Of a DNA stretch of 64,000 nucleotides, positions 1 to 64,000 are shown piece by piece (position 1 is the first letter of the stretch; each line of letters opens with the position of its first letter). A model generated the notes under the pieces. The model worked only from the letters and a program-made list of their open reading frames with translations, searched no databases and was not told where the DNA came from. This stretch comes from Erythrobacter sp. BLCC-B19 (GTDB lineage Bacteria; Pseudomonadota; Alphaproteobacteria; Sphingomonadales; Sphingomonadaceae): contig NZ_CP117516.1 of the NCBI RefSeq assembly GCF_028621955.1, positions 2,998,001 to 3,062,000 on the forward strand, in the 5' to 3' direction. The translations under genes and the position numbers were made by a program.

Positions 1-141
1 CGCCTGATCGACGCCCACGCCGCCCTCGTCAGCCTCGCCGCCGAAGCGCCAACGGCCAATTTCGACGCGAGCATGCTGCCCTTCGAGATCGGCAGCTTGC
101 TTGTCGCCGCCGCCCCGGCTAGCGAACCGGCCCATGGCTGA
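1..141 (+). CDS. holB: Probable DNA polymerase III delta' subunit, C-terminal fragment
   Basis: An open frame enters from the left edge and ends at TGA 139-141, giving the last 46 residues of a protein. It begins RLIDAHAALVSLAAEAP and ends in an Ala/Pro-rich tail. The fragment overlaps the metG start by 8 bp, so the two are cotranscribed. In alphaproteobacteria the gene directly before metG-tatD is usually holB, the delta' clamp-loader subunit of the replicative polymerase. A helical, Ala/Leu-rich end fits the HolB C-terminal domain. No catalytic or Walker motif is in the window, so the name rests mainly on gene order. Confidence 0.55.
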   Translation, partial: RLIDAHAALVSLAAEAPTANFDASMLPFEIGSLLVAAAPASEPAHG

Positions 142-1687
142 CACCACCCCCTTCTACATCACAACCGCGATCAGCTACCCCAACGGGAAGCCGCATATCG
201 GCCACGCTTACGAGGCGATTGCCGCCGACGTGATCGCGCGCTTCCAGCGCCTTTCGGGCCGCCGTGTGCGGTTCCAGACCGGCACCGACGAGCACGGGCT
301 CAAGATGGCCCGCAAGGCCGAGGAACAGGGCCGCACCCCGCGCGAGCTGGCTGACGAAATGTCAGGCTATTTCCGCGATATGTGCGACGCCCTTAACGTG
401 TCCTATGACCGGTTCATCCGCACCAGCGAACCCGATCACCACCGCGCCAGCCAGGCGATCTGGCAGGCGATGGAGGCTGCGGGCGACCTCTATCTCGACC
501 GCTATGAAGGCTGGTACTCGGTTCGCGACGAGGCTTTCTATGACGAGAGCGAGTTGGTGGAAGGTGAGGGCGGCGAGAAGCTCTCCCCGCAGGGCACCCC
601 GGTCGAATGGACGGTGGAGGAAAGCTGGTTCTTTAGGCTTTCGAAGTATGAAGGCCAACTGCTTGAATTGCTGAAGACCCCTGGCTTCCTCGAACCGGCA
701 AGCCGCCGCAACGAAATGATCGCCTTTGTCGAACAGGGGTTGCGCGATCTGTCGGTCAGCCGCACCTCGTTCGATTGGGGTGTGAAAGTGCCGGGGTCGG
801 ACGGCCACGTCATGTATGTGTGGGTCGATGCGCTCACCAACTATCTGACGGGGCTTGGCTATCCCGACGACATGGGCGATTTCTGGCCCGCCAGCCTGCA
901 TCTCATCGGCAAGGACATCGTGCGCTTCCACACGATCTACTGGCCGGCCTTCCTGATGAGCGCCAATTTGCCGCTGCCGCGCAAGGTGTTCGGCCACGGG
1001 TTCCTGCTCAATCGCGGGCAGAAGGAATCGAAGTCGCTCGGCAATGTCACCGATCCCGTGGAACTGGCCGAAACCTTCGGGGTCGATGCCTTGCGCTATT
1101 TCCTGATGCGCGAAGTCGCCTTCGGACAGGATGGCAGCTATTCGCCCGAAGCCATTGTTCAAAGGGCAAATGGCGAGCTGGGCAATGCCTTTGGCAACCT
1201 TGCGCAGCGCACGCTCGGCTTCATCGCCAAGAACCTCGAGGGCTACCTGCCGGCGATCCGTGGGCACGACGCTGCCGACACCGCGCTGTTCGAAGCGGTC
1301 GACCGGGCGATCACCACGGAAATTCCGCAGGCTTTCGAAAGCCTTGCACTCCAACAGGCGGTCGAGGCATGGCTTCAGGCGGTGTTCGCCTGCAATGCCT
1401 ATATCGACGCGCAGGCGCCCTGGACTTTGCGCAAGACCGATCCGGAGCGGATGGAGACCGTACTCGCCACGCTCTACATATGCATCGCCCAGCTGGCGGT
1501 GGCGATCAGCCCGGTGATCCCCGCGAGCAGCGCCAAGCTGCTGGATATGCTGGGTATTCCCGATGATCTGCGCAATCTCGAAGGGATCCGCAGCCACTGG
1601 TATTCACCGCTTGCGGAGAGCGATTACCAGATCATCGCGCCGACCCCGCTGTTCCCCCGGCTCGAACTTCCCGCCGAGGCCGATTGA
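134..1687 (+). CDS. metG: Methionyl-tRNA synthetase
   Basis: Charges tRNA-Met with methionine in the cytoplasm; class Ia synthetase, 517 aa. The start ATG 134 is chosen because the protein then begins MADTTPFYITTAISYPNGK and the HIGH motif falls at residues 21-24, as is usual; a TTG 33 bp upstream would add a non-conserved tail. The KMSKS loop reads KESKS at residues 297-301, a common variant. The connective insert is short and carries GWYSVRDEAFY without a CxxC zinc knuckle, and there is no C-terminal tRNA-binding extension, so this is the compact form. It overlaps the end of the upstream gene and the tatD start (ATGA), indicating one operon. Confidence 0.96.
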   Translation: MADTTPFYITTAISYPNGKPHIGHAYEAIAADVIARFQRLSGRRVRFQTGTDEHGLKMARKAEEQGRTPRELADEMSGYFRDMCDALNVSYDRFIRTSEPDHHRASQAIWQAMEAAGDLYLDRYEGWYSVRDEAFYDESELVEGEGGEKLSPQGTPVEWTVEESWFFRLSKYEGQLLELLKTPGFLEPASRRNEMIAFVEQGLRDLSVSRTSFDWGVKVPGSDGHVMYVWVDALTNYLTGLGYPDDMGDFWPASLHLIGKDIVRFHTIYWPAFLMSANLPLPRKVFGHGFLLNRGQKESKSLGNVTDPVELAETFGVDALRYFLMREVAFGQDGSYSPEAIVQRANGELGNAFGNLAQRTLGFIAKNLEGYLPAIRGHDAADTALFEAVDRAITTEIPQAFESLALQQAVEAWLQAVFACNAYIDAQAPWTLRKTDPERMETVLATLYICIAQLAVAISPVIPASSAKLLDMLGIPDDLRNLEGIRSHWYSPLAESDYQIIAPTPLFPRLELPAEAD

Positions 1688-2463
1688 TGCTGGTCGATAG
1701 CCACTGCCACCTCGAATACAAAGGTCTCGTCGAAGACCGTGAGGGCGTGCTGGCCCGCGCGCGGGCGGCGGGGGTAGGGGCCTTCCTCAATATCTCGACC
1801 CGCCAATCCGAATGGGATCAGGTGGTCGGCACCGCCGCACGCGAGCCTGATGTCTTCGCCAGCGTCGGCATCCACCCGCATGAGGCCGACGCGCATCAGG
1901 ATCTGGGCCGCGCCGCGTTGCTCGAGGCGACGCGCCATCCCAAGGTGATCGCGATCGGCGAGACGGGCCTCGACTACTATTACGACAAGTCGGACAGAGA
2001 GACGCAGAAGTCCCTGTTCCGTATGCATATTGATGTGGCGCGTGAGACGCAGCTGCCGCTCATCATCCACACCCGCGATGCGGAAGGCGATACCCACGCG
2101 ATCCTCGCCGAGGAGATGGAGAAGGGGGCTTTCCCCGCCCTGATCCACTGCTTCACCGCCTCGGCCGACTTTGCCGAAAAGGTGCTGGCGCTGGGGCTGA
2201 CCATATCGCTGTCGGGCATCGTCACCTTTAAGAATGCCAAAGAGTTGCAGGAGGTCGCCAAGACCATCCCTGAAGACAGGCTGCTGGTCGAAACCGACAG
2301 CCCCTTCCTCGCTCCGGTTCCGCACAGGGGCAGGGTGTGCGAACCCGCCTATGTCGCTGACACCGCCGCCTTTGTCGCGGGACTGCGCGGCATGGAGGTC
2401 GAGTGCCTGAAGGCGGTCACCACCGCCAATTTCTTCAACCTTTTCAGCAAGGCGGTTCTGTGA
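1687..2463 (+). CDS. tatD: TatD-family metal-dependent hydrolase (DNase)
   Basis: TIM-barrel metallohydrolase of the TatD family, 258 aa, usually a 3'-5' exonuclease acting in DNA repair or turnover. The metal ligands are visible: HCH in DSHCHLEYKG near residue 6, the GETGLDYYYD motif around residue 90, HTRD near 125, HCF near 150 and ETDSPFLAP near 200. The start ATG 1687 shares its A with the metG stop codon, and the TTG one codon earlier is ignored. metG-tatD-MBL hydrolase is a frequent alphaproteobacterial order. The cellular substrate cannot be read from the sequence. Confidence 0.94.
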   Translation: MLVDSHCHLEYKGLVEDREGVLARARAAGVGAFLNISTRQSEWDQVVGTAAREPDVFASVGIHPHEADAHQDLGRAALLEATRHPKVIAIGETGLDYYYDKSDRETQKSLFRMHIDVARETQLPLIIHTRDAEGDTHAILAEEMEKGAFPALIHCFTASADFAEKVLALGLTISLSGIVTFKNAKELQEVAKTIPEDRLLVETDSPFLAPVPHRGRVCEPAYVADTAAFVAGLRGMEVECLKAVTTANFFNLFSKAVL

Positions 2464-3242
2464 AGCTGGTGATGCTCGGATCGGGCACCTCGACCGGGGT
2501 GCCGCGACTGGGCGGGCCCGACGGCACCGGCGACTGGGGTGACTGCGATCCCGCCGAGCCGAGAAATCGCCGCACGCGCGTCTCGATCCTCGTTGAAAGC
2601 GATGAAGGCAAGCGGCTGCTGGTCGATACGTCATCGGATTGCCGGGCGCAGCTGCTTGCCAATCGGATCGGCCATGTCGACGCGGTGTTCTGGACGCATG
2701 ACCACGCCGACCACTGCCACGGGATCGATGACCTTCGCGTTCTGCGTTACGGCCGCGGCGGACCAATTCCCGGATTTGCCTCGAGCGAGACCGTTCGCCG
2801 TCTGCGCCAGCGCTTCGGCTATGTCTTTGCCGGGCAGGACGGCTATCCGACGATCTGCACGATCGACACGCTCGACCGGCTCAGGATGATCGCGGGCTTC
2901 GGTGTGGACTGGTGCCAGATGGCGCACGGGCCTGGTGAGACGACCGCCTATCGCTTCGAAGCTGATGGCAAGAGTATCGGCTATGCGACCGATTTCAGTG
3001 CCATTTCCGATGAGATGATTGATCTGTTCTACAAGGTTGATGTGCTCGTCAGCGACTGTCTGCGCCGCGAACCGCATCCGACCCACGCGCATCTTGGCAT
3101 GGCAATCGAACTGGGAGAACGCTGCAAGGCGGGCCGCGTCGTGCTGAGCCATCTCGACAAGAGCATGGATTATCGCGCGCTGTGTGACGAAGTGCCGGCG
3201 TTCGTCACCGTGGGTTATGACGGGCTGGAGATTGTCGCATGA
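2460..3242 (+). CDS. MBL-fold metallohydrolase, PhnP-like
   Basis: A metallo-beta-lactamase-fold hydrolase of 260 aa, in the group related to phosphoribosyl 1,2-cyclic phosphate phosphodiesterase (PhnP). It starts at GTG 2460, overlapping the tatD stop by 4 bp; an earlier in-frame start would run 57 bp into tatD and add unconserved residues. Family marks are GSGTSTGVPRLGG at the N-terminus, the dimetal motif THDHADHCHGID near residue 80, a later DxxxSDC stretch and a C-terminal SHLDKS. PhnP relatives cleave cyclic phosphodiesters, but there is no phn operon here, so the true substrate is open. It is the third gene of an overlapping set and is followed by a 4-bp overlap with the next small gene. 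Confidence 0.9.
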   Translation: MKLVMLGSGTSTGVPRLGGPDGTGDWGDCDPAEPRNRRTRVSILVESDEGKRLLVDTSSDCRAQLLANRIGHVDAVFWTHDHADHCHGIDDLRVLRYGRGGPIPGFASSETVRRLRQRFGYVFAGQDGYPTICTIDTLDRLRMIAGFGVDWCQMAHGPGETTAYRFEADGKSIGYATDFSAISDEMIDLFYKVDVLVSDCLRREPHPTHAHLGMAIELGERCKAGRVVLSHLDKSMDYRALCDEVPAFVTVGYDGLEIVA

Positions 3243-3436
3243 ATCCTGACCTGTTGCTGCCGATCATCACGAGCATGGGATGGTTGATCCTTGCCGGTGT
3301 CGGCCTCCGCTCACACCAGCTCGGGTTCGGGCAGGTGGCCAAGATGGCAATCGCGTGGGTGGTGATTTTCGGTGGGGTGTTCCTGGCGGTAGAGTGGTTC
3401 CTGATCGCGCAGGGCACAGCCTCGGCGCTCATGTAG
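3239..3436 (+). CDS. Small two-TM membrane protein, unknown function
   Basis: A 65-residue protein with two hydrophobic segments (about residues 4-22 and 34-56) separated by a short loop containing RSHQLGFGQ. The ATG overlaps the preceding hydrolase stop (ATGA), and the preceding frame provides translational coupling. The coding bias matches its neighbours. I do not recognise a named family. The context, as last member of the metG-tatD-hydrolase unit, gives no clear job. It is likely a real gene because of the tight overlap and the clean membrane topology. Confidence 0.75.
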   Translation: MNPDLLLPIITSMGWLILAGVGLRSHQLGFGQVAKMAIAWVVIFGGVFLAVEWFLIAQGTASALM

Positions 3437-3474
3437 ATTTAACATAATATATATTATCAAACTTGAGGATCGCC

Positions 3475-4242
3475 ATGAGCGCCACCCCCGATCCATCCCC
3501 TCTTGACCGCCTGCTGGCGATCATGGCCGCTCTGCGGAATCCGCAAACGGGATGCGAATGGGACCTGGCGCAGAGCTTTGCCACAATCGCGCCCTATACG
3601 ATTGAAGAAGCCTATGAAGTCGCAGACGCCATCGCGCGCGGCGACATGGCCGATCTGCGCGATGAGCTCGGCGATCTGCTGTTTCAGGTGGTCTTTCACG
3701 CCCGCATGGCGGAAGAAGCCGGTCACTTCGCTTTTGGCGACGTCGCGGCCGCGATTGCCGACAAGATGGAAGCGCGCCACCCACACATCTTTGCCAGCGC
3801 CGGCGGAACCATGGACGAAGCGCGCTGGGAAGATCTCAAGGCGCAGGAGCGCACCGCCAAGGGCGTTGCGAGCGCGCTCGATGGCGTAGCTCTGGCGCTT
3901 CCGGCTTTGATGCGCGCAGAGAAGCTTCAGAAGCGCGCTGCCCGCACCGGGTTCGACTGGCCCGATCCGTCCGGCTCGCGGGCCAAGATTGCCGAGGAGA
4001 TCGAAGAACTTACCTCCGCCTCCTCAGATGCACACAGACTTGAGGAAGCCGGTGACCTGCTGTTTGCAGCGGTCAATTTCGTGCGTGCCCACGGCATCAG
4101 TGCCGAAGAGGCTTTGCGCGCTGCCAATGCGAAGTTCGAAGCCCGTTTCAAGGCGATGGAAGCGCTCGCCGGGCCGGATAACTTCGCCACGCTCTCGCTC
4201 GAACAGCAGGAAGAGCTTTGGCAGCAGGTCAAGAAAGCCTGA
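3475..4242 (+). CDS. mazG: Nucleoside triphosphate pyrophosphohydrolase MazG
   Basis: Hydrolyses NTPs and dNTPs to monophosphates plus PPi; house-cleaning enzyme of the all-alpha NTP-PPase fold, 255 aa. The first domain carries EEAYEVADAI and RDELGDLLFQVVFHA, the EExxE and ExxD metal-binding pattern. A second, weaker copy (EEIEELTSAS then EEAGDLLFAAVNFVRA) shows the usual duplicated MazG arrangement. ATG 3475 is preceded by a GAGG site 6 bp upstream; an earlier TTG at 3463 would have no such site. The AT-rich stretch at 3437-3470 is a likely promoter area. It is convergent with hflX, with 6 bp between the stops. Confidence 0.95.
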   Translation: MSATPDPSPLDRLLAIMAALRNPQTGCEWDLAQSFATIAPYTIEEAYEVADAIARGDMADLRDELGDLLFQVVFHARMAEEAGHFAFGDVAAAIADKMEARHPHIFASAGGTMDEARWEDLKAQERTAKGVASALDGVALALPALMRAEKLQKRAARTGFDWPDPSGSRAKIAEEIEELTSASSDAHRLEEAGDLLFAAVNFVRAHGISAEEALRAANAKFEARFKAMEALAGPDNFATLSLEQQEELWQQVKKA

Positions 4243-4248
4243 CAAGCC

Positions 4249-5517
4249 TCACGAAAGGCTGGCAAACTGGCCGAGCTCCTTGGGGTTCAGGCGCACCGTC
4301 ACGCGGCGCATCGGGCCTTGCTCGCTGTCGCCTGCCTCATCCTCGGCCAGGACGTCGCCATGGGCGTGGAGCCATGCGATCCGGCGCCCGTCGCTGACCG
4401 GGAGGATGAAGCTGACCTCCCGCGCCCCGCCGGTCAACAGCCGCGCGAGCTCCGCTTCGAGCCCATCCACCCCCTCACCCGTCGCAGCCGAGACGATCAC
4501 TGCCCCCTGCCCTTCGGATGCCTCACGCAATTCTTCAAGTGAATCAGCATCAAGCAGGTCACACTTGTTCCAGACTTCAAGGATCGGGATGGCGCTCGTC
4601 CCCGTCTCGGAATCGACCACGCCGAGATCCGCAAGCACCTCCAGAACCTGCTTCCTTTGTGCAGCGTGCGAGGGATTGGCCATGTCGCGGACATGACAGA
4701 TGACATCCGCCGCCGTCACTTCTTCGAGCGTTGCCCGGAAGGCGGCCACGAGCTGGGTCGGTAAGTCGGAGATGAAACCCACCGTGTCCGAGAGGATCGC
4801 CTTTTCCACCCCCGGCAGGCTGATCGCCCGCATGGTCGGATCGAGTGTGGCGAAGAGCAGGTCTTCGGCCATCACGGCAGCGCCCGTCAAACGATTGAAA
4901 AGCGTGGATTTCCCGGCGTTGGTATAGCCCACCAGCGCCACCACCGGCCAAGGCGCCCTGCCCCGCCGGTCGCGGTGGAGGGCGCGGGTCTTCTTGACCT
5001 GCTCCAGATCGCGCCGCAGCCGCCCCATGCGCTGGCGGATCATCCGCCGGTCGGCCTCGATCTGGGTCTCGCCAGGGCCGCCAAGGAAGCCGAAGCCGCC
5101 GCGTTGCCGTTCCAGGTGCGTCCAGCTGCGCACCAACCGGCTCTGCTGGTAATCGAGATGCGCCAGTTCGACCTGCAAGCGCCCTTCCGCCGTCGCCGCG
5201 CGCTCGCCGAAGATCTCCAAAATAAGCCCTGTCCGGTCGATCACCTTGCGCTTCAGCCGGTCTTCCAGATTGCGCTGCTGGATCGGGGTGAGCGCGCCGT
5301 CGACGATCACGAGTTCGGCCTCGTGCTGTTCGCACCAGATCGCGATATTCTCGACCTGCCCGGAGCCGAACAGCGTGTTGGGCTGCATCTGGCGCACCGG
5401 CAGCACCGCCGCGTGAACGATCACCACTCCGATGGCAAGCGCCAGCCCCTCGGCCTCGGCGAGACGTTCGGCCGCATCGAGGTCATAGCGCAGCGCCCGG
5501 ATATCGGGGCACAGCAC
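4249..5517 (-). CDS. hflX: Ribosome-associated GTPase HflX
   Basis: GTPase that splits or rescues ribosomes under stress. The coordinates use the first ordinary start codon (GTG 5517, 422 aa). Visible are the HflX N-terminal domain with LFGSGQVENI, the helical linker with GGPGETQIE, the P-loop GYTNAGKST, the switch DTVGFISDLP and NKCD. Homologues I remember have RGARALV... just before CPD. Here that stretch is encoded upstream of the GTG, and the frame stays open to a CTG at 5569-5571 that overlaps the hfq stop. The real protein is therefore probably about 440 aa and begins at that CTG. It sits directly downstream of hfq, as in many proteobacteria. Confidence 0.93.
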   Translation of the reverse strand: MLCPDIRALRYDLDAAERLAEAEGLALAIGVVIVHAAVLPVRQMQPNTLFGSGQVENIAIWCEQHEAELVIVDGALTPIQQRNLEDRLKRKVIDRTGLILEIFGERAATAEGRLQVELAHLDYQQSRLVRSWTHLERQRGGFGFLGGPGETQIEADRRMIRQRMGRLRRDLEQVKKTRALHRDRRGRAPWPVVALVGYTNAGKSTLFNRLTGAAVMAEDLLFATLDPTMRAISLPGVEKAILSDTVGFISDLPTQLVAAFRATLEEVTAADVICHVRDMANPSHAAQRKQVLEVLADLGVVDSETGTSAIPILEVWNKCDLLDADSLEELREASEGQGAVIVSAATGEGVDGLEAELARLLTGGAREVSFILPVSDGRRIAWLHAHGDVLAEDEAGDSEQGPMRRVTVRLNPKELGQFASLS

Positions 5518-5567
5518 CAGCGCCCGCGCGCCGCGGGTGACCTCTTCGGCAAATTCGCTGTCGAAGC

Positions 5568-6152
5568 TCAGTCGTCCGCCCCGTCATCTTCGCCATCCTC
5601 GTCATCGACGCTGAGGTCGACCGGGCTGGCGGGCTGGATGGTGGAGACCGCGTGCTTGTAGGCCAGCTGCACCGCGCCGTCGCGTTCGAGCAGCATACAG
5701 AACAGGTCATAGGCAGCGATGCGGCCCTGCAGCATCACGCCGTTCACGAGGAACATCGTGACCTGCACATTCGCCTCGGCCACACGGCTGAGGAAAATGT
5801 CCTGCAGCAGCTTCTGCTTGCGATTGCCGGGCTGGCTGCCGAACTGTGCCGGATCGAGCGAGGTGCCGGGCATGATCGTGCTGATCGCGTGCTTGTAGAC
5901 CAGCTGCGACTGGCCGTCGCGGCGCAGCAGGATCGAAAAATTGTCGAACCAGGTGACAATCCCCTGCAGCTTCACGCCTTTCACGAGAAACATCGTGACG
6001 GGAATCTTGTTCTTGCGCAGCAGGTTGAGGAAGGCGTCCTGAAGATTGCCCTGTGCGCGGGCAACCGGCGTGCCGCTGTCGGCACTGCGCGTTTCGGCAC
6101 TTTGCGTGGCACGTGCAATCGGACGGGGGGAGAGCGTTCGCCCGCTGGACAT
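5568..6152 (-). CDS. hfq: Hfq RNA chaperone with two tandem Sm domains
   Basis: RNA chaperone pairing small RNAs with mRNAs. At 194 aa it is over twice the usual Hfq length because it has two complete Sm domains: residues about 35-95 ([25 protein letters not shown] at 86-93) and about 114-174 ([25 protein letters not shown] at 165-172). The second copy has lost the basic rim (RKNK in copy 1, VAEAN in copy 2) and the Lys of KLQG. A Ser/Arg-rich N-tail and an acidic C-tail flank them. ATG 6152 has AAGGAG 8 bp upstream; an earlier in-frame start lacks one. A six-Sm ring would need three chains. It is followed by hflX with overlap. Confidence 0.95.
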
Positions 6153-6241
6153 GGTCGTGGCTCCTTGTTTTTGGCGGCCGGTTCTGCGGTCCGCGATCGT
6201 CAAGGCTGCCGCAAAGTCGGGGAACGGCAGCCCCAGGCCGC

Positions 6242-6270
6242 ATAATGGCCGCTAGTCGCCCGCGCGACAA
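6242..6270 (-). promoter_or_regulatory. Candidate sigma-70-type promoter for hfq
   Basis: Reading the minus strand, TTGTCG (6270-6265) is followed by 17 bp and CATTAT (6247-6242). It lies about 90 bp upstream of the hfq start in the 160-bp gap after ntrX. It suggests that hfq-hflX can be transcribed independently of the ntr genes, with a 5' leader of about 80 nt. Both hexamers are imperfect, so this is a prediction only. Confidence 0.4.
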
Positions 6271-6312
6271 GGATTGATTTCAGACAAAAATTTCGCGCGC
6301 GATCACCGAGGC

Positions 6313-7695
<1,383 letters not shown>

Positions 7696-7741
7696 CAGGC
7701 AGGTCCTTGGGTTGCGGGATCACGGGAGAGCGAAAGCTGCC

Positions 7742-9970
7742 TCATAGCGGGCCGCCTTCGACGGGGATGGGGTTGCGGGCAAAGCGCAAGGTCACGGCCG
7801 TGCCGCCACTTGGCGCGCTGGCGAAGCTCATGTTGCCGCCATGCTCATCGACGATCTTGTTGACGATCGCGAGGCCAAGGCCGGTGCCTTTCTCGCGGGT
7901 GGTGACATAGGGCTGGGTCAGGCGTTCAGGATTGGCGGGCAGGCCGATGCCATTGTCCTCGATGGTGACCGTGATTGCCTCACCGGCATCGCGCATGGTG
8001 ACGGCGATTCCCCCGGCAAAGGCGCCCTTGGCCTCGGCTGCGCGGGCCTCGACAGCTTCGACCGCATTCTTGAGCACGTTGGTCATGGCCTGACCGAACT
8101 GGTGGCGATCGCAGCGCACTTCGCGGTCAATGAGCTCGGAGGAGGCGACGCTGAAGGCGATGCCGGAATGCGCGACTTCCTGCAGGAACACTGCCTGTCG
8201 GACGAGATCAAGCGCGTCTTCATCGCGGAACACGGGCTTGGGCAGCCGCGCGAAGCTGGAGAACTCGTCGACCATCTTGCGCAGGTCGCCGACCTGCCGG
8301 ACGATGGTGTTGGTGAGGTCGTCGAACAGCTCGCGGTCATCATCGCCCACCTGCGTGCGGTAACGTCGCTTGAGGCGTTCTGTCGCGAGCTGGATCGGTG
8401 TAAGCGGGTTTTTGATCTCGTGTGCGATGCGGCGCGCGACATCCGACCAGGCGGCCTGGCGCTGGTCGAGCAGCTGGCGGGTGATGTCTTCAAAGGTAAT
8501 CACGTGCCCGCCGTCGGTGCCGGGTGCGACCTTGACCGCGAGGGTCAGGATCTCCGCTCCCTTGGCGTGGGTGATGATCGCCCGCTCCTTGCCCTCGCCG
8601 ATCACCCGCGCCAGATCGGGCGAGAGCTGACCCAGCGCCTGCCCGGTCAGGCTTGCCTCGCCATCGGGTGTCAGCAGCGCCTGCGCCGAGGAGTTCATCA
8701 AGGTGACGTGTCGCTCGGCATCGACAGACACGACCCCGGCGGTGACGGATTCGAGCACGGCTTCGGTGAAGGCGCGGCGATCGTCGATCTGGCGGTTGGC
8801 GCTGACGAGCGCCTGGGTCTGCTTGTCGAGCTGGGCGGTCATGCGATTGAACGCACGGTTCAGAAGGCCGATCTCGTCCGCCCCGGTGCGCCCCTCCAGA
8901 CGCAGCGCGAAGTTGCCCTGCCCGACCTTGCGCGCCGCCCCCACCAGCGCCGTCAATGGCTCGACCTGCCGGTCGGCAAAGCGCAGACCGAACCAGATCG
9001 CGACACTCACCAGCAGCAGGCTGACCGCGACCAGCGCAAGGTTGAAGCGCAGTTGCAGCGCGCGGGCGCTACCGGTCAGCCGGTCATAGGCCGTGACGAT
9101 CGACTGCGCCTTTGACCAGGAGTTGAACATCGTCTCTTCGGTGGTGCGCGCATTGTAGAGATAGACGCCCGATTGCGCGTCGATCGGCACCAGCGCCTCG
9201 ATCCGCTCGGGCCCGCCGACGACAACCGCCAACTCGCCGCGGTCGAGCCGGGGCAGCGCATTGCGGCTGAACTCCAGCGGGCTGGTGTCACGCGGCAGGT
9301 TGAGCGCGGCAGCGGTGCGGAACGAGCCATCCGCCATGCGCTGGAGGATCGCGCTTTCGGAAATCTCGCGGGCCTGCACCTGATAGGCATAGAAATCGGG
9401 GAAATCGGGATCCGTGATCGGCACCCGCGCCAGCGTGTCGCGCATATCGGTCGCCATCGTGACGGTGTTCTGTTCGACGTCGCGCTGGTTGGCGTCGTAA
9501 TAGTTCTGCGCGAGCGCGTTGGCGTTCTCCATCAGCCCGCGCGATTCGTCGGAAAACCAGAAGTCGACCCCGGTCTGGAACAGGAAGGCGGCAAAGGCGG
9601 CGACCAGCAGCGTCGGCAGGGCCGCGACCATCGAGAAGAAGAACACGAGCCTGACGTGCAACCGCGCCGTGCTCCCCGCCGCGCGGCGCAGCGCAAGGCG
9701 GCGTCCGATCAGCACCAGCAGCGCCATCGCTGGCACCAGCGTTGCCATCAGCAGGATCGAGACCTGCATGGTCGGCAGCAGGTCATCAGGCGCACTGGAG
9801 CGCGAAAAGGCCGACCACGTCGCGCCGACCGCTGCAAGCAGCGCGACCACTGCCGCCCCCTCCAGCCACAGAAATACATTGGCGCGCCGGGCGGCGATCA
9901 GGAACCGGCGCCACCAGCGCGGTGGCTGACGGGTCGGGATGCTCGGCGCTGAGGGCGGGAGTTGCTCCAT
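7742..9970 (-). CDS. ntrY: Sensor histidine kinase NtrY
   Basis: Membrane sensor kinase partnered with NtrX, 742 aa from ATG 9970. Three to four N-terminal TM segments flank a periplasmic region (about residues 120-290). A further TM near 300-320 leads to HAMP, PAS (TAGVVSVDAERHV) and the kinase core. The phospho-acceptor is in RIAHEIKNPLTPIQ, the N box in NVLKNAVEAV, with G boxes DNGIGLP and GTGLGLAIV. The catalytic core is intact. An ATG 57 bp further upstream is open but would add an unlike, Cys/His-rich leader lacking a ribosome-binding site. An inverted repeat at 9986-10017 lies just before the start and may be an operator. Confidence 0.95.
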   Translation of the reverse strand: MEQLPPSAPSIPTRQPPRWWRRFLIAARRANVFLWLEGAAVVALLAAVGATWSAFSRSSAPDDLLPTMQVSILLMATLVPAMALLVLIGRRLALRRAAGSTARLHVRLVFFFSMVAALPTLLVAAFAAFLFQTGVDFWFSDESRGLMENANALAQNYYDANQRDVEQNTVTMATDMRDTLARVPITDPDFPDFYAYQVQAREISESAILQRMADGSFRTAAALNLPRDTSPLEFSRNALPRLDRGELAVVVGGPERIEALVPIDAQSGVYLYNARTTEETMFNSWSKAQSIVTAYDRLTGSARALQLRFNLALVAVSLLLVSVAIWFGLRFADRQVEPLTALVGAARKVGQGNFALRLEGRTGADEIGLLNRAFNRMTAQLDKQTQALVSANRQIDDRRAFTEAVLESVTAGVVSVDAERHVTLMNSSAQALLTPDGEASLTGQALGQLSPDLARVIGEGKERAIITHAKGAEILTLAVKVAPGTDGGHVITFEDITRQLLDQRQAAWSDVARRIAHEIKNPLTPIQLATERLKRRYRTQVGDDDRELFDDLTNTIVRQVGDLRKMVDEFSSFARLPKPVFRDEDALDLVRQAVFLQEVAHSGIAFSVASSELIDREVRCDRHQFGQAMTNVLKNAVEAVEARAAEAKGAFAGGIAVTMRDAGEAITVTIEDNGIGLPANPERLTQPYVTTREKGTGLGLAIVNKIVDEHGGNMSFASAPSGGTAVTLRFARNPIPVEGGPL

Positions 9971-9985
9971 CGTTGCCGCTTTACA

Positions 9986-10017
9986 ACAATGGTGTGGCAA
10001 AAATGCAAGACCATTGT
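9986..10017. promoter_or_regulatory. Inverted repeat upstream of ntrY, operator-like
   Basis: The perfect 8-bp arms ACAATGGT (9986-9993) and ACCATTGT (10010-10017) are separated by 16 AT-rich bases. The repeat lies 16-47 bp before the ntrY start, in the 100-bp gap after ntrC. It could bind a dimeric regulator, possibly NtrX or NtrC itself, or form a hairpin in the ntrC-ntrY transcript. There is no T-tract, so it is not a standard terminator. Confidence 0.4.
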
Positions 10018-10070
10018 CGCAACGCACCGCATGGCTGCGCCATCACGTGCCGGATGTGCGGCGGTTGGGA

Positions 10071-11513
10071 TCAGAGCGGGGAAAATCGGTCAGGCTCAAG
10101 CCCCAGCTCACCAATCCGCTTGCGCAGGGTGTTGCGGTTGATCCCCAGCAGTTGCGCCGCCCGCAGCTGGTTGCCACCGGTGCGGCCGAGGGCATACTCG
10201 ATCAGCGGCCTTTCAAAGGCGGCGAGCGCGCGGTGATAGAGCGCGCCCGGCGGCGGGTTCTCCCCTGCCAGCCACGTCGTCAGCGCGGCGCCAAACCCGC
10301 CCTGCCCGCCATCCTGCGGCAGATTGGCTGGGACAATCTCGGGGCCGATGATGTCGATTACCGCATCGGCATCGATCCGCTCTTCGCGCGCCATCAGGGC
10401 AAGGCGATAGACCACGTTGCGCAATTCGCGAACATTGCCGCGCCAGTTGCGCTGCTCGAGCCGCTCGATCGCTTCAGGGGTCAGCAGCCTGCGCGGCAGG
10501 CCGTCCTCAGCCGCCAGCACGAGGAAATGCTGCGCGAGCGCGGCAATGTCCTCTCGCCGCTCACGCAGGGGCGGGAGCACGATGGGGACGACATTGAGGC
10601 GGTAGAACAGGTCCTCGCGGAAGGTGCCTGCCGCGATCATCGGGGTGAGGTCGCGGTTGGTGGCGGCAATGATGCGGACATTGACCGCAATCTCCTGCCG
10701 CCCGCCCACGCGCCGGATGCGCCCCGATTGCAGCGCCCGCAGCAGCCGGGTCTGCGCCTCGGCGGGCATATCGCCGATTTCGTCGAGAAACAGCGTGCCG
10801 CCATTGGCCTGTTCGAACTTGCCGATCGCCTGCGCAATCGCCCCGGTAAAGGCGCCTTTCTCGTGCCCGAACAGCTCGCTTTCGACGAGATCGGCAGGAA
10901 TCGCGGCGGTGTTGACGGCGACAAACGGCCCGGTGCGGCGATTGCCGAGTTCATGGATCGCTTCGGCCACCAGTTCCTTGCCGGTGCCGCTTTCGCCGGT
11001 CACCAGCACGGTCAGATCATTGCGCAGCACGCGCGTGATCATGCGATAGACGCCCTGCATCGCCGGGCTGCGCCCGACCAGCGGCATCTTCTCGCCCTCA
11101 CCCGGGATCGCCGCGCCGGCCTCATCGGGCGCTGCCGGACGTGTGCCTGCCGCCTGACGGACGGCGTGAACCAGTTCATCAAGGTCGAACGGCTTGGGGA
11201 AATACTCGAAGGCCTCGCTCTCGCTCGCGCGGACGGCCGTATCGAGCGTGTTCTGTGCCGAAAGGACGATCACCGGCATATCCGGCGCGCGGTCGCGCAC
11301 CGCGGTGAGGCTTGCAAGCCCGTCGCCATCTTCGAGGATCACATCGGTGAGCATGACCGCAAAACGGCGCGCCGCCAGCTGCGCATCGCGCGCGGCGATG
11401 CTGGTGCAGTGCGCAATCGCAAAGCCCTCATCCTCCAGCGCCGCGATGATCACCGTGGCAATCGCGGCATCGTCTTCGACCAGCAGGATCGGATTGGGGG
11501 CGTTTGCGGCCAT
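10071..11513 (-). CDS. ntrC: Nitrogen regulation response regulator NtrC
   Basis: Sigma-54-dependent activator of nitrogen-assimilation genes, 480 aa. The receiver has VEDDAA near residue 13, the phospho-acceptor Asp in MLTDVIL near 56 and Lys in FPKPFD near 105. The AAA+ domain has Walker A TGESGTGKE, an intact GAFTGA loop after ELFGHEK, Walker B LFLDEIGDMP and the R-finger region. The Fis-like DNA-binding domain at the end reads LLGINRNTLRKRI. The start lies 3 bp after the ntrB stop, so the two are translated together. Unlike NtrX next door, it keeps the sigma-54 contact motif. Confidence 0.97.
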   Translation of the reverse strand: MAANAPNPILLVEDDAAIATVIIAALEDEGFAIAHCTSIAARDAQLAARRFAVMLTDVILEDGDGLASLTAVRDRAPDMPVIVLSAQNTLDTAVRASESEAFEYFPKPFDLDELVHAVRQAAGTRPAAPDEAGAAIPGEGEKMPLVGRSPAMQGVYRMITRVLRNDLTVLVTGESGTGKELVAEAIHELGNRRTGPFVAVNTAAIPADLVESELFGHEKGAFTGAIAQAIGKFEQANGGTLFLDEIGDMPAEAQTRLLRALQSGRIRRVGGRQEIAVNVRIIAATNRDLTPMIAAGTFREDLFYRLNVVPIVLPPLRERREDIAALAQHFLVLAAEDGLPRRLLTPEAIERLEQRNWRGNVRELRNVVYRLALMAREERIDADAVIDIIGPEIVPANLPQDGGQGGFGAALTTWLAGENPPPGALYHRALAAFERPLIEYALGRTGGNQLRAAQLLGINRNTLRKRIGELGLEPDRFSPL

Positions 11514-11516
11514 GGC

Positions 11517-12611
11517 TTAGGCGATGTCCTGCGCCTGAGGTAGATGCAGGCGGAAATGGGTGAGACCGGCACGCGCGTCACGATCATGGCTGACATTGCC
11601 GTTCATGTCGCGCACCAGCTTGCGCACCAGCGACAGGCCAAGGCCCTGCCCCGATGGCTTGGAGGAGACGAAGGGCTCGAACACATGGTCGCGCAAGCCC
11701 GGGTCGATCCCGGGGCCGTTGTCGGAAATGGTGATCTCGATCGGCAACGGCACCGCGCGCCCGTTGCGGATCGCGCTGAAAGCGAGGCCGCTGACGAAAC
11801 GGGTCTGGACGGTCACGATCCCCGCGCCGCCCGCCATCGCCGCATCGCGCGCGTTGGAGACGAGGTTGATGAGCACCTGCTCCAGCGCATCGCGATTGGC
11901 CAGCACCGGGGGCAGCGAGGGGTCAAACTCCTCGCGAATTTCGATCTCGCCCAGCGAGCCACTGGCCGCGCGCATCGTCGCCACGGCCGCGCGGATTGCT
12001 TCGTGCGGGTTGCAGGGCGTGACAGGGCCGGTGCGGGTACTGCCCAATTGCTGCATCCGGTCGATCAGCCGGGCAATCCGGTCGACCTCGTCGGTGATCA
12101 TCCGGGCGAGCTTCTTGTCGGCATGCGGCAGCTTGCGTGCCGCCAATTGCCCCGCCCCGCGGATCGCGGCGAGCGGGTTCTTGATCTCGTGCGCCAGCAC
12201 GGCAGGCGCTCCGAGCATCGCCTCGCCGCCCGCCGGGTTGGCGGCATCGTCATGGCCTATCTGCGAGAGCGTCACCACTTGCCAGCCCGGAAAGCCGCCA
12301 AGTGGCGAGGCCGTGAGGTTGACGCGGGTCTCATGCGCGCCGACCTGGATCGCCAGATCGCGCGCGACAAGCGCCTCGTCGAAGGCCAGCAGACGCGCTT
12401 CGACGCGCGGGTCGAGCGGGCCGATCCGGTCGGCGAGCCGGGTGCCGACAAGGCGGTTCGCACTGGTGCCGAGCAGGTCTTCGGCGGCATGGTTGACCTC
12501 TGCGATCACCCCATCGCCGTCGATCAGGATCACCGCGAAGATCAGCCCCGAAAGCTGCGCCCGCGCATCGGGCCGGTCTGCGGGCGCGCTGTCGCTCGGG
12601 TGCGTGGCCAC
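11517..12611 (-). CDS. ntrB: Nitrogen regulation sensor kinase/phosphatase NtrB
   Basis: Soluble kinase that phosphorylates and dephosphorylates NtrC in response to nitrogen status through PII, 364 aa with no TM segment. The N-terminal PAS domain (AVILIDGDGVIAEVNHAAED) is followed by the DHp helix with VLAHEIKNPLAAIRGA (His near residue 140) and a HATPase domain with N box NLVSNARDA, DNGPGID and GQGLGLSLV. The gene sits between dusB and ntrC with 3-bp gaps on both sides. This dusB(nifR3)-ntrB-ntrC order is classical for alphaproteobacteria. Confidence 0.96.
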   Translation of the reverse strand: MATHPSDSAPADRPDARAQLSGLIFAVILIDGDGVIAEVNHAAEDLLGTSANRLVGTRLADRIGPLDPRVEARLLAFDEALVARDLAIQVGAHETRVNLTASPLGGFPGWQVVTLSQIGHDDAANPAGGEAMLGAPAVLAHEIKNPLAAIRGAGQLAARKLPHADKKLARMITDEVDRIARLIDRMQQLGSTRTGPVTPCNPHEAIRAAVATMRAASGSLGEIEIREEFDPSLPPVLANRDALEQVLINLVSNARDAAMAGGAGIVTVQTRFVSGLAFSAIRNGRAVPLPIEITISDNGPGIDPGLRDHVFEPFVSSKPSGQGLGLSLVRKLVRDMNGNVSHDRDARAGLTHFRLHLPQAQDIA

Positions 12612-12614
12612 GCC

Positions 12615-13631
12615 TCAGGCCGCCTGTTGCAGCATGAAGGGGGTATAGAACCGCTCGATCTCGCCAAGCACCTGATCGGCATCGTCGATGAAATTGGCCA
12701 TGTTGCGGAACTCGGCCGAGCCGTGCAGCCCCTTGGTGTACCAGCCGAGGTGCTTGCGCGCCATCTTGACCCCGGTCTCACGGCCGTAGTGATCGAGCAT
12801 CCGGTGGTAATGCTCAACGACGAGGGCGTATTGCTCCTCGATCCCCGGCGTGGGCCGCGCCTCTCCGGTGCGCCACCAGTGCATCACCTGCCCCAGCAGC
12901 CACGGCTTGCCATAGGCGCCGCGCCCGATCATCACGCCGTCCGCGCCCGATTGTTCGAGCGCCTTGGCGGCATCTTCAATCGAACAGATGTCGCCGTTGA
13001 CGATCACCGGAATCTTCACCGCGTCCTTGACCTTGCGGACGAAGGCCCAGTCGGCCTGCCCCTTGTACATCTGGTTGCGGGTGCGGCCGTGGACCGTCAC
13101 CATCTGCACGCCCAAGTCCTCGGCCATGCGTGCCAGCTCCGGCGCGTTGAGGCTGTCGTGGCACCAGCCCATCCGCATCTTGACCGTGACCGGCACCTTC
13201 ACCGCCTTGACCGTCGCTTCCATCAGCCGGACGGCAAGCGGCACTTCGCGCATCAGCGCCGAACCTGCGAGCTGGCCGACGACCTTCCTCACCGGGCAAC
13301 CGAAATTGATGTCGATGATCGCCGCGCCATTGCCTTCCTGGATCTTCGCGGCTTCGGCCATGCTGGCCGGATCGCAGCCGACCAGCTGCATCGAGACGGG
13401 TTCCTCGATCCTGTCCCATGCGGTCTTCTGGGTGCTGACACGCGTTTCGCGGATCGCAGCCTCGCTCGCGACCATTTCGGTGACGTTGAGGCCCGAGCCA
13501 TAGCGACGCACCAGCGTGCGGAACGGCATATCGGTGACACCCGTCATCGGCGCGAGCACGACCGGTTCGGCGACCGTTACCGGGCCGACAGAGATCGGCT
13601 TCAGGGCCGGCGGAGGGGGGAGCGTCGTCAT
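12615..13631 (-). CDS. dusB: tRNA-dihydrouridine synthase B (NifR3)
   Basis: FMN enzyme that reduces uridine to dihydrouridine in tRNA D-loops, 338 aa. The TIM-barrel start [12 protein letters not shown] near residue 28, the catalytic Cys in NFGCPVRK near 110, the FMN-phosphate pattern with IPVIVNGDI and the end motif [11 protein letters not shown] are all present. It is first in the dusB-ntrB-ntrC unit and divergent from ispDF across 79 bp, which must hold both promoters. The link between tRNA modification and nitrogen regulation is a conserved arrangement rather than a known pathway. Confidence 0.96.
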
Positions 13632-13710
13632 TATCGGAGCGGTGCCTAAAATATGGGCAGGCGCATAGTGGATTGCCGAAAGCGCGTCCAGTGCCTAAGC
13701 GATCCCACCG

Positions 13711-14889
13711 ATGGCCGGCACACCTCCCCTCCCCCCTTTTGCAGCGATCGTGGTAGCGGCGGGTAAGGGCTTGCGCGTAGGCGGCGATATTCCAAAGCAA
13801 TTCAGGATGCTAGGCGGAAAGCCAGTGCTCCGCTGGTCAGTCGACACACTCGCGCACGCGGGTGCGGATGTTATCTTCGTGGTGGTGCCACCCGACGCCG
13901 AAAGCGCTGCCAGAGAGGCTCTGGCAGGGGTGGAAGGGGTGCGCTTCGTTCATGGCGGCGCGACCCGGCAGCAATCGGTGCGCGCCGGGCTCGAGGCTCT
14001 GGCTGCCACCGCGCAGCCCGAGCGGGTGCTGATCCACGATGCCGCCCGCCCCGACCTGCCAGTGGCCGTCATCGCCCGGCTGCTGGCGGCGCTCGATGAG
14101 CACCCCGGCGCGATCCCGGTTCTCCCGGTGGTCGATAGCCTCGCTGTCGCGGGCACCGACGGCACCATGATCGGCAAGGCGACACGCGAGGCGCTGCGCC
14201 GGGTGCAGACCCCGCAGGCCTTCCGCACCTCTGCGATCCTTGCTGCCCATCGTGACTGGACAGGCCCGGCAGACGCGGGCGATGATGCGCAGGTGCTGAT
14301 GGCCAGCAATGGTTCAGTTGCGCTGGTCGATGGCGATGAACGCCTTAAGAAGATCACCTTTGCCGAGGACTTGATGGAGCAAGCCACACGACCCGCCTTC
14401 CGTATCGGACAGGGCTTTGACGTCCACCGGCTCGAAGCGGGCGAGGAACTGTGGCTCGGCGGCGTGCTGATCCCGCATGACAAGGGGCTGGCGGGCCATT
14501 CGGATGCCGACGTGGCCTTGCACGCGATCACCGATGCGGTGCTGGGCGCGGTCGGCGAAGGCGACATCGGCACGCACTTTCCGCCCAGCGACCCGCAATG
14601 GCGCGGCGCGCGCTCGGGGCAATTCCTTGAACACGCCGTCGGCCTCGCCCGCGCCGCAGGCTATGCGGTTGCCAATGTCGACCTGACCCTGATCTGCGAG
14701 GCGCCCAAGATTGGCCCCCACCGCCCGGCGATGCGCGCCGAGGTGGCACGGCTGATGGGACTTGACGAAAGCGCGGTCAGCATCAAGGCCACGACCACGG
14801 AAAAACTCGGCTTCACCGGCCGCGGCGAGGGAATTGCTGCACAGGCCATCGTTTGCGTCACGCTTGCCACGAAGGGAACTGCCACATGA
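13711..14889 (+). CDS. ispDF: Bifunctional IspD/IspF isoprenoid enzyme
   Basis: Catalyses two steps of the non-mevalonate isoprenoid pathway: 2-C-methylerythritol 4-phosphate cytidylyltransferase and 2-C-methylerythritol 2,4-cyclodiphosphate synthase. The IspD half (residues 1-230) has VVAAGKGLRVGGDIPKQF and RRVQTPQAF. The IspF half (about 232-392) begins RIGQGFDVHRL and holds the metal ligands DVH and HSDAD, followed by GDIGTHFPP. The 392-aa fused form is common in alphaproteobacteria; IspE is not in the window. The stop codon overlaps the next gene's ATG. Confidence 0.97.
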   Translation: MAGTPPLPPFAAIVVAAGKGLRVGGDIPKQFRMLGGKPVLRWSVDTLAHAGADVIFVVVPPDAESAAREALAGVEGVRFVHGGATRQQSVRAGLEALAATAQPERVLIHDAARPDLPVAVIARLLAALDEHPGAIPVLPVVDSLAVAGTDGTMIGKATREALRRVQTPQAFRTSAILAAHRDWTGPADAGDDAQVLMASNGSVALVDGDERLKKITFAEDLMEQATRPAFRIGQGFDVHRLEAGEELWLGGVLIPHDKGLAGHSDADVALHAITDAVLGAVGEGDIGTHFPPSDPQWRGARSGQFLEHAVGLARAAGYAVANVDLTLICEAPKIGPHRPAMRAEVARLMGLDESAVSIKATTTEKLGFTGRGEGIAAQAIVCVTLATKGTAT

Positions 14890-15440
14890 CGACCCGCCTG
14901 CTTGCTCCCGCCCTCGCGCTTGCTGCGCTTGCCACGGCCCAGACCGCACAAGCCCAGCAGCAGGCCTGCGTCAACGCGCAGGACCTGTCCGATGCGATCG
15001 TCTATGCCATGCCGCTGGCCTATGATGCGGCGCAGACAGCCTGCGCCAACCGCTTTGCCGCCGACGGCTTCATGGCCACCCGCGGCGAAACCTATATCGC
15101 CCAGTTCCGCGCCACGCAGGACACAGCCTGGCCGGGCGCGTTCCGCTTCCTCAAGACCTTCATGGACAAGGAAGGCGGCTCCGACGACCAGATGGGCGCC
15201 ATGCTGTCTTCCATGCCGGAAGATGCGCTGCGGCCCTTCGTCGATGCGCTGGTCGGTCAGATGCTCGCCGAGGAAATCAAGGGCGACAGCTGCGGCAAGA
15301 TCGAGCGCGGCATCGAACTGCTGAGCCCTCTGCCGGCCGAGAATATGGGCGGCCTTATCGCCTTTATCGCCGAGATGACCGATCTCAAGAACCCGCCGAT
15401 CTGCACGGCCGCGGCAGCGACGGGAACGGCAAAAAAGTAA
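14886..15440 (+). CDS. Secreted small protein with four cysteines, unknown
   Basis: A 184-residue protein from ATG 14886, which overlaps the ispDF stop (ATGA). The first 23 residues form a clear signal peptide ending in AQA, so it is exported to the periplasm. The mature part is helical and has four Cys (near residues 28, 54, 138 and 177), enough for two disulfides. I do not recognise a family. Longer in-frame starts would place a non-signal leader before the peptide. Its position after ispDF is shared transcription with no obvious functional link. Confidence 0.8.
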   Translation: MTTRLLAPALALAALATAQTAQAQQQACVNAQDLSDAIVYAMPLAYDAAQTACANRFAADGFMATRGETYIAQFRATQDTAWPGAFRFLKTFMDKEGGSDDQMGAMLSSMPEDALRPFVDALVGQMLAEEIKGDSCGKIERGIELLSPLPAENMGGLIAFIAEMTDLKNPPICTAAAATGTAKK

Positions 15441-15449
15441 CGCTGCGCC

Positions 15450-15965
15450 ATGCTTCCCCTGTCTCTCCTTCCCGATGACATCGCCGCACTTGCTGCCCGG
15501 GTCGTGGCTGAAAACGCCGCGACCGGGCGCAAGGTCGCAACGGCCGAAAGCTGCACCGGCGGGCTGGTTGCGGGCGCGCTGACCGAGGTTGCCGGATCCT
15601 CAGCCGTGCTCGACCGCGGCTTCGTGACCTATTCGAACGAAGCCAAGATGGAGATGCTGGGGGTGCCCGGCGACATCATCGAAACCTTTGGCGCGGTCTC
15701 GATTGCCTGCGCATGGGCGATGGCCAAGGGCGCGCTCGATCGGTCGCAGGCCGATGTGGCAGTCGCGATCAGCGGGGTAGCCGGGCCAGGCGGCGGGACA
15801 CCGCAGAAGCCTGTCGGCACAGTGGTCTTCGCCCGCGTGGTACGCAATGCCGTGGGCGATCCGGAGGGGGAACTGCGGTTCTTCGACGGCGGCGACGGCC
15901 CCGGTGGACGCGCCGAAATCCGCCGTCAGGCGACGCTCTGCGCGCTGGAGCTGCTGCTACCGTAA
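15450..15965 (+). CDS. pncC: Nicotinamide-nucleotide amidohydrolase (CinA C-terminal type)
   Basis: Stand-alone CinA C-terminal domain, 171 aa, which deamidates NMN to nicotinate mononucleotide in NAD salvage. Family marks are TAESCTGGLVAGALTEV near residue 32, FVTYSNEAKMEMLGV, and AISGVAGPGGGTPQKPVG in the second half. The N-terminal COG1058 half of full CinA is absent, as in E. coli PncC. The 3' end overlaps the convergent ratA-like gene by 40 bp. Confidence 0.93.
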   Translation: MLPLSLLPDDIAALAARVVAENAATGRKVATAESCTGGLVAGALTEVAGSSAVLDRGFVTYSNEAKMEMLGVPGDIIETFGAVSIACAWAMAKGALDRSQADVAVAISGVAGPGGGTPQKPVGTVVFARVVRNAVGDPEGELRFFDGGDGPGGRAEIRRQATLCALELLLP

Positions 15966-16387
15966 AGCTGGGCGGCGCGGGCTTCGAAGGCTTCGACCAT
16001 CTTGCGGAAGGCCTTGTCGAAATATTGCCCGGCGATCTTCTCGAACAGGCGGTTCTTGAAGGTGAAGTCGACGAGAAAGTCGATCTCGCAGGTGTGCTCG
16101 TCCACCTCGCGGAAGGTCCAGACATTGTCGAGGTCGCTCAAGGGGCCGTCGAGGTAATGCACGTCGATAACGCGCGGTCGGTCCTTCTTGACGCGCGAAG
16201 TGAAGCTTTCGCGGATCGCCTTGAAGCCCACCACCATGTCGGCGACCATCTCGGTGTCGGAATTGCTGCGCACGCGGGTGGCAATCACCCACGGCAGGAA
16301 CTCGCCATAGCGCCCCACATCCGCCACCAGATCGAACATCTGCGCGGCGCTGTAAGGCAGGCGGCGGGTTTCGCGGATGCCGGGCAC
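15926..16387 (-). CDS. RatA/Coq10-like START-domain protein
   Basis: A 153-aa polyketide-cyclase/START-fold protein of the RatA-Coq10 group. It begins MPGIRETRRLPYSAAQMFDLVADVGRYGEFLPW, contains VGFKAIRESFTSRV, and has the terminal IDFLVDFTFKNRLFE typical of the group. In mitochondria and alphaproteobacteria, Coq10 homologues bind ubiquinone and help respiration; in E. coli the relative RatA was reported to hinder 70S assembly. The neighbours (lipA, with a 1-bp overlap) favour a respiratory or cofactor role. Its last 40 bp overlap the end of pncC. Confidence 0.9.
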   Translation of the reverse strand: MPGIRETRRLPYSAAQMFDLVADVGRYGEFLPWVIATRVRSNSDTEMVADMVVGFKAIRESFTSRVKKDRPRVIDVHYLDGPLSDLDNVWTFREVDEHTCEIDFLVDFTFKNRLFEKIAGQYFDKAFRKMVEAFEARAAQLYGSSSSSAQSVA

Positions 16388-17346
16388 TAGGCTTGGACCT
16401 TGGCTCCGGTGCGCGCCAGCTTTTCTTCCCGCGCAGCGCGCATCTTCGCGAAGTCGTCGCCCGCATGGTAGCTCGACCGCGTGAGCGGCGAGGATGCGAC
16501 CTGCAGGAACCCCTTGGCCCGCGCAATCGCGCCATAGGCGGCAAAGGCTTTGGGGGTGACGAATTCCTCGACCTTCGCGTGCTTGGGGGTCGGCTGGAGA
16601 TATTGCCCCATGGTGATGAAATCGACCTCGGCGCTGCGCATATCGTCCATCACCTGGTGCACTTCGAGCCGTTGCTCGCCCAGACCCAGCATGATGCCCG
16701 ACTTGGTGAAGATCAGCGGATTATGGGCCTTCACCTCCTCCAGCAACCGCAGCGAGGCGTAATAGCGCGCGCCGGGGCGGATGGTGGGATAGAGCCGCGG
16801 GACGGTTTCGAGGTTGTGGTTGTAGACGTCCGGCCCGGCCTCGCAGATCATCTCGACAGCGCGGCGCATCTTGCCGCGGAAATCGGGGGTGAGAATTTCA
16901 ATCGTGGTGTTGGGCGTCGTCCGGCGCAGCGCTTCGATCACCTTCACGAACTGGCTTGCCCCGCCATCAGGCAGATCGTCGCGGTCGACGCTGGTGATGA
17001 CGATGTGTTCGAGGCCCATCTTGGCTGCGGCAATCGCGGTGTTCTCGGGCTCGAACGGGTCGACCGCCTTGGGCATCCCGGTCTTGACGTTGCAGAAGGC
17101 GCAGGCCCGGGTGCAGACATCGCCGAGGATCATCACCGTCGCGTGCTTCTTGGTCCAGCACTCGCCGATATTCGGGCAGGCGGCTTCCTCGCAGACGGTA
17201 TGGAGATTGAGCTCGCGCATCAGACGGCGCGTCTCGTTATAGCCCTCGCTCACCGGCGCGCGCACGCGGATCCAGTCGGGCTTGCGCTGGCGGGCGGGCC
17301 GGTCTTCGGCAGGGGTCGGCTGCGGCGTGCTGGCGAGGTCGTTCAT
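16387..17346 (-). CDS. lipA: Lipoyl synthase
   Basis: Radical-SAM enzyme that inserts two sulfurs into octanoyl groups on E2/GcvH proteins, 319 aa. The auxiliary Fe-S cluster motif C-x4-C-x5-C is in [12 protein letters not shown] near residue 55, and the SAM cluster CxxxCxxC is in CTRACAFC near residue 80. The conserved [16 protein letters not shown] and TMGQYLQPT follow. The ratA-like gene begins in its stop codon. Lipoylation here serves the pyruvate dehydrogenase genes seen at 28.9-31.3 kb. Confidence 0.97.
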
Positions 17347-17420
17347 CGTGCGCCCATTTAGGCGCGCATTCCCGCTGCCGCAAGCGCGCTGCCGGTTGCA
17401 ATTGTGACACCTGCCCCTGA

Positions 17421-17462
17421 CAAAAAGAGAGGCGCCGGACGGTCAACCCGTCCGGCGCCTCT
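17421..17462 (-). terminator. Rho-independent terminator after the secreted repeat protein
   Basis: A perfect 15-bp GC-rich stem (17428-17442 with 17448-17462) with a 5-base loop is followed on the minus strand by TTTTTG. It lies 24-65 bp after the stop of the gene ending at 17486 and before lipA. This is the clearest intrinsic terminator in the window. Confidence 0.88.
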
Positions 17463-17485
17463 ATCGTGGTGGCTGAAGCGCTGGA

Positions 17486-18826
17486 TCAGTAGGCCGCCGC
17501 CGGAGCGGGCGCTGCGGCCCCTGCCTGCTGCTGGGCATAGGCGCTCCACAGGATCGCGAGCGGTGCACGCACGCCGCTCACCTGCTTGAAGGTCGCGCGC
17601 GCGCCCTCGATGTTGCCGGACCCGATCTGCGAAATCCCGAGGCGGGTCAAAGCCAGATCGCGGTCAACCTCGGGCATGGTCAGCGCCTTTTCGTAGAAGC
17701 CCGCTGCCTTGGCATATTCGCCATAGCTGAGGAAGGTGTCGCCCGCCGCGAGCACCGTGCGCAGCTTGGCCGCCGGTGCATTGGCATCACGCTCGAGCGT
17801 CGGCAGCGCGGCGCGGTCTTCGGCGACGAGGCCCGATGCGGTCTTGTACTGTTCATCGACCCAGCTGTCGCTGCCCTTGGGGATCGTGCCTGCGGCATAG
17901 GCTTCATCAATCACGGCCTTCACTTCCACCGGCAGGCGGCGCGTATCGGCGGCCTCGATGTAGAAGATATAGTCGTTCTTTTCCTTGAGCGTGCCGATCT
18001 TCTTGCCGAGGCGCAGCAGATCGAGCAGCACCGGACCGTCGAAGTCGTTGAGGTTCCGGGTGAGGTTCACCGCATCGCGCCAGTTTTCGGGCTTGGGATA
18101 ATCGATCACCCAGCCCTGCACGAAGTCATAGACCTGCGGCACGATTTCGTTGGAATAGGTCACCGAGACCCCGCGACGATACCAGCGCTCGTCGACCGGC
18201 TGACCCGAAGCCTTGCGCGCGGCGATCGCGTCCATGAGGTATTTCACCCCTTCGACGTTCTGATCCTGCGCGAAGTAGAGTTCGGCCATGGTCAGCTGCA
18301 GGTCGCTCGCCGAGGTGGTGTCGCTGGTGTAGCCCATGTCGATCACCTTCTGGAGGTAATCGCGCGCCTTGTCGTACTGGTTCTGCGCATTGGCGAGCTG
18401 GAAGGCGAGGAAGGTATACTTGCCCTTGTCCTCGGGCTTCACCTGCCCGCTGGCGAGCATGATTTCCATGCCCTGCAATTGCAGCGGCTGATCCTTGCCG
18501 GCGATCCCGGCATTATAGATCAGGCCGCCGAGCGACATCTTGTCATCAGGCGTGGTCGCGAGCGGGATGAGCGCCAGAATTTGCGGCTTGAGCGCGGCGA
18601 CATCAGGCGTCGGCCCCTTCAGCGCGGCATCAACCGGCTTATAGGCAGCCACATAGGCCTCCGAGAAGGTCGGCTTGGGCGCTTCATCTTCGCCCTTCTT
18701 CTTCTTTTTCTGCGCGTAGGCCGCATCGGTCAGGCCCGGAACGGCCAGCAGAGCGGTTCCGCTGGCGAGCGCCACCGCCAGAGCAAGCTGGCGCGCAAGG
18801 CGGGCCGGACGACGGGGCGAAGACAT
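17486..18826 (-). CDS. Secreted TPR-like helical protein, unknown function
   Basis: A 446-residue exported protein. ATG 18826 is selected because a Sec signal peptide follows (basic MSSPRRPARLARQ, hydrophobic core, AYA-Q cleavage near 38). The open frame extends 417 bp further upstream but that part has no protein-like character. The mature start is a Lys run (KKKKKG) and acidic stretch. The rest is helical, with repeat-like segments such as GDTFLSYGEYAKAAGFYEKAL and ALTRLGISQIGSGNIEGARATF that resemble TPR units. It ends in an Ala/Pro tail. No enzyme motif is seen; a periplasmic scaffold is possible. It is divergent from gyrA. Confidence 0.8.
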   Translation of the reverse strand: MSSPRRPARLARQLALAVALASGTALLAVPGLTDAAYAQKKKKKGEDEAPKPTFSEAYVAAYKPVDAALKGPTPDVAALKPQILALIPLATTPDDKMSLGGLIYNAGIAGKDQPLQLQGMEIMLASGQVKPEDKGKYTFLAFQLANAQNQYDKARDYLQKVIDMGYTSDTTSASDLQLTMAELYFAQDQNVEGVKYLMDAIAARKASGQPVDERWYRRGVSVTYSNEIVPQVYDFVQGWVIDYPKPENWRDAVNLTRNLNDFDGPVLLDLLRLGKKIGTLKEKNDYIFYIEAADTRRLPVEVKAVIDEAYAAGTIPKGSDSWVDEQYKTASGLVAEDRAALPTLERDANAPAAKLRTVLAAGDTFLSYGEYAKAAGFYEKALTMPEVDRDLALTRLGISQIGSGNIEGARATFKQVSGVRAPLAILWSAYAQQQAGAAAPAPAAAY

Positions 18827-19019
18827 ATTGGTCACTGCATCCTCCACAAGTTGCGCAGGCCGCGCGCCGGGTTGGGGTGCGCACGGTGCGACGAATTCCG
18901 CATAGGCCTTTGGACGGCCCGAACGGGATTTGCAATTCCCGCTAGGCGGGGCGTGCTGAACGGACTTTGAATGTCGCGCTCCATCCTGCCGCTCTCTTGC
19001 CGCCTTGCGGGGCTTGCAA

Positions 19020-19037
19020 GTGTGGAAAAATCCACAC
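19020..19037. promoter_or_regulatory. Perfect palindrome upstream of gyrA, DnaA-box-like
   Basis: The arms GTGTGGA and TCCACAC flank AAAA in the 289-bp gap between the divergent secreted protein and gyrA, 79 bp before the gyrA start. Read on each strand, the ends resemble DnaA boxes (TTTTCCACA, one mismatch to TTATCCACA; AAATCCACA, two mismatches). Function is inferred only from base pattern. The rest of the gap shows no gene. Confidence 0.35.
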
Positions 19038-19115
19038 CGTTCCCCCTGTGTTCGCCTCCACCAGTGGCGAAACCCCCGGCTTGTGCCTAAATAGCGGTGA
19101 CCCTGCGGCCCTGCT

Positions 19116-21935
<2,820 letters not shown>

Positions 21936-21950
<15 letters not shown>

Positions 21951-22060
21951 CCGGCTGTTCGCCCCGCAGGCCCGCAGGACAACCCGTCACCTGACGGGTT
22001 GTTCGCCCCGCAGGCCCCCAGAACAACACGTCACCTGACGGGTTGTTCGCCCCGCAGACA
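21936..22060. repeat. Three 44-bp tandem repeats with a palindrome, between gyrA and its convergent neighbour
   Basis: Units start at 21936, 21980 and 22024 with a 44-bp period; the last is partial. Each begins CAACCCGTCACCTGAC, then GGGTTG or a variant, then TTCGCCCCGCAGGCCC. The middle unit has the perfect stem AACCCGTC/GACGGGTT with an ACCT loop. Unit 1 includes the last codons of gyrA and unit 3 encodes the end of the opposite gene, so both proteins end in EQPV plus one residue. It probably acts as a duplicated bidirectional terminator, although a T-tract is lacking. Confidence 0.85.
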
Positions 22061-22696
22061 CTGCACGATGCCGGTCGCGATCATCAGCTGGCCCGCGTAG
22101 TAGAGCGGCCAGATCAGCAGCGTGTTGGCAGGCTCGAGGTCGAGCGGGCCTTGCCGCGCGAAGATCAGCCAGTCGCTGAGCACGAACAAGACCGCGCCGG
22201 TGCCGACGCGGTAGCGCGGATAGTGGCTCATCCACGCACTCGAGGCCATCGCGCCGAGGAAGCAGGCATAGACCGCGATTTCCACCGCGCCGCTCGCAAG
22301 GTAGCTGACAAGCGGGGTCAGGATCAGCAGCATCGCCCCTGTCAGCTTCTGGGTCGGCGAGGGGCGCTGGTGGCGGTTGCGCAGGTAAAGCACCACCGCC
22401 ACACAATGTGCCGCGGCAAACAGCGCGCCTCCGGTGATGAAATCGAGCTCGATCCCGACGTCGCCGGCCGCTGCCAGCGCCAAGGCACCCACCAGCAGAA
22501 ACCCATCAGCCCGGTGTTTGCCATGCGGCACGCGGAGAAGCGCATAGAGCGCAAGCAACCCTACACTCGCGCCCTTGGCGAGCAGGCCCCATGTGCCCTC
22601 GAATACCGGATTGTCGCTCAGGAAATAATAGGCGGTCGCCACCGTGATGCTCGCCAGCAGCCATGGCCGCTGTTCGATCAATGCCCGCCTTGCCAT
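22031..22696 (-). CDS. Lysoplasmalogenase-like membrane protein (YhhN family)
   Basis: A 221-aa integral membrane protein with about eight TM helices, matching the YhhN/TMEM86 family. The family includes lysoplasmalogenases that cleave vinyl-ether lysolipids. Typical features are the AHCVAVVLY and LFVLSDWLI segments, and the acidic residues within helices such as [12 protein letters not shown] 22696 is preferred over GTG 22717 because AGGGAAGG precedes it at a suitable distance. The last residues (GEQPVR) are encoded inside the 44-bp repeat shared with gyrA. Substrate specificity in bacteria that lack plasmalogens is uncertain. Confidence 0.85.
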
Positions 22697-22766
22697 TGCC
22701 TGCCCTTCCCTCGTCACTGCCCCTTGGGGCTTGCCGCGGGGCTATCACGCAATTACCTGCCCCGCC

Positions 22767-24152
22767 ATGACGGCAAGCGCAACTATGCACGATGTGCACA
22801 TAATCGGTGGCGGGCTCGCGGGGAGCGAGGCGGCATGGCAGCTGGCACAGCGCGGGGTGCGGGTGCGCCTGTCGGAGATGCGCGGGTCGGGTGAGATGAC
22901 CCCGGCGCACCAGACCGATGGCCTCGCCGAGCTGGTATGCTCCAACTCCTTCCGTTCGGATGACGATACCAAGAACGCAGTCGGCCTGCTGCACCACGAG
23001 ATGCGCCAGCTCGACAGCCTTGTGATGCGCGCCGGGCACATTGCGCGGGTGCCAGCGGGCAGCGCCATGGCGGTCGACCGCGATGTCTTCTCGGCCGAAG
23101 TCGAAAAGGCACTTTCGCAGCACCCCAATGTCACCATCGTGCGAGAGCGGGTGGACGCCTTGCCGCAAGCGGGGCTTACCATCGTCGCCACCGGGCCACT
23201 CACCGCCGAGGCGCTGGCGGGCAGCATCGTGCGCGCCACCGGCTCCGAACGCCTCGCCTTCTTCGATGCCATCGCGCCGATCGTTCACCGCGACAGCATC
23301 GACATGAGCAAGGTCTGGATCCAGTCGCGCTGGAACAAGCGCACCGAGGCCAGCAACGAAGGCGGCGATTACATCAATTGCCCGATGACGCAGGAACAAT
23401 ATCTCGCTTTCCACAAGGGGCTGATCGAGGGCGAGAAGACCGAGTTCAAGCAGTGGGAGAAGGACACGCCTTACTTCGACGGCTGTATGCCGATCGAGGT
23501 CATGGCCGAGCGCGGGATCGATACCCTGAGGTTCGGGCCGATGAAGGGCGTCGGCCTCGACAATCCCTTCGATGTCACTCCGGAATTCCCGCAAGGCCGC
23601 TGGCCCTATGCCGTGGTTCAGCTGCGGCAGGACAACAAGCTCGGCACGCTGTGGAACATGGTCGGCTTCCAGACCAAGCTCAAATATGCCGCGCAAGTGG
23701 AGCTGTTCCGCACCATTCCGGGTCTGGAGAACGCCGAATTCGCACGGTTGGGAGGCTTGCACCGCAACACCTTCCTCAATTCGCCGCAGGTGCTCGACCG
23801 GCAGCTGCGCCTCAAGGCCGCGCCGCATATCCGCTTTGCCGGGCAGGTGACGGGGTGCGAAGGCTATGTCGAAAGTGCTGCGATCGGCCTTGTTGCCGGG
23901 ATGATGACGGCTGCCGAGCTGGCCGGGCGCGCGTGGCAACCGCTACCTGCAACCACCGCTTTGGGCGCGCTGCTCTCCCACATCACCGGTGATGCCGAGG
24001 CCGAAACCTTCCAGCCCATGAACGTCAATTTCGGCCTGTTCCCGCCGCTCCACGAGGTCGGCAAGAAGCTCCGCAAGGAGGCCTATACCGGTCGCGCCAA
24101 GACAGATCTGGCCCGCTGGATCAGCGAGACGAGCGAAGCGGTAGCCGCCTGA
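22767..24152 (+). CDS. trmFO: tRNA uridine-54 C5-methyltransferase TrmFO
   Basis: Folate- and FAD-dependent enzyme that makes ribothymidine at position 54 of tRNA, 461 aa. The Rossmann FAD motif is near the N-terminus ([18 protein letters not shown]), followed by [20 protein letters not shown] and [11 protein letters not shown]. The central Cys region GDYINCPM and the C-terminal [17 protein letters not shown] are typical of TrmFO/Gid. The start is either ATG 22767 or ATG 22785; neither has a strong ribosome-binding site, and the longer frame up to 22644 runs over the promoter of the divergent gene. It is convergent with the EF-hand gene, 3 bp between stops. Confidence 0.95.
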
Positions 24153-24155
24153 CAC

Positions 24156-24617
24156 TCAGCATTTGCAGGCCGGCTTCTTCACTGCCGGTTTGGGCGCGGT
24201 CGTCGCGAATTCGCGCGCAGAGAGGCGCTCGTCCTTGTCGGCATCGGCCTTTTCGAACCGCTGCACGGTGGAGACCGCCCACTCTTCGAAAGTCAGCAGG
24301 TTGTTGCCATCCCGATCAAGCGCCCGAAAGCCTTCGGTGCGGGTCGATAGCATTTCGTTGCGAGTGATCAGCCGGTCGCGGTTGCGATCATAGCGGAAGA
24401 AGCGCTGCTCTTCCTTGCTGAGCTCGCTCAATTCGGGCGGCGCCGGGCCTTGCAGGGTGCCGGGATCGGCAAGCGGAAGCGCTTCGGGATCGCGCGGCGC
24501 GGCTTGCGGCGCGGGCGGCGGAGCGCCTGACTCGGTGGCGGCACGACCCTGCCACCAGAACACACCCACGCCTGCGAGGACCAGGCCTCCGAGCACTCCC
24601 AACACGGCTTGTCGCAA
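24156..24617 (-). CDS. Membrane-anchored EF-hand protein
   Basis: A 153-residue protein with an N-terminal hydrophobic anchor or signal (residues 4-22) and a Pro/Ala-rich linker to about 60. It carries three EF-hand-like loops: DRNRDRLITRNE, DRDGNNLLTFEE and DADKDERLSARE. Each keeps acidic residues at loop positions 1, 3 and 12, so calcium binding is plausible. It ends in KKPACKC, whose two Cys could bind metal. It is probably exported and periplasmic. It stands alone and points away from the gene at 24663, which is on the same strand 45 bp upstream. Confidence 0.82.
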   Translation of the reverse strand: MRQAVLGVLGGLVLAGVGVFWWQGRAATESGAPPPAPQAAPRDPEALPLADPGTLQGPAPPELSELSKEEQRFFRYDRNRDRLITRNEMLSTRTEGFRALDRDGNNLLTFEEWAVSTVQRFEKADADKDERLSAREFATTAPKPAVKKPACKC

Positions 24618-24662
24618 AGGTCTGCCCCCTCTTTGCTTCGAGGGGACTGCAAATATACCTAA

Positions 24663-25433
24663 TCAGACCAGAAAGATAGCACCCCTGAGCGCAGTCAGCG
24701 CCGCGCCCCGCCCTTCCATCAAGGGCCGCCCGCCGCGCCGCAGGGCGCGCAGGGCGAGTGCCTCAAGCAGGGCAAGACCGCGCCATCGGCCCGGCCATGC
24801 ACCCATCGGCGCCGGCACGGTGCGGCCGGCGAACAGTATCGCCGTGCGCTCTTCGGGGTCGGAGACCATGATGGAGGCATCGCCCAAAGCCCAGCGCGCG
24901 CCCGCCCCGGCAAGGCGTTCGCCATCAATGCCTGCAGGCGCACCCGGCAGCGCCGCAAAGAACGCGCCCCGCCCCGCACCAAAGGCCCGCGCTTCATCAA
25001 GGCCGAGCCGCTCGGCAGTAACCAGAACCTCCCAGCCATCAACCATGGCGATCAAAGCTGCCTCGCGGCCCGCCCAATGCTGCCCGATCCCGTCCAGCAC
25101 CAGATCGCCGCGCGGCCGCTCTGCGAGGGGCTTGCCGAGCATTTCGCGCCACCACGCAAGCCGCATCTGCCCGAGCATAGGCTCAGTGGTGCGGGCCACG
25201 ATCCGGGCCAGACGGCGATCAAGCTGAAGAGCTATGCTTAACGGCCCGCGAACCTTTGGGCCGCTCCAGGCCAGCGCCAACTGCGCCTCGGGCGGCAGAA
25301 TATCAGTGTCTTCATTGGTCACGGTTCCGGCGCCTAGCCGCGGATTTACACGCTTGGCAAGCAACCTGTCTCGCACCGGGACGCAGCCAAGCTCATCGCC
25401 CCCCGGGAACCCCTGCAAGAGTTTGTTAACCAT
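24663..25433 (-). CDS. Squalene/phytoene synthase-like protein
   Basis: A 256-aa protein that resembles the squalene/phytoene synthase superfamily in QMRLAWWREMLG near residue 90, the pattern after the second helix in these proteins. The aspartate-rich DxxxD motifs needed for prenyl diphosphate binding are not evident, so it may be a non-enzymatic relative like mitochondrial NDUFAF6. ATG 25433 gives the full frame. GTG 25322 (then TNEDTDILPP, 219 aa) may be the true start because the leader before it is poorly protein-like and overlaps a CtrA-type site. Coverage ends in LRGAIFLV. The function is open. Confidence 0.7.
   Translation of the reverse strand: MVNKLLQGFPGGDELGCVPVRDRLLAKRVNPRLGAGTVTNEDTDILPPEAQLALAWSGPKVRGPLSIALQLDRRLARIVARTTEPMLGQMRLAWWREMLGKPLAERPRGDLVLDGIGQHWAGREAALIAMVDGWEVLVTAERLGLDEARAFGAGRGAFFAALPGAPAGIDGERLAGAGARWALGDASIMVSDPEERTAILFAGRTVPAPMGAWPGRWRGLALLEALALRALRRGGRPLMEGRGAALTALRGAIFLV
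25426..25433 (+). promoter_or_regulatory. Possible CtrA half-site before the TadG/TadE genes
   Basis: TTAACCAT matches the half-site motif known for CtrA in Caulobacter. It is followed 6 bp later by the palindrome TGGTAA-TCCGC-TTACCA (25440-25456), and both precede the pilus genes by about 100 bp. CtrA commonly controls pili and flagella in alphaproteobacteria. A single 8-mer can occur by chance, so confidence is low. Confidence 0.3.
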
Positions 25434-25537
25434 GCTCTTTGGTAATCCGCTTACCAGACTGAATTAAGGGCGGAGGATGCATCTGGAATGTCCGCAGGCG
25501 AAGTGCGTGGGGACGTCAGGGGAAGGGCACCGAACCG

Positions 25538-27553
25538 ATGGGGCGAGACTTGCAGAACAGCACGTCATTCATGCGCAAGCTGTTGCACGACAAAGCCGCA
25601 AATACGCTCGCGATTTCAGCGGCTGCGCTATTTCCGCTGATGGCGATGGTGGGCGGCGGTATCGATGCCAGCCGCTATTACATGACCGCAGCGCGGATGC
25701 AGGCCGCGTGTGACGCCGGCGCCCTCGCCGCGCGCCGCGCAATGACCAACGACACCTTCACCACCAGCCACCGCCAGATCGGCCTCAATTTCTTCGATCA
25801 GAACTTCAACGACGGGATGTTCGGCGTTGATGGCCGGACGCGCAATTACACCAGCGACGGCGATGGCAAGGTGATCGGCACCGCCAGCGCCACCCTGCCC
25901 ACCACCATCATGGGCACCTTCGGCTACGACCAATTCAGCATCGCCGTCACCTGCTCGGCCGAAATCAACATCTCGAACTCGGACATCATGTTCGTGCTCG
26001 ACGTCACCGGGTCGATGTCGCAGTGCCCCAACGGGACGGAGTGCAATTCCAATTCCAGCTCGAAGATCGTTGCGCTGCGCAGCGCGGTGATGAACTTCTA
26101 CGATACGGTCGAAGCGGCAACCTCCGAAAACGCGCAGGTGCGTTACGGGATCGTTCCCTATTCGCAGCAGGTCAATGTCGGCTTCTCGCTGCCGCGCGAA
26201 TACATGGCGAATGCGCATACCTATCAGTCGCGGGTTCCCCGCTACCAGATCGTGGACGTGCTGGTGCCCGGCAATGGGGTCAAGATCGGTGATCCGATCC
26301 TGATCTCGCAGCAGACCGAGTGGATTACGCGCCTCACCAGCAATCTGGGTTCGGCGACGCAGAGCCATTACTACTACAACAACCGCAGCAACAACGCGAA
26401 CCAGGCCGATAGCGCCGATCGCACGCGCTGCCAGTCGACCAATCGCGGCACCTTTACGGTGGGCGAACAGACCTGGACGATCAGCGCCACGACCTATGTG
26501 CTCAACCAATACCCATCGGCGCCGCTGGCCACGCGCGCTGGTTGCCGAGGCACAGTGCGCAAGACCCGTCCTGCAACTGAAGCGGACGTGATCCCCGATA
26601 CCTACCGCCAGGAAGTCCAGTTCATGGACTACCGCTATTGTCAGGTGAACACCGCCAACAGCACGCAATGCGGTGTCACCAATCCGGCGGGTAGCCCGGC
26701 AGGCTGGGAAGCGGTCGACCTCGCGACGCTTTATGACGACAACCGGATCGATATGCCGACCGGCGATCTGGGCGTGATGCAGACCCACACCTGGACGGGC
26801 TGTATCGAAGAGCCCGATACGGTGCAGACCGACAACTACAGCCCGATCCCGGCCGATGCGCACGATCTCAACATCAACCTCGTGCCGGCCAGTGAATCGC
26901 AAAAGTGGAAGCCGGCGCTGAACACGGTTGTCTGGGAGCGGCGGCGTGTGAGCGACGATGCGCGCACGACCGCAAACGTCGACATGACGGTCGCGCAGCT
27001 TAGCGCCAACAGCCAGGATCGCCCGTCATGGGTCTGCCCCCCTGCTGCGCGCAAGCTGACCGAAATCAGCCGCACTGCCTTGCAAACCTACGTCAATGGA
27101 CTGACGCCGAACGGCCAGACCTATCACGACATCGGGATGCTGTGGGGCAGCCGCTTCATCTCGCCGCGCGGCCTGTTTGCCGCCGAGAACACCACCGCGC
27201 CCAACGGCGATGCGATCTCGCGCCACATCGTGTTCATGACCGATGGTGCGCAGGTCAACTCGGTCGAGAACTACTCGATCCACGGGGTCGAATGGTGGGA
27301 TCGCCGCATCACGGGTGACGGTGACAGCAACCGCGAGTTCAACCGCCGCGCCTCCCGCCTGCAAGCCATCTGCCGCGCCGCGCAGCAGGAGAACATCACG
27401 GTGTGGGTGGTCGCCTTCGGTACGGCGCTGACGCAGAACCTGGTCGACTGTGCATCACCTGGCCGTGCCTTCCAGGCGAGCGATTCCGCGACGCTCAACG
27501 CGCGCTTCCAGGAAATCGCCCAGAAGATCGCAGCGCTGAGGCTTACGTCATGA
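25538..27553 (+). CDS. tadG: TadG-like pilus assembly protein with VWA domain
   Basis: Pseudopilin-machinery protein of the tight-adherence (Flp pilus) type, 671 aa. An N-terminal TM region (ANTLAISAAALFPLMAMVGGGIDASRYYM) is the TadE/TadG signature for membrane anchoring. A von Willebrand A domain then starts with the MIDAS motif FVLDVTGSMSQ near residue 155 and continues after a long insert to HIVFMTDGAQVN near 565. The C-terminus IAQKIAALRLTS is typical of TadG. The bulk should lie in the periplasm. The start ATG 25538 is preferred, although ATG 25571 is possible. The stop overlaps the next gene. Confidence 0.9.
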   Translation: MGRDLQNSTSFMRKLLHDKAANTLAISAAALFPLMAMVGGGIDASRYYMTAARMQAACDAGALAARRAMTNDTFTTSHRQIGLNFFDQNFNDGMFGVDGRTRNYTSDGDGKVIGTASATLPTTIMGTFGYDQFSIAVTCSAEINISNSDIMFVLDVTGSMSQCPNGTECNSNSSSKIVALRSAVMNFYDTVEAATSENAQVRYGIVPYSQQVNVGFSLPREYMANAHTYQSRVPRYQIVDVLVPGNGVKIGDPILISQQTEWITRLTSNLGSATQSHYYYNNRSNNANQADSADRTRCQSTNRGTFTVGEQTWTISATTYVLNQYPSAPLATRAGCRGTVRKTRPATEADVIPDTYRQEVQFMDYRYCQVNTANSTQCGVTNPAGSPAGWEAVDLATLYDDNRIDMPTGDLGVMQTHTWTGCIEEPDTVQTDNYSPIPADAHDLNINLVPASESQKWKPALNTVVWERRRVSDDARTTANVDMTVAQLSANSQDRPSWVCPPAARKLTEISRTALQTYVNGLTPNGQTYHDIGMLWGSRFISPRGLFAAENTTAPNGDAISRHIVFMTDGAQVNSVENYSIHGVEWWDRRITGDGDSNREFNRRASRLQAICRAAQQENITVWVVAFGTALTQNLVDCASPGRAFQASDSATLNARFQEIAQKIAALRLTS

Positions 27554-28182
27554 TCCGCGCCCTTGCCACCTCGCGCGCTCTGTTGCGGCGGCTTCGCGCC
27601 GACCGCAACGGGGTAACCCTCGTCGAATTTGCGTTCGTCGGCCCGGTGCTGATCCTGATGATCATGGGCCTGTTCGACCTTGCGCACACCCAATACACCG
27701 CTTCGGTGCTGAACGGTGCCGTGCAGAAGGCCGGCCGCGACCTGACGCTGGAGAGCGCCAACTCATCCAAGGCCACGATCGAGGCCCGGGTGCGTGACCA
27801 GATCGCGACGGTCATGCCGCCGGGGGCCGTGATCGACTTCGAGGAGCTGTCGCACTTCGACTTTGCCGACATTGGCGAGCCCGAGACGATCCTTGGCGAT
27901 GATCCCACAGGCGCGGCTGGCAATGGCATTTGCGAAGCCGCCAAGGGCGAGCGGTACATTGATTCCAATGGCAACAACCGTTGGGATCCGGACCGGGGCA
28001 AGGACGGGATCGGGGGCGCGCGCGATGCCGTGCTCTATACCGTGACGGTCACCTATCCGCGGATGTTCCCGATGTACACCATGGCTGGACTTCCTTCGAA
28101 CATCACCCTCGAAGCGTCGACTGTGCTGCGCAACCAGCCCTTCGACGAACAGGATCGCAACACCACCGAGAGGAGCTGCTGA
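27550..28182 (+). CDS. TadE-like pseudopilin
   Basis: A 210-aa TadE-family minor pseudopilin. The N-terminus has a short basic leader, then NGVTLVEFAFVGPVLILMIM: Glu at position 5 of a hydrophobic helix, as in prepilin-like processing. ATG 27550 overlaps the TadG stop (ATGA). An unusual hydrophilic segment (EAAKGERYIDSNGNNRWDPDRG) resembles a Ca-binding or Thr/Asn-rich loop and precedes the last beta-rich region. It is the second member of a three-gene set. Confidence 0.88.
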   Translation: MIRALATSRALLRRLRADRNGVTLVEFAFVGPVLILMIMGLFDLAHTQYTASVLNGAVQKAGRDLTLESANSSKATIEARVRDQIATVMPPGAVIDFEELSHFDFADIGEPETILGDDPTGAAGNGICEAAKGERYIDSNGNNRWDPDRGKDGIGGARDAVLYTVTVTYPRMFPMYTMAGLPSNITLEASTVLRNQPFDEQDRNTTERSC

Positions 28183-28871
28183 TGAGCTCGGCCAACCCCG
28201 TGTCGCTGCCCGGCAAGCTCGCCCGTTTCGCTCGTCGCCTGCGCGGTGACTGTTCCGGGCTGGCGCTGATCGAATTCGCCTTTGCCGCCCCGCTCGTGCT
28301 GGGCATGGGGATGCTGGGCACCGAAACCGCCTACATGGTGATCACCCATCTCCAGGTCAGCCAGATCGCGATGCAGGTCGCCGACAACGCCTCGCGCGTG
28401 GGTGAACAGGACGTTCTGACCGCGCGCAAGGTCTATGAACGCGACATCGCCGAAACGCTGATCGGTGCCGAGAAGCTCGGCGCGACGATGGACATTTTCG
28501 AGCAGGGCCGCGTGATTGTCTCCAGCTTGCAGCAGAACGCGCAAGGTGGCCAATGGATCGCCTGGCAACGGTGCCGCGGCGCCAAGCGCTATGACTCGAC
28601 CCACGGGTTGCAGGGCGCGGGGGCGACGGGGACGTCGTTTCCCGGCATGGGCAGTGCGAGCAACCGCATCACGGCGTCGTCAGGGACAGCGGTGATGTTT
28701 GTCGAGGTTGCCTATGACTATCGCTCTCCGACGCCGATCAGCATCTTCGACAGTCAGGAAATCGTCTACACCGCGGCTTTCAACGTCCGCGACAACCGCG
28801 ATCTGACCCGACTCTACAGTGGCGGCCCGGTGGCTAGCTGCTCGACCTATTCGGCGGCCCGCCCGACCTGA
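28182..28871 (+). CDS. TadE-like pseudopilin, second copy
   Basis: A 229-aa TadE-family protein with DCSGLALIEFAFAAPLVLGMG as its N-terminal membrane helix (Glu-5 type). ATG 28182 overlaps the previous stop by one base and has AGGAG 6 bp upstream. The C-terminal part is beta-rich, with two Cys that may pair. Together with its neighbours it would help assemble or anchor a Tad pilus. The other tad genes (cpaB-F, flp) are not in this window. It is convergent with pdhB. Confidence 0.88.
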   Translation: MSSANPVSLPGKLARFARRLRGDCSGLALIEFAFAAPLVLGMGMLGTETAYMVITHLQVSQIAMQVADNASRVGEQDVLTARKVYERDIAETLIGAEKLGATMDIFEQGRVIVSSLQQNAQGGQWIAWQRCRGAKRYDSTHGLQGAGATGTSFPGMGSASNRITASSGTAVMFVEVAYDYRSPTPISIFDSQEIVYTAAFNVRDNRDLTRLYSGGPVASCSTYSAARPT

Positions 28872-28898
28872 TCCGGCCGGGCGGCCCGCCGAAGCGGT

Positions 28899-30263
28899 TC
28901 ACGTCTTGTAGCACACCTTGCGCGCAGCCTCGGCAATGCGCGCGGCGTCGATCAGCGCGAGCTTTTCGAGGTTGGCCGCATAGGGCAGCGGCACGTCCTC
29001 GTTGCACACCCTGAGCACCGGCGCATCGAGGTGGTCGAAGCCCTCCTCCATGCAGATCGCGATGATTTCCGACGCGATCGAGCAGGTCGGCCAGCCTTCC
29101 TCGGCCACGATCAGCCGGTTGGTCTTGGCGAGGCTCTTGAGCACCGTTTCCTTGTCGAGCGGGCGCAGCGTGCGCAAGTCGATCACCTCGGCATCGATGC
29201 CCTCATCCGCCAGAGTTGCTGCCGCATCCAGCGCCATGCCGACGCCGATCGAATAGGACACGATCGTCACGTCCTTGCCCTCGCGCACGACCCGAGCCTT
29301 GCCGATTGGCAGAACATAATCTTCCACATCCGGCACATCGAAGCTGCGGCCATAGACCAGCTCGTTTTCGAGGAAGACGACCGGGTCTTCGCAGCGGATG
29401 GCAGCCTTCATCAGACCCTTGGCATCGGCCGCATCATAGGGCGCGATGACGATCAGGCCCGGCACGCTCGCATACCACGGGCCGTAGTTCTGCGAGTGCT
29501 GCGCGCCGACGCGGCTCGCCGCGCCGTTGGGGCCGCGGAACACGATCGGGCAGCGCATCTGGCCGCCGCTCATGTAGTTGGTCTTGGCGGCCGAGTTGAT
29601 GATGTGGTCGATCGCCTGCATCGCGAAGTTGAAGGTCATGAATTCGACGATCGGGCGCAGACCCCCCATCGCCGCACCCGTGCCAATCCCGGCAAAGCCA
29701 TATTCGGTGATCGGGGTGTCGATCACGCGCTTGGGGCCAAACTCGGCAAGCAGGCCCTGGGTCACCTTGTAGGCGCCCTGATACTCGGCGACTTCCTCGC
29801 CCATCACGAAAACGCGCGGGTCGCGGCGCATTTCTTCGGCCATGCCGTCGCGCAGCGCCTCGCGCACCGTGGTGCTGACGAGCTGGGTGCCGGCGGGAAT
29901 GGCCGGGTCAGCAGCAGGGGCTGCCGCAGCGGGCTTCTCGGCCTTGGGGGCAGGAGCCGCAGCGGGCGCCGGGGCAGGCGCAGGTTCGGCAGGGGCCGCA
30001 GGCGCAGGCGCGGCAGCCTCCCCTTCCCCGGCGATCAACGCGATCACCGCGCCCACCGCCACATCCTCGGTGCCCGCAGGCACGAGGATCTTTTCGAGCA
30101 CGCCTTCATCAATGGCTTCGAATTCCATCGTCGCCTTGTCGGTCTCGATCTCGGCGATGATGTCGCCCGGCTCGATCCGGTCGCCTTCCTGCTTCAGCCA
30201 CTTGGCGAGCGTGCCCTGCTCCATTGTCGGCGACAGGGCCGGCATCTTCAGTTCGATCCCCAT
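28899..30263 (-). CDS. pdhB: Pyruvate dehydrogenase E1 beta subunit with N-terminal lipoyl domain
   Basis: Beta subunit of the pyruvate dehydrogenase E1 component, 454 aa. Residues 1-80 form a lipoyl domain (lipoyl-Lys in [13 protein letters not shown] near 44), then an Ala/Pro-rich linker (82-125), then the transketolase-type Pyr domain and C-terminal domain with [15 protein letters not shown] and [13 protein letters not shown]. The added lipoyl domain is characteristic of alphaproteobacterial PdhB; it will be a substrate of LipA seen upstream. Translation begins 3 bp after pdhA ends. No E2 (pdhC) or E3 gene is next to it. Confidence 0.97.
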
Positions 30264-30266
30264 GGC

Positions 30267-31334
30267 TCAATACTCCTCCACGAGAACATCGGTGTAGAGT
30301 TCGCTCGGCGCGGGTTCGGGCGAGGTTTCTGCAAAATCGGCGCTTTCCGCCACTTCGGCACGGATGGCCTTGTCGATCGCCTTCAATTCGTCCTCGGTCT
30401 TGCCGGCTGCGATCAGGGTCTTCTTCAGCCCTTCGATCGGATCATGCTGTTCGCGCTGTTCCTGCACTTCTTCGCGCGTGCGATACTTGGCCGGGTCGGA
30501 CATCGAGTGCCCGCGGTAGCGATAGGTGTTGCACTCCATCAGCACCGGTCCCTTGCCCGCGCGAACATGAGCGAAGGCCACCTCGGCCGCGGCGCGCACT
30601 TCGAGCACGTCCATGCCGTTCACTTCCATGCCGGGGATGCGGAACGCGGTGCCGCGGCGGTGGAAGCGGGTTTCGGCCGACGAGCGCGAAGAGGCGGTGC
30701 CCATCGCGTACTGGTTGTCCTCGACCACAAACACAATCGGCAGCTTCCACAGGGCGGCCATGTTGAAGGTCTCGTAGACCTGGCCCTGGTTGGCCGCACC
30801 GTCACCGAAATAGGCAAGGCACAGGCCGCCGTCGTTGTTGTACTGGTGCGCGAGCGCGAGGCCGCCACCCAGCGCCACCTGCGCGCCGACGATGCCGTGG
30901 CCGCCGTAGAACTTGTGCTCGGTCGAGAACATATGCATCGACCCGCCCTTGCCCTTCGAGATCCCGGCCTCGCGGCCCGTCAGCTCGGCCATGATGACCT
31001 TGGGATCGATCCCGTAGGCGAGCATGTGGCCGTGGTCGCGGTAGCCGGTGATGACGCTGTCCTTGTCGGGATCAAGCGCCGATTGGAGCCCGATCGCAAC
31101 GGCTTCCTGCCCGATGTAGAGATGGCAGAACCCGCCGATCAGGCCGAGGCCGTAGAGCTGGCCGGCCTTTTCCTCAAACCGCCGGATCAGCAGCATCTGC
31201 CGGTAGAATTCGAGCATCTCGGCTTCCGAGGCGGCGTAGCGCTTCTTCGCTTCGAATGCCTCCTGCAAGGAATGCAGGATGAAATCGCTGTCGTCAGCCG
31301 CCGTCGCGGCTGGTTTTGCGGGCTTTTTGGCCAA
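30267..31334 (-). CDS. pdhA: Pyruvate dehydrogenase E1 alpha subunit
   Basis: Alpha subunit of E1, binding thiamine diphosphate and decarboxylating pyruvate, 355 aa. The ThDP motif is in YFGDGAANQGQ, the loop phosphorylated in eukaryotes maps to TYRYRGHSMSDP, and MHMFSTE with HGIVGAQV is typical. TTG 31334 is selected: the protein then begins MAKKPAKPAATAADD and GAGAGGG precedes it, while TTG 31364 would add a ten-residue unsupported leader. It lies upstream of pdhB and 156 bp after ftsB, the usual alphaproteobacterial order. Confidence 0.95.
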   Translation of the reverse strand: MAKKPAKPAATAADDSDFILHSLQEAFEAKKRYAASEAEMLEFYRQMLLIRRFEEKAGQLYGLGLIGGFCHLYIGQEAVAIGLQSALDPDKDSVITGYRDHGHMLAYGIDPKVIMAELTGREAGISKGKGGSMHMFSTEHKFYGGHGIVGAQVALGGGLALAHQYNNDGGLCLAYFGDGAANQGQVYETFNMAALWKLPIVFVVEDNQYAMGTASSRSSAETRFHRRGTAFRIPGMEVNGMDVLEVRAAAEVAFAHVRAGKGPVLMECNTYRYRGHSMSDPAKYRTREEVQEQREQHDPIEGLKKTLIAAGKTEDELKAIDKAIRAEVAESADFAETSPEPAPSELYTDVLVEEY

Positions 31335-31490
31335 GATAAGTATCCCTCTCTCTGGCGCGCTCAAGGGGAGGAGAAGCGCCGTCCAATGCGTCTCTCTATA
31401 GGCAGGCTAGCGGGGGTGACGCAACGGCAAGGCGTTGCAGAAATCCGAACGCGCATACGAAATCAGGGCCACTTGGCACCCCGAGAGCGA

Positions 31491-31793
31491 TTACTCGTCT
31501 TCAAGCGTGATGACGACCTCGTCCTCGCGCATCACGCGCAGCTGATCGCGCACAAGTTCGCTCGCCAGATCGGGATCGGCGGCCTCCGGATCGAGCAGCA
31601 TCACGCGGTTGCGCAAGGCATCGCGCTTGGCCGTGAGTTCGGCGATCTTGGCTTCGCGCACTTCGAGCGCCGACGCATTCTCGCTCCAGGCAAGAAGTCC
31701 CGTGGGGCCAGCCACCGCCAGACCGCCCAGCAACAGCAGGCCACACAGCGCGCCATAGCGCTTGAGCCTGCTTTCTGTCCCCGGTTTGCGCAT
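31491..31793 (-). CDS. FtsB/DivIC-type septum formation initiator
   Basis: A 100-residue bitopic protein with one TM (about residues 13-36) then a coiled coil (SENASALEVREAKIAELTAK) and an acidic end. It fits the FtsB/DivIC family, which links FtsQ and FtsL in the divisome. ATG 31793 is used since the preceding in-frame stretch looks non-coding. The gene lies in the familiar position upstream of pdhA. The proximity to pdh is conserved, not known to be functional. Confidence 0.85.
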   Translation of the reverse strand: MRKPGTESRLKRYGALCGLLLLGGLAVAGPTGLLAWSENASALEVREAKIAELTAKRDALRNRVMLLDPEAADPDLASELVRDQLRVMREDEVVITLEDE

Positions 31794-31922
31794 TGTGGCG
31801 AAAGATCCCCTGTTCGTCGAAAAACACAGAATCACACTTGCGCCCTCGCCGCAAGTGGGAAGCGCCACAATGCGCGGAATTCCGGTGGTCAGGAGTTTCT
31901 TTTCAGCAGGATCGCGGCGTTT

Positions 31923-33092
31923 CTAGTAGGAACGGGGAAGGCCGAGCACATGTTCGGCAAGATAGGACAGGATCAGGTTGGTCGAGATCGGCGCCACCGT
32001 GTAAAGCCGCGCTTCGCGGAACTTGCGCTCAACATCGTATTCCTCGGCAAATCCGAAACCGCCAAAGGTCTGCACGCACATATCGGCAGCGGCCCAGCTG
32101 GCCTCGGAGGCGAGAAGCTTGGCCATGTTGGCCTCCTCGCCCGGATTGCCGCCCTCGTCATAGACCCGCGCAGCGTGGTGGACCATCAGCTCGGCGGCGC
32201 GCATCTGGGCATAGCAGCGCGCGATCGGGAACTGGACGCCCTGGTTCTGGCCGATGGGCCGGGCAAAGACGCTGCGGTCTTTTGCGTAGCCCGTGGCTTT
32301 CTCGATGAACCACTTGGCATCCCCGATGCACTCGGCGGCGATCAGGATGCGCTCGGCGTTCATCCCTGACAGGATGTAGCGGAAGCCCTTCCCCTCCTCG
32401 CCCACCAGCGCACTGGCGGGGATGCGCAGATCATCGAAGAACACCTCGCAGGACGAATGGTTCATCATCGTGCGGATCGGCTTCACCGTCATCCCGTTCT
32501 GCAAAGCCGCCTGCATATCGACGAGGAAGATCGACAGCCCCTCGGTCTTGCTTGCTGCCTCCTCGCGCGGGGTGGTGCGGGCGAGCAGGAGCATGAGGTC
32601 GGAATGTTCGGCGCGGCTTGTCCAGATCTTCTGGCCGTTGATGACATAGTCGTCGCCATCCCGGACGGCGCGGGTCTTGAGGCTGAGGGTATCGGTGCCG
32701 CTGGTCGGCTCGCTCACCCCGAAGGCCTGCAACCGCAATTCCCCGCTGGCGATGCGCGGCAGGTATTGGGCCTTCTGCTCAGGGGAGCCGTAACGCAGCA
32801 GCGTGTTCATGATGTACATCTGCGCGTGGGCGGAGGAGCCATTGCACCCGGAGGCCTGAATCTCCTCCATGATCACGCAGGCCGCCTCAAGGCTGAGGCC
32901 GCTGCCGCCATGCTCCACCGGGATCAGCGCGGCGAGGAAGCCGGCCTTGGTCAGCGCATCGACGAATTCGGCCGGATATTCGCGCACAGCATCCTTCGAC
33001 CGCCAGTATTCCCCGGGGAAGCAATCGCACAAGGCACGCACCGCGCGGCGGATTTCTGCGAGTTCCTCGGGTTCATGGGCAGCTTGGGGCAC
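31923..33092 (-). CDS. Acyl-CoA dehydrogenase
   Basis: FAD enzyme that oxidises acyl-CoA to enoyl-CoA, 389 aa. The N-terminal helical domain, the FAD-binding middle (VSEPTSGTDTLSLKT, KIWTSRAEHSD) and the C-terminal helices (GGFGFAEEYDVERKFREARLY) are intact. The usual catalytic Glu in the YEGT motif is replaced by TVAPIS. A Glu in MNAERI near residue 242 occupies the position used as base in isovaleryl- and long-chain acyl-CoA dehydrogenases. It starts at GTG 33092 with CAGGAGA upstream. Divergent from an MFS gene; an inverted repeat at 33134-33162 could bind a local regulator. The substrate is not predictable. Confidence 0.92.
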   Translation of the reverse strand: MPQAAHEPEELAEIRRAVRALCDCFPGEYWRSKDAVREYPAEFVDALTKAGFLAALIPVEHGGSGLSLEAACVIMEEIQASGCNGSSAHAQMYIMNTLLRYGSPEQKAQYLPRIASGELRLQAFGVSEPTSGTDTLSLKTRAVRDGDDYVINGQKIWTSRAEHSDLMLLLARTTPREEAASKTEGLSIFLVDMQAALQNGMTVKPIRTMMNHSSCEVFFDDLRIPASALVGEEGKGFRYILSGMNAERILIAAECIGDAKWFIEKATGYAKDRSVFARPIGQNQGVQFPIARCYAQMRAAELMVHHAARVYDEGGNPGEEANMAKLLASEASWAAADMCVQTFGGFGFAEEYDVERKFREARLYTVAPISTNLILSYLAEHVLGLPRSY

Positions 33093-33133
33093 GCGATTTC
33101 TCCTGTTGGGGCGGCCGGATTGCCTGCTTCAGT

Positions 33134-33162
33134 CACCCAAGTCCACCTCACCAATTTGGGTG
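33134..33162. promoter_or_regulatory. Inverted repeat between acyl-CoA dehydrogenase and MFS genes
   Basis: The arms CACCCAA (33134-33140) and TTGGGTG (33156-33162) are separated by 15 bp, in the 89-bp gap between the divergent starts. The symmetry and spacing are consistent with a TetR-, MarR- or GntR-type operator governing both genes. No regulator gene lies next door. Confidence 0.35.
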
Positions 33163-33181
33163 CTTTCGGAGAGGCTGTGCA

Positions 33182-34444
33182 GTGTGGCAATCCCGTTTCG
33201 ATCTGCTACCGACCAACATGATGTCCGAACCTGCCGCGCCGCCCTCCCCCGCCCGCCTCACCCGCACACAAGAGCGGGCGCTGGCGCTCATCATCGCGGT
33301 CGTGACGGCCAATGCCTATTACATCCACCCGATCATCGGCGAGGTCGCGCGCGGATTTGGCGTGAGCGAAGCAGAGATCGGACTGGTGCCGGCCCTCAAC
33401 CAATTGGCGCTGGCGCTGGGGATCCTGTTGCTGCTGCCGCTGGGGGACTTCTACCCCAATCGCACCTTGTGCCTGATCTTCGTCACCGGACAGACGCTGT
33501 GTCTTGGCGGGATGGTGCTGGCCCCCGGCTTTGCGAGTTTTACCGCCGCCTCCACTCTGCTCGGCTTCTGCACCATCGCGCCCTACCTGATACCTGCCTT
33601 CGCCTCGAAACGCGTCGCGCCTGAACGCCTTGGCGCGGTCACGGCGCAGCTTACGGCGGCGGTGATCTTCGGCATCCTGATCGCGCGGGTCGGTGCGGGC
33701 ATCGTCACCGCGCGGGCGGACTGGCACACGGTCTATGTCGGTGCCTTCGTGCTGATGACCGCTGTCACCGCCCTCTTGCCGATGGCAATGCGCAGCGAAG
33801 CAGCCTCGCCCAAGCAGAGCGAGACCCGATATGGTGCGCTGATCGTGTCGGTCTTTGTCCTGGCAGCGCGGCATCCCGATATGCGGCTGTCGGCGGCCAT
33901 TCAGGGGCTCAATTTCGCGATCTTCACCGCCACCTGGCTGGCGCTGGCACTTCACCTGACGAGCCCGGCGCTGGGCTATGGCACCGATGACGTTGGCTAT
34001 CTGGCCGGGATTGCCGCGATCAGTGTGATTACCACGCCCTGGCTCGGGCGCTGGGCTGACCGGGTTGGCCCGCGCCGTGCGCGCGTAGTGGCAGCGCTGG
34101 TGCAACTGACGGGGATTGCGCTGCTCTATCCGCTCGGCGCTTCGATCTGGGGTGTGATGGTGCCGCTGTTCATCGTCAATCTTGTCGGCCCGACCGTCGA
34201 CGTGACCGGGCGCATGACGCTGTTCACGCTCGCCCCCGACATCCGCACCCGCCTCACGACTAGCTATATCGTGGCCATGTTCATCGGCGGTGCGGTGGGC
34301 AGTGCGGCGGGCACATCGGTCTATGGCGCAGGCGGATGGGGCGCGGCCTGCGCCTTGCTGATGACGATGTCCTGCGCGGTTGTGGCGCTTTCGCTGCTGG
34401 CTGCGCGGCGCTGGCACGTTCAGGCAAGTGTCCAAGCCGACTGA
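33182..34444 (+). CDS. MFS transporter
   Basis: A major facilitator with about 12 TM helices, 420 aa, resembling the YgaY/YnfM group of drug or metabolite exporters. GNF/GDFYPNRTLC between TM2 and TM3 and WADRVGPRRAR between TM8 and TM9 correspond to MFS motif A and its second copy. The start at GTG 33182 is supported by GGAGAGG 7 bp upstream; ATG 33218 and 33221 are shorter options. It faces the acyl-CoA dehydrogenase, hinting at transport of a lipid or aromatic acid, but the substrate is not shown. Confidence 0.87.
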   Translation: MWQSRFDLLPTNMMSEPAAPPSPARLTRTQERALALIIAVVTANAYYIHPIIGEVARGFGVSEAEIGLVPALNQLALALGILLLLPLGDFYPNRTLCLIFVTGQTLCLGGMVLAPGFASFTAASTLLGFCTIAPYLIPAFASKRVAPERLGAVTAQLTAAVIFGILIARVGAGIVTARADWHTVYVGAFVLMTAVTALLPMAMRSEAASPKQSETRYGALIVSVFVLAARHPDMRLSAAIQGLNFAIFTATWLALALHLTSPALGYGTDDVGYLAGIAAISVITTPWLGRWADRVGPRRARVVAALVQLTGIALLYPLGASIWGVMVPLFIVNLVGPTVDVTGRMTLFTLAPDIRTRLTTSYIVAMFIGGAVGSAAGTSVYGAGGWGAACALLMTMSCAVVALSLLAARRWHVQASVQAD

Positions 34445-34503
34445 CAAAAGCCGTGTCAGGCTTTACCACTTGTTAAGGATTTGACGTTAAACCGGATTTC
34501 GAA

Positions 34504-34579
34504 AGGCGCTACGGCCAGAGACCGATTGACGGGCCAATCCCTCCGTCACTCCCGGTCGGGCCGAGCGCCTTTTACTTTT
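34504..34579 (+). terminator. Long structured hairpin with T-tract (terminator or small RNA)
   Basis: A long imperfect stem can be drawn by hand: AGGCGCT (34504-34510) with AGCGCCT (34564-34570), GGCC with GGCC, GACCG (34520-34524) with CGGTC (34553-34557), and GACGG (34528-34532) with CCGTC (34543-34547), with a 10-base loop. TTTTACTTTT follows on the plus strand. On the minus strand the same stem is followed by TTTC, so it could also end tRNA-Arg transcripts. It is larger than a normal terminator and could be the body of a small RNA. Confidence 0.6.
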
Positions 34580-34596
34580 CAGGCATGAGCAGGAAC

Positions 34597-34673
34597 TGGT
34601 GACCCCGGCGCGATTCGAACGCGCGGCCCTCAGATTAGGAATCTGATGCTCTATCCTGCTGAGCTACGGGGTC
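34597..34673 (-). tRNA. tRNA-Arg (anticodon CCT)
   Basis: A 77-nt cloverleaf including an encoded CCA end. The acceptor stem pairs GACCCCG with CGGGGTC. The D arm is AGCTCAGCAGGATAGAGC. The anticodon stem TCAGA/TCTGA has the loop TTCCTAA, giving anticodon CCT (reads AGG). The T arm is GCGCGTTCGAATCGCGC. The 3' end faces the large hairpin at 34504-34579. Confidence 0.96.
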
Positions 34674-34700
34674 CCGAGGCCCTCATAGCACCCACTTCTT

Positions 34701-35168
34701 TCAATTCAACTTCTCGGGCGGTGCAACAGGGAATGGCAGCGGGGCGACGGGCACGCCCTCCTCGATCAGCGCCTTGGCTTCGGCGAGACTGGCCTGCCCG
34801 TGGATCGGGGCCTCGTCGCGCTCGCCATAGTGCATCTTGCGGGTTTCCTCGGCGAACCTGTCGCCCACCCAGGTCGAGTTCTTCAGCGCCTCGGCCTGCG
34901 CCTTGGCGAGCGCGGCGAGTGCCTGCTGCACCTGCCGCGGCATCGGTGTGTTGGCCATCGGGCGTGGGGATTCTGGCGGAAGCACTTCCTGCTTGCTGTT
35001 CCCCTTGGCGGGCACGGCAGGGGCCATCGGTGCCTTGGTCACATCCGAGGAACCGCAGCCCGGACAGCACAGCAGCCCGCGTGCGCGCTGATCCTCGAAA
35101 TCAGCTGACGAGCCGAACCAGCCTTCAAAGCGGTGCCCATCGCGGCAGGAGAGGTCATAGACGATCAT
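34701..35168 (-). CDS. DUF1178 family protein
   Basis: A 155-residue protein matching DUF1178, an alphaproteobacterial family. The N-terminus MIVYDLSCRDGHRFEGWF begins a small zinc-ribbon-like part with CCPGCG near 35. A Pro-rich linker leads to a helical segment and the family end FAEETRKMHYGERDE with EEGVPVAPLPFP. Function is unknown; the metal-binding start suggests an RNA- or protein-binding role. It follows the nitrilase gene in the same direction, 6 bp apart, and these two with grxC form an expected operon. Confidence 0.9.
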   Translation of the reverse strand: MIVYDLSCRDGHRFEGWFGSSADFEDQRARGLLCCPGCGSSDVTKAPMAPAVPAKGNSKQEVLPPESPRPMANTPMPRQVQQALAALAKAQAEALKNSTWVGDRFAEETRKMHYGERDEAPIHGQASLAEAKALIEEGVPVAPLPFPVAPPEKLN

Positions 35169-35174
35169 GGCACA

Positions 35175-35996
35175 TCAGGATTTGGCGATTTCCCGCCGGT
35201 TGGCAAGAGCGGGAACCTGCGCGCGCACCTCGGAAATGCGGGCCAAATCGATGTCGCAATAACCAAGGCCCGCCGCCTCGCCCCCCATGTCGAGCAGCAC
35301 CTCACCCCACGGATCGACCACCAGACTATGGCCATAGGTCTCGCGCCCGTCGGCGTGGTGGCCCACTTGCGCGGCGGCAATCACAAAGGCCTGCGCCTCG
35401 ATCGCGCGCGCGCGCAACATGACGTGCCAATGCGCAGCGCCCGTGGGCCGGGTGAAGGCGGCAGGGACGGTCAGGCAGTCGCACGCCCGGTCACCCAGCG
35501 CGCCGAACAGCGCCGGGAAGCGCAAATCGTAACACACCGCCAGCCCGAGCCTTCCGACCGGCGTGTCGTCGAGCGTCACGACCTCGCGCCCCGGTTCATA
35601 GGCGTTGCTTTCCCGCCAGCTTTCGCCGCTGGCAAGGTCGACATCGAACATGTGGATCTTGTCATAGGTGACCGGCTCCGCCGCGCCGGGGGCAAAAACC
35701 ATCGAACGGTTGGCGTTCTTCCCGTTATCGAGCGCCACCGCCATTGATCCGAGCGCGATGGTCACTCCCGTCTCGGTCGCCAGCGCGGCAAGGCGGGGGA
35801 CGAAGGGCGACTGCGCCTGTGACACGATATGGCCTGCGCCCCGCGCCCGGTTGCGGTCGAGCAGCAGCGACATTTCAGGGGTGAACAGCATCGCCGCCCC
35901 CTCCCCCGCCGCCGCGCGCGCCGCCTGTTCGATGGCCGCGCAGTTGGCCTCGGGATCGATCCCTGAGGTCATCTGGAACAGCGCAATCTTCGGCAT
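35175..35996 (-). CDS. Carbon-nitrogen hydrolase (nitrilase family, Nit-like)
   Basis: A 273-aa amidase of the nitrilase superfamily, probably omega-amidase or deaminated-glutathione amidase (Nit1/Nit2-like). The catalytic triad is visible: Glu in FTPEMSLL near 42, Lys in YDKIHMFD near 113 and Cys in VCYDLRFP near 149. ATG 35996 gives the conserved start MPKIALFQMTSG; the frame continues upstream without protein character. It lies between grxC and a DUF1178 gene, an order shared by many alphaproteobacteria. Its linkage with glutaredoxin agrees with a role in glutathione-derived metabolite repair. Confidence 0.93.
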   Translation of the reverse strand: MPKIALFQMTSGIDPEANCAAIEQAARAAAGEGAAMLFTPEMSLLLDRNRARGAGHIVSQAQSPFVPRLAALATETGVTIALGSMAVALDNGKNANRSMVFAPGAAEPVTYDKIHMFDVDLASGESWRESNAYEPGREVVTLDDTPVGRLGLAVCYDLRFPALFGALGDRACDCLTVPAAFTRPTGAAHWHVMLRARAIEAQAFVIAAAQVGHHADGRETYGHSLVVDPWGEVLLDMGGEAAGLGYCDIDLARISEVRAQVPALANRREIAKS

Positions 35997-36009
35997 CGGC
36001 GCGCCCGCC

Positions 36010-36273
36010 CTATCCGGCCAGCAGTGCGTCGAGCTTGCCTGCTGCCTCAAGCGCGTGGAGATCGTCGCACCCGCCCACGTGGGTCTCGCCGATGAAGATC
36101 TGCGGCACGGTCATCGCACCCGGCGCGCGGGCGAGCATTTCATCGCGCCGGGCGCCGCCCATGGTGATGTCGTGTTCGGTAAAGACCGCGCCCTTCTCGG
36201 TCAGCAGCCGCTTGGCGCGCACACAGAAGGGGCAGGCGAACTTCGTGTAAATGTCGATCTGCGGGGCGGCCAT
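36010..36273 (-). CDS. grxC: Glutaredoxin 3
   Basis: An 87-aa dithiol glutaredoxin that reduces disulfides with glutathione. The active site is CPFC at residues 14-17 (TKFACPFCVRAK), the cis-Pro is in MTVPQIFIG, and GGCDDLHALE is the glutathione-binding end. ATG 36273 has AAGAGG upstream; GTG 36279 is possible. It is first of the grxC-Nit-DUF1178 set and divergent from the hsp20 gene. Confidence 0.95.
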   Translation of the reverse strand: MAAPQIDIYTKFACPFCVRAKRLLTEKGAVFTEHDITMGGARRDEMLARAPGAMTVPQIFIGETHVGGCDDLHALEAAGKLDALLAG

Positions 36274-36281
36274 TTGCACCT

Positions 36282-36310
36282 CTTGAAAGCTTGGTTCGGC
36301 AAACCAGATA
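36282..36310 (+). promoter_or_regulatory. Possible heat-shock (RpoH) promoter of hsp20
   Basis: CTTGAAA (36282-36288), identical to the sigma-32 -35 consensus, is followed after 14 bp by ACCAGATA, a weak -10 match. It points to the small heat-shock gene 111 bp downstream. The -10 is imperfect, so this is tentative. Confidence 0.35.
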
Positions 36311-36420
36311 GAGGCAGTCGCCGCGTTTCGCCAGTGTTGGGAAACGGTAACGGCGGCAAGGCGGGTGCTGCATCCGGCAGGCCCGCGTCAGACAGAATCG
36401 CTCATCAAGAGGATTTGACC

Positions 36421-36900
36421 ATGTCGCGTTTCGATTTCACTCCCTATCGCCGTTCCACCGTGGGCTTCGACCGCCTGTTCGACCTGCTCGAAAACCAGGC
36501 GCGCCTCAACGCCGGGGACAATTACCCCCCCTTCAACATCTCGCGCCGCGGCGATGACAATTACCGCATCACGCTGGCCGTTGCGGGTTTCCGCGCCGGC
36601 GACATCGACATCACCGCGCAGCAGAACCTGCTGACCGTGCAGGGCAAGAAGCGTGAGGAAGTCGAAGACGGCTCCGAACTGCTCCATGTCGGGATCGCCA
36701 ACCGCGGCTTTGAACGCCGGTTCGAACTTGCCGATTTCGTGCGAGTCGAGCGGGCCGACCTTGCCGATGGCCTGCTGATCATCGATCTGGTGCGCGAAGT
36801 TCCCGATGCGATGAAGCCCCGCAAGATTGCGATTGGCGGCACGCCCACGCTGACCGCGGTGCCGACGATCGAGGGCGAGGACACCGCCAGCGCCGCTTAA
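36421..36900 (+). CDS. Small heat-shock protein Hsp20 (IbpA-like)
   Basis: A 159-residue alpha-crystallin-domain chaperone that holds unfolding proteins. The N-terminal arm RFDFTPYRRSTVGFDRLFDLL is typical of IbpA proteins of alphaproteobacteria. The alpha-crystallin domain includes YRITLAVAGFRAGDIDI and NRGFERRFELADFV, and the C-terminal IxI anchor maps to PRKIAIGG. ATG 36421 has AGAGGA 7 bp upstream; the open frame continues far upstream but that region overlaps three minus-strand genes. It is probably controlled by RpoH. Confidence 0.94.
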   Translation: MSRFDFTPYRRSTVGFDRLFDLLENQARLNAGDNYPPFNISRRGDDNYRITLAVAGFRAGDIDITAQQNLLTVQGKKREEVEDGSELLHVGIANRGFERRFELADFVRVERADLADGLLIIDLVREVPDAMKPRKIAIGGTPTLTAVPTIEGEDTASAA

Positions 36901-36917
36901 TCGCGGCCCTGCCCTTC

Positions 36918-36991
36918 ACCACAAAAGCAAAGGGGGCGGATCTTGCGATCCGGCACCACAAACCAAAAGGGGGCGGATCTTGCGATCCGCC
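36918..36991. repeat. Tandem 37-bp duplication
   Basis: Two adjacent copies start ACCACAAA and end GGATCTTGCGATCCG, with only small differences after the first 8 bases. The second copy extends into a full palindrome used as a terminator on the minus strand. A recent local duplication is the simplest explanation. Confidence 0.85.
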
Positions 36992-36994
36992 CCC
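36969..36994 (-). terminator. Hairpin with T-rich tail on the minus strand
   Basis: A perfect 11-bp stem GGGGGCGGATC/GATCCGCCCCC with a TTGC loop. On the minus strand it is followed by TTTTGGTTT, so it terminates leftward transcription, perhaps reading through from pyrG or from an RNA in the gap. On the plus strand it lies after hsp20 without a T-tract. Confidence 0.65.
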
Positions 36995-37331
36995 GCGACT
37001 TGCGTCGCCCTGTCTGGGCCTATCCGTCCGGGTCGCAGAAGACGGACAAGACCATACAAGCTCGATTTGCGGGATCGTCCTGGCGGTCGGCCCGACTCAC
37101 GCTGTGATATACTCCCAGCGACAGATCGAACCTAGCCCTGCGATCCCTAGAAAACCGTGAAAACCGGGCTTCGTCTAATGCGGAATGGCAATAACACGCA
37201 AGGCCTATCTTCAATACTTGTAAGGATACGACACAAGAACTCGTGCTTGTGAAACAAAGGATTGCAAACGCTTGCTTATCCTTGATCCGACCTAGGGCGC
37301 AAACCGGCTAGCTGCCTTACTGCGCCAAGAC

Positions 37332-37355
37332 ACCCCTCGTATTATTGCGAGGGGT
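37332..37355 (-). terminator. Hairpin just after pyrG
   Basis: ACCCCTCG (37332-37339) pairs with CGAGGGGT (37348-37355) around an 8-base AT-rich loop, 5 bp beyond the pyrG stop. There is no T-tract on the minus strand, so termination may need Rho or the next hairpin at 36969-36994. Confidence 0.5.
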
Positions 37356-37359
37356 ATCC

Positions 37360-39009
<1,650 letters not shown>

Positions 39010-39123
39010 TTAAGCGTCGAGAGGGATTCGGGGCAAGCGAATTGACGCGCGCAGGCACGCGCCATCCACAATGCCGTGACGGAGATGCAAAAGGATCAGG
39101 CCGCAGGTGCAGCCTGTCCGGTC

Positions 39124-39516
39124 TTATTGTGCGGGCTGGCCCTCACCGGCCGGGGCCGGTGCTGCCGGTGCTGCCGGAGCAGGCGCGGCCGGTGCCGGTG
39201 CTGCTGCCGGGTCGCCGCCGAGAATATCGGGCTGAGCGGCCGCAGGCACATCGCGATCGAGGGTGGAGCTGACCGAATCAACGCTGCCTTCGCGCACGGC
39301 CAGAGCCGCAAGCACGATCGACAGCGTGACAAAGGCGATCGCCAGCCACTTGGTCGAGCGCGAGAGGAAATCCGCGGCCCCGCGCGCGCCGAAAGCGCCG
39401 CTGGGGCTCGATCCGATCCCCAGCCCGCCCCCTTCGGAGCGCTGCATCAGCACCACGCCGACCAGCGCGGCGGCCACCAAGGCCTGGATCACGGTGAGGA
39501 ACAGGAACAGGGACAT
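39124..39516 (-). CDS. secG: Preprotein translocase subunit SecG
   Basis: A 130-aa accessory membrane protein of the SecYEG channel. Two TM helices (about residues 2-22 and 56-76) surround the family motif LMQRSEGGGLGIG. The C-terminus is a long Ala/Pro-rich tail (from [11 protein letters not shown] onward), typical in alphaproteobacteria and of varying length. ATG 39516 is used; the longer open frame upstream is over tpiA's tail and unconserved. It follows tpiA in the usual order. Confidence 0.93.
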   Translation of the reverse strand: MSLFLFLTVIQALVAAALVGVVLMQRSEGGGLGIGSSPSGAFGARGAADFLSRSTKWLAIAFVTLSIVLAALAVREGSVDSVSSTLDRDVPAAAQPDILGGDPAAAPAPAAPAPAAPAAPAPAGEGQPAQ

Positions 39517-39643
39517 GAAATGATCTCGTGTACAGGGCGCAAAGCTGCGCCCGGTGGCATAGCATGGGCGCCATGTAGGCGCGCGAGCCGCCTGCGGCAA
39601 CCCCATGTGCGACAGGCCCATGCGCGATGGGTTCGCGCGCAGA

Positions 39644-40417
39644 CTAGCTGTCGAACGGCTCGCTGGCGGCGAGCGCAATGCCCATGAAGCTGTCGGCGGT
39701 CAGACTTGCGCCGCCAACCAGCGCACCGCCGACATCGGGCACGGCGAAGATGGCTGCGGCATTCTCGGGTTTGACCGAGCCGCCATAGAGGATCCGCACC
39801 TCGCTGCCCTGCTCCTCTCCGAACAGATCGACCAGCAGCGCGCGGATTGCCCCGTGCATTTCGGCGATGTCGTCGGTGGTGGCCGCCTTGCCGGTGCCGA
39901 TGGCCCAGATCGGTTCATAGGCCACAGTCACGCGCTCGGCGATGTCGGCAGGCATCTGGTCGGCGGGCGGGAGCGAGGCCTTGAGCTGGCGCTTCACGAA
40001 AGCCACGGCCTTACCCGAATCGCGGGTCGCCGCGCTCTCGCCGCAGCACATGATAATCCTGAGGCCGGCCGCCAATGCGGCCTGCGCCTTGGAGCGCACC
40101 ATCGCATCGCCTTCGCCATGCCCTTCGCGGCGTTCCGAATGGCCGAGGATGACGAACTTCGCGCCCGCATCGGCAATCATCGCGGCGGAAATGTCACCGG
40201 TGAAGGCGCCGCCATCGGCATGGTGGCAATCCTGCGCACCGACGGCGATCTGCTCGGCCTCCCGGTGGATCGGGTGGATCAGCGTGTAAGGCGGCGCGAG
40301 CGCCACCTCGACCTTCATGTGACGCTGGGCCGCACGGTCGATCGCGCGCGCTTCGGAAAGCATTGCGCGGGTGCCGTGCATCTTCCAGTTTCCGACGATG
40401 TAGGGTCGGCGGGTCAT
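39644..40417 (-). CDS. tpiA: Triosephosphate isomerase
   Basis: Interconverts dihydroxyacetone phosphate and glyceraldehyde 3-phosphate in glycolysis, 257 aa. The active site is complete: Lys in GNWKMHG near residue 11, His in FVILGHSERR near 95, Glu in AYEPIWAIGTGK near 165, and phosphate loop YGGSVKPEN. ATG 40417 has AGGACAG upstream. A possible minus-strand promoter TTGACT (40533-40528) with TAGCGG (40510-40505) lies upstream. It is divergent from a PpiD-like gene. Confidence 0.96.
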   Translation of the reverse strand: MTRRPYIVGNWKMHGTRAMLSEARAIDRAAQRHMKVEVALAPPYTLIHPIHREAEQIAVGAQDCHHADGGAFTGDISAAMIADAGAKFVILGHSERREGHGEGDAMVRSKAQAALAAGLRIIMCCGESAATRDSGKAVAFVKRQLKASLPPADQMPADIAERVTVAYEPIWAIGTGKAATTDDIAEMHGAIRALLVDLFGEEQGSEVRILYGGSVKPENAAAIFAVPDVGGALVGGASLTADSFMGIALAASEPFDS

Positions 40418-40663
40418 GATCTGTCCTGCACCTGTTGTAAAAAGAGAGGGATAATTCGCGCGAGCCACGATTCTGGTGTGTGCTGTAGTGCCCGCAAGCG
40501 CCGCCCGCTAGCGAAGTAAGCCCGGCTAGTCAAAACCGCGCGAACCTGTTGCCGCGCGGTCGCAGGGGCTCTAAAGCGCACCGCGCAGCGCGATGCCTTG
40601 TGCTGCCGCTTCGGGATAGCCAACTCCCCCCACCACCCAGCCTCGGACGGGGTCAGATACGCC

Positions 40664-42601
40664 ATGTTTTCGTTTTTCCGCCGCTTTTTCCAGTCGAAGA
40701 TCGGTCTGCCGATCTTTCTCGCCTTTCTCGCGCTGATGGCGCTGGCCTTTGCGGCTTCGGACATTTCCGGCTCCACCACCTTTGGCGGCGTATCGAATGG
40801 CGACCGGATTGCAGTGGTCGGTGACGAGGCGATCCCGGTGTCGGAATTGTCGCTCTCTGCCAACACCGCGCTCGATCAGGTGCGCCAGCAGAACCCGACG
40901 CTGACGATGCCCGCATTCGTCGGTGAGGGCGGCTTTGATGAAGTGCTGCGCCAGCTGATCGATCGCTATGCCGTCGCCGAATACGGCAAGAAATACGGCC
41001 TGCGCGCGGGCAAGAACCTGATCGACAGTGAAATCCTGCGCATCCCGGCATTCCAGAATCTGACCGGCGGGTTCGACAAGCAGGCCTATCTCGCGGCGCT
41101 GGCCGCCAAGGGGCGCACGGATGCGACCTTCCGCCGCGAACTGACCGCCGACATGATCGAGCAGCAGCTGATGTCGCCGGCTCTGGCGATGCCGGTAATG
41201 CCCGAAAAGGTCGCGCGCCAATATGCCACGCTGGTGCTGGAAAAGCGCAAGGGCGAGATCGCCTTGATCCGCAGCGATCTCTACGCGCCCACCGCCAATC
41301 CAACTGACGCGCAGCTGACCGACTGGTACGGCAAGAACCGCGCGAAGTTCACCCGTCCCGAACGCCGCACCTTGCGCTTTGCGGTGTTCAGCACCGACGG
41401 TCTGACCGTCAACGACACGCCGACCGCCGCTGAAATCGCCGCGCGCTACAAGCGTGATGCCGCCCAGTATCAGGCGAGCGAGAAGCGCGTCGTCACCAGC
41501 TTTGTCGTGCCCACGCAGGATGCCGCCAAGTCGCTGGCCGCGCGCGTCAGCGGCGGCGCTTCGATCGAGGCTGTTGCGCGTGAGGCCGGGTTCACCGCCT
41601 CCAAGGCCGAAGCCCGCGACCGTGAAGCCATGGCCGGTGCCACCAGCTTTGCCTTTGCCCAGAACGCGTTCAAGGCGGCAGAGGGCGGCGTGATCGAGCC
41701 TGCGCAGGGCACGCTCGGCTGGTATGTCGCCCGCGTCGACAAGATCGAGCGCATCGCTGCCCGCAGCCTCGCCGACGCCACGCCTGAGATCACCAAGGCG
41801 CTCTCTGCCGAGAAGCGCACCGCTGCCATCGCTGACCGCGTGTCGGAAATCGAAGGCGAGATCGACGGCGGCACGGCCATGGCCGAGGTCGCCAAGGCCT
41901 ATGGCCTCAAGGTCGAGACCACGCCCGCCTTGCTCGCCAATGGTCAGGTTTTCGGCCAGCCCCAGGCGCAGATCGTGCCGCAGCTTGCCCCGATCCTGGC
42001 AACCGCCTTCCAGATGGAAGAAAGCGAGCCGCAGCTGGCTGAAGTGGTTCCGGGCAAGGAATTCGTGATCTTCGAAGTCGCCAAGGTCGAGGAAGCCGCT
42101 GCACCGCCGCTCGCGCAGGTGCGCGATGCCGCCATCGTGGCATGGAAGCGTGCGCAGGGCGCGGTGCTCGCCAAGCAGGCCGCCGAGCGGATCACCGCCA
42201 AGGTGCGCGCCGGAACGCCGCTTGCCGCCGCGCTCGCCGCTGAGAACAAGACCGGGTTCGAGCGCGAACCGATCGACCTCACCCGCCGCCAGCTGCTCGA
42301 ACGCGGCCGCGGCAACCTGCCGCCGCCGCTGGTGCTGCTGTTCTCGATGGCCGAAAGGACCGTCAAGACGCTCGAAGGGCCGCGCGATCTCGGCTGGTAT
42401 GTCGTGGCGCTGGAAGACATCAGCACGCTTCCGATCGAGAAGGAGCCCGAGCTGGTTGCCCAGACCCGCCAGCAGTTGGGCGCCGCGCTGGGCGAGGAAT
42501 ATCGCCAGCAGGCCGCCTCTGCGATGCGCAAGGAGCTTGGCGTGACCCGCAACGATCCGGCGATCGCCGCGGTGCGCAAGCAGCTCTCCGGCGATCAGTG
42601 A
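40664..42601 (+). CDS. PpiD-like peptidyl-prolyl isomerase chaperone
   Basis: An inner-membrane chaperone with an N-terminal TM anchor (residues 14-34) and a large periplasmic part, 645 aa, of the SurA/PpiD type. A SurA_N-like region (VSELSLSANTALDQVRQQ, GFDEVLRQLIDRYAVAEY) precedes a degenerate parvulin domain (after about residue 260, with AEGGVIEPAQGTLGWYVARV). ATG 40664 places the TM correctly; no strong ribosome-binding site is seen. It helps newly secreted proteins fold. It lies upstream of trpE by only 19 bp. Confidence 0.9.
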   Translation: MFSFFRRFFQSKIGLPIFLAFLALMALAFAASDISGSTTFGGVSNGDRIAVVGDEAIPVSELSLSANTALDQVRQQNPTLTMPAFVGEGGFDEVLRQLIDRYAVAEYGKKYGLRAGKNLIDSEILRIPAFQNLTGGFDKQAYLAALAAKGRTDATFRRELTADMIEQQLMSPALAMPVMPEKVARQYATLVLEKRKGEIALIRSDLYAPTANPTDAQLTDWYGKNRAKFTRPERRTLRFAVFSTDGLTVNDTPTAAEIAARYKRDAAQYQASEKRVVTSFVVPTQDAAKSLAARVSGGASIEAVAREAGFTASKAEARDREAMAGATSFAFAQNAFKAAEGGVIEPAQGTLGWYVARVDKIERIAARSLADATPEITKALSAEKRTAAIADRVSEIEGEIDGGTAMAEVAKAYGLKVETTPALLANGQVFGQPQAQIVPQLAPILATAFQMEESEPQLAEVVPGKEFVIFEVAKVEEAAAPPLAQVRDAAIVAWKRAQGAVLAKQAAERITAKVRAGTPLAAALAAENKTGFEREPIDLTRRQLLERGRGNLPPPLVLLFSMAERTVKTLEGPRDLGWYVVALEDISTLPIEKEPELVAQTRQQLGAALGEEYRQQAASAMRKELGVTRNDPAIAAVRKQLSGDQ

Positions 42602-42620
42602 GCCGGGGTGTGACGCGTCC

Positions 42621-44150
42621 GTGAGTAACCCAGAACCCGGCCTCCTGCCCGAAAACGCCGCCGCTGCCATTGCTGCCTTGCGCGAAGGCAAGCCTGCGCT
42701 GGTGTGGCGCCGCATCATCGCCGACAGCGACACGCCGGTGGGCGCGGCGCGGCGGCTGATCGTGCCGGGACGCGGCGACTTCCTGCTTGAAAGCGTCGAG
42801 GGCGGCGAGGTGCGCGGGCGCTACAGCCTGCTTGGGCTCGACCCTGATCTGGTGTTCCGCGCCAAGGGAGCGGACGCCGCGATGAACCGCGACTGGAAGC
42901 TCGCGCCCGAGGCTTTCACCCCGCTCCCCGGCAATGCGCTGGCCGAATTGCGCGCGCTCGCCGCCGCCTGCCGCATCGAGCCGATGCCCGAAGGCCTGCC
43001 GCCGGCGCTCGCGTGCCTGGTGGGCTATTTCGGCTATGAGACCATCGGTCTTGTCGAAACCCTGCCGCGCGCCGCACCGAGCAGCCTCGACCTACCCGAT
43101 ATGCTGTTCGTGCGGCCGACGGTCATTCTGGTGTTCGACCGCCTGACCGACGCGCTGTTCGCGATCGCGCCCTTGTGGGAAGCCTCCGATCCCGAGGCCG
43201 CCGTCACGCGCGCGGGCGAGCGGATTGACGCAACGCTGAGCCAGCTCGGAACGGCGATGCCCGCAGACAGCACGTCCGAATTGCCCGCAAGCCTGCCCGA
43301 CCTCGCCCCCGTCATCGCGCCCGATGACTACAAGGCGATGGCGCTGGCGGCGAAGGAATACATCGTCGCGGGCGACATCTTTCAGGTGGTGCTGGCGCAG
43401 CGCTTCACCTGCCCCTTCCCCCTCCCTCCGCTGGCACTCTACCGCGCGCTGCGGCGGGTGAACCCATCGCCCTTCCTCTATTTCCTCGACTTGCCGGGCT
43501 TTGCGCTGGTTGGCTCCAGCCCTGAAATTCTGGTGCGGGTGCGGGATGACGAAGTGACGATCCGCCCCATCGCCGGCACCCGCCCGCGCGGAGCCACGCG
43601 CGAGGCGGACGAGGCCAACGAGGCAAGCCTGCTGGCCGATCCCAAGGAACGCGCCGAGCATCTGATGCTGCTCGATCTGGGGCGCAATGATGTCGGCCGG
43701 GTGGCGGCGGCAGGGACGGTCGAGGTCACCGACAGCTTCACCATCGAGCGTTACAGCCACGTCATGCACATCGTCAGCAATGTGGTGGGGCGGCTCGACC
43801 CTTCGAAGGATGCGCTCGACGCGCTGTTTGCGGGCTTCCCGGCGGGCACCGTCTCGGGCGCGCCCAAGATCCGCGCCTGCGAGATCATCGCCCAGCTGGA
43901 GCCCGAAACGCGCGGGGCCTATGCCGGGGGCGTGGGCTATTTCGCGCCCGATGGCAGCCTCGATTCCTGCATCGTCCTGCGCACCGCCGTGGTCAAAGAC
44001 GGGGTGATGCACGTGCAGGCGGGCGCAGGGATCGTCGCTGATTCCGACCCCGATTACGAACTCGCCGAATGTCGCGCCAAGTCGGGCGCTCTCATCGCCG
44101 CCGCGCGCGAGGCGGTGCGCGTGGCGGGCGAGCCGGGGTATGGCCAATGA
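42621..44150 (+). CDS. trpE: Anthranilate synthase component I
   Basis: Chorismate to anthranilate, first step of tryptophan synthesis, 509 aa. The feedback site motif LLES is in FLLESVEGG near residue 54. Chorismate-binding features are PIAGTRPRGAT, LLADPKERAEHLMLLDLGRND and FPAGTVSGAPKIRA. It starts at GTG 42621. The stop codon overlaps the ATG of the lipoprotein glycosidase gene, which sits between trpE and trpG. No leader peptide or attenuator is visible in the 19-bp gap before it. Confidence 0.97.
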   Translation: MSNPEPGLLPENAAAAIAALREGKPALVWRRIIADSDTPVGAARRLIVPGRGDFLLESVEGGEVRGRYSLLGLDPDLVFRAKGADAAMNRDWKLAPEAFTPLPGNALAELRALAAACRIEPMPEGLPPALACLVGYFGYETIGLVETLPRAAPSSLDLPDMLFVRPTVILVFDRLTDALFAIAPLWEASDPEAAVTRAGERIDATLSQLGTAMPADSTSELPASLPDLAPVIAPDDYKAMALAAKEYIVAGDIFQVVLAQRFTCPFPLPPLALYRALRRVNPSPFLYFLDLPGFALVGSSPEILVRVRDDEVTIRPIAGTRPRGATREADEANEASLLADPKERAEHLMLLDLGRNDVGRVAAAGTVEVTDSFTIERYSHVMHIVSNVVGRLDPSKDALDALFAGFPAGTVSGAPKIRACEIIAQLEPETRGAYAGGVGYFAPDGSLDSCIVLRTAVVKDGVMHVQAGAGIVADSDPDYELAECRAKSGALIAAAREAVRVAGEPGYGQ

Positions 44151-45022
44151 AGCGCGCCGCGTTGATCCTTGCAGGCCTGCTGGCGCTGACTGCTTGTTCC
44201 GAACAGCCCGAAGGCGAAGCGCTGGTTACCACCAGGCTGGACGGATCGCAGGAGGAAGACCCCGCCCCTGCCCCCACGGCCACCGCGCCTGCTGGCCCCT
44301 CGGCCTGCAAGTCGGTGACGTTTGAACAGGTGCCGCTCACCGTCTGCACCGCCGATCCGGCCGAGCACTCCATCCAGATGGCAAACCTCGGGGCCGACAA
44401 GCAGCCCTTCGGCTCGCTTTCCGCCTTCGCCGCCAGCGTCGATCCCGCCGCCATCGCCTTTGCCGTCAATGGCGGGATGTATGGCGATGATCTGAAGCCC
44501 ATCGGCTACTTCGTCCAGAAGGGCGAGCGGCTGAAGGAGCTGAACCGCGCCGCGGGTGAGGGCAATTTCTACATGAAGCCCAACGGGGTGTTCTTCGGCA
44601 CGGGGAGCAAGTGGCGCGTGCTGGGCAGCAACACCTTCTTCGAGACGGTGGGGGATCGTCCCGATTTCGGCACGCAATCGGGCCCGCTGCTGCTGATTGA
44701 TGGCAAGCTCCACCCCGAAATTCAGGACGACGGCCCCTCGAGGGCGATCCGCAACGGCGTGGGCGTGGACGCGAGCGGCAAGGCGCATTTCGTGATCTCG
44801 GGCGCGCCGATCAGCTTCGGCCAGCTGGCGCGCTTCTATCGCGACGAGCTGAAGGTCGCGACCGCGCTCTATCTCGATGGGCAGGTGTCGAGCCTGTGGG
44901 ACCCGGCCACCGCCCGGATGGACAAGGGCCGCGTGGGGCCGATCATCTTGGTGAGCAAGCGCGCGGCAAAGGCGGCTCCGACGGCAGAGCCATCGGCAGA
45001 GGCAGAGGCAGAGGCACAATGA
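44147..45022 (+). CDS. Lipoprotein with phosphodiester-glycosidase (NAGPA/DUF2233) domain
   Basis: A 291-aa exported lipoprotein: signal residues 1-16 and lipobox LTAC with Cys 17. The mature part begins with an acidic linker and then the NAGPA-type domain: AFAVNGGMYGDDLKPIGY, FYMKPNGVFFG, AIRNGVGVD, and YLDGQVSSLW near the end. This domain in mammals uncovers phosphodiester-linked sugars; in bacteria the role is unknown. It overlaps the stops/starts of trpE and trpG by 4 bp on each side. The C-terminal tail (AEPSAEAEAEAQ) is encoded by GGCAGA repeats. Confidence 0.88.
   Translation: MKRAALILAGLLALTACSEQPEGEALVTTRLDGSQEEDPAPAPTATAPAGPSACKSVTFEQVPLTVCTADPAEHSIQMANLGADKQPFGSLSAFAASVDPAAIAFAVNGGMYGDDLKPIGYFVQKGERLKELNRAAGEGNFYMKPNGVFFGTGSKWRVLGSNTFFETVGDRPDFGTQSGPLLLIDGKLHPEIQDDGPSRAIRNGVGVDASGKAHFVISGAPISFGQLARFYRDELKVATALYLDGQVSSLWDPATARMDKGRVGPIILVSKRAAKAAPTAEPSAEAEAEAQ
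44995..45018 (+). repeat. GGCAGA hexamer repeat at the trpG ribosome-binding site
   Basis: Three perfect GGCAGA units and one GGCACA lie at the end of the glycosidase gene, immediately before the trpG ATG at 45019. Each unit adds two codons (Ala-Glu) and keeps frame. The AGAGGC inside it is the nearest ribosome-binding-like sequence for trpG, so copy number could tune trpG translation. Confidence 0.75.
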
Positions 45023-45630
45023 TCCTCGTCATCGACAATTACGACAGCTTCACCTTCAACCTCGTCCATTACCTGATGGAGTTGGGGGCCGAAGTGCGCG
45101 TCGAGCGCAATGATGCGCTGACCGCGTCGGAGGCGTTGCGGACCAATGCGGCGGGGTTCCTGATTTCGCCCGGCCCCTGCACGCCCAATGAGGCGGGGAT
45201 CAGCCTCGATCTGGTCGCGGCCTGTGCCGATGCGGGCAAGCCCTTGATGGGCGTGTGTCTCGGCCATCAGGCCATCGGCCAGCATTTCGGCGGGACGGTG
45301 CAGCGCGGGGGGCTGATGCATGGCAAGACCTCGCCGGTGACGCATGACGGGACGGGGGTGTTCGAAGGGCTCCCCTCGCCCTTCATCGCCACGCGCTATC
45401 ACAGCCTTGAGGTGGTGAATGTGCCGCCGGAGCTGGTCGCCAATGCCCATGCCGAAACGCCCGGCAGCGATCACCCCAGCGTGATGGGCTTCCGCCACGC
45501 CAGCCTCCCGATCCATTCGGTCCAGTTCCACCCCGAAAGCATCGCCACCGAGCATGGCCATGCGCTGCTCGCCAACTTCGTGAAGCTGTGCGGTCTCGAT
45601 CCGGTGCTGCCCGCAAGGCTTTCGGCATGA
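45019..45630 (+). CDS. trpG: Anthranilate synthase component II (glutamine amidotransferase)
   Basis: Supplies ammonia from glutamine to TrpE, 203 aa, class I amidotransferase. The start MILVIDNYDSFTFNLVHYL is characteristic; the nucleophile Cys is in GVCLGHQAIG near 80, and His/Glu are in VQFHPESI near 172. ATG 45019 overlaps the previous stop. The longer open frame upstream is in the glycosidase gene. The next gene, trpD, begins in its stop. Confidence 0.96.
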   Translation: MILVIDNYDSFTFNLVHYLMELGAEVRVERNDALTASEALRTNAAGFLISPGPCTPNEAGISLDLVAACADAGKPLMGVCLGHQAIGQHFGGTVQRGGLMHGKTSPVTHDGTGVFEGLPSPFIATRYHSLEVVNVPPELVANAHAETPGSDHPSVMGFRHASLPIHSVQFHPESIATEHGHALLANFVKLCGLDPVLPARLSA

Positions 45631-46619
45631 GCGCCCTGCCCGATATCACCGCACCCCTGTCCGAGGCCGAGGCCGAGGCGGCGTTCGGCGTGCTGCTCGA
45701 TGGCGCGCCGACCGAGGACGAAATCGCGCAGTTCCTCGTCGCCCTCTCCGCGCGCGGTGAGACGGCGGACGAGATCGCGGGCGCGGCGCGGGCGCTGCGG
45801 GCGCGGCTGATCCCGATTGATGCCCCCGAAGGCGCAATCGACGTCTGCGGCACGGGGGGCGACGGGCACCACACCCTCAATGTCTCCACCGCCGTCAGCC
45901 TGGTGGTCGCGGCCTGCGGGGTGCCGGTCGCCAAGCATGGCAACCGTGCGGCATCTTCGAAAGCAGGCGCTGCGGACACACTGGAAGCGCTCGGGCTGGA
46001 CATGGACGCGGCGGGACGAACCGCCGAAAAGACCCTCGCGGAAATCGGCATCTGCTTCCTGTTCGCCAGAAACCACCACCCGGCAATGGCGCGGATCCAG
46101 CCCATCCGGGTGCGGATCGGCCAGCGCACGATCTTCAACCTGATGGGCCCACTCTCCAACCCGGCAGGCGTCACCAGCCAGCTGATCGGCATTGCGCGGC
46201 CTGCCTATGTGCCGATCTATGCGGGCGCATTGGCGCGGCTCGGCACCGGCAAGTCGCTGATCGTTTCGGGCGACGAGGGGCTCGACGAGTTGAGCCTCGC
46301 AGGCGGCAACGAGGTCGCGGTGGTGACCGGCCATGCCTTCACCATGGAGCGGGTCGATGCGGGCGCGGCGGGCCTCCCCCATGCGCCGATCGAAGCGATC
46401 CGGGGCGATGATGCCAAGCACAACGCGGCGGCATTGAAGGCGCTGCTGATGGGCACCCCTGGCCCCTACCGCGACGCGGTGCTGTTCAACGCGGCGGGCG
46501 CGCTGCTGGTCGCCGGGCGCGGCGCGGACTGGCGCGAGCGGGCCGCGATGGCGGCCGAAGCGCTTGATTCAGGCGCGGCACTGGCGCTCCTGGAGAAATG
46601 GATCGCGCTCGCCAAATAA
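45627..46619 (+). CDS. trpD: Anthranilate phosphoribosyltransferase
   Basis: Adds phosphoribosyl to anthranilate, 330 aa. The PRPP motif GTGGDGHHTLNVST is near residue 77, followed by KHGNRAASSKAGAAD, the typical Mg/anthranilate site. It starts at ATG 45627 overlapping the trpG stop. After it comes a 107-bp gap with a REP-like element and then trpC. Confidence 0.97.
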   Translation: MSALPDITAPLSEAEAEAAFGVLLDGAPTEDEIAQFLVALSARGETADEIAGAARALRARLIPIDAPEGAIDVCGTGGDGHHTLNVSTAVSLVVAACGVPVAKHGNRAASSKAGAADTLEALGLDMDAAGRTAEKTLAEIGICFLFARNHHPAMARIQPIRVRIGQRTIFNLMGPLSNPAGVTSQLIGIARPAYVPIYAGALARLGTGKSLIVSGDEGLDELSLAGGNEVAVVTGHAFTMERVDAGAAGLPHAPIEAIRGDDAKHNAAALKALLMGTPGPYRDAVLFNAAGALLVAGRGADWRERAAMAAEALDSGAALALLEKWIALAK

Positions 46620-46626
46620 CCCATTC

Positions 46627-46718
46627 CCGTTCGCCCTGAGCTTGTCGAAGGGCTGTCCTTCCCCTTATCTGCCGCTTGAAGACGAAGAACGGTGCTTCGA
46701 CAGGCTCAGCACGAACGG
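46627..46718. repeat. REP-like inverted element between trpD and trpC
   Basis: The left arm (46627-46653) reads CCGTTCGCCCTGAGCTTGTC then GAAGGGC. The right arm (46692-46718) is its imperfect reverse complement, GTGCTTCGACAGGCTCAGCA then CGAACGG. Each arm can also fold alone. This sequence is a commonly dispersed extragenic palindrome in sphingomonads and related proteobacteria, which I recognise from experience. It could stabilise or end part of the trp transcript. Confidence 0.85.
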
Positions 46719-46726
46719 TTTTTGAA

Positions 46727-47527
46727 TTGAACAAGCTCGAAGAAATCTGCGCCAACAAGGCTCTCGAAGTCGCCGCCCGCAAGGCCGCGACCACCCCCGC
46801 CGCGCTCGCCGGGGCTGCTGCCGCGCAGAGCGCCCCGCGCGGGTTCGAGGCTGCCCTGCGCTCCCGCGCCGCCAGCGGCTATGCCCTGATCGCCGAGATC
46901 AAGAAGGCCAGCCCCTCCAAGGGCCTGATCCGCGCCGATTTCCACCCCGCCGCCCATGCTGCCGCCTATGAAGCAGGCGGTGCCGCGTGCCTCTCCGTCC
47001 TCACCGACGCGCCCTATTTTCAGGGGCACGAGGATTACCTCATCGCCGCCCGCGCCGCCTGCGCACTGCCGGTGCTGCGCAAGGACTTCATGGTCGATCC
47101 CTGGCAATGCCTCGAAGCCCGCGCCATCGGGGCCGATGCGATCCTGATCATCGTCGCCGCCCTCTCCGACGCGCAGATGGCCGAGATCGAAGCCGCCGCG
47201 CGCGAACAGGGCATGGACGTGCTGGTCGAAGTCCATGACGAGGCCGAGCTCGAACGCGCCGCCGCCACGCTCCAATCGCGCCTGATCGGGGTCAACAATC
47301 GCGACCTCAAGACCTTCACCACCTCGCTCGCCGTCACCGAAAGGCTCGCCCCGCTGATGCCGCCCGGCACGCTGATCGTGGGCGAGAGCGGGATCAACAC
47401 CCATGCCGATTGCCAGCGCCTCGAAGCCGCAGGCGTGCGCAGCTTCCTTGTGGGCGAAAGCCTGATGCGGGCTGACGATATTGCGAGTGCCACCCGAACG
47501 CTGCTCGGCGCACAAGCGGCGGCATGA
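46727..47527 (+). CDS. trpC: Indole-3-glycerol phosphate synthase
   Basis: Closes the indole ring in tryptophan synthesis, 266 aa, TIM barrel. Motifs are [16 protein letters not shown] (catalytic Lys) near residue 55, [21 protein letters not shown] and GESGI. The start is TTG 46727, after the REP arm, giving [19 protein letters not shown]; a TTG at 46676 would translate the REP and is unlikely. The moaC ATG overlaps its stop. It has no fused TrpF. Confidence 0.95.
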
Positions 47528-47997
47528 GCAAACTCACCCACCTCGATGCCAGCGGCGCGGCCCACATGGTCGATGTCGGCGGCAAGCCCGCCACGGCGCG
47601 GCGCGCGGTCGCCTCGGGGCGGATCACCATGTCGGCCGAGGCGCTCGAAGCGATCCGCGCAGGCAATGCCCCCAAGGGCGATGTCCTCGGCACCGCGCGC
47701 ATCGCCGGGATCATGGCCGCCAAACGCACCGGCGAGCTGATCCCGCTGTGCCACCCGCTCGGGCTCGAAGCCGTCAATATCGAGTTCGCCTATGAGGAAA
47801 GCGCGATCCGCGCCACCGCCACAGCCTCGCTGACCGGCAAGACCGGCGTGGAAATGGAAGCGATGACAGCCGCTTCCATCGCACTCCTCACAATCTATGA
47901 CATGGCCAAGGCGATCGACAAGGGCATGGTGATCTCCGAAGTCCGCCTGATCGCCAAGACCGGCGGCAAGTCCGGCGACTGGAGCGCGCAGCCTTGA
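47524..47997 (+). CDS. moaC: Cyclic pyranopterin monophosphate synthase MoaC
   Basis: Second enzyme of molybdenum cofactor synthesis, forming cPMP, 157 aa. Conserved parts are [42 protein letters not shown] and [20 protein letters not shown], including the catalytic Lys and Asp residues. It overlaps trpC by 4 bp and moeA follows with overlap. The trpC-moaC-moeA order is common in alphaproteobacteria. Confidence 0.97.
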
Positions 47998-49187
47998 GCG
48001 CGCCGCTGGCGCTCGAAGACGCGCAGGCCCGCCTGCTTGCCCTCGCGCCGCAGCCGGCCCATGAAACCGTGCCGGTCGATACCGCGTCAGGTCGGTGCAT
48101 CGCGCAGGACATCCGCGCCGCCCGCACCCAGCCCGCGGCCGATCTGTCAGCGATGGATGGCTATGCACTCGCGCCGGGCGCAGGCCCGTGGCGCTTGGTG
48201 GGTGAAAGCCGCGCCGGATCACCCTTCCGCGAGGTTCTGTCGGACAATCAGTGCGTGCGGATCTCGACCGGCGCGATCGTGCCGCCGGGGGCCGACCGGG
48301 TGCTGCTCCAGGAAGATGCCCGCGATGAGGCCGGGATCATCACGGCAACCGAAGTTCCGCCGCCAGGGCGGCACATCCGTGCGCGGGGGTTCGATTTTCA
48401 CGCGGGCGACCTGCTGCTGACGCGCGGCACCCGGCTGACCCCGGCCCGTCTCGCGCTAGTGCTGGCCGCCGGGCATGGCTCGATCGAGGTCGCGGCCCGG
48501 GTCAAGGTTGCGGTGATGGATTCGGGGGACGAACTTGCCCGCGATCCGGCTGACTGCCTGCCGCACCAGATCCCCGCCAGCAATGCGGCCATGATCGCAG
48601 CGATGCTCGCCCCGCTCGGCTGCGAGGTCACCCGCATTGGCCCGGTGCCCGATGATCGCGCCGCGCTCGCCGAGGCGCTGGCCTTGGCCGAGGGGGCCGA
48701 TATCCTCATCACATCGGGCGGCGCATCGGTGGGCGATCACGATCTCATCAAGCCCGCGCTGGCGGACTGGGGGGCCGAAATCGCCTTCTGGAAGATCGCG
48801 ATCAAACCGGGCAAGCCGCTGCTGGTGGCCACACGCCAGAGTGCCAAGGGCTCGCAAGTCATCCTTGGGCTGCCGGGCAATCCGGTATCGAGCTTTGTCA
48901 CCGCGTTCCTTTTCGCGCTTCCGCTGGTGCGCGCCAGCATGGGCGATCCCGCGCCCTTGCCGCGCGCCGTGATCATGGCGGCAGCCGAGGATCTCCCCGC
49001 GGTCGGCCCAAGGCGCGAATTCCTGCGGGCCCTCATCAGAGGCGAGAGCGTGCGCCTTGCCGGATCGCAGGATTCCTCGGCGCTGTCGGCGCTGGCTGCT
49101 GCTGACGCGCTGATCGACCGTCCCGCCCACGCCCCGATGCTGGCCGCCGGCTCGCCCGTTCCGGTGTTCCAGCTCCGAAATGGCTGA
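47994..49187 (+). CDS. moeA: Molybdopterin molybdenumtransferase MoeA
   Basis: Inserts molybdate into molybdopterin-AMP, 397 aa. The N-terminal domain has SAMDGYAL and [15 protein letters not shown]. The MoCF domain has [25 protein letters not shown] and [10 protein letters not shown]. The start is TTG 47994, overlapping the moaC stop (TTGA). A further 196 bp separate it from lexA. It is the last gene of the trp/mo operon. Confidence 0.95.
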
Positions 49188-49214
49188 TTTGCGCGGTTTT
49201 GCCGTCGGGCGCGC

Positions 49215-49243
49215 TTGACTCGGGTAATTTAGTTTCCTAATTG
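49215..49243 (+). promoter_or_regulatory. lexA promoter
   Basis: TTGACT (49215-49220), 17 bp, TAATTG (49238-49243). The spacing is ideal and the SOS box begins at the last base of the -10, so LexA binding would block RNA polymerase. The leader to lexA would be about 130 nt. Confidence 0.6.
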
Positions 49244-49257
49244 TTCCTTGTTCGTTC
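49243..49257 (+). promoter_or_regulatory. LexA-binding SOS box, GTTC-N7-GTTC
   Basis: GTTC (49243-49246), seven bases, GTTC (49254-49257): the alphaproteobacterial LexA box, a direct repeat unlike the palindromic box of enterics. It lies 126 bp upstream of lexA and overlaps its promoter -10 end, the standard autoregulatory layout. Confidence 0.85.
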
Positions 49258-49383
49258 ACCTTAATGGCGGACGACAAGTGCAATCAACGCACCTGTTTCG
49301 GGGTGCCTCTTGGCGCACGCAAGGGATTGGCACGGCGCCTCCAGCATGGGGGCGTTGTGGGTGCGACCACAGGAGTTTGACCA

Positions 49384-50067
49384 ATGCTGACCGCAAAACA
49401 GCGCGAGCTGATCGTCTTCATCCAGCAGCGGCTGGAAGAAACCGGGATCTCGCCGAGTTTCGAGGAAATGAAGGAAGCGCTCGATCTGAAGAGCAAGTCG
49501 GGCGTGCACCGGCTGATCTCCGCGCTGGAAGAACGCGGCTTCCTGCGCCGCCTGCCCAACCGGGCGCGCGCGCTCGAAGTGATCCGTGAACCGGGCGATA
49601 CCACCCCGTCGCGGCCTGCGCCTGCGGGGGACAATGTCGTGGCGATGCCTGCTCCGGCAGCGCGCGCGCCTGAAGCGGCCAATGACGTGATCGAACTGCC
49701 GCTCCACGGCCGGATCGCGGCGGGTGCCCCGATTGAGGCGCTGGAAGGCCAGTCGACCCTGCCGGTGCCTGCTGCGCTGCTTGGCCCGGGTGAACATTAC
49801 GCGCTCGAAGTCTCGGGCGATTCGATGGTCGAGGCCGGGATTTTCGACGGCGATTTCGCCCTGGTGCGGCGGACCAACACCGCGCGCGACGGCGAGATCG
49901 TGGTGGCACTGGTGCGCGGCGAGGAAGCGACGCTCAAGTACCTGCGGCGCGAAGGCGGCAAGGTGCGGCTCGATCCGGCCAATGCGGCCTATGATCCGCA
50001 GTTCTATGCCCCCGGCGAAGTCGAGGTGCAGGGCAAGCTGGCCGGATTGCTGCGGCGCTACCACTGA
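49384..50067 (+). CDS. lexA: SOS repressor LexA
   Basis: Repressor of the SOS response, 227 aa. The winged-helix N-terminus ([37 protein letters not shown]) binds the SOS box upstream. The autocleavage Ala-Gly is in IAAGAPIEA near residue 118. The catalytic Ser is in [11 protein letters not shown] near 143 and the Lys in EATLKYLRR near 181. It is longer than E. coli LexA because of a Pro/Ala-rich hinge (residues 75-105). It is followed by a hairpin and the convergent end of comEC. Confidence 0.97.
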
Positions 50068-50076
50068 CGACAGGCG

Positions 50077-50113
50077 GGCCGGAAGGCAGGGCGCGAGCCC
50101 TGCGCTTCCGGCC
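50077..50113 (+). terminator. Hairpin after lexA
   Basis: A long GC-rich stem, GGCCGGAAGGCAGGGC (50077-50092) with GCCCTGCGCTTCCGGCC (50097-50113) around a GCGA loop, with one bulge. It begins 10 bp after the lexA stop. No T-tract follows, so it may act as a Rho-assisted or structural terminator. Confidence 0.6.
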
Positions 50114-50212
50114 TGATCGGTCTGGCTGACGTGTTGGATTGTGGCGGCGGCCCCTGCACCGCATCGTTTGTGCCCGCCTGCCCTGCTCCTGTCGGCGCAT
50201 CGCAGGTTTTTG

Positions 50213-52564
50213 TCACGGTGTCGCAGGGTTTTGCCGCATCATCGCAGCTTTCCGGATACTCCGCTCTGGCGGCAGGGCGCGTGTTGCCGGTGGCTGCCAC
50301 CAGCCATGCTCTCCCTGGCTCGCGGCAACCGTGGTGATGCTTTGCGCTTCCAGATCAACCGCAAGCCCGCCTGATCGTTCGAGCATCCGCCGGTCGGCCT
50401 TGAACCAGCGCGGGCGGCAGGATCGAGGCAGAAAGCGTTCCGAAACAACGATGTCTGCCTCGGCGCAGGCCGCCGCCAGAGCGCGCTCCTCCACCTGCGC
50501 CCGCCCCCGTCCGAGCAGCAAGGACCAGTCCCGCCCGCCACGCCGCAGCGTGATGGCACAGAAGGCCGAGGAGCAACGCGCTCCGGGCCATTCGGCCAGC
50601 GGTACAGGCTCCGCGGCAACGCCTGCCAGTTCCATCAGATTGTCGCGGGTATAGGCCGAGCGGCTGTCGCGCAGCGCCAGAAGGCGGGTCTCTCCATCAG
50701 GCCCGGCAAGCGTGATCCCCGCCTGCTGCCCGTCGCCCGCCACCAGCAGATCGGGGATCGGGGTCGCCCAGACGAGCAGGCTCGCCAGACCGACGGGCAG
50801 TAACCCTGCAAGCCGCACCCGCCCGCGCCACAGCGCAAGCCACAGGCCACCGGCTGCGAACAGCGCCACCGTCACCCCGCTGATCTGCGGCATCAATGTG
50901 ACCGCGCCAGCCTGCCCCGCCGTCAGGTGCGCGATCCCGAGCAAGAGCGCGAGCGAGCGTTCCACCAGCCACCACACAGGCCAGCCCAACCCCACCGCAT
51001 CAAGCAGCAAACCCAGCGCAATCAATGGCATGGAGACAAATGTCACCAAGGGAATCGCGATCACATTGGCAAAGGCACCGTAAATGCCAGCGCGGTGGAA
51101 ATGGAACAGCACGATCGGCATCAGCGCCAGTTCGATGACAACGCCGGTGACGAACAGCATCACGACCCGCCGGCCGATGCTGGCCCACCACGGCTCCTCG
51201 CGCGGGGCCAGAAAGGCGCGCACCGGGGCGCTGTTCGAGAGCGCGACGATGGCCAGCACCGCGGCAAAGCTCATCTGGAAGCTGGGCCCGATCGCACTCT
51301 CGGGCCATAGCAGCAGCACAAAACCAGCGGCGACAGCGACCATCCGCAAGGACAGCGCCTCACGCCCGGCGACCAGCGCGCCCAGCACCAGCAAGGCCGC
51401 AACGCAGCTGCGCACCGTCGGCACCTCGGCCCCGGTGAGAAGCGTGTAACCGATCCCCGCGAGCGCCCCGGCGCCCGCCGCCGCCACCGGCAGCCGCACC
51501 CGCAAGGCCAACCCCGGCCACAGCGCCAGCAGCCGCAAGGCCAGCACATATGCCGCCGCGATCACCGCGCTGACGTGAAGACCGCTGATCGAGAGCAAGT
51601 GCGTCAGGCCGGAATCGCGCATCGCCACTTCATCCGCAGGCGCAATCCCGCCCCTGTCGCCGCTCGCAAAGGCCGCCGCAATCGCTCCGGGCGAGCCAGG
51701 CACCTGTGCGCGAACATGGGCGGCCAGCGCGCGCTGGAGGCTCGCCAGACCGCCGCTCTCGGGCGCGGGATGGAGCAAGGTGAGTGGGCCGATCATTGTT
51801 CCGGTCGCCGCAAGCCCCTTGAACCATGCCGCGCGGGCAAAATCGTAGCTGCCGGGCAGCATCGGCGGCGCCGGCGGCATCAGCCGTGCACGCAGCCGCA
51901 CCACCGCGCCCTCGGCCAGTCCGGCCGGAAGCCCGTTCTCACCAAAGGTGGCAAGCGGGACATTGACCCGCACCTTGCGCGCGATCGCGGCCTCGGGCCC
52001 ATCGCCGATCCCGCGCACTGCCAGCGTCAGGCGCAGTCGCCCCTCGGCGGGTTGATCCTCGCGTTCAAGCACGCGCCCGTCGATGATCTGCACGAGGGGC
52101 GCAGCGACCGGCGGCGCGCCGACAATCGCCGAGCGCGCCCAGACGACCGCAATCCCCAAGGCGAACACCAGGCCGCAGGCAAAAACAGCAAGGCGCAGAT
52201 TGGCCCGCGTCTCATCGGCTGCACCTCCCGGCGGCCAGAGCACCAGAGCAGCAAGCGCGGTGCCCGCACTGCCCGCCAGCGCAGCGCACCATTGCCACAT
52301 CTGCGGCAAGCTGAACCAGCACACGATCCCGCCAGCAAACAGCACCGCCAGCCATGGTGCCCGGTCGAACCCGGCGGCGCCGAGAAAGCGCTCGCCAGCA
52401 TCCAGCCCTTGCCGGATCGCGCCCGCAGCGCTGGACAAGTGGTCCCCGGTTTGCCAAGGGCGCGCACGTCGCTGCGCGGCAGTATCCGGGCCGCCCGGAT
52501 CCTCCCCCATAGGAATGATCGGCACATCGCGCATCGGCTTGTCCCCCGGCCGGCTCAGCCCCAT
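50213..52564 (-). CDS. comEC: ComEC/Rec2-type competence membrane protein
   Basis: Channel for single-stranded DNA uptake in natural competence, 783 aa. The N-terminal DUF4131 region with an OB-like fold (about 150-260) is followed by the Competence domain with many TM helices, including [17 protein letters not shown] near residue 320 and the [18 protein letters not shown] segment. The C-terminal region has a beta-lactamase-like size but no HxHxDH motif, so nuclease activity there is not expected. ATG 52564 is used; inner ATGs at 52534 and 52510 are possible. It is divergent from gltX; both lie next to lexA and gltA, a conserved cluster. Confidence 0.93.
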
Positions 52565-52611
52565 CGGATGCTGGCGCCAAGCCGCTCAAAGTGAACAGGA
52601 ACTCGAAGCTT

Positions 52612-54048
52612 ATGGCAAGCGAAAGCAGCAGCGCAGACACCGCCACCACTGGTGAGGTGGTCACCCGCTTCGCGCCCTCGCCCACGGGCTATCTGCATAT
52701 CGGCGGCGCGCGCACCGCGCTGTTCAACTGGCTCTACGCCCGCCACCACGGCGGCCGCACGCTGCTGCGGATCGAGGACACCGATCGCAAGCGCTCCACC
52801 CAGGACGCGATCGACAAGATCATCGAAGGGCTGGCCTGGCTAGGGCTTGATTATGATGCGCCGCCGGTGTTCCAGTCCGACCGGGCCGAGCGCCACGCTG
52901 AAGTCGCGCAGATCCTGCTGGCCGCCGGCCACGCCTACAAGTGCTTTGCCACGCCTGAAGAGCTTGAGGCCATGCGCGAGCATCAGCGCGCCAACAAGCA
53001 GCCGCTGCGGTATGACGGCCGCTGGCGTGACCGCGATCCGGCCGAGGCGCCGGAAGGTGCTCCCTTCGTCATCCGGCTCAAGACCCCGAACGAAGGCGAA
53101 GTGACGATCCATGACCAGGTGCAAGGCCCGGTAACGGTCAAGAACGAGGAAATCGACGATTACATCATCCTGCGCGCTGACGGGACGCCGACCTATATGC
53201 TCGCGGTGGTGGTCGATGATCACGACATGGGGGTGACCCATGTGATCCGCGGCGACGATCACCTCAACAACGCCTTCCGCCAGCTGCCGATCATCCGCGC
53301 GATGAACGCGATCGAGGGCAACTGGCCTGATCCGGTCTATGCCCACATCCCGCTGATCCACGGCAGCGACGGGGCCAAGCTGTCCAAGCGCCACGGTGCC
53401 TTGGGGGTCGAGAATTATCGCGACGAATTCGGCATCCTGCCCGAGGCGCTGTTCAATTATCTGCTGCGTCTGGGCTGGGGGCACGGCGACCGCGAGGAAA
53501 TCACCCGCACCGAGGCTGTCGAGCTGTTCGACCTTTCCGGCGTTGGCAAGAGCCCGTCGCGCTTCGACATCAAGAAGCTCGAGAATCTCAACGGTCACTA
53601 TCTGCGCGAGGCTGATGACGCGCGCCTTGCCGCGCTGGTTGCCGAAAGGCTGGGCGAGGATGCCGATGTCGAGCTGCTGACCCGGGCGATGCCGTTTCTC
53701 AAAGTCCGCGCCAAGAGCCTCATCGAAGTCATTGAGGGCGCAGCATTTCTCTTTGCCAAACGCCCCCTGGCTATGACCGAAAAGGCCGCCGCCCTGCTCG
53801 AAGGTGACGCGCGCACCATCCTGCGCGTCATTTGCAACGCACTTGCAGCGCAAAACGACTGGACAAGCGAGGCGCTCGAAGCCACTACGAAGGCGCTCGC
53901 CGAGGAGCAGGGATTGGGCCTTGGCAAGCTGGCGCAGCCGATGCGCGCGGCGCTAACCGGGACGACCACATCACCCGGTATTTTCGACGTGCTGGTCCTT
54001 TTGGGCCGGGACGAAGCGCTCGCCCGGCTCGAAGCGCAGGCCGCCTAG
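52612..54048 (+). CDS. gltX: Glutamyl-tRNA synthetase
   Basis: Charges tRNA-Glu, 478 aa, class Ib. The HIGH-type motif is in [14 protein letters not shown] near residue 24, [11 protein letters not shown] follows, and the KMSKS-type motif is KLSKRHGA near 250. The C-terminal anticodon domain is all-helical. ATG 52612 is used; GTG 52591 upstream adds seven residues. The gene is followed by gltA after 54 bp. Confidence 0.96.
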
Positions 54049-54102
54049 GGCAGGCTGCGGGTCGCACGGGGCGCGGCAGGGATTTTGGACAGGAGATAGA
54101 TC

Positions 54103-55389
54103 TTGGCAGACAAGACGGCGAAACTCGAACTCGGGGGCAAGACCTTCGAATATCCGGTGCTCGAAGGCAGCACCGGCCCCGATGTGATCGACATCCGCAA
54201 GCTCTACGCGCAGACGGGGGCGTTCACCTTCGACCCGGGCTTCACCTCGACCGCCAGCTGCGAAAGCGCGCTGACCTACATCGATGGTGACGAGGGCGTG
54301 CTGCTGCACCGCGGCTATCCGATCGGCCAGCTGGCCGAACATTCCAGCTTTATGGAAGTCAGCTACCTGCTGCTCAACGGCGAACTGCCGAGCAAGGACG
54401 AGCTCGACAAGTTCACCTACACCATCACTCGCCACACCATGCTGCACGAGCAGCTGATGACCTTCTATCGGGGCTTCCGCCGCGATGCGCACCCGATGGC
54501 GGTGATGTGCGGCGTGGTCGGCGCGCTGTCGGCGTTCTATCACGACAGCACCGACATCGCCGATCCGACCCAGCGCATGATCGCCTCGCACCGGCTGATC
54601 GCCAAGATGCCGACGATTGCGGCGATGGCCTACAAGTATTCGGTCGGCCAGCCCTTCATGTATCCGGACAACCGCCTGTCCTACACCGGCAATTTCCTGC
54701 GCATGACCTTCGGCGTTCCGGCCGAGGAATATGAGGTGATCCCGGCGGTCGAGCGCGCGATGGACCGGATCTTCATCCTCCACGCCGATCACGAACAGAA
54801 CGCCTCGACATCGACCGTGCGTCTGGCGGGCTCTTCGGGCGCGAACCCGTTTGCGTGCATCGCGGCCGGCATCGCCTGCCTGTGGGGCCCGGCGCATGGC
54901 GGCGCGAATGAAGCGGCGCTCAATATGCTCAAGGAAATCGGCACGCCCGACAAAATCCCGCACTATATCGAGCGCGCCAAGGACAAGAACGATCCGTTCC
55001 GCCTGATGGGCTTCGGTCACCGGGTCTACAAGAACTACGACCCGCGCGCGACGGTGATGCAGAAGACCGTGCGCGAAGTGTTCGATGCGCTGAAGGTCAC
55101 CGATCCGCTGTTCGAAACCGCGTTGCGGCTTGAGGAAATCGCGCTCAGCGATCCCTACTTCATCGAGAAGAAGCTGTTCCCCAACGTCGACTTCTATTCG
55201 GGCATCATCCTTTCGGCGATCGGTTTCCCGACCACGATGTTCACCGCGCTGTTTGCCCTCGCCCGCACCGTGGGCTGGGTGGCGCAGTGGAACGAGATGA
55301 TCAGCGATCCCGGCCAGAAGATCGGGCGTCCGCGCCAGCTCTACACCGGCCCGACGGAGCGCGATTACATCCCGCTCGACAAGCGCTGA
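54103..55389 (+). CDS. gltA: Citrate synthase
   Basis: Condenses acetyl-CoA and oxaloacetate in the TCA cycle, 428 aa, hexameric type II. Catalytic residues are in [16 protein letters not shown] (His), [10 protein letters not shown] (His), and [12 protein letters not shown] (His, Arg), and the Asp in PNVDFYSG. It starts at TTG 54103 with AGGAGA 7 bp upstream. A small membrane gene follows at 55404. Confidence 0.97.
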
Positions 55390-55403
55390 GAGACTGACAC
55401 CCC

Positions 55404-55595
55404 ATGATGATGCTCAGGACGGCAGGGGTTTTCCTAGTCGTCATGGGCATCATCTGGGCGCTTCAGGGCGCAGGGCTTTTGAACTGGCCCGCCAGCAGCT
55501 TCATGCTCGCGCAGCAGCAATGGGTGCTTTACGGCGCGCTGACCACAGTGGTTGGCGCGCTTTTGCTGTGGTGGGCCAGCAAGATCAGGCGCTGA
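55404..55595 (+). CDS. Small two-TM membrane protein
   Basis: A 63-residue protein with two TM helices (about 5-25 and 41-59) and a short loop SSFMLAQQQW. Translated length and hydrophobicity match small inner-membrane proteins annotated as unknown. It lies 14 bp after gltA and is probably in its transcript. It abuts the end of the minus-strand kinase-like gene. Confidence 0.72.
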   Translation: MMMLRTAGVFLVVMGIIWALQGAGLLNWPASSFMLAQQQWVLYGALTTVVGALLLWWASKIRR

Positions 55596-57002
55596 TCAAT
55601 GCGCCGGAAGTTCGAGCCGGAACAACGCCCCGCCGCCGGGTGCCGCGCTGACGGTGAGGCTCCCTTCCATCGCCTCGGCTAGACGGCGCGAGATATAGAG
55701 GCCAAGGCCTGATCCCCCGTCACGACCACCGTCACTGTCACGGCCGAGACGTTCGCCCTTGTCGAAGATGCGGGTGGCCTGTTCGGGGGTAATGCCCGGC
55801 CCCTCGTCGGCGACCGTGAGAGCCACCCGCCCCTCACCGGCCGCAAGCGCGGTGATCGTCACCGTGCTTGCGGCCGGGGCGTAGGCAATGGCGTTGCCGA
55901 TCAGGTTGATGAGGATTTGCAGCACGCGCCGGAATTCCGCCGTCGCCACCGCCGCGCCGCGCTCGCCTTCGACCACCAGCACGGTGTCGCGGTTCTGCGC
56001 GCGCACCCCGAGGATCCCCGCTGCCCGGCGCGCCGCATCGGCGAGATCGACGGGCTCCCTCGCCGTCGAGAAGCCCGGCGTTTCGACCACTTCGAGATCG
56101 GCAAGATCGTCCAGCATGGCGGCAAGATGCTGCCCGGCGCTGGCGATCGTGCCCGCGTATTCGCTGTATTCATCACGCAGCGGGCCGGCGAGGCGGGCGC
56201 GGATGCTTTCGGCATTGGCAATGATCCGCGCGACCGGCTGGCGCAGCACCGGGGTCAGCGCTGTGCCGACGAGGCGCGAGGGGAGAGCCTCGGGCGCCGC
56301 GCTGTCGGCCTGGTCGGCCACCGTTTCGCCGAGCGGCTCTTCGGCGATCAGCAGCAGTTCGAACCCCGCAGGGTTTTGCGCATCGGGGCCGAGCGGGATC
56401 AGGCGCACCCGCCAATTGCGGGCCGACCCGGCAAAGCGGCACGTGGCTCCGTCGAGCAGCCGCCAGTGGAGCGGCTGATGATGGCTGACGCCGGTCAATT
56501 CGACCAGCGTGCTCCAGGTCGTGCCGGGGGCTTCGGTGGCAGCCTTCTGCAATTCGGCAGCATCGGGCGCGAGTGCGCTCAGCACCTGCAAGCGCTGGCG
56601 TGCGTCGAGCCGGGCACTGACTTCCGCGGTGGCGCGGTCGATGGCATCGATCTTTTCCGCGAACTCGCGCGCGCTGGGCGGCGTCAGCGGGCTGCGTTGC
56701 CAGTTCTCGACCAGCACCTCGCAGCCGCCGCCTTCGCCCTCCGCAAGGGGGTGAATGCGCGCAAAGCCGGAAACTTCAGCATCGCCATCAAATGCGGAAA
56801 AGCTGCGCGCGATCTTGAGGCCCATCGCCCGCGCCTGCTGCACCAATGCCAGCAGTTCAGGGATCGCGAGCGTGCCCGGCAGGTCGCCCCCGCAGCGCTC
56901 CTGCAACTCGGCGAGCGGCGCATCCGCGCTCAGAAGCCGGTCGCGCGCATCCGTGAGGCCATAGGCGCCGAGCAGGCTGTCGGTGTGATCCATCGCGTTC
57001 AT
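55596..57002 (-). CDS. Histidine-kinase-like protein lacking the phospho-acceptor His
   Basis: A 468-aa soluble protein. Residues 1-110 and 150-225 look like PAS-type sensor regions (IARSFSAFDGDAEVSG; LTGVSHHQPLHWRLL). The dimerisation helix region at 250-300 is TPVLRQPVARIIANAE: LRQP matches LRTP of histidine kinases, but the catalytic His position (251) is Pro. The only His nearby (292) lies in the second helix. The ATPase domain is intact: NLIGNA N box at 366-371, DEGPGI at 399-404, and GGSGLGLYIS at 429-438. It may bind ATP and act as a scaffold or regulator, as DivL does. ATGA overlap with the preceding gene. Confidence 0.88.
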   Translation of the reverse strand: MNAMDHTDSLLGAYGLTDARDRLLSADAPLAELQERCGGDLPGTLAIPELLALVQQARAMGLKIARSFSAFDGDAEVSGFARIHPLAEGEGGGCEVLVENWQRSPLTPPSAREFAEKIDAIDRATAEVSARLDARQRLQVLSALAPDAAELQKAATEAPGTTWSTLVELTGVSHHQPLHWRLLDGATCRFAGSARNWRVRLIPLGPDAQNPAGFELLLIAEEPLGETVADQADSAAPEALPSRLVGTALTPVLRQPVARIIANAESIRARLAGPLRDEYSEYAGTIASAGQHLAAMLDDLADLEVVETPGFSTAREPVDLADAARRAAGILGVRAQNRDTVLVVEGERGAAVATAEFRRVLQILINLIGNAIAYAPAASTVTITALAAGEGRVALTVADEGPGITPEQATRIFDKGERLGRDSDGGRDGGSGLGLYISRRLAEAMEGSLTVSAAPGGGALFRLELPAH

Positions 57003-57943
57003 CGCCCGCCACCGCTGCCCGCCAGCAGCGCCTCGGCCTGCGCGGGGGCAATTTCGGCGAGCCCGCGCGGCGGACGTCCGTTCGGATCGGCGAGCATCAC
57101 CTGCCGCTCCGCCGCCCGGCCATCGACGCCGCCTGCCCGCAACAGCAATGCGAGCCGCAGTCCCTGCCCATCAAGGCAGGCGAGCACGACACCGGCGCGC
57201 GGCTGGCGTGTCGCGGCTGCGAGTGCGCTGGCGAACAGCGCAACCCCGGCATGGTCCAGACCCAGCGCCGCCACCGCGCCCCGGCGCATCGCTGCGACGA
57301 GCCGTGCCAGCAGGCCAAGCCGCCCCGCCGCCTCGTCGTAACCGGCCTGCAAGCGCGTCGCGGCCTCGCTATCGCCCATCTGACTCTGCACGCCCGCCAG
57401 CAGGCGATGGAACAGTTCGGCGGGAAGTTCGGCGAGCGGCAATTCCATGCGCCGCTGGCTTTGCACGAAGCGCGATTGCCCTGCGAGTGTCGCCATGGCG
57501 AGGCTGGCAATGGCGGGGTCTTCTGCCGCGATCAGTTCCTGGAGCAAGGGGCTCAGCACCGGATCGACCGCGTGGCGCGTTTGCAGGCGTTCGGCAATCA
57601 GGCTCTCGGCGGCAAGTGCATGGCAATGGGCGAGCAGGGCTTCGTCGGCCATCAGCTGCTCGGCCAGCGGATCGAGCACGGATGCCTCGATCGAATGGGC
57701 GGGCAACCTTATGGCCGGATCGCTGCCCGCCCGCAGCGCCAGCAATTGTGCCGCAAGGTCGTGGATCATGCCGCGCACCCGGGCGAGCACCGCGTCGCTG
57801 ACCAGCGCCTGCGCTTCGCTGCTCAGCAGGTGGCGCAAGACCGGGACGACCGCCGTCAGCGCACGGGTTTCCCGCGCGAGCTCCTCTGTGAGGATCGCCT
57901 CGACAGCAGCGTCGGCGGCCAGGTCCATCGTCTTTTCGCCCAT
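56999..57943 (-). CDS. Helical protein of unknown function
   Basis: A 314-residue, Ala/Leu-rich all-helical protein; I do not recognise a family, though a distant DUF2336-like helical fold is possible. A long central region (AEQLMADEALLAHCHALAAES, LFHRLLAGVQSQM) alternates with amphipathic helices. ATG 57943 is used; ATG 57928 or GTG 57964 are alternatives. No TM or catalytic motif is seen. Its end overlaps the kinase-like gene's ATG, so translation is coupled and the two proteins probably act together. Confidence 0.7.
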   Translation of the reverse strand: MGEKTMDLAADAAVEAILTEELARETRALTAVVPVLRHLLSSEAQALVSDAVLARVRGMIHDLAAQLLALRAGSDPAIRLPAHSIEASVLDPLAEQLMADEALLAHCHALAAESLIAERLQTRHAVDPVLSPLLQELIAAEDPAIASLAMATLAGQSRFVQSQRRMELPLAELPAELFHRLLAGVQSQMGDSEAATRLQAGYDEAAGRLGLLARLVAAMRRGAVAALGLDHAGVALFASALAAATRQPRAGVVLACLDGQGLRLALLLRAGGVDGRAAERQVMLADPNGRPPRGLAEIAPAQAEALLAGSGGGR

Positions 57944-57984
57944 CCTTGCGAGGGTTACCCCCACATAGTTAAGACCGCGTTAGA

Positions 57985-59190
57985 TCAAGTCTTGCGTCCG
58001 CGCAGCAGCAAAGCTGTCAATAGCCCCAAGGCGAGACAGGCCAGCGCTTCAGGCAACAGGTCAAAGGCAGAGGCAAGCGCAAGCACCAGGAGCCAGGAAG
58101 CGCGGTCTGCGGCAGGGCGGGCGAGCGCCTCACCCTCGCTGCGCGCGGCCAGAACGGCCAAACCGACAGTGACCGGGCCAAGCACGGCAAGCGGCTGCCA
58201 ACTCGGCCACGGCGCAAGCGCAAACCACAGCAGGAGCGCGGTGAGGAGGTCGCTCACCGCGCCCAGCATCTCCGCGCCGGTGGCGGTGCTGGGTTTGACA
58301 ATTTCCAGCAAGCGCCGGGCAAGCGCCGCATGGGCCTGCGCCACCCGCAGACCAAGGGTGCCCAGCCCTGCCAGCAGCAGCCCTGCGGCAGGCGGGCCGA
58401 ACGCAGCCGTCATCACGCCGGTCAACAGGAGCGCCAGCCCGATCCCGCCCGCCACCAGCCCGCCCTGCCCCTGACCGCGCTGCGCAAGCGCACGGGCCAG
58501 CAGACCGGCGAGCAGCTCCATCGGAGCGCGCCAGTCGCGTGGTGGGGCGGCGCTGGCGATCAGCGCTTCCCCGGCCGCCGCGACCCGGTCGCCGTCATCG
58601 GCCAAGATCCAGCGCTGATCCAGGGGTTCGTGCGCTGCAAGGTCGCGTAGGGGTGTCCCGCTTTGCAAGGCAAGCCGCAGCAGCAGGGACACGGCATCGG
58701 CATCGGCTGGGAAATCCGCAAGCTGCTGCACCGGCGCGCCGCGCATCGCAAGGACTCCGGCCCAATTGCGGCTCGCATCGATCCGTTCGAAATCCTCCGG
58801 GAAGGCCGCGGCAAGGGGATGGTCGGCCGGAAATGCCGCAACCATGCGACGCAAGGCGCTCTCGCTGGTGAACATCCCGCGCACGATCTCGGCATCGGGC
58901 ACCAAGCCGTCGGCGATGATGAAGAGATCATCCTCGGCGCGCACCAGAGCAGGCAGCGCCGCAAAGCCGGTCAAGGCATGGAAGGCCGCGCCGCTACCCT
59001 CGATGCTGTGCTGGAGCGCGAGGATTTCGGCCGAATGGGTCGCAGTCAGGCAGACCACCCGCTCGACGCCGAGCGATTGCAGCAGCGCACCTTGCCACGC
59101 CAGCACGCTGCGCCCCGCAAGCGGCAAAGACGCGCGCAGGCTCCCCTCGCGATCTGTCTTCAGCGCAGCGATCAGGCCAACGCGCATCAT
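57985..59190 (-). CDS. Membrane protein with nucleotidyltransferase-like N-terminus
   Basis: A 401-aa protein. Residues 1-200 resemble the GT-A nucleotidyltransferase fold (IAALKTDREGSLRASLPLAGRSV, LLQSLGVERVVCLT, DDLFIIADGLVPD), but the G-rich signature loop and both metal Asp residues are weak. Residues 225-395 hold six or so TM segments (GGIGLALLLTGVMTAAFGP and others) with no CDP-alcohol phosphotransferase motif. The domain pairing recalls fused NTase/CDP-OH-P enzymes that have decayed, but the function is not shown. ATG 59190 is a clear start. It lies between the HPt-like and helical protein genes in the same direction. Confidence 0.75.
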   Translation of the reverse strand: MMRVGLIAALKTDREGSLRASLPLAGRSVLAWQGALLQSLGVERVVCLTATHSAEILALQHSIEGSGAAFHALTGFAALPALVRAEDDLFIIADGLVPDAEIVRGMFTSESALRRMVAAFPADHPLAAAFPEDFERIDASRNWAGVLAMRGAPVQQLADFPADADAVSLLLRLALQSGTPLRDLAAHEPLDQRWILADDGDRVAAAGEALIASAAPPRDWRAPMELLAGLLARALAQRGQGQGGLVAGGIGLALLLTGVMTAAFGPPAAGLLLAGLGTLGLRVAQAHAALARRLLEIVKPSTATGAEMLGAVSDLLTALLLWFALAPWPSWQPLAVLGPVTVGLAVLAARSEGEALARPAADRASWLLVLALASAFDLLPEALACLALGLLTALLLRGRKT

Positions 59191-59288
59191 TACCCCCTCG
59201 GCATTGCGGCCGCGAGGGTGACGCGTTCAGAGCATGGGTTCAAGCCGCAGTTGAAAGATTACCCCGCCCATCGGCGAGGCGATGGCTG

Positions 59289-59624
59289 TCAGCGACGGGC
59301 GTCGCGGCGCAGGTCAGCGGTCTGTGCGCGGCTGAAGCGGGCGAGAACGCCCTCGACCTCGCGGATCGCCATAGGCTCGCCTGGTGCGGCGTGAAGCGCG
59401 ATTTCCGCAGCTTGCAGCAGGTCTTCGGCATTGAAGCTCGCCGCCAGCCCCTTCAGCCGCATCGCCGCAACGTGCCAATTGCCGTCGCAGCGCGCCCGCT
59501 TGAGCAGGTCAAGCTGCCGCATCGCGCTTTCGATGAAGGCCGCACGCAACTCGCGCAGCAGCGCGGCATCATCGCCGGCCGCTGCCGCCAGGGTTGCATC
59601 AAGGGCGCCATGATTGAATGCCAT
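59289..59624 (-). CDS. HPt-like protein without the phosphorylated His
   Basis: A 111-residue four-helix protein with the HPt signature altered: HVAAMRLKGLAASFNAEDL, in which the active-site His of the (A)HxLKG motif is Met 55. His 51, one turn earlier, is the only nearby His. ATG 59624 is used because the longer frame upstream includes the promoter area of the divergent gene. It is first of the four-gene minus-strand group, 98 bp ahead of the next. It may be a structural or dominant-negative HPt partner. Confidence 0.78.
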   Translation of the reverse strand: MAFNHGALDATLAAAAGDDAALLRELRAAFIESAMRQLDLLKRARCDGNWHVAAMRLKGLAASFNAEDLLQAAEIALHAAPGEPMAIREVEGVLARFSRAQTADLRRDARR

Positions 59625-59683
59625 GCTCCCGCGAATACGCGCGATTGGGTTAATGCGGGGTTTATCCACAACGGCGGTGTGGT

Positions 59684-62248
59684 ATGAAAGCGCCCATGAC
59701 AGGACGGCACCAGATGCGCGCCTTGGGGCGCAGCGGCGGCGAAAGCGGCTCGGGGGATACGACACTTCCGGAGGTCGGCGGGCAGGCTCTTGCGGGGGAA
59801 GAGACGCTCGACCTTGCTGAAAGCTGGGCTGAGGACGAGGCCCATGCTGGCGATCATCCGGGCGGCTCGCACAGGCTTATGGCGGTGCTGGCCATTCTGG
59901 TTACTGCCGCATGGAGCGGGTTCTTCGTCTGGGCCAATTGGGCGCAAATGCTGGCGGGCGCCGCGCCTGCGCAATGGGCGAGCTGGGTGGTCAGCTGGGC
60001 GGTGCCGGTCGCGCTGGTGGGGATCGGCTGGCTGCTGGCGATGCGTTCCTCGCAGGCCGAAGCGGTGCGCTTTGCCAATACTGCCGCTTTGATGAACCGA
60101 GAGAGCGCCGCGCTTGAAGCCCGGCTCAAGGTGGTCAACCGCGAGCTCAGTCTGGCGCGCGAGTTTCTTGCCGCCCAAGCGCGTGATCTTGAAGCACTGG
60201 GCCGCATTGCGGCAGAGCGGCTGGGTGCCCATGCGGGTGAATTGCAGGCGCTTATTGCCAGCAACGGCGCACAGGTCGAAGCCATCAGCACCACGAGTGA
60301 GACCGCGCTCGGCAATATGAACCGCCTGCGCGATGATCTGCCCGTGATTGCGAACGCGGCTCGCGACGTGGCCAACCAGATCGGTGCGGCAGGGCGCACC
60401 GCCGAGGATCAGCTCGGCAAGCTTACCGGCGGCATGACCGCGCTGGGCGAAGCAGGCAACAGCAGCGAAGCGCAGGTTGCGCGCCTGACTGCGCAGGTGG
60501 GCGATGCCCTGGGCCAGTTCGAAACGCAGGTCGCACGGGTCGAAGCGCTCGTGACCCAGCGGTTTGCCGCCTTGCAGAACGAAGCGGAGGCCTATCGCGA
60601 ACGCATTGCCGCACTCGAAAGCGAAGCACTCAGCGCGCAAGCCGGACGGGTGGAGGATATTCGCGCGCAGGCAAACACCATCGCCGACAGCCTGCACGCC
60701 GCAACCACGCAGGCGCAAACCGATTTCGCGGCAACCATCACCGCCTTGCACGAGGCGATGACGGAAAAGCTCCAGCTGGTCGACCAGCTTGACCGCAGCA
60801 CGCAGGCCGCAAGTGCGCAGCGCCTCGCCGATCTGCGCGATGCCGCGCAGCAGATAGACAGCCAGATCGAGGCGCGCGGCAGCCGCTTTGAAGAGCTGAT
60901 CCAGCAGCGCCAGGCCGCCTTCGAGACGACCGAAGCGCAGGCCAGCGAAGTCTTGGCGCAGCGGCTCGCCGCGCTCGATGATGCGCTGGCGCAGCGGCGC
61001 GAGGCGCAGATGGCCGAGATTGAAAAGCTGGTGGCGCTTGGTGATGCGCTCGGCGAACAGGCGGCCGAGCTCGAACGCGCGATCGCGGCCATCAGCCAGT
61101 CCGGTGAGGCCACCCGCTCGACGCTTGGCGAAGGCCTGAACGCCCTCATGCAGCAGCTCGCCGACAAGCGTGTGGCACTTGCCGCGACCGAGGCGCAGCT
61201 GGTGCAGCTCACCGACAGCAGCGTGCGGATGCTCGAAATCCTGCAATCGGGCACCCGCACCTGCCGTGAGAATCTGACGACCGCGATCAGCGCGGCCAAC
61301 GGGGCGCTCGAAGGGGTCGAGGCCCGCGCCGACAAGGTCGAAGCGCTGATGCTGCGGAGCACGCAGGCAGGCAGCGACCTGTCCGACTATCTGCTCAAGA
61401 CCCGTAGCGAAATCGACGCGGCTGAAGTCGCGATTGCCGGGTTCAAGTCGCATCTTGCGGAGGAGACCGAGGACGCCCTCGCCCGGCTTCAGGGGCTGCG
61501 CGGCGGCTTTGCGCGACTGGCAGAGGAAAGCGGCGCGCTGGCGAACGCCAGTCAGAACACGCTGCGCGCGGCGCTCGGCACGCTCGAAGAGGCCATCGCG
61601 CAGGCCTTCGCCACGCTCGATCAGGGTGCGCGCGAGCGGTTGCTGGCGCTGGCTGGCAGTATCGGGGCCGACGCCGTCGGCGTGCTTGAACGTGCGCTGC
61701 GCACCGAGGCGGCTTCCACGCTCGGCAAGCTTGAACAATCCGCGGCACACGCCGCCGGGGTCGGGCGCGAGGCGGCAATTCAGCTGCGCGATCAGCTGGT
61801 CAAGGTGAACGAACTTACCGGAAATCTCGAACAGCGCGTCACTCGTGCGCGCGAACTGGCTGAAGAGCAGGTCAATAATGACTTTGCGCGGCGGATGGCG
61901 CTGATCACCGACAGCCTCAATTCTGCGGCTATCGACATCACCGCAGGCCTCTCAACCGAGGTCGCCGACACAGCGTGGGACGCCTATCTCAAGGGCGACC
62001 GCGGCATCTTCACCCGCCGCGCGGTGCGCCTTATCGACAATGGCACCGCCAAGGATATCGCCACGCTCTACAGCGCCGACGAGACGTTCAAGGCCAATGT
62101 CAGCCGCTACATCCACGATTTCGAGGCACTGCTGCGGCAGACGCTCTCGACCCGCGATGGCCACGTGCTGAGCGTGACGATGCTGGGATCGGACATGGGC
62201 AAGCTCTACGTCGCTCTCGCGCAGGCAATCCAGCGGTTCCGCACCTAG
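59684..62248 (+). CDS. Large two-TM coiled-coil protein, TipN-like architecture
   Basis: An 854-aa protein. Residues 1-62 are a cytoplasmic, acidic head. Two TM helices follow (about 65-86 and 98-118). From 125 to about 770 it is a nearly unbroken coiled coil rich in Ala, Glu, Gln and Arg. A conserved-looking globular end (780-854) has TAWDAYLKGDRGIFTRRAVRLID and LGSDMGKLYVALAQAIQRF. The shape is like Caulobacter TipN, the new-pole marker, but sequence identity was not checked. Start ATG 59684 is used (59696 and 59714 possible). It faces the HPt-like gene across 59 bp. Confidence 0.82.
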   Translation: MKAPMTGRHQMRALGRSGGESGSGDTTLPEVGGQALAGEETLDLAESWAEDEAHAGDHPGGSHRLMAVLAILVTAAWSGFFVWANWAQMLAGAAPAQWASWVVSWAVPVALVGIGWLLAMRSSQAEAVRFANTAALMNRESAALEARLKVVNRELSLAREFLAAQARDLEALGRIAAERLGAHAGELQALIASNGAQVEAISTTSETALGNMNRLRDDLPVIANAARDVANQIGAAGRTAEDQLGKLTGGMTALGEAGNSSEAQVARLTAQVGDALGQFETQVARVEALVTQRFAALQNEAEAYRERIAALESEALSAQAGRVEDIRAQANTIADSLHAATTQAQTDFAATITALHEAMTEKLQLVDQLDRSTQAASAQRLADLRDAAQQIDSQIEARGSRFEELIQQRQAAFETTEAQASEVLAQRLAALDDALAQRREAQMAEIEKLVALGDALGEQAAELERAIAAISQSGEATRSTLGEGLNALMQQLADKRVALAATEAQLVQLTDSSVRMLEILQSGTRTCRENLTTAISAANGALEGVEARADKVEALMLRSTQAGSDLSDYLLKTRSEIDAAEVAIAGFKSHLAEETEDALARLQGLRGGFARLAEESGALANASQNTLRAALGTLEEAIAQAFATLDQGARERLLALAGSIGADAVGVLERALRTEAASTLGKLEQSAAHAAGVGREAAIQLRDQLVKVNELTGNLEQRVTRARELAEEQVNNDFARRMALITDSLNSAAIDITAGLSTEVADTAWDAYLKGDRGIFTRRAVRLIDNGTAKDIATLYSADETFKANVSRYIHDFEALLRQTLSTRDGHVLSVTMLGSDMGKLYVALAQAIQRFRT

Positions 62249-62529
62249 GTGGCGCTGGCAGCAGGCGGTTTGGGCAGGAAATCGATATCCGCGACCGTCA
62301 CCCAGCCATAGTGGTAATTGGCCACGAACAGCGCCGTGGCGAGCGCTGCGACCACTGATGCGCGGGCAGCGACCTTGCCGGGCTGGAAGTTGATCGGCGC
62401 GCTATCGGCCTGCCCCGGCACCTTGTCCGCCCCCACCTCGTCGGCGGTCTTGACGCCGAAGGGCAGCATCAGAAAGCCGCTCATCACGAAGAACAGGAAG
62501 TAGATCGCCGCAATCGAGGTGATCTGCAT
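62245..62529 (-). CDS. DUF1467 family membrane protein
   Basis: A 94-aa protein with two TM helices (about 4-26 and 58-78) and the family's N-terminus, MQITSIAAIYFLFFVMSGF then LMLPFGVKT. DUF1467 proteins are small inner-membrane proteins of alphaproteobacteria found downstream of the RNase J gene, as here. The ATG overlaps the RNase J stop by one base; the stop overlaps the end of the coiled-coil gene by 4 bp. Function unknown. Confidence 0.9.
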   Translation of the reverse strand: MQITSIAAIYFLFFVMSGFLMLPFGVKTADEVGADKVPGQADSAPINFQPGKVAARASVVAALATALFVANYHYGWVTVADIDFLPKPPAASAT

Positions 62530-64000
62530 CAGGCGGCTGCTCCCGGCATGACAACCCGCACCTGCGGGCGCTTGCCTGACCAGCGCTGCGCCGCGCGGCG
62601 GGCGGCAAGGCGCGCCGCCTCGCGGATCGCGGCCTCATCTTTCGCGTCGCGGCCCTTGAGGCGCTTGATGGCGTTGAGCACATCCTCGGATGCCTCGGCG
62701 AGAAATTCGGGGAGGTCCTCGTCAAGCGGCAGGCCCACCGCCTCGATCACCGGACGGCTCCCGCGCGCCAGCACCACCACCAGCACGCCCTCACCCGCGA
62801 TCCGGCGGCGCATGGTGATCGCATCGCCATCAGCGGGCGAGATGATGTCGCCATCGAGCACCAGACGCCCGGCGCGCACTTCGCCGAGCTTGCCCGGCTT
62901 GCCCGGCGCGAGGCGGACGATGTCTCCGTTCTTCTGCACCACTTGATGCGGGATTCCGCTCGCCTTGCCGACGCGGGCCTGCTCGGCCATGTGGCGGATT
63001 TCGCCGTGCACCGGCACCAGCACCTCGGGCTTGAGCCAATCGTAGAGCGCCTCCAGCTCCGGCCGCCCCGGGTGGCCCGAGACGTGGATCAGCGCCTGCC
63101 GGTCGGTCACCATCTGGATACCGCGCGCGGCGAGCTGGTTCTGGATCTTGCCGATGGCGATCTCGTTGCCGGGGATCTGGCGCGAGGAGAACAGCACCAC
63201 ATCGCCAGCGACCAGTTCGATCGGGTGGTTCATGTCCGCCATCCGCCCGAGCGCCGCCCGCGGCTCGCCCTGCCCGCCGGTGGCGAGGATCAGCACCTGC
63301 CCACGCGACAGGCCCATCGCGGTGTCGAAGTCGACCGGGGTGGGGAAATCAGCGAGGTAGCCGTTGTCCTGCGCCACCTCGATAATGCGATCGAGCGAAC
63401 GGCCCGCGACGCAGATCTGCCGCCCCGTTTCCCGCGCCACTTCGCCCAGCGTTTGCAGGCGCGCGACATTGCTCGCGAAGGTGGTGACGACGACGCGCTT
63501 GCCTGTGTGGCGCGCGACTTCCTCCATCAGCGCCTTGTGCACCGCACCCTCGCTGCCCGAGGCATTGGGGTTGAAGACGTTGGTGGAATCGCACACCAGC
63601 GCCAACACGCCATCTGCACCGATTGCGCGCAGTTCTTCCTCGGTGGTGGGTTCGCCGATGATCGGATCATCGTCGAGCTTCCAGTCGCCAGTGTGGAAGA
63701 TGCGCCCGTGCGGCGTGTCGATCAGCAGGGCATTGCCCTCGGCAATCGAGTGCGCCAGCGGCAGGTAGGTGATAGTGAACGGGCCGAGGTCGATCTGGCC
63801 GTGATCGTCTTCGATAATGTTGAGTTCGACCTGTCCGAGCAGCCCGGCCTCTTCCAGCTTCCTCGCCACCAGATCGGCGGTGAAGGGTGTCGCATAAAGC
63901 GGCACGCCCAGGTCACCCGCGAAATAGGGCACCGCGCCGATGTGATCCTCGTGCGCGTGGGTCAGGACGATGCCGAGCAGATCCTTGCGCCGCTCCTCGA
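62529..64000 (-). CDS. rnj: Ribonuclease J, 5' end cut by the window
   Basis: An MBL-fold/beta-CASP ribonuclease with exo- and endonuclease activity on RNA. The visible part is about 490 residues and reaches the window's right edge, so the N-terminus is missing. Shown are the metal motif THAHEDH (just upstream of 63950), HTGDWKLD, the beta-CASP region (TTFASNVARL, ALIHVSGHPGRPEL) and LVPVHGEIRHM. It ends MPGAAA. In alphaproteobacteria it follows coaX and birA, not seen here, and precedes DUF1467. Confidence 0.95.
   Translation of the reverse strand, partial: EERRKDLLGIVLTHAHEDHIGAVPYFAGDLGVPLYATPFTADLVARKLEEAGLLGQVELNIIEDDHGQIDLGPFTITYLPLAHSIAEGNALLIDTPHGRIFHTGDWKLDDDPIIGEPTTEEELRAIGADGVLALVCDSTNVFNPNASGSEGAVHKALMEEVARHTGKRVVVTTFASNVARLQTLGEVARETGRQICVAGRSLDRIIEVAQDNGYLADFPTPVDFDTAMGLSRGQVLILATGGQGEPRAALGRMADMNHPIELVAGDVVLFSSRQIPGNEIAIGKIQNQLAARGIQMVTDRQALIHVSGHPGRPELEALYDWLKPEVLVPVHGEIRHMAEQARVGKASGIPHQVVQKNGDIVRLAPGKPGKLGEVRAGRLVLDGDIISPADGDAITMRRRIAGEGVLVVVLARGSRPVIEAVGLPLDEDLPEFLAEASEDVLNAIKRLKGRDAKDEAAIREAARLAARRAAQRWSGKRPQVRVVMPGAAA

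Follow-up and report, generated by a model that had tools for sequence, protein, structure and literature searches.

AHP6 of Arabidopsis is a pseudo-HPt protein that lacks the histidine and blocks phosphotransfer, and single pseudo-histidine kinases are already known as well. DivL of Caulobacter is a pseudo-histidine kinase and the precedent for a kinase fold that senses a phosphorylated receiver (PMC4211667). In the Sphingomonadales, DivJ-PleC-DivK is described as lost or degraded and CckA-ChpT-CtrA as kept (PMC2877005), and the polar coiled-coil proteins GPR and TipN are called analogous in PMC13170164. Herein, we analyzed a window of 64 kb, the whole stretch of DNA under study, with four minus-strand genes between 59624 and 55596: hpt, ntp, hel and kin. 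No earlier description of this module was found among the titles and abstract openings surveyed in the open-licence PMC literature, which is not proof of absence. Its ingredients each have a precedent (DivL and AHP6), and the combination appears new.

The locus and its closest described relatives

The first gene of the run, hpt (59289..59624, minus strand), encodes a pseudo-HPt of 111 aa. It is followed by ntp (57985..59190, minus strand), an optional gene for a protein with an NTP_transf_3-like N-terminal part and a CDP-alcohol-phosphotransferase-like C-terminal membrane domain, as judged from profile matches. The last two genes, hel (56999..57964, minus strand) for an all-helical protein of 321 aa and kin (55596..57002, minus strand) for a pseudo-histidine kinase of 468 aa, overlap by ATGA. 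This overlap, the coordinates and the motifs had been given correctly in the initial annotation. Divergent from hpt lies a gene on the plus strand (59684..62248) for a coiled-coil protein of 854 aa with a conserved C-terminal domain, which we take to be putatively TipN-like from its architecture. As judged from its sequence, it shares with TipN and GPR the hydrophobic N-terminal segments and a long coiled coil. It gave a weak Apolipoprotein match (0.0012, far below the cut-off), and its C-terminal domain is common to 70 of 190 class genomes. Convergent with kin is a presumed citrate synthase gene, gltA (54103..55389, plus strand), named from its sequence; it is syntenic and lies outside the claimed module. 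The closest named database record to the window HPt, among the records returned, was from E. donghaensis (95% identity).

Several comparisons place these proteins among known systems. Like DivL, the kin product is a PAS-HisKA-HATPase protein without the phospho-histidine in the field of CtrA; unlike it, it has no tyrosine at the H-box, which DivL has, and its docking residues differ. We rejected kin as the DivL orthologue of this genome given the absence of this tyrosine and the presence of a separate DivL-like gene (L309), which has SYEFRTPL and DivL 4q20 as its best PDB match (E 1e-27). The PAS-like character of the N-terminal part was seen in relatives of kin, with PAS_4 above the cut-off in L102 and below it in L116. 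For the His-bearing relatives L185-L187, partial matches to the DivJ and PdhS models fell short of the curated cut-offs and stood beside matches to many other kinase models, whereas kin has lost the histidine and has a rewritten DHp face. The ancestor of kin may have been a kinase of the DivJ/PleC/PdhS type, which we do not name with certainty. AHP6 and hpt are both HPt proteins without the histidine; the former belongs to the plant cytokinin pathway, whereas the latter is bacterial, TipN-linked and CtrA-boxed.

The ntp profile matched PDB 4mnd (E 6.2e-6) across the domain junction, and other nucleotidyltransferases much more weakly. 4mnd is a fusion of a CTP:inositol-1-P cytidylyltransferase and a CDP-alcohol phosphotransferase. 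NTP_transf_3 was matched by 7 of 35 ntp members at E<=1 (best 7.3e-4). Inspection of the 35 aligned members by eye revealed no glycine-rich NTP loop (some rows begin past it) and no Asp/Gly signature typical of CDP-alcohol phosphotransferases. Thus, in contrast to the 4mnd fusion, the ntp product looks like a third dead enzyme, which retains the fold without the catalytic motifs. The initial annotation had counted two degenerate partners in the locus. Both indeed lack the phospho-histidine, but this nucleotidyltransferase-like protein without catalytic motifs had been missed.

The reading that we favor, and which we regard as an even call, is a binding-only module in a CtrA/TipN context, conserved in one GTDB family of sphingomonads, in which the pseudo-kinase would be gated by nucleotide and the pseudo-HPt would bind receivers. 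The partner, the place and the output are inferred from the sequence.

The pseudo-kinase and the pseudo-HPt

The kinase had been said to carry proline for histidine next to an intact ATP site, and both points held. Pro251 (codon 56252-56250) occupies the H-box position in the degenerate HisKA/DHp region (56073..56270, minus strand; Pfam HisKA at residues 253-304), and the HATPase_c domain (55602..55931, minus strand; residues 358-467; match 4.6e-26) has intact N, G1 and G2 boxes. The kinase alignment had 155 rows, of which 139 were non-identical; some genomes contributed near-duplicates. The histidine position was occupied by P (124), R (7), G (5), S, Q and D (3 each), N and E (2 each), A and K (1 each) and one gap (L227, a broken frame), with histidine only in L185-L187. 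No in-clade row, therefore, has the H-box histidine (0/152, the gap being one of these). R+3 was present in 146/152 rows and P+5 in 154/154, outgroups included. Since 10 residue types occur at this position, in contrast to the almost invariant R+3 and the invariant P+5, it is not an acceptor in disguise. Nor was a conserved substitute histidine found in the in-clade rows. Another conserved histidine of the DHp, H292, is taken as structural, since the His-bearing relatives L185-L187 have it too. At DHp positions +8, +11 and +12, these three relatives have A, G and F, whereas the 152 pseudo-kinase rows mostly have R (144), A (145) and N (139), respectively. The DivL docking residues Gly561 and Tyr562 (PMC4211667) are the counterparts of positions +11 and +12, and we read the change at the three positions as a putatively rewired docking face.

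The ATP site is nearly invariant. The N-box Asn, the G1 Asp and the first G1 Gly were each present in 151/151 rows, the second G1 Gly in 150/151, and the G2 glycines in 150, 151 and 151 of 151. This conservation and the strong HATPase_c match would suit a pseudo-kinase that is still an enzyme in trans, whose CA domain phosphorylates the DHp of another kinase in a heterodimer or whose ATP hydrolysis drives a cycle. An allosteric nucleotide sensor, however, predicts the same conservation of the site. Furthermore, no gene for a DHp partner was seen among the conserved neighbors, and the F-box Phe is replaced by Gly in 12/151 rows, the window among them. We consider activity in trans unlikely.

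In the window HPt, Met55 (codon 59462-59460) takes the place of the phospho-histidine, as had been noticed at the outset, and the R-L-K-G of the motif is retained. The HPt alignment comprised 145 rows (126 non-identical), with two outgroup rows and near-duplicates from the same genomes. M (106), L (20), W (8), Q (3), G and A (2 each), and Y and R (1 each) occupied the histidine position, and histidine was present only in L133 and L134; the in-clade count was 0/143. The best 120 of 5027 database HPt matches had M (105) or L (15) at this site and no histidine (0/120). The surrounding residues were conserved across the 145 rows: W-5 in 145, R+1 in 142, K+3 in 131 and G+4 in 134. Lys+3 and Gly+4 belong to the HxLKG motif and are retained in HPt rows, outgroups included, and W50 is an example of an invariant column. 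PF01627 (HPt) was matched by 19 of 38 members at E<=1 (best 1.9e-5); the HPt of the window was not among them. The predicted structure is a helical bundle of the HPt kind, and the pseudo-HPt is thus predicted to have the HPt fold.

We also considered that the HPt uses another histidine, ten residues on, which is common (109/143 rows). The window has Asn at that place, 34/143 rows have histidine at neither position, and in the model the residue lies between helices 47-63 and 67-78 rather than in the middle of a helix, so that this alternative appears extremely improbable. None of the 129 loci with both genes has the histidine in either protein. The alignments thus supported the conserved loss of both histidines: in-clade rows keep neither and contain no conserved substitute, and His-bearing relatives occur only outside the clade.

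Distribution and descent of the module

We next considered how far the genes travel together. A search of 61 genomes detected hel in 37 (37/37 of the same genus and 0/24 from other families). In 30/30 same-genus loci, a subset of these 37 picked for holding hel, the order was tipN, hpt, hel, kin, gltA, and ntp was present in 27, being missing from three. Among 80 named loci, the best 80 of 444 found by HPt similarity, 66 were exactly tipN-hpt-ntp-hel-kin-gltA, 3 lacked ntp, and 11 were incomplete or had matches in pieces, which contig ends and broken frames would account for. The conserved linkage of hpt to the divergent TipN-like gene, which had been noted as a feature of the window, extends to these relatives. 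The gltA and rnj neighbors are conserved too, and the conserved order of the module can be plain vertical synteny, as far as gene order tells.

In 196 genomes of the order, profile matches were obtained for HPt in 77, hel in 57 and kin (E<=1e-6) in 185. Among the matches listed, those of kin outside the GTDB family of the window were partial (about residues 93-307, best 1.6e-20) and are, judging by this extent and score, generic. Within 113 sampled genomes of the family, 73 had HPt and kin, 1 HPt only, 30 kin only and 9 neither (HPt at E<1e-10; kin at E<=1e-40 plus three split matches). kin was therefore present in 103/113 genomes and HPt absent from 30 of these 103, so that HPt and kinase are at most putative partners. 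In six genomes, kin lies at a separate locus (L176, L177, L171, L172, L173 and L178) and the HPt is still beside the TipN-like gene (L101, L105, L106, L107, L108 and L117). L136 has no space for an HPt, since its tipN and ntp frames, taken from stop to stop, overlap. The four-gene co-occurrence that had been proposed as a check is kept, with its order, within the genus (ntp in 27/30) but not in the six genomes in which hpt and kin are apart. The view of the HPt and the kinase as obligate partners found no support in these genomes and the 30 of 113 with kin alone.

The main rival to a joint module is that there are two independent stories: the pseudo-HPt is an accessory of TipN, and hel-kin forms a CtrA-type unit of its own, next to it only through vertical synteny and without physical contact. 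The six genomes in which the HPt stays with the TipN-like gene and the 30 with kin but no HPt speak for it, as do L133 and L134, where a His-bearing HPt is linked to TipN and the 12 and 10.6 kb covered contain no kin match. However, kin is absent from 1/74 genomes with HPt vs 9/39 without it (Fisher p 2.6e-4, which ignores phylogeny), and one family genome (G088), discussed below, allows both histidine losses to share a node. We therefore give the two separate stories a substantial but minority chance.

The ancestry of the losses was examined with a FastTree of the DHp-CA region, a single tree rooted by us and without printed support values. All pseudo-kinases formed one clade, beside the His-bearing L185, L186 and L187. 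These three come from G088, which belongs to the same GTDB family and is the single genome sampled in its genus, and from two other families. In G088, a His-bearing HPt divergently adjoins the TipN-like gene; no other family genome in the sample has an HPt with the histidine, and G088 has a His-bearing kinase relative as well. The HPt and kinase losses could thus map to the same node, on the basis of one genome and putative orthology. In at least 4 of 28 TipN loci of the class sample, an opposite-strand His-bearing HPt-like frame lies within about 1.2 kb (L210, L215, L216 and L217), in a scan that combined the best four rows per locus with a motif search; one of the 28 loci ends before the upstream region. 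L210 and L215 are of one genus, and in all four loci another frame lies between the HPt-like frame and tipN. A genome of another family of the order (G117) has a His-bearing HPt 0.36 kb from its TipN-like gene (L212). The Pfam Hpt cut-off was passed by L210, L217 and G117. Since His-bearing relatives exist just outside the clade, the loss of histidine is derived, and the His-bearing kinase relatives together with the TipN-linked His-bearing HPts indicate that both pseudo-proteins descend from working parts.

CtrA-type boxes, selection and a proposed binding-only circuit

A CtrA box consensus, TTAA-N7-TTAAC, is given for another species in PMC7200025. The 64 kb window contains only two such sites, with one mismatch each, before hpt and hel and in their orientation. 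The first, TAAACCCCGCATTAAC (59649..59664, minus strand), lies between hpt and the divergent tipN-like gene, and the second, CTAACGCGGTCTTAAC (57968..57983, minus strand), upstream of hel-kin. The expected number in the window was 0.35, and two were reached by 7/100 shuffles. In the 100-base upstream regions of related, and hence not independent, rows, the box was present for hpt in 98/127, hel in 81/81 (the rows whose start matched the model), ntp in 1/127, kin in 0/130 and gltA in 0/117; base shuffles gave counts of 0.1 to 1.0 (hpt 1.0, hel 0.5). Across 171 partly overlapping loci (2.47 Mb), 383 strand-wise sites fell upstream of hpt (115), hel (120), tipN (10), kin (4) and ntp (1) or elsewhere (133). 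In the whole genome, 44 strand-wise matches (several being one place on both strands) were obtained vs 147 for the reversed control pattern.

The two boxes differ in range. The hpt box was found in 30/30 genus loci, 73/79 named loci and 10/33 wider family loci; in these 33, the TTAAC half-site was present in 25 and neither in 8. It is thus strong around Erythrobacter and often just a half-site beyond, and the hel box is conserved through most of the family. For the latter, 28 further family loci were listed by kin start. Of the 21 with room for hel, 18 had a box in forward orientation about 0.95-1.2 kb upstream of kin, one (L112) had it on the other strand only, and two (L113 and L118) had none there. 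Among the 7 without such room, the box stood directly before kin in L115, L174, L175, L182 and L190, and none was found before kin in L183 and L184.

From the motif match, we infer that the hpt and hel-kin boxes are CtrA switches. Given a box before hpt and another before hel, the genes probably form two transcription units, and the single operon of the initial annotation would give way to this arrangement. A box of its own for each unit also suits two independent stories. Sphingomonas melonis is said to grow unimpaired without CtrA (PMC8116508), and a vital cell-cycle role is therefore not expected from the box alone.

In the binding-only reading, the phospho-accepting histidine would have been lost both from a canonical histidine kinase and from an HPt, canonical too and linked to TipN, and CtrA would make both units, hpt and hel-kin, within its program. 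The pseudo-HPt would bind receiver domains via its kept RLKG face without accepting phosphate, like AHP6; this genome has 38 matches to receiver domains. For the pseudo-kinase, we envisage a conformational switch under nucleotide control, with a DHp that would dock a partner in the way that DivL docks DivK~P. Together with TipN and the membrane-bound pseudo-transferase, these parts may assemble at the pole or membrane or close to it. As the output, a receiver protein would be sequestered or licensed, in place of phosphotransfer. The allosteric or scaffold action suggested in the initial annotation is likewise putative. The fuller version, a CtrA-driven pseudo-phosphorelay in which a kinase, a phosphotransfer protein and a membrane enzyme, all non-catalytic and retained throughout a bacterial family, perform nucleotide-gated capture of receivers at the TipN pole, is offered tentatively, as a possibility that we doubt more than we believe. 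If true, a pseudo-HPt, a pseudo-kinase and a dead membrane enzyme with CtrA-like switches would mean that phosphorelay parts can be recycled wholesale into a binding-only circuit. The module would then be a candidate for what replaced or outlived DivJ-PleC-DivK in the Sphingomonadales.

Finally, we estimated selection. The median NG86 dN/dS values were 0.116 for hpt, 0.214 for kin, 0.283 for hel and 0.376 for ntp, with tipN (0.279) and gltA (0.099) as yardsticks, over 1965 to 2391 non-independent pairs; the values of the module genes are rough because their median dS is 1.2 to 1.4. The module genes are shown to be under purifying selection, and ntp is the fastest-evolving of the four. That the genes are decaying remnants of a lost phosphorelay would agree with this rate of ntp, with the loss of several genes in some lineages, and with one kin match with an internal stop (G118) and some shortened ones. 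Decay is nevertheless very improbable in our estimate, given the low dN/dS of hpt and kin, the nearly invariant ATP site, the invariant HPt columns such as that of W50, the conserved boxes and the presence of kin in nearly all of the sampled family genomes.

Degenerate kinases

The F-box of the kinase-like gene kin (window 55596-57002, minus strand) reads DKGERLG, with Gly in place of Phe. Of the 151 kinase rows compared, 12 show this replacement, including the one from the window, and 134 retain Phe. The same genome carries a separate pseudo-kinase with Tyr (SYEFRTPL, L309:1504-3639), for which DivL was the best PDB match.

HisKA proteins with the His (HELRSPLNAISGFAQ or HELRTPLNAISGFAQ) are encoded in four of the six genomes with hpt-tipN and kin at separate loci (L107:2187-3830, L106:1875-3533, L108:7850-9484, L117:1696-3333). 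Judged by eye, their ATP lobes appeared degenerate. This looks like the inverse of the degeneration in kin, with the His kept and the ATP lobe seemingly degraded.

The helical protein

Among 26 relatives of the all-helical protein hel (window 56999-57964, minus strand), 9 gave a weak match to the putative helix-turn-helix model HTH_68 (best 0.0033).

Neighbours of the module

The module is flanked by the TipN-like gene (59684-62248) and, on the other side, by citrate synthase (54103-55389). Caulobacter CitA, a citrate synthase, is reported to be a CtrA/G1-S regulator found by genetic selection with a tipN mutant (PMC7083601). Since the citrate synthase gene here is convergent, its adjacency is possibly a coincidence.

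A class-wide search with the C-terminal domain of this TipN-like gene product (window 61829-62248) found it in 70 of 190 genomes, and the matching frames differed greatly in length. In a genome from another family (G117), the TipN-like gene adjoins a tandem pair of HPt-like frames (L212:6395-6919 and 7528-7911), both of which contain the His.
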